Source of the DNA: Synechococcus sp. J7-Johnson
Lineage (GTDB): Bacteria; Cyanobacteriota; Cyanobacteriia; PCC-6307; Cyanobiaceae
Assembly (NCBI RefSeq): GCF_024345795.1
Contig: NZ_JAGQBU010000030.1
Coordinates: 1-32,264 of the forward strand
DNA: 32,264 nt
Direction: 5' to 3'
In this document: piece after piece, positions 1-32,264 of the stretch
Position numbering within the stretch: the first letter of the stretch is position 1
Layout of the letters: each line of letters begins with the position of its first letter
Notes under the pieces: generated by a model
What the model saw: only the letters and a program-made list of their open reading frames with translations
What the model was told of the DNA's origin: nothing
The model's database searches: none
Translations under genes and position numbers: made by a program

Positions 1-379
1 TGGAAATCCCAGTTGCGGCTGCCAGGGATCGGGCCGTCCACTGGGTGCTGCCATCAGTGGGCTTGGACTGCAGAGCCCGGTTGATCACCTCGGCCACCTT
101 GTCGTCCTCGTAGGTGCGGGGCCGGCCAGGTCTGAGCTCATCGTGCAGGCCCTCCAGGCCAAGGTCCCGGTAGCGTTTTCGCCACTTGCCGACGGTCATT
201 CCCGTCAGCCCCATCCGCTTGGCGATGGATGTGTTGGTCTCGCCAGCCCCGCAGGCCAGCACGATCTGCGCGCGCTGCACGATCGAGTGGGGCAAGGAGC
301 GGGAGTTGGCGATGCTCTGCAGCTGCTGAACTTCGTCCTCCGTGAGGACCAGCGGCGACATCGGACGGCCGACAGCCAT
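1..379 (-). CDS. IS630-family transposase, N-terminal part
   Basis: The reading frame starts at the ATG at 379 (protein begins MAVGRPMSPLVLTEDE) and stays open to the window edge, giving about 126 visible residues. They form the helix-turn-helix DNA-binding part of an IS630-type transposase: a homeodomain-like segment with SIAKRMGLTGMTVGKWRKR at about residues 55-73, followed by the family's linker (GLEGLHDELRPGRPRTY) and the start of a second winged helix. The DDE catalytic domain would lie beyond position 1. In IS630 elements this domain recognises the terminal repeats. Integrity of the full gene is unknown, and some IS630 members are split into two frames. Its 3' to 5' orientation means it is transcribed away from pstS. 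Confidence 0.8.
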   Translation of the reverse strand, partial: MAVGRPMSPLVLTEDEVQQLQSIANSRSLPHSIVQRAQIVLACGAGETNTSIAKRMGLTGMTVGKWRKRYRDLGLEGLHDELRPGRPRTYEDDKVAEVINRALQSKPTDGSTQWTARSLAAATGIS

Positions 380-439
380 GGAAAGACTCCCTCGGGAGAC
401 ACTCCACATTCTATCAGTTATTTGCGGGACTGTACACTA
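1..439 (-). mobile_element. IS630-family insertion sequence, partial (cut by window start)
   Basis: The left edge of the window lies inside an IS630-family element, recognised from its transposase gene, which runs off position 1. The outer end is inferred. Between the transposase start (379) and the pstS stop (467) there is a TA dinucleotide at 438-439 preceded by a non-coding stretch that could hold the terminal inverted repeat, and IS630 elements insert at TA. The other end is outside the window, so the inverted repeat and the exact boundary cannot be verified. Confidence 0.55.
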
Positions 440-466
440 GGTCCTGGAGTGATCGACTGGCGAGGA

Positions 467-1483
467 TTACTTGCCGATGCTGGCCACGGCTTCCTTTGCC
501 CGGGTCACCACTTCGGGGGGCAGGCTCACGTAACCCAGTTCGGGGGCCAGCGATTGGGCTTTGGGCGAGAGGGTGTGCTCGAACACTTTCTGCAGTAACG
601 CGGTTTTGTCACCGTTACCGCTCTTGTAGAGCAGGATCCAAGTGAAGGTAACGATCGGGTAGCCGGCTGCCGGATTTGGATCGCTTCCCACCAGATCCGG
701 ACCGATGTCGATCGAGCCCAGTGCCGCACTGGCGGTTTCGTTCGTGGGTTTGAGCATCTCACCGTTCTTGTTCTGCACGGCCGCTGCCTGCAGTTCTCCC
801 TGTACGTAGGCGGTTTCCACATAGCCGATGCCGCCGGGTGTCTGCTTCAAGGTGGCGGCGATGCCTTCATTACCCTTGGCACCCACTCCGGTGGGCCAGG
901 CCACCGACTTGGCTGCCCCGGGTCCGTTCTTCCACTCGTCGCTGAAGGCCGCCAGGCTGTTGGTGAAGTTGTAGGTGGTGCCGGAGCCATCGGAGCGGTG
1001 CACCACGTTGATCGGCTTGTCCGCGCAGCCCAGATCCTTGTAGTTCTTGATCTTGCCGAGGAACACTCCCACCACCTGCTCCTGGCTGAGCTTGAGATCA
1101 CAACCCGGCAGGTTGTAGGCCACGGCGATGGCGCCCGCCGTCATCGGCACCTGAACGACGCCTCGCTTGACCTTGGCGATGTCGTCCGCCTTCATCGGCG
1201 CGTCGGAGGCGCCGAAATCGATGGTGCCCGCCACAAACTGACGAACGCCAGCTCCTGACCCAACCGACTGGTAGTTGACGTTGATGCCCTCGCTGGCCAG
1301 ATCCTGGAACCAGCGCTGATAGATCGAGGCCGGGAAGGAGGCTCCGGCTCCATTGAGGCTGCCGGTGAGACCACCACCCCCGCCACCACCACCACCACCC
1401 CCGCAGGCGGAGAGGCCCAGGGTGAGCGAGAGGCCCAGGGCCGTGCCGACCTTGCCAAGAGAACGGGGTTGGATTGAAGTCAT
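467..1483 (-). CDS. pstS: Phosphate ABC transporter substrate-binding lipoprotein PstS
   Basis: High-affinity periplasmic phosphate-binding component of the Pst ABC importer, 338 residues, close to the usual length. A lipoprotein signal ends in LGLSAC with the lipidated Cys at residue 27. The mature part carries family motifs: GAGASFPASIYQRW, the phosphate-loop segment SVGSGAGVRQF, FGASDAPM, HRSDGSGTTYNF and TPGGIGYVE. An unusual run of 11 glycines directly follows the lipobox Cys and probably acts as a flexible tether. No pstC/A/B genes are adjacent: thiO lies 69 bp upstream on the same strand and an IS630 element lies downstream. The upstream gap holds a small inverted repeat (GTCAC-4-GTGAC, 1513-1526) but no convincing Pho box. 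The closely related SphX paralogue cannot be excluded. Confidence 0.93.
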   Translation of the reverse strand: MTSIQPRSLGKVGTALGLSLTLGLSACGGGGGGGGGGGLTGSLNGAGASFPASIYQRWFQDLASEGINVNYQSVGSGAGVRQFVAGTIDFGASDAPMKADDIAKVKRGVVQVPMTAGAIAVAYNLPGCDLKLSQEQVVGVFLGKIKNYKDLGCADKPINVVHRSDGSGTTYNFTNSLAAFSDEWKNGPGAAKSVAWPTGVGAKGNEGIAATLKQTPGGIGYVETAYVQGELQAAAVQNKNGEMLKPTNETASAALGSIDIGPDLVGSDPNPAAGYPIVTFTWILLYKSGNGDKTALLQKVFEHTLSPKAQSLAPELGYVSLPPEVVTRAKEAVASIGK

Positions 1484-1552
1484 GGTGGGAGGAGGTTTGC
1501 TCCGAAACTGCGGTCACCTACGTGACGGTATCCAGCTACGGAGCCGAGAACG

Positions 1553-2623
1553 TTAACGACAGGTAAGGGAACTTTCGATCTGCTCCACGGCCCACTGGGC
1601 AGAGGCCGGTGCCAGCAGCACACCATTGCGGTAGTGACCACTCAGCAGCAGCAGTCCAGGCTCCAGATGCTCCAGCAGCGGGGCCGGCCTGCCGATGGGT
1701 CTGGCCCGCAGGCCCTGCCAGCGGCGGATCACTGCCGCCTCCCGCAGCCATTCGCAGCCCAGGACCCTGCCGGCGAGCTGTCGCATCGGCCCCAGCAGTT
1801 CCGGGTCGGCCTGATCCCCCGGCTCCAGGGTCGCCCCCAGCCAGAGACCCCCGCCTGGCCGAGGCACCAGGTTGAGCCCCTGCCAGATCACTGGGCAGGG
1901 CCAGCGGATCGGCGCGCTGGTCGCCAGCTCCAGGCACTGGCCCAGCACGGGTTGCAGCGGTCGCTGGTGCTCCAGGGGGGCCAGAAGCCCTTCGCTGGCC
2001 AGGCCCGCTGCCACCACCACCCAATCAGCCTCGATGGCCTGCGCGGCTGATTGGCCGTGCACTCTCCAGCCTGCCGGCTGCCGCTCCAGCCCAACCACGC
2101 GGTCGCTGAGCAGCTCCAGGCCCTGCCGCAGGCCATCACGGCGAAAAGCGTCCATGGCGGCCAGGGGATCCAGCTGTCCGTCCTGGGCGGAGTGGAGACC
2201 ACCCGCGTTGTTCTCGGTATCACCCAGAGTCAGACCCAGCTCCTGCAGCCGAGATGGCTCCCACCAGCTCAGGGGCAGACCAAGGACCTGGCGTTCCTCC
2301 AGCAGCTGGCGCAGCCGTTTGACATCGCCGAGGTCCTGCGGCAGCAGAAGCAGGCCGGCCTGGAAGGGGATCGGCCAACCACGCCCGCTCAACTGCTGGC
2401 GCCACTCAGTCCAGAGGCTCAGGGAGGTCTGGCGCAGGCGCCAGGCGCGGCCCCTGCTGCGCTGGAACACTTGGGCCATCAACACCCCCAGGGCCGCGGC
2501 ACTGCCGTTGCCGCAATCCTCCGGATCAGGCCCATGGGCATCGGGGGCGATCAGCCGCACTCGATGGCCGCGGCCCTGAAGCAGCCAGGCCGTGGCCAGG
2601 GCGACGATGCCGGCGCCAATCAC
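1553..2623 (-). CDS. thiO: FAD-dependent glycine oxidase-like protein (ThiO family)
   Basis: D-amino-acid-oxidase-superfamily flavoenzyme, 356 residues from this start. ThiO oxidises glycine to the imine used to make the thiazole of thiamine. The FAD dinucleotide motif (IGAGIVALATAWLL) is at the very N-terminus, a VVVAAGLAS segment follows in the middle, and the C-terminal GHYRNGVLLAP is a ThiO hallmark. The start is uncertain. The GTG at 2623 removes most of the first beta strand; the frame stays open upstream and encodes SVVV just before IGAGI, so the true start may be a non-ATG codon overlapping the psbQ 3' end. It lies 50 bp downstream of psbQ and 69 bp upstream of pstS on the same strand. 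Another DAO-family specificity is possible. Confidence 0.8.
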   Translation of the reverse strand: MIGAGIVALATAWLLQGRGHRVRLIAPDAHGPDPEDCGNGSAAALGVLMAQVFQRSRGRAWRLRQTSLSLWTEWRQQLSGRGWPIPFQAGLLLLPQDLGDVKRLRQLLEERQVLGLPLSWWEPSRLQELGLTLGDTENNAGGLHSAQDGQLDPLAAMDAFRRDGLRQGLELLSDRVVGLERQPAGWRVHGQSAAQAIEADWVVVAAGLASEGLLAPLEHQRPLQPVLGQCLELATSAPIRWPCPVIWQGLNLVPRPGGGLWLGATLEPGDQADPELLGPMRQLAGRVLGCEWLREAAVIRRWQGLRARPIGRPAPLLEHLEPGLLLLSGHYRNGVLLAPASAQWAVEQIESSLTCR

Positions 2624-2673
2624 GACGACCGAGCGAGGCTCGGCCGGAAGCTCAGGATGTGCTGGAGAAGCGC

Positions 2674-3171
2674 TCAGGCTGCGGAGCCGCTGGGCAGCGC
2701 AGCGGCGGGGAGCACCTCGGCGTAGGAACCAAAGCCCCTGGCCACCTTGATGTAGCCCTTACGCAGCCGTTCTCCATCCTGGAGTCGCGCGGCCTCATCG
2801 AGCTCGGCCAGAGCGCTCTTGAGCTGTTTGGCCCTGGCGGTGGCTTCGGCGCGGTCGGCGGGAAGAAGGCGCTGGTTGATATAGAGCATTTCTCGGCCCA
2901 CTTCCTGCATGGGGCCGTGGATCAGATTGCGGGTGAACACCCAGTTCCTGTCGTTCACCAGTGTGGCCAGCTCGGGCAGCCGGTCCTTGGCTGCCAGGAA
3001 TCCCTCGGCCTGTCGCTGGATGATCGCCAGATCGGCTGTACTGATGCTCGGGGCTTTCTTGGCCTGGCCGCCATCGCAGGCCACCAATCCGAAGCTGAGC
3101 AGCACGGCGAGAGCCAGGAGGCCCAGCTGCCTCAGCGCATGACGAAGGGTGGAAACCAGCTGAACGGCCAT
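2674..3171 (-). CDS. psbQ: Photosystem II lipoprotein PsbQ (CyanoQ)
   Basis: Extrinsic lumenal subunit of cyanobacterial photosystem II that stabilises the oxygen-evolving complex. The protein is 165 residues. It has a lipoprotein signal (LGLLALAVLLSFGLVAC, lipidated Cys32) followed by a mostly helical mature domain containing NDRNWVFTRNLIHGPMQEVG, typical of the four-helix PsbQ fold. The ATG at 3171 is preferred to an in-frame upstream start because the signal peptide begins here. Divergently transcribed from purU across 116 bp. Presence of this gene is one of the clearest signs that the DNA is cyanobacterial. Confidence 0.87.
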   Translation of the reverse strand: MAVQLVSTLRHALRQLGLLALAVLLSFGLVACDGGQAKKAPSISTADLAIIQRQAEGFLAAKDRLPELATLVNDRNWVFTRNLIHGPMQEVGREMLYINQRLLPADRAEATARAKQLKSALAELDEAARLQDGERLRKGYIKVARGFGSYAEVLPAAALPSGSAA

Positions 3172-3287
3172 GGTGAGCACCGAAGTCAGGCGCGACTGTA
3201 CGTCGCACCGGCATGGCCATCTGCCTTGCTGGCGACTGGCCTGGAGAGCGCCGGGCACAATGCCCTTCGAGACAGGCCCTGGTGCCG

Positions 3288-4142
3288 ATGAGCGTGCCCA
3301 CAGCAATCCTGCAGGTGATCTGCCCCGACCGTCCGGGTCTGGTCAGTGAGCTCTCCGGCTGGGTGGCTGCCAACGGTGGCAATATTCGCCATGCCGATCA
3401 CCACACCGACGCCGGCGCTGGGCTGTTCCTCAGCCGGATCGAGTGGCAGCTGGAGGGTTTCGGACTGCCGCGGGAGGCGGTGGCGCCGGCGGTGACGGCC
3501 CTGGCGGAGCGGCTTGGTGGTGACGGTCAGGTCCATTTCTCCGATGCCGCAGCACGGGTCGCGATCTTCGTGAGCAAACAGGATCATTGTCTGGTGGATC
3601 TGCTCTGGCGCACCCGGGCCGGGGAGTTGCCGATGCAGGTGCCGCTGGTGATCTCCAATCACCCCGATCTGCAGGCCCTGGCAGAGGATTTCGGCGCACG
3701 CTTCGTCCATCTGCCGGTGCTGCCCGACTCCAAGCAGGAGGCTGAGCGGGCGCAGTTGCAGGTGCTGGAAGATCACGGCATCGAGCTGGTGGTGCTGGCC
3801 AAGTACATGCAGGTGCTCAGCCCCGACTTCCTGGCCAGCTTCCCCGCGGTGATCAACATCCACCATTCCTTCCTGCCGGCCTTCAAGGGCGCTCAGCCTT
3901 ATCACCGCGCCTGGGAGCGGGGCGTGAAGCTGATCGGAGCCACTGCCCACTACGTGACCGAAGATCTCGACGGCGGACCGATCATCGAGCAGGCCACCGT
4001 GCCCGTGAGTCACCGGGATGACGTGGAGGACCTGATCCGCAAGGGCCGTGACATGGAGCGGCTGGCCCTTGCCCGGGCCCTGAGGCTGCACCTGCGCCGC
4101 CAGGTGATGGTCTACCGGGGTCGCACCGCCGTGTTCTCGTGA
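3288..4142 (+). CDS. purU: Formyltetrahydrofolate deformylase PurU
   Basis: Hydrolyses 10-formyl-THF to THF and formate, balancing one-carbon units and supplying formate for purine synthesis. The protein is 284 residues, the normal length. An N-terminal ACT domain (about 1-80, starting AILQVICPDRPGLVSELSGW) is followed by a formyltransferase-fold domain. The catalytic triad is visible: Asn190 and His192 in NIHHSFLP and Asp228 in EDLDGGPI. The substrate segment FKGAQPYHRAWERGVKLIGA is intact. The ATG at 3288 places the ACT domain at the N-terminus; an upstream in-frame start would add 25 residues without family support. The stop overlaps the next gene's GTG by 4 bp (GTGA), suggesting translational coupling. 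Confidence 0.95.
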   Translation: MSVPTAILQVICPDRPGLVSELSGWVAANGGNIRHADHHTDAGAGLFLSRIEWQLEGFGLPREAVAPAVTALAERLGGDGQVHFSDAAARVAIFVSKQDHCLVDLLWRTRAGELPMQVPLVISNHPDLQALAEDFGARFVHLPVLPDSKQEAERAQLQVLEDHGIELVVLAKYMQVLSPDFLASFPAVINIHHSFLPAFKGAQPYHRAWERGVKLIGATAHYVTEDLDGGPIIEQATVPVSHRDDVEDLIRKGRDMERLALARALRLHLRRQVMVYRGRTAVFS

Positions 4143-5419
4143 GGCAGGAGTGGCTGCGGCGCCTTGATGCGACCAGGCCCGAGGGCGCCTCGCCCCTGGG
4201 CTGGCGTTGTTTTCAGCTGGGCTTGCTGTTGCTGGCCAGTTCAGCCCTGCTGGCCGGAGTCCTCCTGCTGGTGGCCCTGATCCTTGGTTGCCGCCAGCGC
4301 CTGCCCTGGTGGCGGGATCGGGTCAATCAGGTACTGCTGCTGGTGTCAGCCCTGATGGTGCTGGGTTGTTTCACCGCCTCCAGTGGCTGGCTGGCCTGGG
4401 TGGGCCTGGGCAACTGGCTGCCCTTCTTCTGGGCGTTCTGGGGGTTTCAGCCCTACCTGGCCTCGGCCCCGGCCCGCCGGCGGCTGGCCCTCTGGCTGGT
4501 GGCCGGCACCGTGCCGGTGATCGTCACCGGCCTCGGACAAATCGTCTGGGGTTGGAGCGGGCCGTTTCAGACCCTGGGGGGAGCGATCATCTGGCACCTC
4601 AATGCCGGTGGCAATCCGCCCGGGCGCCTGGCCGGCCTGTTCGACTACGCCAACATCGCCGGAGCCTGGCTGGCCCTGGCCTGGCCCTTTGCCCTGGCGG
4701 CGCTGCTGCAGCGCCCTCAATCGTTGTTGAAGCGCATGCCGGCCTTGCTGATCACGGTGGGCCTGGTGGCCGCCATCGCCCTCACCGACTCCCGCAATGC
4801 CTGGGGGGCCCTGGTGCTGGCGCTCCCCTTGGTGGCGGGTCCGGCCCGCTGGATCTGGCTCCTGCCCCTGCTGGTGGTGCTGCTCATCCCCGTGGGGCTT
4901 GCCAGCCTGCCGGGGGTGCCCGTGGTGCTGCAGCAACCCGCCCGAGAGCTTGTACCCGCTGTGATCTGGGAGCGGCTGAGCGATCTGGAGTTCGCCGGCC
5001 GCCGCCCCCTGGCCATCACCCGGATCAACCAGTGGGGGGTGGCGCTGCAGCTGGTGGCGGAACGTCCCTGGCTCGGCTGGGGCGCTGCCGCCTTCAGCGC
5101 GATCTATCCCCTGCGCACCGCCGGCATCTGGCATGGTCATCCCCACAATCTGCCGATCGACCTGGCGGTCAGCCATGGGGCTGTGGTGGCGTTGCTGCTG
5201 GTGGGCCTGGTGCTGGCGCTGCAGATTCAGGCGGCCCGCCTGGGCATGGCGAGTGGGGCCCTGTTCGATCGGGCCTGGTGGGCGGCCTTCCTGGTGCTGA
5301 TGGCGCTCCACGCCACCGACATTCCGCTTTATGACAGCCGCATCAACATCGCCGGCTGGGTGCTGCTCTGCGGCCTGCGCGCCTACTCCCTCAGCCCGGA
5401 GCTGCGCAGGCGGGTCTGA
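4139..5419 (+). CDS. O-antigen ligase / IctB-like polytopic membrane protein
   Basis: Integral membrane protein of 426 residues with roughly ten hydrophobic helices. It fits the Wzy_C / O-antigen ligase superfamily. The family's large periplasmic loop lies in the second half (about residues 270-350) and contains RPWLGWGAAAF and HGHPHNLPIDLAVSHG, the conserved histidine-rich segment. The upstream helix carries LTDSRNAWGAL, typical of the cyanobacterial branch that includes IctB, once called a bicarbonate transporter. The role is therefore either surface-polysaccharide ligation or polymerisation, or an IctB-like unknown function; sequence alone does not decide. It starts at a GTG coupled to purU, and its 3' end overlaps the convergent radical SAM gene by 29 bp. 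Confidence 0.8.
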   Translation: MRQEWLRRLDATRPEGASPLGWRCFQLGLLLLASSALLAGVLLLVALILGCRQRLPWWRDRVNQVLLLVSALMVLGCFTASSGWLAWVGLGNWLPFFWAFWGFQPYLASAPARRRLALWLVAGTVPVIVTGLGQIVWGWSGPFQTLGGAIIWHLNAGGNPPGRLAGLFDYANIAGAWLALAWPFALAALLQRPQSLLKRMPALLITVGLVAAIALTDSRNAWGALVLALPLVAGPARWIWLLPLLVVLLIPVGLASLPGVPVVLQQPARELVPAVIWERLSDLEFAGRRPLAITRINQWGVALQLVAERPWLGWGAAAFSAIYPLRTAGIWHGHPHNLPIDLAVSHGAVVALLLVGLVLALQIQAARLGMASGALFDRAWWAAFLVLMALHATDIPLYDSRINIAGWVLLCGLRAYSLSPELRRRV

Positions 5420-7070
5420 CGCTGGCTGCCGCGAGGGCCTCCTGCCTGTGACGGGCCAGGGTGGCCTTGGGCAGGGGCCCCTCCAGGTGCTCCCAGGGCA
5501 GCACCCTCTCCGTGTCCCAGAGACCATGGATCGCGTCCTGCCAGGGCGGGAGCGGGGGCAGGCTTCCCTCAGGTTGCTCGCACAGGCTGCGGTAGGCGGC
5601 CTTCCATCCCCCCTGACTGCCGTGGCGGCCCCGCACGGCGGCGATCACGGCGGCCAGGCGCCGGTCGCTGCGGGAGAGCAGCGCCTGGATCACGCTCCAG
5701 CCGTAGCTCTCGGGCCGCAAGTCGATGCCCTTGGGCTGCAGGCGGCGCGCCAGCCGTTTCAGGCGCTTCTCCGCTTCGGGCCGCACCGGTTCCCACTGAA
5801 ACGGGGTATGGGCCTTTGGCACGAAGCTGCTCACCCCCAGGCTCAGACGCAGGCCGGGGGTGGCCTTCTTCAGAGCCAGCAGCAGATCGGCGGTGGCTTC
5901 GATGTCATCGTCGTCCTCGGTTGGAAGGCCGGCCATGCCGTAGAGCTTCAGGCCGCTGAGCCCGCCCTCCTTGGCGTAGCGGGCCGCCGCGAAGATCTCC
6001 TCGGTGGCCAGCTTCTTGTTCACCACCTGCCTCATCCGCTCGCTGCCGCTCTCGATCGCAATCGTCAGCGACTTGCTGCCGCGCCTGGCCAGGATCCGCC
6101 CCAGCTGTGGCGTCACCGTGGCGGCGCGCACCGAGCTCACGCTCACCCGGGTGTCATCGAAGCGGTCCTGGTCAAGCCAGCTCAGCAGGTCGGCGAACTG
6201 GGGGTGCTGGGTGACCGAGGCCCCCAGCAGGCCCAGCCTGCGGGTGGCCCCCAGACCCGCCTCCACGGCGGGGATCAGGCCGTCGTCGAGTGACGGGGTG
6301 CGGAAGGGCAGGGTGAGGTAGCTGGCCAGGCAGAAGCGGCAGAGCTCGGGGCAGCTGCGCACCACCTCCACCATGTGGATCGAGGGCCAGGCCGCCTCGG
6401 GGGTGATCACCATCGAGTGGCTGAGGGTGTTGCCCCGCCAGGTCTGCTTGGCCACGGTCGCCGGGATGTCCGCCTCGATCGGCTCCACCGCCAGCAGGCT
6501 TCCGGCGCTGTCGTAGCGGGGGGCGTAAAGCGTTGGCACATACACCCCCGGCACCCGCGCCAGAGCGCGCAGCCGCTCGGCCCTCGGGGCCTGCCGGTGG
6601 GCGATCACCGACTCAACGAAGTCGGGCAGCAACTGTTCGCCATCGCCCAGCAGCACGGCGTCGAAGAAGGGGGCCAGGGGCTCGGGGTTGGCGGTGAGCA
6701 CCGGTCCGCCCCCGAAGACGATCGGATCGTCCTCGCCCCGCTGCCGGCTCCAGAGCGGAATGCCTTGCTGCTCCAGCAGGTCCAGCAGCACCGGGCCATC
6801 CAGTTCCCAGCTGAGCGAGAGACCGAAGAGGTCGCAGTGGCGGTGGGGGGGGTCGCTGCGGTCGGTGAACAGCCGCCGCACATCAAGGTCGGACCGCCGC
6901 GCCAGGGTCGCCCAGACCACCTGATAACCCAGGCTGGTGATGCCCACGGAATAGGTGCTGGGGAAGGCCAGCACGGTGCGCAGTGCATGGGCGGCCGGTT
7001 GGGCAGGCTCGAACAGCAGGGTCTCCTGGTCCAGGGAAAGGTCATCGGCGCAGTGAACCCAGGCTGTCAC
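5391..7070 (-). CDS. Radical SAM protein with B12-binding-like N-terminal domain
   Basis: Protein of 559 residues. The N-terminal half (about 1-200) looks like the cobalamin-binding-like domain found in many radical SAM enzymes (FPSTYSVGITSLGYQVVWA, GGGPVLTANPEPLAPFFD, LLGDGE). The radical SAM core follows. Its 4Fe-4S cluster ligands are a CX3CX2C motif at Cys240, Cys244 and Cys247 (SCPELCRFC). Further core motifs are TIAIESGSERMR and LKLYGMAGLPTEDDDD. The C-terminal 150 residues have no motif I recognise. The substrate is unknown. It starts with GTG at 7070, 58 bp after the upstream lipoprotein gene, and ends inside the convergent membrane-protein gene. A relationship to the methylthiotransferase-like or TIGR03960-like group is possible but unproven. 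Confidence 0.85.
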   Translation of the reverse strand: MTAWVHCADDLSLDQETLLFEPAQPAAHALRTVLAFPSTYSVGITSLGYQVVWATLARRSDLDVRRLFTDRSDPPHRHCDLFGLSLSWELDGPVLLDLLEQQGIPLWSRQRGEDDPIVFGGGPVLTANPEPLAPFFDAVLLGDGEQLLPDFVESVIAHRQAPRAERLRALARVPGVYVPTLYAPRYDSAGSLLAVEPIEADIPATVAKQTWRGNTLSHSMVITPEAAWPSIHMVEVVRSCPELCRFCLASYLTLPFRTPSLDDGLIPAVEAGLGATRRLGLLGASVTQHPQFADLLSWLDQDRFDDTRVSVSSVRAATVTPQLGRILARRGSKSLTIAIESGSERMRQVVNKKLATEEIFAAARYAKEGGLSGLKLYGMAGLPTEDDDDIEATADLLLALKKATPGLRLSLGVSSFVPKAHTPFQWEPVRPEAEKRLKRLARRLQPKGIDLRPESYGWSVIQALLSRSDRRLAAVIAAVRGRHGSQGGWKAAYRSLCEQPEGSLPPLPPWQDAIHGLWDTERVLPWEHLEGPLPKATLARHRQEALAAASVRPACAAPG

Positions 7071-7128
7071 CCTCCGGGACTGGCCGTTGCTCCTGCCGTC
7101 GGCCGGCTGGCGGGGTGGAGAAGTCTGC

Positions 7129-7578
7129 TCAGTTGGTCTTGAGCCCGTTCAGCAGGCTCATCAGGCCTGAGATGGCCCCACTGCCGCTCTCGGCGGTTGG
7201 GGGAGTGGCACCGCCGAAGGTGCTGATCACCTGTTGAGCGGCTGCTTCGATTGCGGGCCACTTGTCGCCGGCCAGGGGCTGGATCAGGGGCCCCACCTTT
7301 TTGAACACCCCCTCGAAGCCGCCCATGGTGGCCATGGCGCCCTGGAGGTCACCGGCCTTGATCTGGCTCTGGCCCTTGTTGAGGATGTCCATCAGGGGAG
7401 CGAGTGCCGGGGTCACGGCGGTTCTGGCGGCATCACCGGCTGCTTGCTTGGCCGCATCCCCCATGCCGCCCCCGGCCTGCTTCATGCCCTCCTTGGCGCC
7501 CTGGCAGCTGGTGAGCAGCAGAGAGGCCAGAATCACCCCGCCCAAGGCGGAACGGGTCCAGAGGCGTGTCGCGTTCAT
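7129..7578 (-). CDS. Hypothetical lipoprotein
   Basis: The protein is 149 residues. It has a lipoprotein signal peptide (ALGGVILASLLLTSC, lipidated Cys near residue 25) followed by a Gly/Ala-rich linker (GMKQAGGGMGDAAKQAAGD). The helical domain after it contains MDILNKGQSQIKAGDLQGAM and the end is rich in Gly and Ser. The ATG at 7578 is chosen because the signal peptide starts there; the frame extends 21 residues upstream without a signal. I do not recognise a domain and assign no function. It lies upstream of the radical SAM gene on the same strand and could be co-transcribed with it. Confidence 0.7.
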   Translation of the reverse strand: MNATRLWTRSALGGVILASLLLTSCQGAKEGMKQAGGGMGDAAKQAAGDAARTAVTPALAPLMDILNKGQSQIKAGDLQGAMATMGGFEGVFKKVGPLIQPLAGDKWPAIEAAAQQVISTFGGATPPTAESGSGAISGLMSLLNGLKTN

Positions 7579-7650
7579 GGGGGGAGAGCTGACGGCCCTC
7601 AAGCTATGCAGCGAAATCGAACGCTTCAGATGGCGTGGCATTTTGTAACC

Positions 7651-7908
7651 TCAACTACAGAAACAACGGCTCTGGTTCCGTTTGTCACAGGCTTGCCGCG
7701 GCCGCAGCGGCACCGACAGCACAGGCAGTTCAGCAACGCCCCTGCCGCTGGAGTTCAGCGACGTTTCTGGAGGGATCAGCCGCTGGTAGATCGACTGGCG
7801 ATTCAGCAACCGGGCCACCAAGAGGCTGCCCAGGCTGGCCACCAGCACCGGCTTGAGCAGCAGCACTAGGACCCAGGCCGCCGCCAGACCCCTGCTCAGG
7901 TCCAGCAC
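7651..7908 (-). CDS. Small hypothetical membrane ORF, doubtful
   Basis: An 85-residue frame from a GTG at 7908 that reads GC-rich in third positions like its neighbours. It contains a hydrophobic stretch long enough for one or two helices (AAAWVLVLLLKPVLVASLG, then LLVARLLN) and a short polar, Cys-containing C-terminus. The frame stays open upstream to a TGA near 7962, in the frame next to the acnB-like ORF. The two could be halves of one frameshifted gene. No family is recognised. Without it, 7579-7895 would be non-coding. Confidence 0.3.
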   Translation of the reverse strand: MLDLSRGLAAAWVLVLLLKPVLVASLGSLLVARLLNRQSIYQRLIPPETSLNSSGRGVAELPVLSVPLRPRQACDKRNQSRCFCS

Positions 7909-8168
7909 CAGGAAGATTGCCGCGACCTTGCTTTTGTCCGCCGGGGCATGGTCCGCTCATTGCCGTAGCCACTGGCGACCACGCACTTGACCGGCATCAT
8001 GTTGCCGCGTAGAGCTGAGGCCACCGTCTCCCTCGAGTGCTTGATCGTGCCGCCCCGGTTGCTGCAGGCCAGTATCGGCTCGCCCACCGGCTCGAAAGCC
8101 AAGGCCTGCCCAGCCGGGTCCATGCAAGCCATCAGCGCGACAAACGCCGCGCCCAGGCCTCTGGACAT
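7896..8168 (-). CDS. Small ORF carrying a degenerate internal segment of aconitase B
   Basis: A 90-residue ORF that starts 35 bp after the LprI-like gene. Its N-terminus resembles a secretion signal (GLGAAFVALMACMDPAGQALA). Residues from about 40 to 77 align without gaps to an internal part of AcnB: TIKHSRETVASALRGN here against [16 protein letters not shown] in AcnB, and SGYGNERTMPRR against [12 protein letters not shown]. Nucleotides match at 78 of 112 aligned positions in the same frame and strand. Differences are at least as common in first and second codon positions as in third positions, which argues for decay rather than selection for function. Most likely a pseudogene or a chimera; a genuine small exported protein is the alternative. 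Confidence 0.4.
   Translation of the reverse strand: MSRGLGAAFVALMACMDPAGQALAFEPVGEPILACSNRGGTIKHSRETVASALRGNMMPVKCVVASGYGNERTMPRRTKARSRQSSWCWT
7939..8050 (-). repeat. Diverged duplicate of acnB segment 9308-9419
   Basis: Aligned by eye, these 112 bases match 9308-9419 inside acnB at 78 positions (about 70%) with no gap and in the same reading frame, ending in a shared run GCTTGATCGTGC. Similarity may continue upstream in translation (QALAFE versus QAFE) after a small insertion, then fades. Both copies are on the minus strand, 1369 bp apart. Confidence 0.65.
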
Positions 8169-8203
8169 GGCCGAAGCCCTTGAGGGTCGTCGTGCTGAGG
8201 CTC

Positions 8204-8626
8204 TCACCAGCTGATGCCCGTGCCCAGGGCCCGTAGCTCCTGCACCCGGCGGATCGTCTGCACGGCCTGGCAGCGGCTGGTCCATTTTTCTGGGAATGGT
8301 GAGCGTCTGTAGTAGGCCTTCACCAGGGCGCACTGGGAATCGCGCAGACGGATCCAGGCCAACTGGGCGTCCTGCAGGGCCCGGCGCTCCTGGGAGTCGG
8401 CCCGCGCCATCAGGTCGCTGTAGACGACATTGAGTTCCCGGTCGGCTTTTGCCAGCGCCTGCCGATGGCAGGCCACTGCCGCCGCCTCTGCCTGGGGCAG
8501 GCCCGGGCACTCAACCGCGGTGCCGGAGAAGTAGCCACCGCTGGGATCGTCGGCCCGCGCCACGGGCGCCAGCAGCCCGAGCAGCGTGCATGCGGCCAGG
8601 ATGGGTGCGTGCAGCTGGGGGTTCAT
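8204..8626 (-). CDS. LprI-like (DUF1311) secreted protein
   Basis: Protein of 140 residues with a Sec signal ([19 protein letters not shown], cleavage after about residue 25). The mature part fits the LprI N-terminal / DUF1311 domain: Cys residues at the expected places (ECPGL, ACHRQAL, SQCALV, SRCQAV) and the typical helical segment [11 protein letters not shown] then [13 protein letters not shown]. The mycobacterial LprI namesake inhibits lysozyme, but most family members are uncharacterised, so only an envelope location is claimed. Its ATG overlaps the acnB stop by 4 bp (ATGA), so translation is probably coupled to aconitase, an odd pairing of a cytosolic TCA enzyme with an exported protein. 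Confidence 0.8.
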
Positions 8627-11250
8627 ACCTCAGCCAGCACCTTCTCCTCCTCCTCCACACTCACGACGCGGCCGGCTTCACTGAACCCATCGATCTGGTC
8701 GAAGTTGAGGTAGCGGTAGAGCTCGCCTGAGAGGGGATCGATCTTGGCCGCCGCAATCTCCAGGTACTCGGCCGGGCTGGGAATGCGGCCCAGCAGGGCA
8801 CACACCGCCGCCAGTTCGGCGCTGCCCAGATACACCTGGGCGCCGTTTCCGAGTCGGTTGTTGAAGTTGCGGGTGCTGGTGGAGAACACGGTGGTGTTGT
8901 CTTCCACCCGAGCCTGGTTGCCCATGCAGAGTGAGCATCCGGGCAGCTCCATGCGGGCGCCGGCGGCCTCGAACTTGGCGCTGTAACCCTCGGTGCGCAG
9001 GACCTCGTCGTCCATGCGGGTGGGGGGGCAGACCCACAGCCGCGCGGCGCTGGTGCCGGCCCCGTCGAGCACGGTGGCAGCGGCGCGGTAGTGGCCGATG
9101 TTGGTCATGCAGGAACCGATGAACACCTCATCGATCCGATCGCCCGCCACCTCGGAGAGCAGCTTGACGTTGTCGGGATCGTTGGGGCAGGCCAGCACCG
9201 GTTCGGTGAGATCATCGAGATTGATCTCGATGATTTCGGCGTACTCGGCGTCGGCGTCGGCGCCCATCAGCTGGGGATCGGCCAGCCAGGCCTCCATCGC
9301 CTGGATCCGCCGGGCCATCGTGCGCTCGTCGTGATAGCCGCGGGCGATCATGTTCCTGAGCAGCGCCACGTTGCTGCGCAGGTATTCGGCCACGGTGGCT
9401 TCCGAGAGCTTGATCGTGCAGCCTGCACACGACCGTTCGGCGGTCGCATCCGTGAGCTCGAACGCCTGCTCCAGCTTGAGATCGGGCAGCCCTTCGATCT
9501 CCATGATCCGGCCGGAGAACACGTTCTTCTTGTTGGCCTTCTCCACCGTGAGCAGACCCTTCTGAATCGCCACCCAGGGGATGGCGTTGACCACGTCGCG
9601 CAGGGTGACGCCAGGCTGGAGTGAACCGCTGAAACGCACCAGCACCGATTCGGGCATGTCGAGCGGCATGGCGCCGATGGCGGCGGCGAAGGCCACCAGG
9701 CCCGATCCTGCGGGGAAGGAGATGCCCAGGGGGAAGCGTGTGTGGCTGTCGCCGCCGGTGCCCACGGTGTCGGGCAGAAGCATGCGGTTGAGCCAGCTGT
9801 GGATGATGCCGTCGCCGGGGCGCAGGGCGACGCCGCCGCGGGAGGCCATGAAATCGGGCAGCTCGGCGTGGGTTTTGAGGTCAACCGGCTTGGGGTAGGC
9901 GGCGGTGTGACAGAAGCTCTGCAGCACCAGATCGGCGGAGAAGCCGAGGCAGGCCAGCTCCTTCATCTCGTCACGGGTCATCGGCCCGGTGGTGTCCTGG
10001 GAGCCGACGGTGGTCATCAGCGGTTCGCAGCTGGTGCCTGGGCGCACGCCCGGCAGGCCGCAGGCCTTGCCCACCATCTTCTGGGCCAGGGTGAAGCCCT
10101 TGCCGGTATCGGCCGGGGCCGCGGGGCGGATGAACAGCTCCGAGGGCGCCAGACCCAGCTGGGCCCGCACCTTGTCGGTCAATGAGCGGCCGATCAGCAG
10201 GGGGATGCGGCCACCGGCGCGCACTTCATCGGCGATGGTGCTGGGCTTGAGCTCGAAGCGGGCCACCACCTCACCGGCGCCGGGTTCGCCTTCAGCCCGT
10301 TCGATCGTGCCCGCATACGGACGGATCGTGATCACATCACCCGAGTTCAGCGCCGAGACATCGCACTCGATCGGCAGGGCGCCGGAATCCTCGGCGGTGT
10401 TGAAAAAGATCGGTGCGATCTTGCCGCCCAGGATCACGCCGCCGCCGCGCTTGTTGGGAACATGGGGGATGTCGGTGCCGGTGTGCCAGAGCACGGAGTT
10501 GATCGCCGACTTGCGCGAGCTGCCGGTGCCCACCACATCACCCACGTAGGCGACGGGGTGACCCTTGGTCTTGAGCTGCTCGATCAGCTCCAGCCCGCCC
10601 GGCATGCGGGTCTCCAGCATCGCCATGGCGTGCAGGGGGATGTCGGGGCGGGTGGTGGCGTGGGTGGCGGGGGAGAGGTCGTCGGTGTTGGTTTCACCCT
10701 CCACCTTGAATACCGTGACGGTGATCGCCGCCGGCAGTTCCGCCTTGGCGGTGAACCATTCGGCGGCGGCCCAGCTGTCGACCACCTGCTTCGCCCAGGG
10801 GTTGCTGGCCGCCAGCTCCAGCACGTCGTGGAACGAGTCGTAGACGAGCAGGGTGCGGCTCAGACCACGGGCCGCTTCGGCGGCGACGGCGGCATCGGCG
10901 TGGCCGAGCAGGCTGATCAGGGCACCGACGTTGTAGCCGCCGATCATGGTGGCCAGCAGCCTGGTGGCCTCGATCGGGCTGACCAGGGGGCTCGCGCTCA
11001 GTCCCTGGGCGATGGCGCTCAACCAGCTGGCCTTGACGTAGGCGGCCTCATCCACTCCCGGCGGGATGCGTTCACTGAGCAGATCGAGCAGAACGGTCTC
11101 CTCACCGGCGGGAGGCTGCTCCAGCAGCTGGGTGAGGGCCTGGGCCTGGGCGGCGGTGAGCGGCAGGGGCGGCACCCCGAGAGCGGTGCGCTCCGCCTCC
11201 GCCTGGCGGTAGCTCACCAGCAGGTCGGTGTCACTCTCTGGAGAGGGCAT
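8623..11250 (-). CDS. acnB: Aconitate hydratase B
   Basis: Bifunctional aconitase B (citrate to isocitrate; the family also acts on 2-methylisocitrate), 875 residues, the normal AcnB length. The N-terminal HEAT-like domain begins [17 protein letters not shown]. The swivel domain comes next, as usual for AcnB, and contains [19 protein letters not shown]. The three catalytic domains follow. The 4Fe-4S cluster ligands are Cys714 (GSCMTNIGH) and Cys772 and Cys775 ([10 protein letters not shown]), matching Cys710, Cys769 and Cys772 of E. coli AcnB. Further motifs are [11 protein letters not shown] and [13 protein letters not shown]. Divergent from the DAHP synthase gene. A perfect 10-bp inverted repeat sits 3 bp before its start codon and no Shine-Dalgarno is visible there. 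Confidence 0.96.
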
Positions 11251-11253
11251 GGC

Positions 11254-11281
11254 GAAACAATGGGGTTGTCTCCATTGTTTC
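11254..11281. promoter_or_regulatory. Perfect 10-bp inverted repeat directly upstream of acnB
   Basis: GAAACAATGG (11254-11263) and CCATTGTTTC (11272-11281) are perfect reverse complements separated by 8 bases. The repeat ends 3 bp upstream of the acnB ATG and lies in the 130-bp divergent region shared with the DAHP synthase gene. It could be an operator or, in the acnB mRNA, a hairpin covering the ribosome entry region. Confidence 0.5.
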
Positions 11282-11380
11282 TGGCCGTGGTCCCCCGCTC
11301 AGTCACCATCGTTGCCAAAGATGCTGCGGGGAGAGTCTCTAGGGTGTGAGATTGGCCCTCGGTTCACGACCGCTCCCGGC

Positions 11381-12454
11381 ATGCTCACCACCTCCGACCT
11401 CCACATCGTGGAGACACGGCCGCTGGTGGCCCCGGCGGTCCTCCACCGCGAACTGCCTCTGAGCCAGACGGCGGCCCGCACCGTGCTCGATGCGCGTGAG
11501 CGGATCAAGGCGATCCTGCATGGGCAGGACTCCCGCGTTCTGGTGATCGTCGGTCCCTGTTCGGTGCACGACGTGGAGGCCGCCCGGGCCTATGCCGATG
11601 CGATCGCCGAGGTGCGCGAGCGCCACCGTGACCAGTTGGAGGTGGTGATGCGTGTGTATTTCGAGAAGCCCCGCACCACCGTGGGCTGGAAGGGCCTGAT
11701 CAACGATCCCCATCTCGACGGCAGCTACGACATCAACACCGGTCTGCGCCTGGCGCGGGGCCTGCTGGTGCACCTGGCCGAGATGGGGCTGCCGGCTGCC
11801 ACCGAGCTGCTCGATCCTGTGGTGCCCCAGTACATCGCTGATCTGATCGGCTGGACGGCGATCGGGGCTCGCACCACCGAAAGCCAGACCCACCGGGAGA
11901 TGGCATCCGGCCTGTCTATGCCGATCGGCTTCAAGAACGGCACCGACGGCAGCGCCGTCACGGCCATCCATGCCATGCAGGCAGCCTCCAAGCCCCACCA
12001 TTTCCTGGGCATCAGCCAGCTGGGCCACGCCGCGATCGTTTCCACCACAGGCAATCCCGATGGCCATCTGGTGCTGCGCGGCGGCAAGGGAGGAACCAAC
12101 TACCACTCCGAAGCGATCGAGCAGGCGGCCCATGCCCTTCAGAAGGAGGGTCTGCCAGCGAGGCTGATGGTCGACTGCAGCCACGGCAACTCAAACAAGG
12201 ACTACCGGCGCCAGGGGGAGGTGCTGACCGAGGTGGCCGGCCAGTTGCGCGGTGGCTCCCGTCATGTGATGGGGGTGATGATCGAAAGTCACCTGGTGGC
12301 AGGCAATCAGAAGATCCCCGCCGATCTGAGCCAGCTTGCCTACGGCCAGAGCATCACCGATGCCTGCATCGACCTTGAGACCACCCGTACGGTGCTGGAG
12401 GGGCTTGCCGAAGCCGTGGCTGAGGCCCAGGCCAACAGCCTCGCCCCGGTCTGA
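11381..12454 (+). CDS. aroG: 3-deoxy-7-phosphoheptulonate (DAHP) synthase, class I AroF/G/H type
   Basis: First enzyme of the shikimate pathway: condenses phosphoenolpyruvate and erythrose-4-phosphate to DAHP. The protein is 357 residues. Class I motifs are intact: VGPCSVHD near residue 54, YFEKPRTTVGWKG, DPHLDGSYDINTGL, GARTTESQTHREMASGLSMP, GFKNGTDG and DCSHGNSNKDYRRQ. The N-terminal extension of about 40 residues is the part that sets feedback control in this family, but the isoform (Phe-, Tyr- or Trp-sensitive) cannot be told. The ATG at 11381 is chosen because the upstream in-frame 51 codons are the acnB promoter region and lack family similarity. Divergent from acnB; hairpins follow the stop codon. 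Confidence 0.93.
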   Translation: MLTTSDLHIVETRPLVAPAVLHRELPLSQTAARTVLDARERIKAILHGQDSRVLVIVGPCSVHDVEAARAYADAIAEVRERHRDQLEVVMRVYFEKPRTTVGWKGLINDPHLDGSYDINTGLRLARGLLVHLAEMGLPAATELLDPVVPQYIADLIGWTAIGARTTESQTHREMASGLSMPIGFKNGTDGSAVTAIHAMQAASKPHHFLGISQLGHAAIVSTTGNPDGHLVLRGGKGGTNYHSEAIEQAAHALQKEGLPARLMVDCSHGNSNKDYRRQGEVLTEVAGQLRGGSRHVMGVMIESHLVAGNQKIPADLSQLAYGQSITDACIDLETTRTVLEGLAEAVAEAQANSLAPV

Positions 12455-12463
12455 TTGGATTAG

Positions 12464-12524
12464 TTCTGGCACTCCCGGAGTGAGACTGCCAGAATCATGT
12501 TCTTGCAACAGGATGTTCCTGTTG
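12464..12524 (+). terminator. Two tandem hairpins after the DAHP synthase gene
   Basis: Ten bases after the stop codon, TTCTGGCA (12464-12471) and TGCCAGAA (12487-12494) form an 8-bp stem, with a smaller competing stem CACTC/GAGTG inside (12470-12482). A second perfect stem follows: CAACAGGA (12506-12513), a 3-base loop, TCCTGTTG (12517-12524). No clear T-run follows, so termination is inferred from position only; they could also act on the next gene's leader. Confidence 0.45.
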
Positions 12525-12597
12525 AACAGTTGATTCTGATGGGCGCACTAAGTTGCCGTTCCTTGAGGCATCCGGTGATGCATCAGGAGTCAACCCA

Positions 12598-12939
12598 ATG
12601 TCCTATCTCCTCCAATTCTGCGGCTTGAGCGAACCCCTCCAGCTGTTCTATCTTGAGCAGAGTGGTGCCACCCGGGAGCCCACAGGGCCGGTGTTTGCAG
12701 GCTTTCGACCCTTCCAGCTCGATGATCTGCTCGGCTGGGCCCTGGGTTCAGCCCGTCAGCGGGGCTGGGATCCCGAGGGCATTCAGACCACAGTTCTCCA
12801 GGCCTGGATGGAGCGTGCCGAGGTGATCCGCCAGTGGCAGCTGCGTCTCAAGGCTGAGCCCAGCGATCGATTGGTGGTGGCCGGCCTCGGTACCCCCTCC
12901 GACTGGCAGCACCGCTGCGAGGGGATGCTCAGGGCCTGA
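12598..12939 (+). CDS. Hypothetical protein
   Basis: Soluble 113-residue protein without signal peptide or membrane segment. It begins MSYLLQFCGLSEPLQLFYLE and is moderately rich in Trp and Gln (WDPEGIQTTVLQAWMERAEV). The start at 12598 is supported by a good Shine-Dalgarno AGGAG at 12585-12589, 8 bp upstream; the in-frame codons before it lack one. I do not recognise a domain. It probably belongs to the conserved hypothetical set of picocyanobacteria, but that is an impression, not a search result. Its last 11 bp overlap the convergent phytol-kinase-like gene. Confidence 0.7.
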   Translation: MSYLLQFCGLSEPLQLFYLEQSGATREPTGPVFAGFRPFQLDDLLGWALGSARQRGWDPEGIQTTVLQAWMERAEVIRQWQLRLKAEPSDRLVVAGLGTPSDWQHRCEGMLRA

Positions 12940-13573
12940 GCGAGAGCCAGCTCCAGAGCAGGCCCGTGGCCACTGGAACGCTGAGGTTATCGAGGCCGAC
13001 GACGGCGATCTGCTCCAGCAGAGTGGCCGTCAGGCTGATCAGCACCAGGGCGGCTGGGCCGGGCCCCGAGCCCCCCAGCTGGCGCAGAAGCACCACCACC
13101 ATCAGGGCCATGCCGGCCATGGCCCCGGTGCCCACCACCGACTTGCGTTGCCCGAGGATCTGCCAGCTCGGTGAGGAGATCAAGGGTCCAAGCAGCCCGG
13201 CGAAGCCATCCCCCAGGGCCATAACCAGCACCCCCGCCACCACGGCCTGGGGCTGGGCCGGCCAGAACAGTGCCAGCAACAGGGTGATCGCGGCGCCGTA
13301 GGCCACCGTTCCGTAGCTGTGGCGCCCCACGTCCTCAATGGCCGGCAGTAAGCGGTAGCGGTGGTTCAGGGCCGCCAGCAGGGTGACCACGGCCGCAGCC
13401 GGCAGGGCGATCCAGCGATCGATCCCGACGGCCCAGGCGATCAGGACCACCGGTCCGGAACCGATATGCAGCAGTTTGCGGCTCCACTCGGGTTGATCGG
13501 GCCAGCGTTGGCGGGCCCAGATCGCCAGACCGAGGACACAGGCCAGCCAGACCAGCACCAAGGCCACTCCCAT
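12929..13573 (-). CDS. Phytol/dolichol-kinase-like membrane protein (VTE5 family)
   Basis: Polytopic membrane protein, 214 residues, six or seven hydrophobic helices. Family motifs of the CTP-dependent prenol kinases and related cytidylyltransferases are visible: SRKLLHIGSGPVV near residue 31, VMALGDGFAGLLG in the middle, and GQRKSVVGTGAM shortly after. In plants and cyanobacteria VTE5-type enzymes phosphorylate phytol from chlorophyll breakdown for tocopherol and chlorophyll recycling; that role fits a phototroph but is inferred. It lies 49 bp downstream of the sigma factor gene on the same strand and may be read with it. Confidence 0.82.
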   Translation of the reverse strand: MGVALVLVWLACVLGLAIWARQRWPDQPEWSRKLLHIGSGPVVLIAWAVGIDRWIALPAAAVVTLLAALNHRYRLLPAIEDVGRHSYGTVAYGAAITLLLALFWPAQPQAVVAGVLVMALGDGFAGLLGPLISSPSWQILGQRKSVVGTGAMAGMALMVVVLLRQLGGSGPGPAALVLISLTATLLEQIAVVGLDNLSVPVATGLLWSWLSLRP

Positions 13574-13622
13574 CAGCGCTTCAATCCCAGCCGGCGGGGC
13601 CCAGCCTGACAGCCGCCCTGGC

Positions 13623-14603
13623 TCAGGCGGCCTGCTGCAGGTTGCTCATCAGCCGCAGTTTCATGATCGCCTTGGCTTCAAGCTGACGCACGCGCTCGCG
13701 TGAGACGTTGATCTTGCGGCCGATCTCAGCGAGGGTCAGAGGCTCCTTGCCTTCCAGGCCGAAGCGCAGTCGCAGGATTTCCTGTTCCCGCTCGTTCAGC
13801 TGCGAGAGCCAGGCGCCGAGGTGCTCCTTCTGGATCGAGCGGTCCATGTGATCCATGGGCTCGGTGCTGGCCGGATCGGCGATCAGCTCGCCCAGGGTGC
13901 TGCGGTCCTCCTCGCCCCTGGCGTGGGCATCAAGGGAGGCGCAGGGGGCGCTCTGGGAGATCAGGTCCTCCAGATCCTTGATGTCCATGCCCATTGCATG
14001 GGACAGCTCCAGCCGGTTGGGCTGGCGACCGAAGCGGTGGGAGAGCTCCCGGGTGATGCGACGCATCTTCGAGAGTTTTTCGCTCACATGAATCGGCAGG
14101 CGAATCGTGCGCGCACTGTTGTCGATGGCCCGGGTCATGCCCTGGCGAATCCACCAGTAGGCATAGGTGGAGAATTTGTAGCCCATGGCCGGATCGAACT
14201 TGTCAACGGCCCGCTCCAGCCCGATCGCCCCTTCCTGGACGAGATCGAGAAGTTCCAGCCCCTGGTTCTGATACTTCTTGGCGACGCTCACCACCAGACG
14301 CAGGTTGGCGGCCATCATGCGGTCGCGGGCACGACCCCCCATGCGGATCTGGTGCCGCTGGCGGGGAGTGAGGGAAGCGTCGGGTAACTCCAGCAGGCGC
14401 TTCATTGACTGCACGTGGTGAGCCAGCTCGATCTCTTCAGCTGCCGTGAGCAGTGGAACGCGGCCGATGTTGCTCAGGAACCAGCCGATGGAATCGGCGC
14501 TGAGCCGACCTCCTCCGGTTTTGGGCTGCACCGCCCGTGCCGCTGACTTCGCCTTTTTGGGAGCGAGACCTGTGGCAGGGGTGGATTGCAAAGGTGTCCC
14601 CAT
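13623..14603 (-). CDS. RNA polymerase group 2 sigma-70 factor (RpoD-like, cyanobacterial)
   Basis: Sigma factor of 326 residues. Region 1.2 is at about residues 38-66 (DSIGWFLSNIGRVPLLTAAE), region 2 at 100-165 (AANLRLVVSVAKKYQ, DLVQEGAIGLERAVDKFDP, FSTYAYWWIRQGMTRAID), region 3 contains TIRLPIHVSEKLSKMRR, and region 4 is a full helix-turn-helix (LTLAEIGRKINVSRERVRQL). It lacks the long N-terminal region 1.1 of the primary SigA, so it is a non-essential group 2 factor, probably with the same promoter specificity. The ATG at 14603 is favoured over the adjacent GTG at 14606 because GGAGG at 14612-14616 is 8 bp upstream. ppk lies upstream on the same strand, separated by 183 bp. Confidence 0.92.
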   Translation of the reverse strand: MGTPLQSTPATGLAPKKAKSAARAVQPKTGGGRLSADSIGWFLSNIGRVPLLTAAEEIELAHHVQSMKRLLELPDASLTPRQRHQIRMGGRARDRMMAANLRLVVSVAKKYQNQGLELLDLVQEGAIGLERAVDKFDPAMGYKFSTYAYWWIRQGMTRAIDNSARTIRLPIHVSEKLSKMRRITRELSHRFGRQPNRLELSHAMGMDIKDLEDLISQSAPCASLDAHARGEEDRSTLGELIADPASTEPMDHMDRSIQKEHLGAWLSQLNEREQEILRLRFGLEGKEPLTLAEIGRKINVSRERVRQLEAKAIMKLRLMSNLQQAA

Positions 14604-14786
14604 CACCCCAGCCTCCAGATGAGTTGTGCGCGGAACATAGCAGGGTCCAGAGGTGGCCTGCTGTAAAAATCCGAAGACTCCGTGAAGATGGACAAGCTAC
14701 TTTTCTTCATTGAGTTGTGCATGATGCCGATTCAGCAGGTCGTGTAGCGATGCTTACAAGAATTGGTGATCCTGGTTCGCTATGCC
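14604..14786 (-). promoter_or_regulatory. Leader/promoter region of the group 2 sigma gene with a 10-bp direct repeat
   Basis: The 183-bp gap between ppk and the sigma gene is less GC-rich than its surroundings and presumably holds the sigma promoter. The 10-mer TGAGTTGTGC occurs twice on the plus strand, at 14620-14629 and 14711-14720. The nearer copy is just upstream of the Shine-Dalgarno. No confident -35/-10 pair was found. Confidence 0.35.
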
Positions 14787-16934
14787 TCAGGCCGGTGCAT
14801 TCAGCCCTTTGCGCCACTGCTTGATCAGATCGAGCTGGGCGCAGCGGGGGTCGCCACTGGGCCGTCGCTGGATGAAGCTGCCGTCGCTCTGCATGTCCCA
14901 GGCGGCGCAGTCGTCGTTCTGGTAGGTGTCCAGCAGGCGCTCCAGCTGGCTGCGCAGCTGTGGATTCTTGATCGGCGTCACCGCTTCGACGCGACGGTCG
15001 AGGTTGCGTGGCATCCAATCGGCGCTACCGATGTACATCTCTGGCTCACCGGCATTGGCGAACCAGAACATCCGGGAGTGCTCGAGAAAGCGGCCGATGA
15101 TGCTGATCACCTGGATCGTTTCGCTCACACCAGGCACCCCGGGTCTCAGGCAGCACATCCCTCGGATCACCAGCTCGATAACCACCCCGGCCTGGGATGC
15201 TTCATAGAGCAGGGCGATGATCGCTGGATCCACCAGGGCATTCATCTTCGCGCGGATGTGTCCGCCTCTGCCCTCGCGGGCGTGGCTGATTTCCCGCTGG
15301 ATCAGGGCCTCCATTCCCTTGCGCAGGGTGACGGGAGCCACCAGCAGACTGCGGAAGCTCTGCTGTTTCGAGAAGCCGGTGAGGTAGTTGAACAGCTCCA
15401 CCAGATCCTGCCCAAGCTCCGGTTGGGCCGAGAGCAGGCCTAGGTCGGTGTAGAGGCTGGAGGTTTTGGAGTTGTAGTTGCCTGTGCCGATGTGCACGTA
15501 GCTGCGCAGCCGTTCTTTTTCCTTGCGCACCACGAGCATGATCTTGGTGTGGGTTTTGAGGCCCAGCACGCCATAGACCACGTGAACGCCCGAGTGCTCG
15601 AGCTGACGGGCCCATTGGATGTTGTTGTCCTCGTCGAAGCGTGCCTTGAGCTCCACCAGGGCCATCACCTGCTTGCCGTTCTCGGCGGCGCGGATCAGCG
15701 CCGCGATGATGGGCGAATCCTTCGAGGTGCGGTAAAGGGTCATCTTGATGGCCAGCACCGAGGGGTCGTCGGCGGCCTGGTTGATGAACTCCTCCACCGA
15801 GGTGGAGAAAAGGTCGTAGGGGTGATGGAGCAGCACATCGTTGCGCCGGATCGCCGCAAAGATGCTTTCGAACTCCTCGGCCTTGATCGAGCCATCCCCC
15901 AGGCGGCTCTTCTGGGCCCGGCCCAGGGCGGTGGCGGTGCGGCCCTGGTGGGGCTTGTCCTTGAGCTGGGGCAGGGGGATCGCCAGCAGGCGCATCAGGT
16001 CGTCGAGGCCCAGGGGTCCATTGATCCGATAGAGGTCGGCCAGATCCACATCGGTGCCCTCCATCAACAGATCCACCACCTCATCGGGCATCTCGTTGGC
16101 CACCTCGAGCCGCACCACTTCTCCGCCGCGGCGGCGTTTGCGCAGGCCCTCCTGCAGAGCCTCCATCAGATCGTCGGCCTCCAGGTCGCGCAGCTCCAGG
16201 TCAGCGTCGCGGGTGATGCGGAAGAAGTAATGCCCCTCGATCGTCATGCCGGGGAAGAGCAGCTGCAGGTTGAAGGCCACCACCTGCTCCAGGGGCACCA
16301 CGGTGTACACGGGGGAGGGCTCGCGGGTGCACAGTTCGGTGGGAATCTCGACGAAGCGCGGCAGGGTCTTGGTGGGCACCTTCACCCGGGCGAACTGCTG
16401 TTGCCCGGTGTCGGGATCGCGGATCAGTGCCGCCACGTTCAGGCTGAGGTTGCTCATGAACGGGAAGGGATGGGCTGGATCCACCGCCAGGGGGGTGAGC
16501 ACCGGAAAGATGGCGGTCTGGAAGTAGGTGTTGACCCAGGTCTTCTGTTGTTTGTTCAGGCGTTGGTAGTCGATCAGTTGAACGCCCTGATCGAACAGCT
16601 CCTGTTTGAGGTGATGGCGGTAGTGGGCCTGCTGTTGCTCCAGCAGCGGGCGCAGTTTCAGCTGGATCGCCTCCAGCTGCTCCCGGGGGGTGAGACCGTC
16701 GTCGCTGAGGGTGGAGACGCCCGCCTCCAGCTGTGACTTCAGGGACGCCACCCTGACCATGAAGAACTCATCAAGGTTGTTGCTGAAGATGGCGCTGAAT
16801 TTCGCCTGCTCCAGCAATGGCGTGGCGGGATCAAGGGCCTGGGCCAGCACGCGGCTGTTGAACGCGATCCAGCTCAGCTCGCGGTTGATGTAGAGCTCTG
16901 GTGCCACGACTGGCTCATTCATCACCGGATCCAT
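14787..16934 (-). CDS. ppk1: Polyphosphate kinase 1
   Basis: Makes polyphosphate from ATP. The protein is 715 residues, the usual PPK1 length. The four-domain order is present: N-terminal helical domain (ELYINRELSWIAFNSRVL, FSNNLDEFFMVRVA), head domain, and two phospholipase-D-like catalytic domains. The autophosphorylated histidine is His462 in LKTHTKIML (E. coli His435), followed by VHIGTGNYN. The second active-site histidine is His619 in FLEHSRMFWF (E. coli His592). KMTLYRTSKDSPI and the FDEDNNI segment are intact. The ATG at 16934 is taken, but MNEP at 16922 is equally possible; no Shine-Dalgarno supports either. It starts 29 bp after the MFS gene of the arsenic cluster, on the same strand. 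Confidence 0.95.
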   Translation of the reverse strand: MDPVMNEPVVAPELYINRELSWIAFNSRVLAQALDPATPLLEQAKFSAIFSNNLDEFFMVRVASLKSQLEAGVSTLSDDGLTPREQLEAIQLKLRPLLEQQQAHYRHHLKQELFDQGVQLIDYQRLNKQQKTWVNTYFQTAIFPVLTPLAVDPAHPFPFMSNLSLNVAALIRDPDTGQQQFARVKVPTKTLPRFVEIPTELCTREPSPVYTVVPLEQVVAFNLQLLFPGMTIEGHYFFRITRDADLELRDLEADDLMEALQEGLRKRRRGGEVVRLEVANEMPDEVVDLLMEGTDVDLADLYRINGPLGLDDLMRLLAIPLPQLKDKPHQGRTATALGRAQKSRLGDGSIKAEEFESIFAAIRRNDVLLHHPYDLFSTSVEEFINQAADDPSVLAIKMTLYRTSKDSPIIAALIRAAENGKQVMALVELKARFDEDNNIQWARQLEHSGVHVVYGVLGLKTHTKIMLVVRKEKERLRSYVHIGTGNYNSKTSSLYTDLGLLSAQPELGQDLVELFNYLTGFSKQQSFRSLLVAPVTLRKGMEALIQREISHAREGRGGHIRAKMNALVDPAIIALLYEASQAGVVIELVIRGMCCLRPGVPGVSETIQVISIIGRFLEHSRMFWFANAGEPEMYIGSADWMPRNLDRRVEAVTPIKNPQLRSQLERLLDTYQNDDCAAWDMQSDGSFIQRRPSGDPRCAQLDLIKQWRKGLNAPA

Positions 16935-16963
16935 GGCTGGGGCTGTTGGGTGGAAGGTAGCAA

Positions 16964-18220
16964 TCAGGGCCTGGGAGGCACGGTCGTGGACTTGCTTGCG
17001 GAAAGGCTGCTGAGGGGTCCAGCTCCGGCCACCAGCAGGCCCACCACCAGAAACAGGGCGATGCCGGCCCAGAAGGGGCTGGTCTTGCCCACCAGGTCGT
17101 AGGCCAGGCCCGCCAGGGGTGGGCCGATGAAACTGCCCAGACTCTGAAGACCCTGGAGGCTGCCCAGGGCTGCTCCCTGGCCACTGTCATCCAGCCGGCG
17201 TGACACCTGGCTGCGCAGGCAGGGGGTGACCAGCCCGGTGCCGAAGGCCAGCAGGGCCAGGGCCGGGAAAACAACCTGCAGGGCGTTGGCCTTCGTGGCC
17301 AGGGGAATCAGGAGACAGCCCACGACCACCAGGCCCAGGCCGACCTGGCTGAGGCGTACCTCACCGAAGCGTTGCACCAGCGGTCCGATCAGACCTCCTT
17401 GCACCACCGTGGCCACCACCCCCACCACCAGGAAGGCCATGGCGGCCAGCTCCGGCCCCCAGCCGAACACCTGCTTGAAATAGAGCACCAGCACGGCGGT
17501 GAAGCCGCCGAAGCCCAGAAAGAACAGAAAGAAGGCCAGGCTGAGCCGCCGCACCCGGGGGTTGCGAAACACCCGCATCAGCTGGGTGAGCGGGTTGAGC
17601 TCCCGCTTGCGCGGCAGTGCCAGGCGCGCGGCCGGGGGATGGGTTTCCGGCAGCACCGTGATCACCAGCACCAGGTTCACGGCTGCCACCGCCACCGCCA
17701 GCAGCAACGGCAGCGTCACATTCACCCCCGCCAGCAGCCCCCCCAGGGCAGGCCCGAGGATGAAGCCAAGCCCGAAGGCCACGCCGATCAGTCCGAAGGC
17801 CTTGGCCCGCTTCTCCGGAGGACTGATGTCGGCCAGCACGGCGCCGGCGGTGGCGGCAGTGCCGCCGCTGACCCCATCGATCAGCCGGGCGGCGAACAGC
17901 AGCGGCAGCGGCCAGGCGCTGCCCGCCGGCCAGGGCAGGGCCAGGGTGAGGGCAAAACCGCCCAGGCCCAGAACCGAGCCGGCTACACAGCCGGCGATCA
18001 CCGGCTTGCGTCCGAAGCGGTCGCTGAGGGCACCGATCAACGGGGTGAACAGGAACTGGGCCAGGGCGTAGCTCCCAGCCAGCAGCCCCAGGGTGCGCCC
18101 ATCGCTGGTGAAGCTGGCCAGCAGGAACGGCAGCAGGGGAAAGACGATGCTCTCCCCCAGGCGGTCGTTCAGCAGCGTCAGGAAGATGCAGAACCGCGTG
18201 GAGGGGCGCGACCAGCCCAT
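16964..18220 (-). CDS. MFS transporter (TetA/drug-efflux-like)
   Basis: Twelve-helix major facilitator protein, 418 residues from this ATG. The signature loop between helices 2 and 3 reads GALSDRFGRKPVI. Helix 5 carries GLGFILGPALGGLLAG, the antiporter motif C seen in proton-driven drug exporters. The frame extends to a TTG at 18268 that overlaps the arsM stop by 4 bp (TTGA). That start would fit the coupling pattern of this operon, but the ATG at 18220 gives a more typical N-terminus, starting just before the first helix. Being last in the ars cluster, it could export a methylated arsenic compound or arsenosugar; this is inferred from position only. Confidence 0.85.
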   Translation of the reverse strand: MGWSRPSTRFCIFLTLLNDRLGESIVFPLLPFLLASFTSDGRTLGLLAGSYALAQFLFTPLIGALSDRFGRKPVIAGCVAGSVLGLGGFALTLALPWPAGSAWPLPLLFAARLIDGVSGGTAATAGAVLADISPPEKRAKAFGLIGVAFGLGFILGPALGGLLAGVNVTLPLLLAVAVAAVNLVLVITVLPETHPPAARLALPRKRELNPLTQLMRVFRNPRVRRLSLAFFLFFLGFGGFTAVLVLYFKQVFGWGPELAAMAFLVVGVVATVVQGGLIGPLVQRFGEVRLSQVGLGLVVVGCLLIPLATKANALQVVFPALALLAFGTGLVTPCLRSQVSRRLDDSGQGAALGSLQGLQSLGSFIGPPLAGLAYDLVGKTSPFWAGIALFLVVGLLVAGAGPLSSLSASKSTTVPPRP

Positions 18221-18264
18221 GGCGACGACCCGCAACACAGCCGTTACCTTCCCATGGGCAGTCG

Positions 18265-19347
18265 TCAACAGCAGGAGCTGGAGCCTGCAGTGGTTGGCGC
18301 GGCTGTGGCCGATGTGAAGGGCATCACGCTGCCGCAGCCAGGAAACAGGCCGAAGTGGGCGCTGGAGTGGGCGTTGATGAAGCTGAAATGGGGTGCCAGC
18401 CGGCTCTGGTGCAGCATCTTGAAGCTATTGCCGCAGACGGCAAACACCCGGCCTGTTTCAAAGCTGTGGTGGATGTCGAGGTCGACGCGGTGCGGGTGGC
18501 CGGGGATTGTGCCCTTGTAGATGACTGCCTGGCCGTGATCTTCACAGGCATCTTCGAGGCTGTCGATGTTGAACAGCCGGTAGGTGGCGGAGAAGAAGCG
18601 CAGCTCGCCGGTGCGTGCTGCCAGCTCCGGATCGGTGATCTCCAGGGGGCGGTCGCCCGCCAGGCGCGGATCGGCGAAGCCCGCCTGGCGGGCCAGGCGC
18701 AGGAAGTCGTTCCAGTAGAGGGCGCCACTGAGGCATTCGCCGTAGAGCACTGGATCGGCCTGCAGGGCCTGGGGCACGCGCCGGTCGGCGTAGACATCGG
18801 CGAAGTGGAACTCACCGCCCGGCTTGAGCAGCCGCCGCACGCCGCGCAGCACCGCCAGCTTGTCGGTGGAGAGGTTCACCACGCAGTTGGAGATCACCAC
18901 ATCGAAGCTGGCGGGCTCCAGGTCGAGCTGTTCCAGCTGCTCGATGAAGCCCTCCAGAAAACGGACGTTGTCGTAGCCGAAGGCCTCGGCGTGAAAGACG
19001 CGGTGGGACTCCGCCACCGCCAGCTGCTCCGCCGTCATGTCGACCCCCACCACGCTGCCGCCCGGTCCCACCAGCTGGGCGAGCAGGTAGGCGTCGCGGC
19101 CGCTGCCGCAGCCCAGGTCCAGCACCCGCGCCCCCTCCAGCAACGGCGGGCAGACCAGGCCGCAGCCGTAGTAGCGGGAGAGCACCTCGGGATGGAGGCG
19201 GCCCAGCAGGGGCCGGAGGGCGGCGGGCACGGCGCTGGCATCGCAGCAGGCGTTGGTGCGCAGATCGGCGCTGCTGGTCAGGGTGCTGCCGTAATAGGTC
19301 TGCACGGCCTGCTGCACGGCGGCCTCGTTCAGGGGGGTGCGGGTCAT
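18265..19347 (-). CDS. arsM: Arsenite methyltransferase ArsM (arsenosugar-type)
   Basis: SAM-dependent methyltransferase, 360 residues. It methylates trivalent arsenic and supplies dimethylarsenic for arsenosugars. The SAM-binding motif VLDLGCGSGRDAYLL is at residues 75-89 and VVGVDMTAEQL follows. The arsenic-binding cysteines expected of the family are visible: Cys34/Cys35 (TNACCDA), Cys155 (SNCVVNLS) and Cys205 (YGECLSGALY). A C-terminal domain of about 100 residues follows, ending in PGCGS and a final SSSCC, so there are extra cysteines that may bind metal. Its stop overlaps a possible TTG start of the MFS gene; 61 bp separate it from the TVP38 gene upstream. arsS nearby strongly supports the assignment. 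Confidence 0.92.
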   Translation of the reverse strand: MTRTPLNEAAVQQAVQTYYGSTLTSSADLRTNACCDASAVPAALRPLLGRLHPEVLSRYYGCGLVCPPLLEGARVLDLGCGSGRDAYLLAQLVGPGGSVVGVDMTAEQLAVAESHRVFHAEAFGYDNVRFLEGFIEQLEQLDLEPASFDVVISNCVVNLSTDKLAVLRGVRRLLKPGGEFHFADVYADRRVPQALQADPVLYGECLSGALYWNDFLRLARQAGFADPRLAGDRPLEITDPELAARTGELRFFSATYRLFNIDSLEDACEDHGQAVIYKGTIPGHPHRVDLDIHHSFETGRVFAVCGNSFKMLHQSRLAPHFSFINAHSSAHFGLFPGCGSVMPFTSATAAPTTAGSSSCC

Positions 19348-19408
19348 GCGGTGGTGGGCAGCTACCGGTTTTGAAGGCTAGTGATCAAGGCGGGGCCTCG
19401 GCCCAGGC

Positions 19409-20140
19409 TCATCCCTGCCGCCAGAGCTTCCAGCGCTCCAGGGCCAGCCGCGCGATCCAGGGGAAGGCCCCCAGCAGCGCCAGCGACAGCAGCAGCGGCG
19501 GCGTGAGGATGCCCTCGAGGCTGCGCAGCTGACCCAGCTGCGTGCCGGCGTTCACATAGACGAGGGTGCCGGGCAGCATGCCGATCTGGCTGGTGACGTA
19601 AAAGGAGAGCGTGCGGATCGGCGTGAGCCCCATCACCACATTCACCAGGAAAAAAGGAAATACCGGCACCAGCCTCAGGCTGAGCAGGTAGAGCACCCCG
19701 TCGCGGCGCAGGCCCTCCTCGATCGGGGCCAGCCTGGCGCCGAAGCGTTTCAGCATCGGCTCGCGCAGCAGGGTGCGGGCCAACAGGAAGGCGATGGTGG
19801 CCCCGGCGCTGGAGGCGAATGAAACCAGCAGGGTGCCGAGCCCCAGCCCGAACACCGCGCCTCCGGCCAGGGTCATCACCGCCGCGCCAGGCAGGGAGAG
19901 CCCGGCGACCAGCACATAGGCCAGGCCGTAGAGGGCCGCGGCACGGACAGGCGCCTGCTGGCGCCAGGCCAGCAGGCTGGTGTGGGCGTCGCGCAGGGCG
20001 TCGAAGCTGAGCTGCCGGGGCAGATCCAGGAGGAAGAACAGCGCCAGCAGTGCGGCCACCGCCAGCAGCAGCAGCCAGCGTCTGGAGGCTGGGATGGAAG
20101 TTGGGATGGAGGGGACGTCTCGCTCGGGTTTTGCCGTCAT
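19409..20140 (-). CDS. TVP38/TMEM64 family (SNARE-associated / VTT domain) membrane protein
   Basis: Membrane protein of 243 residues with about six hydrophobic segments. The VTT (DedA-like) core has the two re-entrant-type glycine-rich stretches: GAAVMTLAGGAVFGLGLGTL around residues 85-105, and LRLVPVFPFFLVNVVMGLT around 155-173. The ATG at 20140 overlaps the arsS stop by 4 bp (ATGA), so it is preferred to an upstream start inside arsS. TVP38/TMEM64 genes recur next to arsM/arsS in other bacteria, but their role there is not settled; transport or lipid scrambling across the membrane is possible. Confidence 0.88.
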   Translation of the reverse strand: MTAKPERDVPSIPTSIPASRRWLLLLAVAALLALFFLLDLPRQLSFDALRDAHTSLLAWRQQAPVRAAALYGLAYVLVAGLSLPGAAVMTLAGGAVFGLGLGTLLVSFASSAGATIAFLLARTLLREPMLKRFGARLAPIEEGLRRDGVLYLLSLRLVPVFPFFLVNVVMGLTPIRTLSFYVTSQIGMLPGTLVYVNAGTQLGQLRSLEGILTPPLLLSLALLGAFPWIARLALERWKLWRQG

Positions 20141-21141
20141 GCGGCCAGCGCCCCGCCGCAGCTGGAGCCGCTGCCGGCAGTGCAACCAAAGCAGTGGTCG
20201 GCCACCTGGATCGGATCGCCGCTGGGGTCGCGCCGCAGCAGATCCCTCAGGTGGGAGCGTTCACCTGGCTCAGCTGCGGCTGCAGCGGCCGGATCGCCAG
20301 CAATCGCCAGCCCCAGCTGCTGGTTGAAATCGCAGTCGTAGAGGAAGCCCTGCCAGTCGACGCTGATCAGCTTGCGGCACATCACCTGCACCAGGTTGGC
20401 GTCGCGGTGGCTGCGGCGCAGCAGCTCCCGGTAGTCCTCCAGCTCCCCCTGGGCGCTCAGCACCGCCGCGAAGCGCTGGACCGGCATGTTGGCCAGGGCA
20501 TAGAGACGGTTGAACACCACGCCGTGATCGGCCGCCAGCACACGCCGGTAGTCGGCCTCCAGCGGCCCCTGCGCCGGTGGCAGCATCGCCCCCTGGGGGT
20601 TGTACACCAGGTTCAGCTCCAGACCCGAGCCCGGCAGGCCGTAGCCGAGCGCGTTGAGCTGACGCAGGCCGTCGATGCTGCGCTGGAACACCCCGGAGCC
20701 TCGCTGACGCTCCACGTTGTCCTGCAGGTAGCAGGGCAGCGAGGCCACCACCGTGACCCCCTCGGCGGCCAGAAAGGCGGCCAGATCCTCCTGGCCCGGC
20801 TCCTGCAGGATCGTGAGATTGCAGCGATCGATCACCTCCACCCCCAGGGCGCGGACCCGTCGCACCAGTTGCCGGAACTCGGGGTGAAGCTCAGGCGCGC
20901 CGCCGGTGAGATCGAGGCAGCGCAGCTTCCTGGCGGCCAGCACCTCGGGGATCAGGGCCAGGGTGGCGGCCTCCATGCTTTCGGTGCGGGTCGGGCCGGC
21001 ATTCACGTGGCAGTGCACGCAGGCCTGGTTGCAGCGGTAGGTGAGGTTCACCTGAAGGGTTTCCAGGCGGTCTCGCCGCAGCGGCGGGAAGGGTGCCGGA
21101 GCCGTGGCGGGCCTGGGCAGGGTGGGGGGTTGGGGTGGCAT
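20137..21141 (-). CDS. arsS: Arsenosugar biosynthesis radical SAM protein ArsS
   Basis: Radical SAM enzyme of 334 residues that transfers a 5'-deoxyadenosyl group to dimethylarsenic on the way to arsenosugars. The 4Fe-4S ligands form a CX3CX2C motif at Cys37, Cys41 and Cys44 (CNQACVHC). LDLTGGAPELHPEFR and LNLVYNPQGA, typical of this subfamily, follow. The C-terminal DUF3641-type domain contains the metal-binding-like cysteines in LYDCDFNQQLG and CFGCTAGSGSSC. Length and both domains match full-length ArsS. It starts 15 bp after the anti-sigma gene and overlaps the TVP38 gene by 4 bp, all on the minus strand. Confidence 0.93.
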   Translation of the reverse strand: MPPQPPTLPRPATAPAPFPPLRRDRLETLQVNLTYRCNQACVHCHVNAGPTRTESMEAATLALIPEVLAARKLRCLDLTGGAPELHPEFRQLVRRVRALGVEVIDRCNLTILQEPGQEDLAAFLAAEGVTVVASLPCYLQDNVERQRGSGVFQRSIDGLRQLNALGYGLPGSGLELNLVYNPQGAMLPPAQGPLEADYRRVLAADHGVVFNRLYALANMPVQRFAAVLSAQGELEDYRELLRRSHRDANLVQVMCRKLISVDWQGFLYDCDFNQQLGLAIAGDPAAAAAAEPGERSHLRDLLRRDPSGDPIQVADHCFGCTAGSGSSCGGALAA

Positions 21142-21156
21142 GGCTGAGGTGTTGGT

Positions 21157-21876
21157 TCAGATCGTGCCGCCGAGCACCTGACGGCCCTCCGGCTTGGCGC
21201 CGAGGCCGCCAAGCGGTTCGATGCTGACGGCCACGCTGCTGGCCTGGCTGGTGGGAGAGGTGGGGATGGGCATCGCCACATGCCCCTTGTCATCGGGAAC
21301 GAAGGGCACGCAGCCCACCAGCCGGCCATTCACGGTGGCCCAGAGCCGGTAGGTGTGAGCCGCTGGTGGTGGCGGCAGACCCTCCACCATCAGCATGTTG
21401 TGGGTGGGGTTCCCGGTGACGATCACCTCGCCGCTGGCGGCCCCTTCCTCCGCCATCGCTCGCAGCGGCAGCCGCCGGCTGGTGGTGCTGAACGGAGTGC
21501 CGCTGGCCAGTTGCCGCTGCAGCTGGGCCAGTTGCGCCTGGGTGCGATGCAGCTGCACTCCCATCACCAGCAGACCGAGGCCGAGGGCGGCGGCGATCAG
21601 GCCGGGAAGGCGCGGGGCGGCGGGGCCGGCCAGCAGCCGTTGACGCAGCGAGGCCGGCGGGACGGTGTGGGCGGGAAGGGCCAGGGGCAGCAGTTCCAGG
21701 GTGGTGCTGAATTCATCGAGCCGCTGGCGCAGGGCGGGCTGCTGGCGCAGGAGCTCGGCCAGTTGCGCGCGCTCCAGCTCGTCGAGGTCGCCGAGGGCGT
21801 GGCCGGCCAGCAGGGCATCCACATCGAGCGCCTGGCCGGAGCCGTCGCGGAAGCTGGGGGGGTGGTCGCTGCTCAT
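21157..21876 (-). CDS. Membrane anti-sigma factor, RskA-like
   Basis: Protein of 239 residues. The cytoplasmic N-terminal part (about 1-90) is acidic and helical (DVDALLAGHALGDLDELERA), the typical sigma-binding anti-sigma domain. A single transmembrane helix follows (LPGLIAAALGLGLLVMGVQL) and then an extracytoplasmic RskA C-terminal domain with its LPPPPAAHTYRLWATVNG segment. It lacks the HX3CX2C zinc motif and has one cysteine only, so it is not a thiol/zinc redox sensor; release probably needs proteolysis or ligand sensing. The ATG at 21876 overlaps the stop of the sigma gene by 4 bp, the usual pairing. It probably holds that sigma factor inactive. Confidence 0.87.
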   Translation of the reverse strand: MSSDHPPSFRDGSGQALDVDALLAGHALGDLDELERAQLAELLRQQPALRQRLDEFSTTLELLPLALPAHTVPPASLRQRLLAGPAAPRLPGLIAAALGLGLLVMGVQLHRTQAQLAQLQRQLASGTPFSTTSRRLPLRAMAEEGAASGEVIVTGNPTHNMLMVEGLPPPPAAHTYRLWATVNGRLVGCVPFVPDDKGHVAMPIPTSPTSQASSVAVSIEPLGGLGAKPEGRQVLGGTI

Positions 21877-22439
21877 GGCTGGGAGTGGTAATCGATCAGC
21901 AACGTGCGCAGGCGGATCAGGCCCTGCCGGGCGCGGGTCTTGACGGTGCCGAGGGGCAATTGCAGGCGCTCGGCGATCGCCGACTGGCTCAGTCCTTCGT
22001 AATAGGCCATCTCCAGCACCTGCCGCTGGTTGGCGGGGATCGTGGCCAGGGCGGATCGCACCCGCAGGGCAAGGTCGTCGGCTTCGGCGCATTCCTGGGG
22101 GTTGCGCACCGCGGCCGGGAACAGCTGGGACGACCAGCGTTGCACCAGTTGCCAGCGGTTCTGGCGTTGCTGGATGCGGTTGAACGCCATCGAGCGGGTC
22201 ATCAGCAGCAGGTAAGCCAGCACCGGACCCCGCTTCGGGTCGTAGCGGCCCTGCTGCCAGTAGCGCACGAACACGTCGTGGCAGAGGTCTTCGGCTTCCT
22301 GCGGCGAGCGGCAGAGGCGCAGCGCCAGCCGGTAGACCGGGGCGCCGCAGCTGTCGTAAAGGGCCGCCAGATGCTGGGGCTGCCCACTGCCGGCTGGCAG
22401 AGGCGGTGTGGCGGTGGCCCCCGGTTCGGAGCGGCTCAC
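21873..22439 (-). CDS. ECF-type sigma-70 factor (SigK-like)
   Basis: Alternative sigma factor of about 188 residues with only regions 2 and 4. Region 2 starts LAALYDSCGAPVYRLALRLC and includes EAEDLCHDVFVRYWQQ and AYLLLMTRSMAFNRIQQRQ. Region 4 has the helix-turn-helix VLEMAYYEGLSQSAIAERLQ then LGTVKTRARQGLIRLR. The start is uncertain. The GTG at 22439 overlaps the EamA stop by 4 bp (GTGA), matching other junctions in this operon. An ATG at 22469 would add 10 residues and a 34-bp overlap. It is co-encoded with the RskA-like anti-sigma factor, which overlaps its stop. It may drive this operon, but no target promoter was identified. Confidence 0.9.
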   Translation of the reverse strand: MSRSEPGATATPPLPAGSGQPQHLAALYDSCGAPVYRLALRLCRSPQEAEDLCHDVFVRYWQQGRYDPKRGPVLAYLLLMTRSMAFNRIQQRQNRWQLVQRWSSQLFPAAVRNPQECAEADDLALRVRSALATIPANQRQVLEMAYYEGLSQSAIAERLQLPLGTVKTRARQGLIRLRTLLIDYHSQP

Positions 22440-23452
22440 GGGCACGGCGCGGGCGGATCGGAACGGCATGGTGGATGTACCGGCGACGCGCCGTATCGGA
22501 TTGGGCTGGACCAGCGGCTCCAGCTGGCGCCCGTCATCAACAGCAGCAGGCCGGCACCGCCGGCCCAGCCGATCGGTTCCCCCAGCAGCAGGGCGGCGCT
22601 GACGGCGGCCACCGGGATCGAGAGCGAGCCCCACAACGACACGGTGGCCACATCGAAGTGCCGGTAGGCCTGCCGCAGGCTCAGTTCACTGCCCAGCGAC
22701 AGGCACAGGGCGTAGATGAGGATCACCCCCACCACCCACCACAGCTGCAGCAGCTGGAAGTGCTGCGGGCCGAACAGCACCAAGGCCAGCAGGCCGAACA
22801 CCAGGGCCATGGCGGTGGAGGGCACGCCGACGGTCACCGCCAGAGGTAAGCCGCGGCTGGCGATCCGGCGGCCGCTCACGGCGGAGCCGCTGTAGGCAGC
22901 GACCCCCAGCAGTGCCCAGCTCACCCCCGCCAACTGATCCATGGGTGTATGGACCAGGATCGTCCCCAGCTGGGCGAGCAGCAGGCCGGCGACGATCAGC
23001 GTCAGGCTGACCCAGAAGCCGTTGGGCAGGCGTTCGCGCAGCAGCGTCCACGCCAGCAGGGCCGAGGCGGGCAGCACCAGGGCGAACAGAAGTGTCTGGC
23101 TGATCACCGAGAGCGACTGCAGAGCCATGTAGTAAGCGATCGGGGCGATGAACAGCCCCAGTACCGCATCGAGGCCGAGCAGGCGCCGGTCGGTCGGCCG
23201 CAGCCGGGACAGATCACGCCCCAGCGTGGTGCGCCCGGGCAGCAGCGCCGCCAGGCCCACCACCAGCTCGGCGACGAAGAACACGTTGCAGAAGCTGATC
23301 GGGTTCTCGCCGTTGACCAGATGATTGGCGCCCTGGCTCTGCAGGCCCTTGAGCACGGTGGCGTCAAGCCCCCGCAGCAGCACATAGAGCGCCAGGGGAA
23401 GCATCCAGCGTCGATCGGCAGGCCCGGCCCCCAATCCGTTCGGACCTGTCAT
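22436..23452 (-). CDS. EamA/DMT-family transporter
   Basis: Ten-helix drug/metabolite transporter, 338 residues, two EamA repeats. The first repeat covers about residues 15-160 (NVFFVAELVVGLAALL, APIAYYMALQSLSVISQTLL, LRERLPNGFWVSLTLIVAGL). The second covers about 165-310 and ends VSAALLLGEPIGWAGGAGLL. The last 30 residues are Ser/Pro-rich and atypical, so the natural end may be elaborated. The start is the ATG at 23452, because the frame upstream is the antisense of the DM13 gene. First gene of the ars-sigma operon. The transported compound is unknown; an arsenical or a sugar precursor is possible from context. Confidence 0.83.
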   Translation of the reverse strand: MTGPNGLGAGPADRRWMLPLALYVLLRGLDATVLKGLQSQGANHLVNGENPISFCNVFFVAELVVGLAALLPGRTTLGRDLSRLRPTDRRLLGLDAVLGLFIAPIAYYMALQSLSVISQTLLFALVLPASALLAWTLLRERLPNGFWVSLTLIVAGLLLAQLGTILVHTPMDQLAGVSWALLGVAAYSGSAVSGRRIASRGLPLAVTVGVPSTAMALVFGLLALVLFGPQHFQLLQLWWVVGVILIYALCLSLGSELSLRQAYRHFDVATVSLWGSLSIPVAAVSAALLLGEPIGWAGGAGLLLLMTGASWSRWSSPIRYGASPVHPPCRSDPPAPCP

Positions 23453-23539
23453 CGGTACCTGTGCAGTAGGGGCGGCCCCTCGGCCGGTGGTCCCCGTGAT
23501 CCACACCCTCACAGCCAACCCCTGACTCCGTTCCCCGCC

Positions 23540-24016
23540 ATGTCGTTCCTTCCCATCTCCGTCACCCGCGGCGTTGCTGTGCTGGGCCTCAGCGCCGCCA
23601 CCATGCTGGCGGCCCAGGCTGCCGAGATGAAGCAGCACCAAGGCAGCTTCATCAAAGCCGAAGCGCCGGTGAGCGGCAGTTTCGTGATCAAGCAGGAGGG
23701 CGGCAAACGGTTGCTCATGCTCAGCCGTGACTTCAAAACCAGCGACAGCGCTCCCGACCTGAAGCTGGCCTTCAGCCCCTCGGCCACTCCGCTGGCGATG
23801 AGCAAGCCGCCCAAATTCGCTCTCAAGCCCGGCAGCTACACGGTGCTGGCGCCGCTGAAATCCAGCAAGGGTGGTCAGACCTACGTGATCCCCGCCTCGA
23901 TCGATCTGGCTCAGCAGAAGTCGGTGCTGATCTGGTGCGAGAAGTTCAACGCCACCATGGCCTGGGCGCCCCTGGGAGGCTCCGCCATGCCAAAGGACGG
24001 AATGATGAAGAAGTGA
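23540..24016 (+). CDS. DM13-domain secreted protein
   Basis: Protein of 158 residues with a Sec signal ([19 protein letters not shown], cleavage after about residue 28). A DM13-type domain fills the rest: [20 protein letters not shown] at its start, then [26 protein letters not shown], and the diagnostic end [17 protein letters not shown] with its conserved Cys. DM13 domains have been proposed to take part in redox or electron transfer outside the cytoplasm. Divergent from the EamA gene across 87 bp and 40 bp upstream of moaC, but there is no obvious link with either. Confidence 0.83.
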
Positions 24017-24056
24017 GCTTTGGCTCTCTCCCCAGCCGCCGGCTCCAGACGGCGCC

Positions 24057-24572
24057 ATGATCGCCGGCATGGATTCAGCCCCGGCCCGGCTCAGCCACCT
24101 CAACGCCAGCGGTGAGGTGCACATGGTGGAGGTGGGTGATCGCCCCGCCACAGACCGCCGCGCCGTGGCCGAGGGCTTCCTGACCATGGAGGCGTCGGTG
24201 CTGGCGCTGGTGCTCGAAGGCCGGGCCCCCAAGGGGGATGTGCTGGCGGTGGCGCGGGTGGCGGCGATCCAGGCGGCCAAGCGCACCTGGGAGCTGATTC
24301 CCCTCTGTCACCCGATCGGTCTCACCGGCCTGGAGGTGCGGATCGAGCCCAGCGCCGATGGCCGCGGCCTGCGCCTCGAAGCGTCCGCCCGCACCACCGG
24401 CCCCACGGGGGTGGAGATGGAGGCACTCACCGCTGCGGCTGTGGGTCTGCTCACCCTCTACGACATGGTGAAATCCGCCGATCCGGCCATGACCATCGGC
24501 CCGGTGCGGCTGCTGGAGAAGACGGGGGGACGCCACGGCGCCTGGCACCATCCCGCCGCCGTGCCCTCCTGA
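24057..24572 (+). CDS. moaC: Cyclic pyranopterin monophosphate synthase MoaC
   Basis: Second step of molybdenum cofactor synthesis: forms cyclic pyranopterin monophosphate from the MoaA product. The protein is 171 residues, normal length. Motifs are present in order: [19 protein letters not shown] at the N-terminus, [19 protein letters not shown] with the conserved His and Cys, [14 protein letters not shown], and [12 protein letters not shown] with the catalytic Lys and Asp. Two starts are possible, ATG at 24057 or ATG at 24069; neither has a Shine-Dalgarno. 13 bp before moeA, so the two are probably co-transcribed. Confidence 0.94.
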
Positions 24573-24585
24573 GCCGTGAGCCCCG

Positions 24586-25851
24586 ATGAGCACCAGCGCT
24601 GCATCGCCTGAGCCCTACCCCCGCGAGGGTCTGCCCCTGGAGGAGGCCCGCCGCCAGGTGCTGGCCGCCCTCATGCCTCTGGCCGGCAGCGAGCGGCTGC
24701 CGCTGCAGCAGGCCCTGGGCCGGGTGAGTGCCGAGCCGGTGCTGGCCACCGAGGCGGTGCCCGGCTTCCGCGCCTCGATCATGGATGGCTATGCCCTGGC
24801 GGCGGCGAGTGTCCCGCAGGTGGGACACTCGTGGCCTTTGGTGGGTCGCTCGGCGCCAGGGGCCCCCTACCCCCGGACTCTGGCGGAGGGCGAAGCCATC
24901 CGCATCCTCACCGGTGCTCCCCTGCCGGAAGGGGCCACCCGGGTGCTGCCCCAGGAGCTGGTGGCCGCTGACGGTGAGCGGCTGAGCCTGATGCGCGAGG
25001 TGGGGCCCAACCCCTGGATCCGCGCCGCTGATGAGGAGGCCGCCGCCGGCCAGGAGCTGCTGGGCGCCGGAGTGCGTCTCGGCCCTGCCGATCTGGGCCG
25101 GCTGGCCAGTTGCGGCGTGGCGGAGCTGGTGGTGCGGCGGCGCCCCCGTGTGGGGCTGCTGATCACGGGCGATGAACTGGTGCCGGCGGGCAGTGCCCGC
25201 GGGCCGGGGCAGATCTGGGAGAGCAACGGCACGCTGCTGGTGGCGCTGCTGGAGCGGCTGGGGCTGGCGGTGGCCGAGCGTCGGGTGGTGGCCGATCAGC
25301 CCGCCGCCCTGCGCGCTGCCCTGCTGGAGCTGGCGGCCGGCTGCGATCTGGTGGTGAGCACCGGCGGGGTGTCGGCGGGTGACAGCGACTGGATCCGGCC
25401 GCTGCTGGCGGAGCTGGGATCGGTGGCGTTCTGGAAGCTGTTCCTCAAGCCCGGTCGGCCGTTCGCCTTCGGGCGGCTGGGCGATGGGGGCGCTGGCACG
25501 CCTTTTTTTGGCCTGCCGGGCAATCCGGTGGCGGCGGCGATCACCGCCCTGCAGCTGCTGCTGCCGGCGCTGCAGCTCCTGGAGGGAGCGCCGGTGCAGC
25601 CGCTGCCGCGCCTGAAGGTGCGCCTGGCCGCTGATCTGAAGCGAGGCTCAGGCCGCCCCGAGCTGGCCCGCGCCCGTCTGCAGGTGGGACCCGATGGCGA
25701 GCTGCTGGCGCTGGTGGGTGGCAGCCAGGCCTCCTCCCGCATCGGTTCGCTGCAGGGTGCAGACCTGCTGCTGGAGATTCCGGCGGAGCTGGGCACGCTT
25801 GCGGCCGGCACGGAGCTGTGGGCCCAGCTGCTGCGCCTGCCCATCTTCTGA
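24586..25851 (+). CDS. moeA: Molybdopterin molybdotransferase MoeA
   Basis: Inserts molybdate into adenylylated molybdopterin, the last general step of cofactor assembly. The protein is 421 residues, as expected. The N-terminal domain has IMDGYALAAAS (Met66-Asp67-Gly68) and EGEAIRILTGAPLPEGATRV. The MogA-like domain has LLITGDEL, ESNGTLLVALLE, VVSTGGVSAGDSDWI and the KPGRPFAFG and FFGLPGNPVAA segments. The C-terminal beta domain follows. A perfect 10-bp inverted repeat occurs within the coding sequence at 24806-24831, in the variable loop after MDGYA, without adding length compared with E. coli MoeA. Confidence 0.95.
   Translation: MSTSAASPEPYPREGLPLEEARRQVLAALMPLAGSERLPLQQALGRVSAEPVLATEAVPGFRASIMDGYALAAASVPQVGHSWPLVGRSAPGAPYPRTLAEGEAIRILTGAPLPEGATRVLPQELVAADGERLSLMREVGPNPWIRAADEEAAAGQELLGAGVRLGPADLGRLASCGVAELVVRRRPRVGLLITGDELVPAGSARGPGQIWESNGTLLVALLERLGLAVAERRVVADQPAALRAALLELAAGCDLVVSTGGVSAGDSDWIRPLLAELGSVAFWKLFLKPGRPFAFGRLGDGGAGTPFFGLPGNPVAAAITALQLLLPALQLLEGAPVQPLPRLKVRLAADLKRGSGRPELARARLQVGPDGELLALVGGSQASSRIGSLQGADLLLEIPAELGTLAAGTELWAQLLRLPIF
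24806..24831. repeat. Perfect 10-bp inverted repeat inside moeA
   Basis: CGAGTGTCCC (24806-24815), a 6-base spacer, and GGGACACTCG (24822-24831). It encodes the stretch around SVPQVGHSW in a variable loop of MoeA. No second copy was noticed elsewhere in the window. Confidence 0.5.
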
Positions 25852-25893
25852 AGGCTGTCGCTGCGTTGAACACGCTCCTGCATGCCGCTGCGC

Positions 25894-26367
25894 TCAGAAC
25901 GCCGTGTTGCCCTCCACCCAGGTGCCCACACCGCCGCACCACTCCCGCTTCCAGAAGGGGGCCTCGTGCTTGAGGGCTTCGAGCAGCTCCTGACCGCCCC
26001 GCTGGGCCGGACCGCGCCGGTCGGCGGCCACGGCCACCAGCACGATCGTCTCCCCCGGCAGCACCCGGCCCACCCTGTGATCCACCCGCGCCGCCAGCAG
26101 GCCATGACGGCGGCTGATGGCGGCGGCGATCCGCTCGATCTGGGCTTCGGTCATGCCGGGGTAGTGCTCCAGCTCCAGCGCCTCGATCGGTGCGCCATGG
26201 GCGGTGCGGCCGCGCACCCGACCGATGAAATGGGCTTCCGCGGCCGGTGCTTCGGCGCCGCCGGCCGTGAGATTCCGCTGCCAGTCCGCCAGGGACGAGA
26301 GCGGGTCGAAGCGGGCGGGATGGAGCCTGAGCTGCAGCGGGCGTTCCTCTGCCGATGGATGTGCCAT
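25894..26367 (-). CDS. moaE: Molybdopterin synthase catalytic subunit MoaE
   Basis: Large subunit of molybdopterin synthase; with thiocarboxylated MoaD it adds the dithiolene sulfurs. The protein is 157 residues. Motifs are AHFIGRVRG near residue 46, ALELEHYPGMTEAQIERIA, VDHRVGRVLPGETIVLVAVAA, and the C-terminal LKHEAPFWKRE carrying the catalytic lysines. The ATG at 26367 starts 4 bp after the moaD stop, so the in-frame start farther up, inside moaD, is not used. Convergent with moeA; 42 bp lie between the two stops. Confidence 0.94.
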   Translation of the reverse strand: MAHPSAEERPLQLRLHPARFDPLSSLADWQRNLTAGGAEAPAAEAHFIGRVRGRTAHGAPIEALELEHYPGMTEAQIERIAAAISRRHGLLAARVDHRVGRVLPGETIVLVAVAADRRGPAQRGGQELLEALKHEAPFWKREWCGGVGTWVEGNTAF

Positions 26368-26371
26368 CGGC

Positions 26372-26611
26372 TCAGCCCCCACTGATCGGCGGCAGGAAGG
26401 CCACCTCATCGCCGCTCTGGAGCGGCTGATCGAGTGCGGAGAATGCCTGGTTCACCGCCACCCGCACCTGGGGCGGGATGGCCGCGCCCAGACCCAGCTG
26501 CGGCCAGAGGTTCGCCGGTGTGGGCGACGGAGAATCCGGCGTGATCGCCAGGCTTCGCTCGCCCCAGCCCGCCTGCTCCCGCAGCGAGGCGAACAGGCGC
26601 ACCGTGATCAC
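26372..26611 (-). CDS. moaD: Molybdopterin synthase sulfur carrier subunit MoaD
   Basis: Ubiquitin-like sulfur carrier of 79 residues. It begins MITVRLFASLREQAGW, contains VRVAVNQ, and ends in the diagnostic double glycine (FLPPISGG), which is adenylylated and thiocarboxylated before donating sulfur to MoaE. The start is a GTG at 26611 that overlaps the stop of the methyltransferase gene by 4 bp (GTGA). moaE follows after 4 bp. Confidence 0.93.
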   Translation of the reverse strand: MITVRLFASLREQAGWGERSLAITPDSPSPTPANLWPQLGLGAAIPPQVRVAVNQAFSALDQPLQSGDEVAFLPPISGG

Positions 26612-27591
26612 GGACGGACGGCCACCAGCACCCGGTGCCGGTGGTCGGAGGCCACCCGGCGGATGGCCGTGAACCCCGCCTCGGCCAGGGCGGCGGGCAG
26701 ATCCAGACGGAAATAGTCTTCGAGATAGGGCTCGGTGGCCTTGAGCAGGGTGGCCAGGGCCGGCGGCATGGCGCGGATCACCTCCGCCTCCGGGTCCTGG
26801 TCCACCAGGGCCAGCACGCCCTGGGGACGCAGCAACCGCGCCGCTTCTCTCAGCACCGCCCGGGTGGCATCGCCCGGCAGTTCGTGGCAGAGGAACTGGG
26901 CGGTGATCAGATCGAAGCTCGCCGCCTGCAGGCCCGTGGCTTCGGCGGCGCCGTGGTGCCAGGCCTTGATGCGGCCGCTGGCGTCGCGCACCCGCGCCAC
27001 CGCCAGCATCTGGGGGGAGAGATCGAGGCCACTCACGTGCACATCGCTGTGGCCGTGCTGCTCGAGCCAGTCGGTGAGCGCCAGGGTGCCCACCCCCACG
27101 GAGCAGCCGATGTCGAGCACATCGCGCACCGGGCCGTTGAGGCTGGGTTCAATCGCGGCATAGATGCCGTCGCGCATGCGCTGCTGGGCGGCCTCGGGGG
27201 TGAGTTGCTTTTCCTCCTTCCACACCCGCAGGGCCACCGAATCGGTGGCCTGCTCGGTTTCGCAGGCGGCCTGCCAGCAGAGGTTGCCCTCCTCGTAGGC
27301 GTGAAATCGGGCGCGGTAGTAGGGGGGGATCACGGTGGCCGGGTTGGTGGACGCCACCAGCAGGGGCTCCGCCTGCTGGCGCAACTGCTCGCGCCGCCGC
27401 CTCCAGGGGATGCCCCGGGTTTCGGCGGTGCGGATCATCATCCGCCGGGCCTGCAGGAACAGCAGCTGACGCACGGGCTCCACCGCCAGCACCGCGGCGA
27501 TCAGCCGCCCCAGGGGCGTGCGCGCATCCACCCAGGGGGGCGGTGGCGGCGAGCCGATCACCGGGCCGGTGGGGATGGCGCTGGTGTTCAT
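26608..27591 (-). CDS. Class I SAM-dependent methyltransferase
   Basis: Methyltransferase of 327 residues. About 140 residues of Arg-rich helical N-terminal region (RRMMIRTAETRGIPWRRRRE) precede the Rossmann-fold domain. Motif I is VLDIGCSVGVGTLAL, then VSGLDLSPQMLAVAR, FDLITAQFLCHELPG, and LLRPQGVLALVDQDPE. The acceptor is unknown. It overlaps moaD by 4 bp and is the first gene of the methyltransferase-moaD-moaE unit. The coupling need not mean a role in cofactor synthesis. The N-terminal region resembles that of other cyanobacterial methyltransferases of unknown substrate. No signal peptide. Confidence 0.83.
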   Translation of the reverse strand: MNTSAIPTGPVIGSPPPPPWVDARTPLGRLIAAVLAVEPVRQLLFLQARRMMIRTAETRGIPWRRRREQLRQQAEPLLVASTNPATVIPPYYRARFHAYEEGNLCWQAACETEQATDSVALRVWKEEKQLTPEAAQQRMRDGIYAAIEPSLNGPVRDVLDIGCSVGVGTLALTDWLEQHGHSDVHVSGLDLSPQMLAVARVRDASGRIKAWHHGAAEATGLQAASFDLITAQFLCHELPGDATRAVLREAARLLRPQGVLALVDQDPEAEVIRAMPPALATLLKATEPYLEDYFRLDLPAALAEAGFTAIRRVASDHRHRVLVAVRP

Positions 27592-27641
27592 CGGCAGGCT
27601 GGGATCGGCGGCGTGGCTGCCATCCTGACGCCCCTGGCGGA

Positions 27642-27974
27642 TCAGTCGGGGAGCGTTTGCTCGATCACCCAGCGCCGGTAGGCGGGATCGGGGTCCTGCA
27701 GTGGCGTGGCCATGATCGCGGGGATCTCGTAGGGGTGAACCTCACGAAGCCGCTCCATCAGCGCCTGCCGGTGTTGCTGGGTGGTCTTGAAGGTGATCCG
27801 GATCTCCGGCTCCTCCACCAGCTCCCCCTTCCAGACGTAGATGCTCTCGATCGGCTCCAGCTGGGCGCAGGCCGCCAGGCCCGCACGCACCATCTGCCTG
27901 GCCAACCGTCTGGCGTCGTCGCGGTTCGCCACCGTGGTGAGCACGGCCAGCAGCGACGACTCGGGGGTGGTCAT
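27642..27974 (-). CDS. cutA: Divalent cation tolerance protein CutA
   Basis: Small trimeric cytosolic protein of 110 residues. Family motifs are LAVLTTVANRDDARRLARQM at the N-terminus, AACAQLEPIESIYVWKGEL, EIRITFKTT and HPYEIPAIMATPL. It was linked to copper tolerance in E. coli, although later work questions a direct role. It ends 50 bp upstream of the methyltransferase start, on the same strand, and could be the head of that unit. Confidence 0.93.
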   Translation of the reverse strand: MTTPESSLLAVLTTVANRDDARRLARQMVRAGLAACAQLEPIESIYVWKGELVEEPEIRITFKTTQQHRQALMERLREVHPYEIPAIMATPLQDPDPAYRRWVIEQTLPD

Positions 27975-28012
27975 GGCGGATCGGCTGGCTGTCGCCTGGA
28001 ACGGATGAAGCT

Positions 28013-28040
28013 CACCATCACGCAGAGATGGGTGATGGTG
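28013..28040 (-). terminator. Inverted repeat between the acyltransferase gene and cutA
   Basis: CACCATCAC (28013-28021) and GTGATGGTG (28032-28040) form a perfect 9-bp stem with a 10-base loop in the 127-bp gap downstream of the acyltransferase stop and upstream of the cutA start. No T-run follows on the minus strand, so it could be a processing or attenuation structure rather than a terminator. Confidence 0.4.
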
Positions 28041-28101
28041 TCAACCGCCTGGCAGAAGCCGATGGCTGAAGGGCTGATCAAACCCCGCCAGGCGCAGCAG
28101 A

Positions 28102-29235
28102 TCAGATCACCCGTCCGACCGGGGTGCGGCGCAGCAGGATCGTGAGCAGCCAGCTCCCGCTCAGGGCCACACCAAAGCTGACCAGGAACTTGAGCGCGGC
28201 GGGCAGCGGGGCGCCCAGCAGGACGAACTGGCTCCAGGTGACCAGTGGGTAATGCAGCAGGAAGATGCCGTAGGAGTTCTGCCGCAGGCTCTCGGCCAGC
28301 CGGCTGGGGGTGCCGAGATGGCGGCGGGCGAAGCCCAGGGCCGCCAGGATCGTGAACGTGGCGCAGGCGGCACTGCTGAACGCAAGGGCCAGGCGCAGGC
28401 TGAAGGGTGGTTGAGCGGCCAGGCCGGCCGGTTGGGCCTGGAGCACCACGGTGAGCAGATAGGCGAGGGCGCCCACCACCGCCCAATGGCGCCAGGGCCG
28501 CAGCAGGGTCAGCGAGAGCGCCTCTTCCAGGTTGCCCGCCCCCAGCGCCACGCCCAGCAGGAACCAGGCGGCGTAGAGCAGCAGGCGCGAGGTCTGGGCC
28601 GACATCGGACCCACCAGGGTGAACCAGTGGTTGGCACCCACGACCCGTGCCATCGCGCCGCTGGCGATCCAGCTGGCTGCCAGGCAGACCGCCATCAGCC
28701 GTCCCGATGAGCGCGGCTGCCAGCTCCAGCGGCGCAACCTGGCGGGGGCCAGGGCATAGGCCAGGGCGACCCCCAGGCTGAAGGCCAGCAGGAGCCAAAG
28801 GAACCAGGCGGGCCCCGGCGACCAGCCATCAATGCCGTAGTAGCGCTGCCAGAAGGGCAAGCCGTCCTTCTGACCGCCCATCAGCCAGGAGGGATAGAAC
28901 GCCAGGGGGCTCAGCAGCCCAGCGGCCACCAGGAAGGGCAGTCCCAGCCGCTGGCCACGCTCCAGCAGGAAGCGCCGGACGCCCTTGCGCCGGAGCGCCG
29001 GCAGCACGAACAGCCCGGACAGCAGGAACAGCAGAGCCATGAAGAACTGGTCGTTCCAGCTCACCAGCACATCCAGAGGCCACCAGCGGTCGGGGTCCAC
29101 CACCGGGGCGGTGGATCTGATGTAGTGCGCCGGGTCGTGGTGGGCGTGGCGGATGTAGGCCAGGGCGGCATGGTGGGCCACCACCAGCACGATCACGGCA
29201 CTGCGCAGATCGTCGATCGGCCGGATCCGGCCCAA
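28102..29235 (-). CDS. Acyltransferase 3 family membrane protein
   Basis: Integral membrane protein of 377 residues with about ten helices. It fits the acyltransferase 3 (OafA/YrhL, OpgC-like) family. RIRPIDDLRSAVIVLVVAHH at the N-terminus carries the conserved Arg and His, FLLSGLFVLPALRRKG follows helix 2, and SYGIFLLHYPLVTW is near the end. Such proteins acylate surface sugars or glucans. The predicted start is a TTG at 29235, directly before the conserved N-terminus; no ATG is available nearby in frame. Divergent from the META protein gene across 93 bp. The substrate is unknown. Confidence 0.85.
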   Translation of the reverse strand: MGRIRPIDDLRSAVIVLVVAHHAALAYIRHAHHDPAHYIRSTAPVVDPDRWWPLDVLVSWNDQFFMALLFLLSGLFVLPALRRKGVRRFLLERGQRLGLPFLVAAGLLSPLAFYPSWLMGGQKDGLPFWQRYYGIDGWSPGPAWFLWLLLAFSLGVALAYALAPARLRRWSWQPRSSGRLMAVCLAASWIASGAMARVVGANHWFTLVGPMSAQTSRLLLYAAWFLLGVALGAGNLEEALSLTLLRPWRHWAVVGALAYLLTVVLQAQPAGLAAQPPFSLRLALAFSSAACATFTILAALGFARRHLGTPSRLAESLRQNSYGIFLLHYPLVTWSQFVLLGAPLPAALKFLVSFGVALSGSWLLTILLRRTPVGRVI

Positions 29236-29328
29236 TTCCTCGCTCCGATGGGCTTGGCGCAGAGGACCATTCTGAAGGGGGGCTCAGCCGGCCTGTACCG
29301 TCCACCCCAAAACCACGCACCGTCGATC

Positions 29329-30804
29329 GTGCCGATCTCGATTTCGTTTCGTCTGTGGGGCTGGCCTGTCGCTGTGGCGAGCAGCTTGATGGCCAGCAGC
29401 ATGGTGATGACGGCCCCCGCGATGGCTGGCACGGTCAGTGGCACTGCCACTTTCCGCGAGCGGATCGCTCTGCCGCCCGATGCGGTGTTCGAGGTGGTGA
29501 TCGAGGATGTCGCGCGTGCCGATGCTCCCGCCACGGTGATCGGCCGCCAGCGGATCGAACCAGCCGGCCAGCCCCCGTTTCGCTTCTCGATTCCGTATAA
29601 AGACAGCGACGTGACACCACGCGGCCGCTACACGGTGCGGGCCACCGTGCGGCACCAGGGGCGGCTGCTGTTCACCACCGACACGATCACGCCGGTGCTC
29701 GATGGCAGGAACCAACCGGTGGAGCTGCGTCTGAAGAAGGTGGGCAGTGGCCCCGCGGCCCCGCGGACCTCTCCCCCGGCTGCCTTCGGTGCGCTGCCGG
29801 CCAGCTGGCAAGGCGACATCCCCGGTGCGGGCGGCGCGATCCGCTGGCATGTGGATCTGGCCGCCGATGGCACCTACCAGCTGCGGCAGACCTTTCTGAA
29901 CCGGCCCCAACCCAATGCGTTCGATGACATCGGCCGCTGGCGCCTGGAGCCCGGCACCGGGCGGCTGGTGCTGCGGGGCGGCCGCGAGGCGCCCGTCTTT
30001 CTGCAGCCGCTCGATGGTGGTGCGGTGCTGCGCAAGCTCGACCTGGAGGGCGCGCCGATCAGCTCCGCCCAGAACGATCGGCTGAAGCGGCTGCCCCAGG
30101 CAGCGCCGATCGACCCACGCCTGCAGGTCACGGGGATGTTCACCTACATGGCCGATGCGGCCAGCATCCGGCTGTGCGCCACCGGCCAGCGGCTGCCGGT
30201 GGCGATGGAAGGCGACTTCCTGGCCCTGCAACGCGCCTATCTCCAGGCCCGTCCGGCCGACAAGCCCGGCCAGCCTCTGCTGGTGGGGCTGCAGGGGCTG
30301 ATCACCCAGCGGCCGTCGATGGAGGAGGGGCAGCCGCCGCGCCGCACCATGGTGGTGGAACAATTCGGGACCATCACCCCCGGACAGGGTTGCCCCAAGC
30401 CCGCCAGGGCTCAGAAGAGGTCGGGCCGCGGGCAATCCCGCCGGCAGCTTGTTGCCCCCTTGCGGGGCACCACCTGGACGCTGCTGGCTCTCGCTGGGGA
30501 GACGGTCGTCCCTCCGCAGCCCCCCGGCCGGGCGATCGAGCTGCAGCTGTCTGCCGAGACCCTGCGCCTGGCTGGTAGCAGTGGCTGTAACCGCTTGATG
30601 GGCGGGTTCAGTCTCGAGGGCGAAACGATCCGGTTCTCCCAGCTGGCCAGCACCCGGATGGCCTGCGGCCCGGAAGTGATGGCCCTCGAGCGGCGCTACA
30701 GCGAAGCCCTGGCTCTGGTGCGCCGCTGGAACATCGACAAGCGCAGCCTGCTGCTCCAGGACGCCAGCGGCAAGACGCTGCTGCTGTTCCAGGCGGGCGA
30801 GTAG
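29329..30804 (+). CDS. Secreted protein with YbaY, NlpE-like and META domains
   Basis: Protein of 491 residues from a GTG at 29329 that opens a Sec signal (VAVASSLMASSMVMTAPAMA). Three regions follow. A YbaY-like beta-sandwich at about 35-140 begins GTVSGTATFRERIALPPDA and contains RFSIPYKDSDVTPRGRY. An NlpE-like region at about 155-360 has LPASWQGDIPGAGGAIRW and GTYQLRQTF but lacks the CADC metal-type cysteines of NlpE. A META/HslJ-like domain at about 385-490 has LRGTTWTLLAL and SSGCNRLMGGFSLEGETI. All three occur in envelope-stress lipoproteins; here there is no lipobox, so the protein is periplasmic or exported. Function is inferred as envelope homeostasis at best. Confidence 0.82.
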   Translation: MPISISFRLWGWPVAVASSLMASSMVMTAPAMAGTVSGTATFRERIALPPDAVFEVVIEDVARADAPATVIGRQRIEPAGQPPFRFSIPYKDSDVTPRGRYTVRATVRHQGRLLFTTDTITPVLDGRNQPVELRLKKVGSGPAAPRTSPPAAFGALPASWQGDIPGAGGAIRWHVDLAADGTYQLRQTFLNRPQPNAFDDIGRWRLEPGTGRLVLRGGREAPVFLQPLDGGAVLRKLDLEGAPISSAQNDRLKRLPQAAPIDPRLQVTGMFTYMADAASIRLCATGQRLPVAMEGDFLALQRAYLQARPADKPGQPLLVGLQGLITQRPSMEEGQPPRRTMVVEQFGTITPGQGCPKPARAQKRSGRGQSRRQLVAPLRGTTWTLLALAGETVVPPQPPGRAIELQLSAETLRLAGSSGCNRLMGGFSLEGETIRFSQLASTRMACGPEVMALERRYSEALALVRRWNIDKRSLLLQDASGKTLLLFQAGE

Positions 30805-31179
30805 CCAGATCTGGTCTGCGGTTCCGTCACTCTCTGAGCCATTCGCCTCTGAAGCGAGAGAAGGGGAGTGACACGATCCAGGAGCTGTTGGAGCCCAACG
30901 ACATGAGGCCCTCGTTGATGACCCGTTTGTGCTGAATCGTTGGCGCTGTGGTGTGTGGAGACCCGTCGACCTTCTGTAGCTGAATGAACATCTGGTTCCT
31001 GGACCCGCCCATCTTCCCCGCTGCCAGGAGCCGATCTTTGCAAAAGCCATATGCTGGAATAAGTTTCAGGGATAAGCGCATGGGCTTGATGGCTTCTTAT
31101 GCGGCTGCAGATCCCCATCAGATGTGGATACCGGACCCGCCGAAATACTGTTATGTCGTAAGAACATTTATCCTAATCG
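30805..31179. other. 375-bp gene-poor stretch at the edge of a lower-GC region
   Basis: Directly after the META gene stop lies a palindrome CCAGATCTGG (30805-30814), then GTCACTC/GAGTGAC (30826-30832 and 30866-30872) and GTTGG/CCAAC (30887-30891 and 30895-30899). An 84-residue minus frame (30827-31081) and a 76-residue plus frame (30984-31214) are open, but neither has a Shine-Dalgarno or a recognisable domain, and the second runs into the PIN gene. Base composition drops towards the PIN gene. I see no certain gene here. Confidence 0.5.
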
Positions 31180-32127
31180 TTGATCGGAAAAGCCTTGCAC
31201 CACCTGTTTCTTGATACCTGCGTCTGGTTTGATCTGGCCGTATCCGAGTTCTCACTCGTGGCGAAACTTGCCCGACTGATCGACGAAGGCAAGGCCAGGA
31301 TTGTCATCCCGGAACTCATTCGGACTGAATGGGACGGATGCAAGAACAAGATCGAGACGCAAATCGCTAAAGAGGTTGTCGATTCCCGGCGATTTGCCAT
31401 AAGATTCATGTCTTTCATGGACGAAATCGAATCTACCGATGCGTCTTCGCGGATCGCATCTGCTGATCCGAAATCAATGGGACGGAGGATCGCCGCTCAT
31501 CGGATCGACGCTATAGAGACAATACTCAATTCAGATGCCACGACCCGTGTACCGGTATCTGACCAAGCGAGAACATTGGCCATCAAACACGCGTTGGAGA
31601 AAAAGGCGCCGTTCCGCATGCGTAACAGCATGGCCGATGCATTGATATTCCTCGCCGTCGTTGAGTGGGTCAACGACCAGAAGCCCGACTGCGCGGTGTT
31701 TGTGACCCATAATACCAAGGACTTTTCCGACGAAAAACGCGGTGAAGACGACGTGTTCTTCAAAGAGCGGCTTGCGCCAGACTTGCAGTCACTCGTCGAA
31801 AACAACGGAATGATGTTCGGCGCCGTAATCGGACGAGTTCTGAATGATGTTGAACAATCGGTGGCCACTGAAGCAGAGGTCGAACGAAGCGAAGCTGTCG
31901 TTGCTCGAGTGCGGCTAAATGACGATGTTCTCGAAGAACTCATGTCCGGGGGCGCTATTGCCAAATTGCTAGCGCAACACAAGAAGTTCGAAGAATTGAC
32001 GTCAGGCGGCGCTATCGCCAAGATGATGGAGCAACAGAAGAAGTTCGAAGAAATGACGTCAGGCGGTGCGATCGGCAAGATGATGGAACAACAAAGGAAG
32101 ATCGAGGAGATGTTCAGGCGTTTCTAG
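31180..32127 (+). CDS. PIN-domain (DUF4935-like) protein with C-terminal tandem repeats
   Basis: Protein of 315 residues. The N-terminal 185 residues form a PIN-fold ribonuclease-like domain. Acidic residues expected in the active site are Asp12 (HLFLDTCVWFDL), Glu50 (PELIRTEWD), Asp153 (SMADALIFLAVVEW) and Asp181 (FVTHNTKDFSD). After a linker rich in Glu and Val come three 19-residue repeats (251-307) of the form EExTSGGAIAKMMEQQKK, then a basic tail. The start is a TTG at 31180; another TTG at 31195 is possible, and a stop lies just upstream. There is no antitoxin-like partner in the window. It is less GC-rich than the rest, suggesting transfer. A toxin or defence nuclease is possible; the repeats suggest oligomerisation. 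Confidence 0.8.
   Translation: MIGKALHHLFLDTCVWFDLAVSEFSLVAKLARLIDEGKARIVIPELIRTEWDGCKNKIETQIAKEVVDSRRFAIRFMSFMDEIESTDASSRIASADPKSMGRRIAAHRIDAIETILNSDATTRVPVSDQARTLAIKHALEKKAPFRMRNSMADALIFLAVVEWVNDQKPDCAVFVTHNTKDFSDEKRGEDDVFFKERLAPDLQSLVENNGMMFGAVIGRVLNDVEQSVATEAEVERSEAVVARVRLNDDVLEELMSGGAIAKLLAQHKKFEELTSGGAIAKMMEQQKKFEEMTSGGAIGKMMEQQRKIEEMFRRF
31930..32100 (+). repeat. Three tandem 57-bp repeats in the PIN gene
   Basis: Units at 31930-31986, 31987-32043 and 32044-32100, each 19 codons, share the protein pattern EExxSGGAIxKxxxQ. Units two and three are most alike; the first is diverged. A short fragment of a further unit (IEEM) follows. Confidence 0.9.
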
Positions 32128-32149
32128 TGACGCACGACATAACGAACAA

Positions 32150-32180
32150 GGATAGATCGTGCGCAGCCACGATCTTATCC
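32150..32180 (+). terminator. Strong hairpin downstream of the PIN gene
   Basis: GGATAGATCGTG (32150-32161) pairs with CACGATCTTATCC (32168-32180): 12 base pairs with one bulged T at 32176 and a 6-base loop. It begins 22 bases after the stop codon. A T-containing stretch (CCCTTTTCG) follows some 15 bases later. It may be a terminator; an integron attC-like reading is discussed in the findings. Confidence 0.5.
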
Positions 32181-32264
32181 GGTGGTTGGACTAGCCCTTT
32201 TCGCTATTGACCAGTGGCTTACGGTAGATACGTCGGCCCGAATCTCAGCTTTCCTTCTGAATTC

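Follow-up and report, generated by a model that had tools for sequence, protein, structure and literature searches.

The small open reading frame (ORF) downstream of acnB in Synechococcus sp. J7-Johnson is, judged by its sequence, a chimera, in which the start of a WD40-like gene is followed by a scrap of acnB in the middle, with leftovers of a clc gene beyond. The 32,264-nucleotide stretch of DNA that was analysed (the window) has a G+C content of 67%, and its minus strand carries, in this order, acnB, an lprI-like gene, the small ORF, the clc pieces, a putative lipoprotein gene and a radical-SAM gene (Table 1). The scrap is quite probably what remains of an incomplete second copy of acnB, drawn from its 3′ half, which would have arisen by duplication or import and would later have been trimmed and decayed. 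We conclude that the small ORF most probably represents debris and not a new gene. The acnB-to-radical-SAM interval as a whole is evidently a mosaic that retains traces of its border genes.

Table 1. Features of the acnB-to-radical-SAM interval, in positions of the window.
Feature	Position	Strand	Remarks
Chimeric 90-aa ORF	7896..8168	minus	ATG start; seen in one genome
Putative severed 5′ end of secreted WD40-like gene, ~37 codons with signal-like peptide	8057..8168	minus	1G10 similarity ends at base 566 past acnB; relatives elsewhere
Decayed copy of acnB nt 1828-1945	7937..8054	minus	blastn and shuffle control
Matching stretch inside intact acnB	9306..9423	minus	genome search and blastn
clc gene relic, piece 1	7876..7938	minus	77.8% over 63 bp to G004; 82.5% over 57 bp to G007
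clc gene relic, piece 2 (clc 3′ end)	7688..7865, end point approximate	minus	out of frame with the chimeric ORF
lprI-like gene, PF07007	8204..8626	minus	start overlaps the acnB stop
acnB, aconitate hydratase 2, intact	8623..11250	minus	
Putative lipoprotein, 170 aa	7129..7641	minus	
Radical-SAM gene, opposite border of the variable interval	5391..7070	minus	

The initial annotation had described an open frame of 90 residues (7896-8168) containing a segment (7939-8050) that aligns ungapped with acnB (9308-9419), 78 of 112 positions being identical, and all of this is borne out; the frame lies on the minus strand and starts with ATG. The next-best ungapped site for the 112-mer, in a scan of the plus strand only, has 52 matches. 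Comparison with the window's acnB by blastn widens the match to 118 bp (7937-8054; 83/118, 70.3%, E 4e-10), and a search of the whole own genome with the ORF DNA finds, besides the ORF itself, acnB alone at E ≤ 0.001 (E 9.2e-9). The two sequences share a reading frame, the scrap GGTIKHSRETVASALRGNMMPVKCVVASGYGNERTMPRR being aligned to 39 acnB residues. Codon shuffling of the 117 in-frame bases (200 trials, scanned over the whole window on both strands) gave a mean of 55.5 and a maximum of 60 matches, against 82 observed. The annotation had also held that the differences are not concentrated at third codon positions; when the 34 mismatches of the 112-bp alignment with the window's own acnB are assigned through the ORF start at 8168, they fall 14/10/10 on codon positions 1/2/3, as claimed. 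It had let its case hang on whether a pairwise alignment would be significant, which it is, and its description of a decaying duplicate is well founded, since homology, shared frame and shuffle control all support a decayed partial copy of acnB. The scrap has the marks of a gene relic: homology to acnB, no excess of changes at third positions, and partial length, covering 118 of the 2628 bases of its parent. No aconitase domain (PF11791, PF06434 and PF00330 were sought) matches the 90-residue product at E ≤ 1. Its sole Pfam match, FAM194, has an E-value of 0.034, under the cut-off of that family, and was discarded.

The N-terminus has a separate history. The first 566 bases beyond acnB span lprI and roughly 37 codons of the small ORF, and across them the window is 95.8% identical to Synechococcus sp. 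1G10. At that point the similarity ends, and the acnB-like segment begins at base 569. Beyond this breakpoint the 1G10 sequence continues, with a change of frame, into a body of 170 codons. This body is matched in one of nine genus genomes, with the J7-Johnson genome itself among those without a match. Among 300 family genomes, 7 match it at E ≤ 0.01, and the matches in four of these (1G10, G215, G061 and G252) are strong. The 35-residue start is found in 10 of the 300 at E ≤ 0.05, and at E ≤ 4e-5 in J7-Johnson, 1G10, G061, G215 and G252. The ORFs of G061 and G215 (409 and 411 aa) have weak matches to WD40 or β-propeller domains, one just over and the other just under the Pfam WD40 cut-off, and the WD40-like gene is present in full length in another genus. 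After the junction, these relatives carry a sequence different from that of the chimeric ORF. In G215, the WD40-like gene is placed after an lprI remnant, and in G252 (a genome 78% complete and 6% contaminated) it directly follows acnB. A full-length relative of lprI is found only in J7-Johnson and 1G10 among the 300 family genomes, with some match in 5. The WD40-like secreted gene of 1G10 (L033, 5001-5620) is itself frame-shifted and shortened.

With its start present in the ORF and its body missing from the genome, and because the N-terminus matches the secreted WD40-like family and breaks off relative to 1G10, the apparent secretion signal is best described as the cut-off start of a pre-existing gene of secreted type. 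The initial annotation was thus right that a signal-like start exists, but the start is not newly assembled, as it belongs to a pre-existing gene that stands behind lprI at the same place in 1G10 and is full-length in another genus. The annotation had also named a conserved secreted family not derived from aconitase as a finding that would tell against it; such a family does account for the N-terminus, but not for the aconitase-like part.

On its other side, the scrap runs into remains of clc, the clc match beginning at base 685 past acnB and the acnB match ending at 686. Of the eight other genus genomes, five (G003, G004, G006, G007 and G008) have a complete clc gene after acnB, at least 90% identical to the clc of G004 in each; G002 carries a different type of clc (71%), and none is found downstream of acnB in G005 and 1G10 at E ≤ 0.001. 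Since the order acnB-clc is common in this way, an acnB piece followed by clc is the arrangement expected of a displaced resident end. The putative lipoprotein beyond the clc pieces is kept in genus members and has no Pfam match; the version in 1G10, about 72% identical over 198 bp, lies among other inserted genes.

The live acnB gene appears to have exchanged its own end. Over its last 180 bp (8623-8802), identity reaches 97-98% with the live ends of 1G10 and G002 but only 79-83% with those of the remaining six genus members, and as much as 92% with that of a genome from another genus, so that this stretch is likely a recombinant gene end. A further 180-bp bin, at about nt 1726-1905 of acnB, is 88% identical between the window and 1G10 where other bins reach 95-99%, and a small exchange within the gene is possible there. 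1G10 also retains a displaced acnB end of the genus type downstream of its live gene. This relic is identical to G004 at 105 of 110 positions versus 91 of 110 for its own live gene in the same columns, and its best local alignment scores are 156 and 97.6, respectively. Of six diagnostic sites, from which regions L106 and L109 were excluded because their ungapped end profiles are meaningless (they were kept in the other acnB-end comparisons), five are of the genus type, none of the own type and one of neither. If the columns are instead taken from the alignment with the own gene, the relic matches that gene at 90 of 99 positions and G004 at 87; the choice of columns reverses the counts, and the type therefore rests on gap placement. 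We read 1G10 as having imported an acnB end of another type together with cargo, whereby the old genus-type end was pushed downstream.

The scrap in the window is more decayed. It differs from its own acnB at 35 of 118 sites and from every genus acnB at no fewer than 33, and as it is equally near to its own gene (83/118) and to the other genus acnBs (80-85/118), it would fit a displaced end of either type. The 1G10 relic differs from G004 at 5 of 110 (Fisher p 4e-7 against the 35/118 of the window scrap) and from its own gene at 19 of 110 (p 0.03). Fourfold sites in the last 480 acnB codons differ by 5.5% between the window and G002, by 9% between the window and 1G10, and by 22-27% from other genus members. 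The scrap looks older than the split between the window and 1G10, or else derived from a separate event. Given the unequal decay, the two relics do not look like one event of one age, and a single origin for both is doubtful.

Relics of border genes are not confined to these two strains. The DNA downstream of acnB was compared in 56 regions of 2.8 to 8.6 kb: the window, 1G10, seven more from the genus, seven further relatives and 40 other family members, the last taken in the order of the acnB protein search and skipping G314, G320, G262, G266, G290, G216 and G195. That family-wide search gives two matches for most genomes, and it served for this order, not as evidence on relics. Pieces of acnB occur in five (the window, 1G10, G239, G302 and G188), always on the strand of acnB itself; those in the three further genomes are 180 bp long with 93.9% identity to the own acnB end (G239), 62 bp with 91.9% (G302) and 65 bp with 98.5% (G188). 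A 22-bp match in L081 (E 5e-4) was not counted. No match to reversed acnB appears across the 56 regions at E ≤ 0.01, nor to the reversed own acnB ends at E ≤ 1e-4 in 52 regions, a set that leaves aside L044-L047 of the relic survey.

The opposite border leaves comparable traces. Relics of the 5′ part of the radical-SAM gene are present in four of the 56 regions (G002, G302, G188 and G110), and in G302 and G188 they are directly joined to the 3′ relic of acnB. These joined relics (L105, 930-1360, and L110, 900-1385 past acnB) are followed by a second interval that leads to the intact radical-SAM gene. In G302, G188 and G110 the relic is closest to the radical-SAM gene of its own genome (rank 1 of 45 in every case). 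This points to tandem duplication, or to import out of a very close relative, and weakens import as the sole route. For the relic in G002 (L034, bases 2992-3177 past acnB), the gene of its own genome comes only at rank 37 of 45; behind this relic lies a 62-bp clc match. Both duplication and import may act at the interval.

The proposed course of events is as follows. The interval would gain DNA by recombination anchored in the core genes on its flanks, either through import of a neighbour's acnB end with cargo or through tandem duplication of the interval itself, and such events would leave pieces of the flanking genes behind. In the window, the cargo would have been lprI and the secreted WD40-like gene, and an incomplete second acnB copy, drawn from the 3′ half, would once have lain downstream of the live gene, between it and the radical-SAM gene. 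Later deletions would have cut the WD40-like gene after about 37 codons and joined it to nt 1828 of acnB, with nt 1945 joined to the remains of clc, and the junctions would by luck have left a frame of 90 residues open. From the traces in the related genomes, we infer that the scrap in the window stems from the same kind of event and that the steps followed in this order. None of the genomes compared was found to have a longer, collinear acnB copy at this place. A phage or plasmid source for 7600-8650 was rejected, as there was no match in phage and plasmid records at E ≤ 1e-5, and no relative was found in viral contigs.

Two other origins for the scrap have been weighed. It could be a recent copy of the genome's own acnB segment, made by template switching or by ectopic conversion across a distance of 1.3 kb, as the common strand, the short distance and the sharp borders would fit. 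Yet 30% divergence would then stand beside lprI and an ORF start that are only about 4% diverged from 1G10, and a recent copy should be nearer to its own acnB than to other genus acnBs, which the scrap is not; this origin is unlikely. That an unrelated small secreted protein resembles aconitase by chance or convergence can draw on the N-terminal third, which does belong to an unrelated family of secreted type. The sequence of that family differs after the junction, though, and the in-frame matches far exceed the best of the codon shuffles, while the whole-genome E-value given above points the same way, so that chance similarity is hardly credible. A relic of a partial second acnB copy is thus preferred.

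The remaining alternative concerns not the origin but the fate of the scrap: a new functional small secreted protein, translated and under selection, in which the export signal of the WD40-like gene carries a diverging fragment of aconitase. The start codon, the open frame, the signal-like N-terminus and the place behind lprI all speak for it. In simulations of neutral decay, in which acnB was mutated to the divergence of the scrap over 39 codons, the frame stays open in 34-58% of trials, and the number of third-position differences fits as well (P of as few as observed, 0.08-0.55). The third-position G+C of 87% exceeds what decay under unbiased or AT-biased mutation produces (P 0 to 0.02), but it is ordinary under GC-ward mutation bias (P 0.12-0.15). 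Bases found in the scrap but in none of nine genus acnBs number 15/8/3 over the codon positions. Such a shortage at third positions is not predicted by neutral decay, although it counts for less because those sites are also the most variable among the nine. Against function, the 35 codons shared with 1G10 show eight nonsynonymous and three synonymous changes (six and four in lprI), and the chimeric ORF was found nowhere else in searches of its own genome, nine genus genomes and wider sets. The absence of a σ70-like promoter match from 7600-8700 says little, as read-through from acnB is possible; terminator-like matches are present there. A selected protein is very unlikely on this balance. That the chimera is nonetheless translated and exported, an enzyme fragment caught behind a ready-made secretion signal as a gene at birth, is likewise very unlikely. 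The initial suggestion of a new small gene being assembled thus finds little favour, with the chimera confined to one genome, no third-position excess and a frame that chance could well have kept open, and we infer that the scrap lacks a function.

A literature search on the acnB-radical-SAM site, judged by titles and the opening of abstracts, returned nothing on it, but parallels exist elsewhere. Homology-facilitated illegitimate recombination has been proposed for the displaced effector ends of Vibrio cholerae arrays (PMC5361080). As outlined in that account, those arrays resemble acnB of 1G10 in having an anchor of homology on one side and a non-homologous join on the other, and in the shift of the old 3′ end downstream as a remnant. 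Here, the anchor is a housekeeping gene and the cargo consists of lprI and the WD40-like gene, the case is known from comparison of genomes alone, and the border relics of three genomes look own-type, unlike in the V. cholerae model as presented there.

Partial tandem duplication (merodiploidy) made by transformation has been proposed for pneumococcus (PMC3784515). At the acnB interval, a duplication of this kind would yield border-gene copies that keep their orientation, which agrees with the own-like radical-SAM relics in G302, G188 and G110, but alone it leaves the other-type live acnB end and the genus-type relic of 1G10 unexplained. Replacement flexible genomic islands of aquatic prokaryotes, swapped through conserved flanks (PMC4033161), also combine variable content between conserved genes with homologous recombination in the flanks. 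The islands covered in that source are large surface-structure clusters, unlike the acnB interval, and in that model their contents are replaced precisely, whereas border relics persist here. The scrap is like ordinary bacterial pseudogene fragments in being a decayed part of the gene next to it, in which changes do not pile up at third positions; unlike them, its frame is open and joined to a signal-like peptide.

The locus serves as a worked example: recombination tied to a core gene can leave fragments of it behind, and one of these fragments can come to lie in frame after a secretion signal and still not be a gene. An open frame in DNA of such high G+C content is, as a caution, not proof of a gene. 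Because relics of the one border gene and of the other are preserved in several genomes, the acnB-radical-SAM interval can be used, in these picocyanobacteria, as a natural archive of such events.
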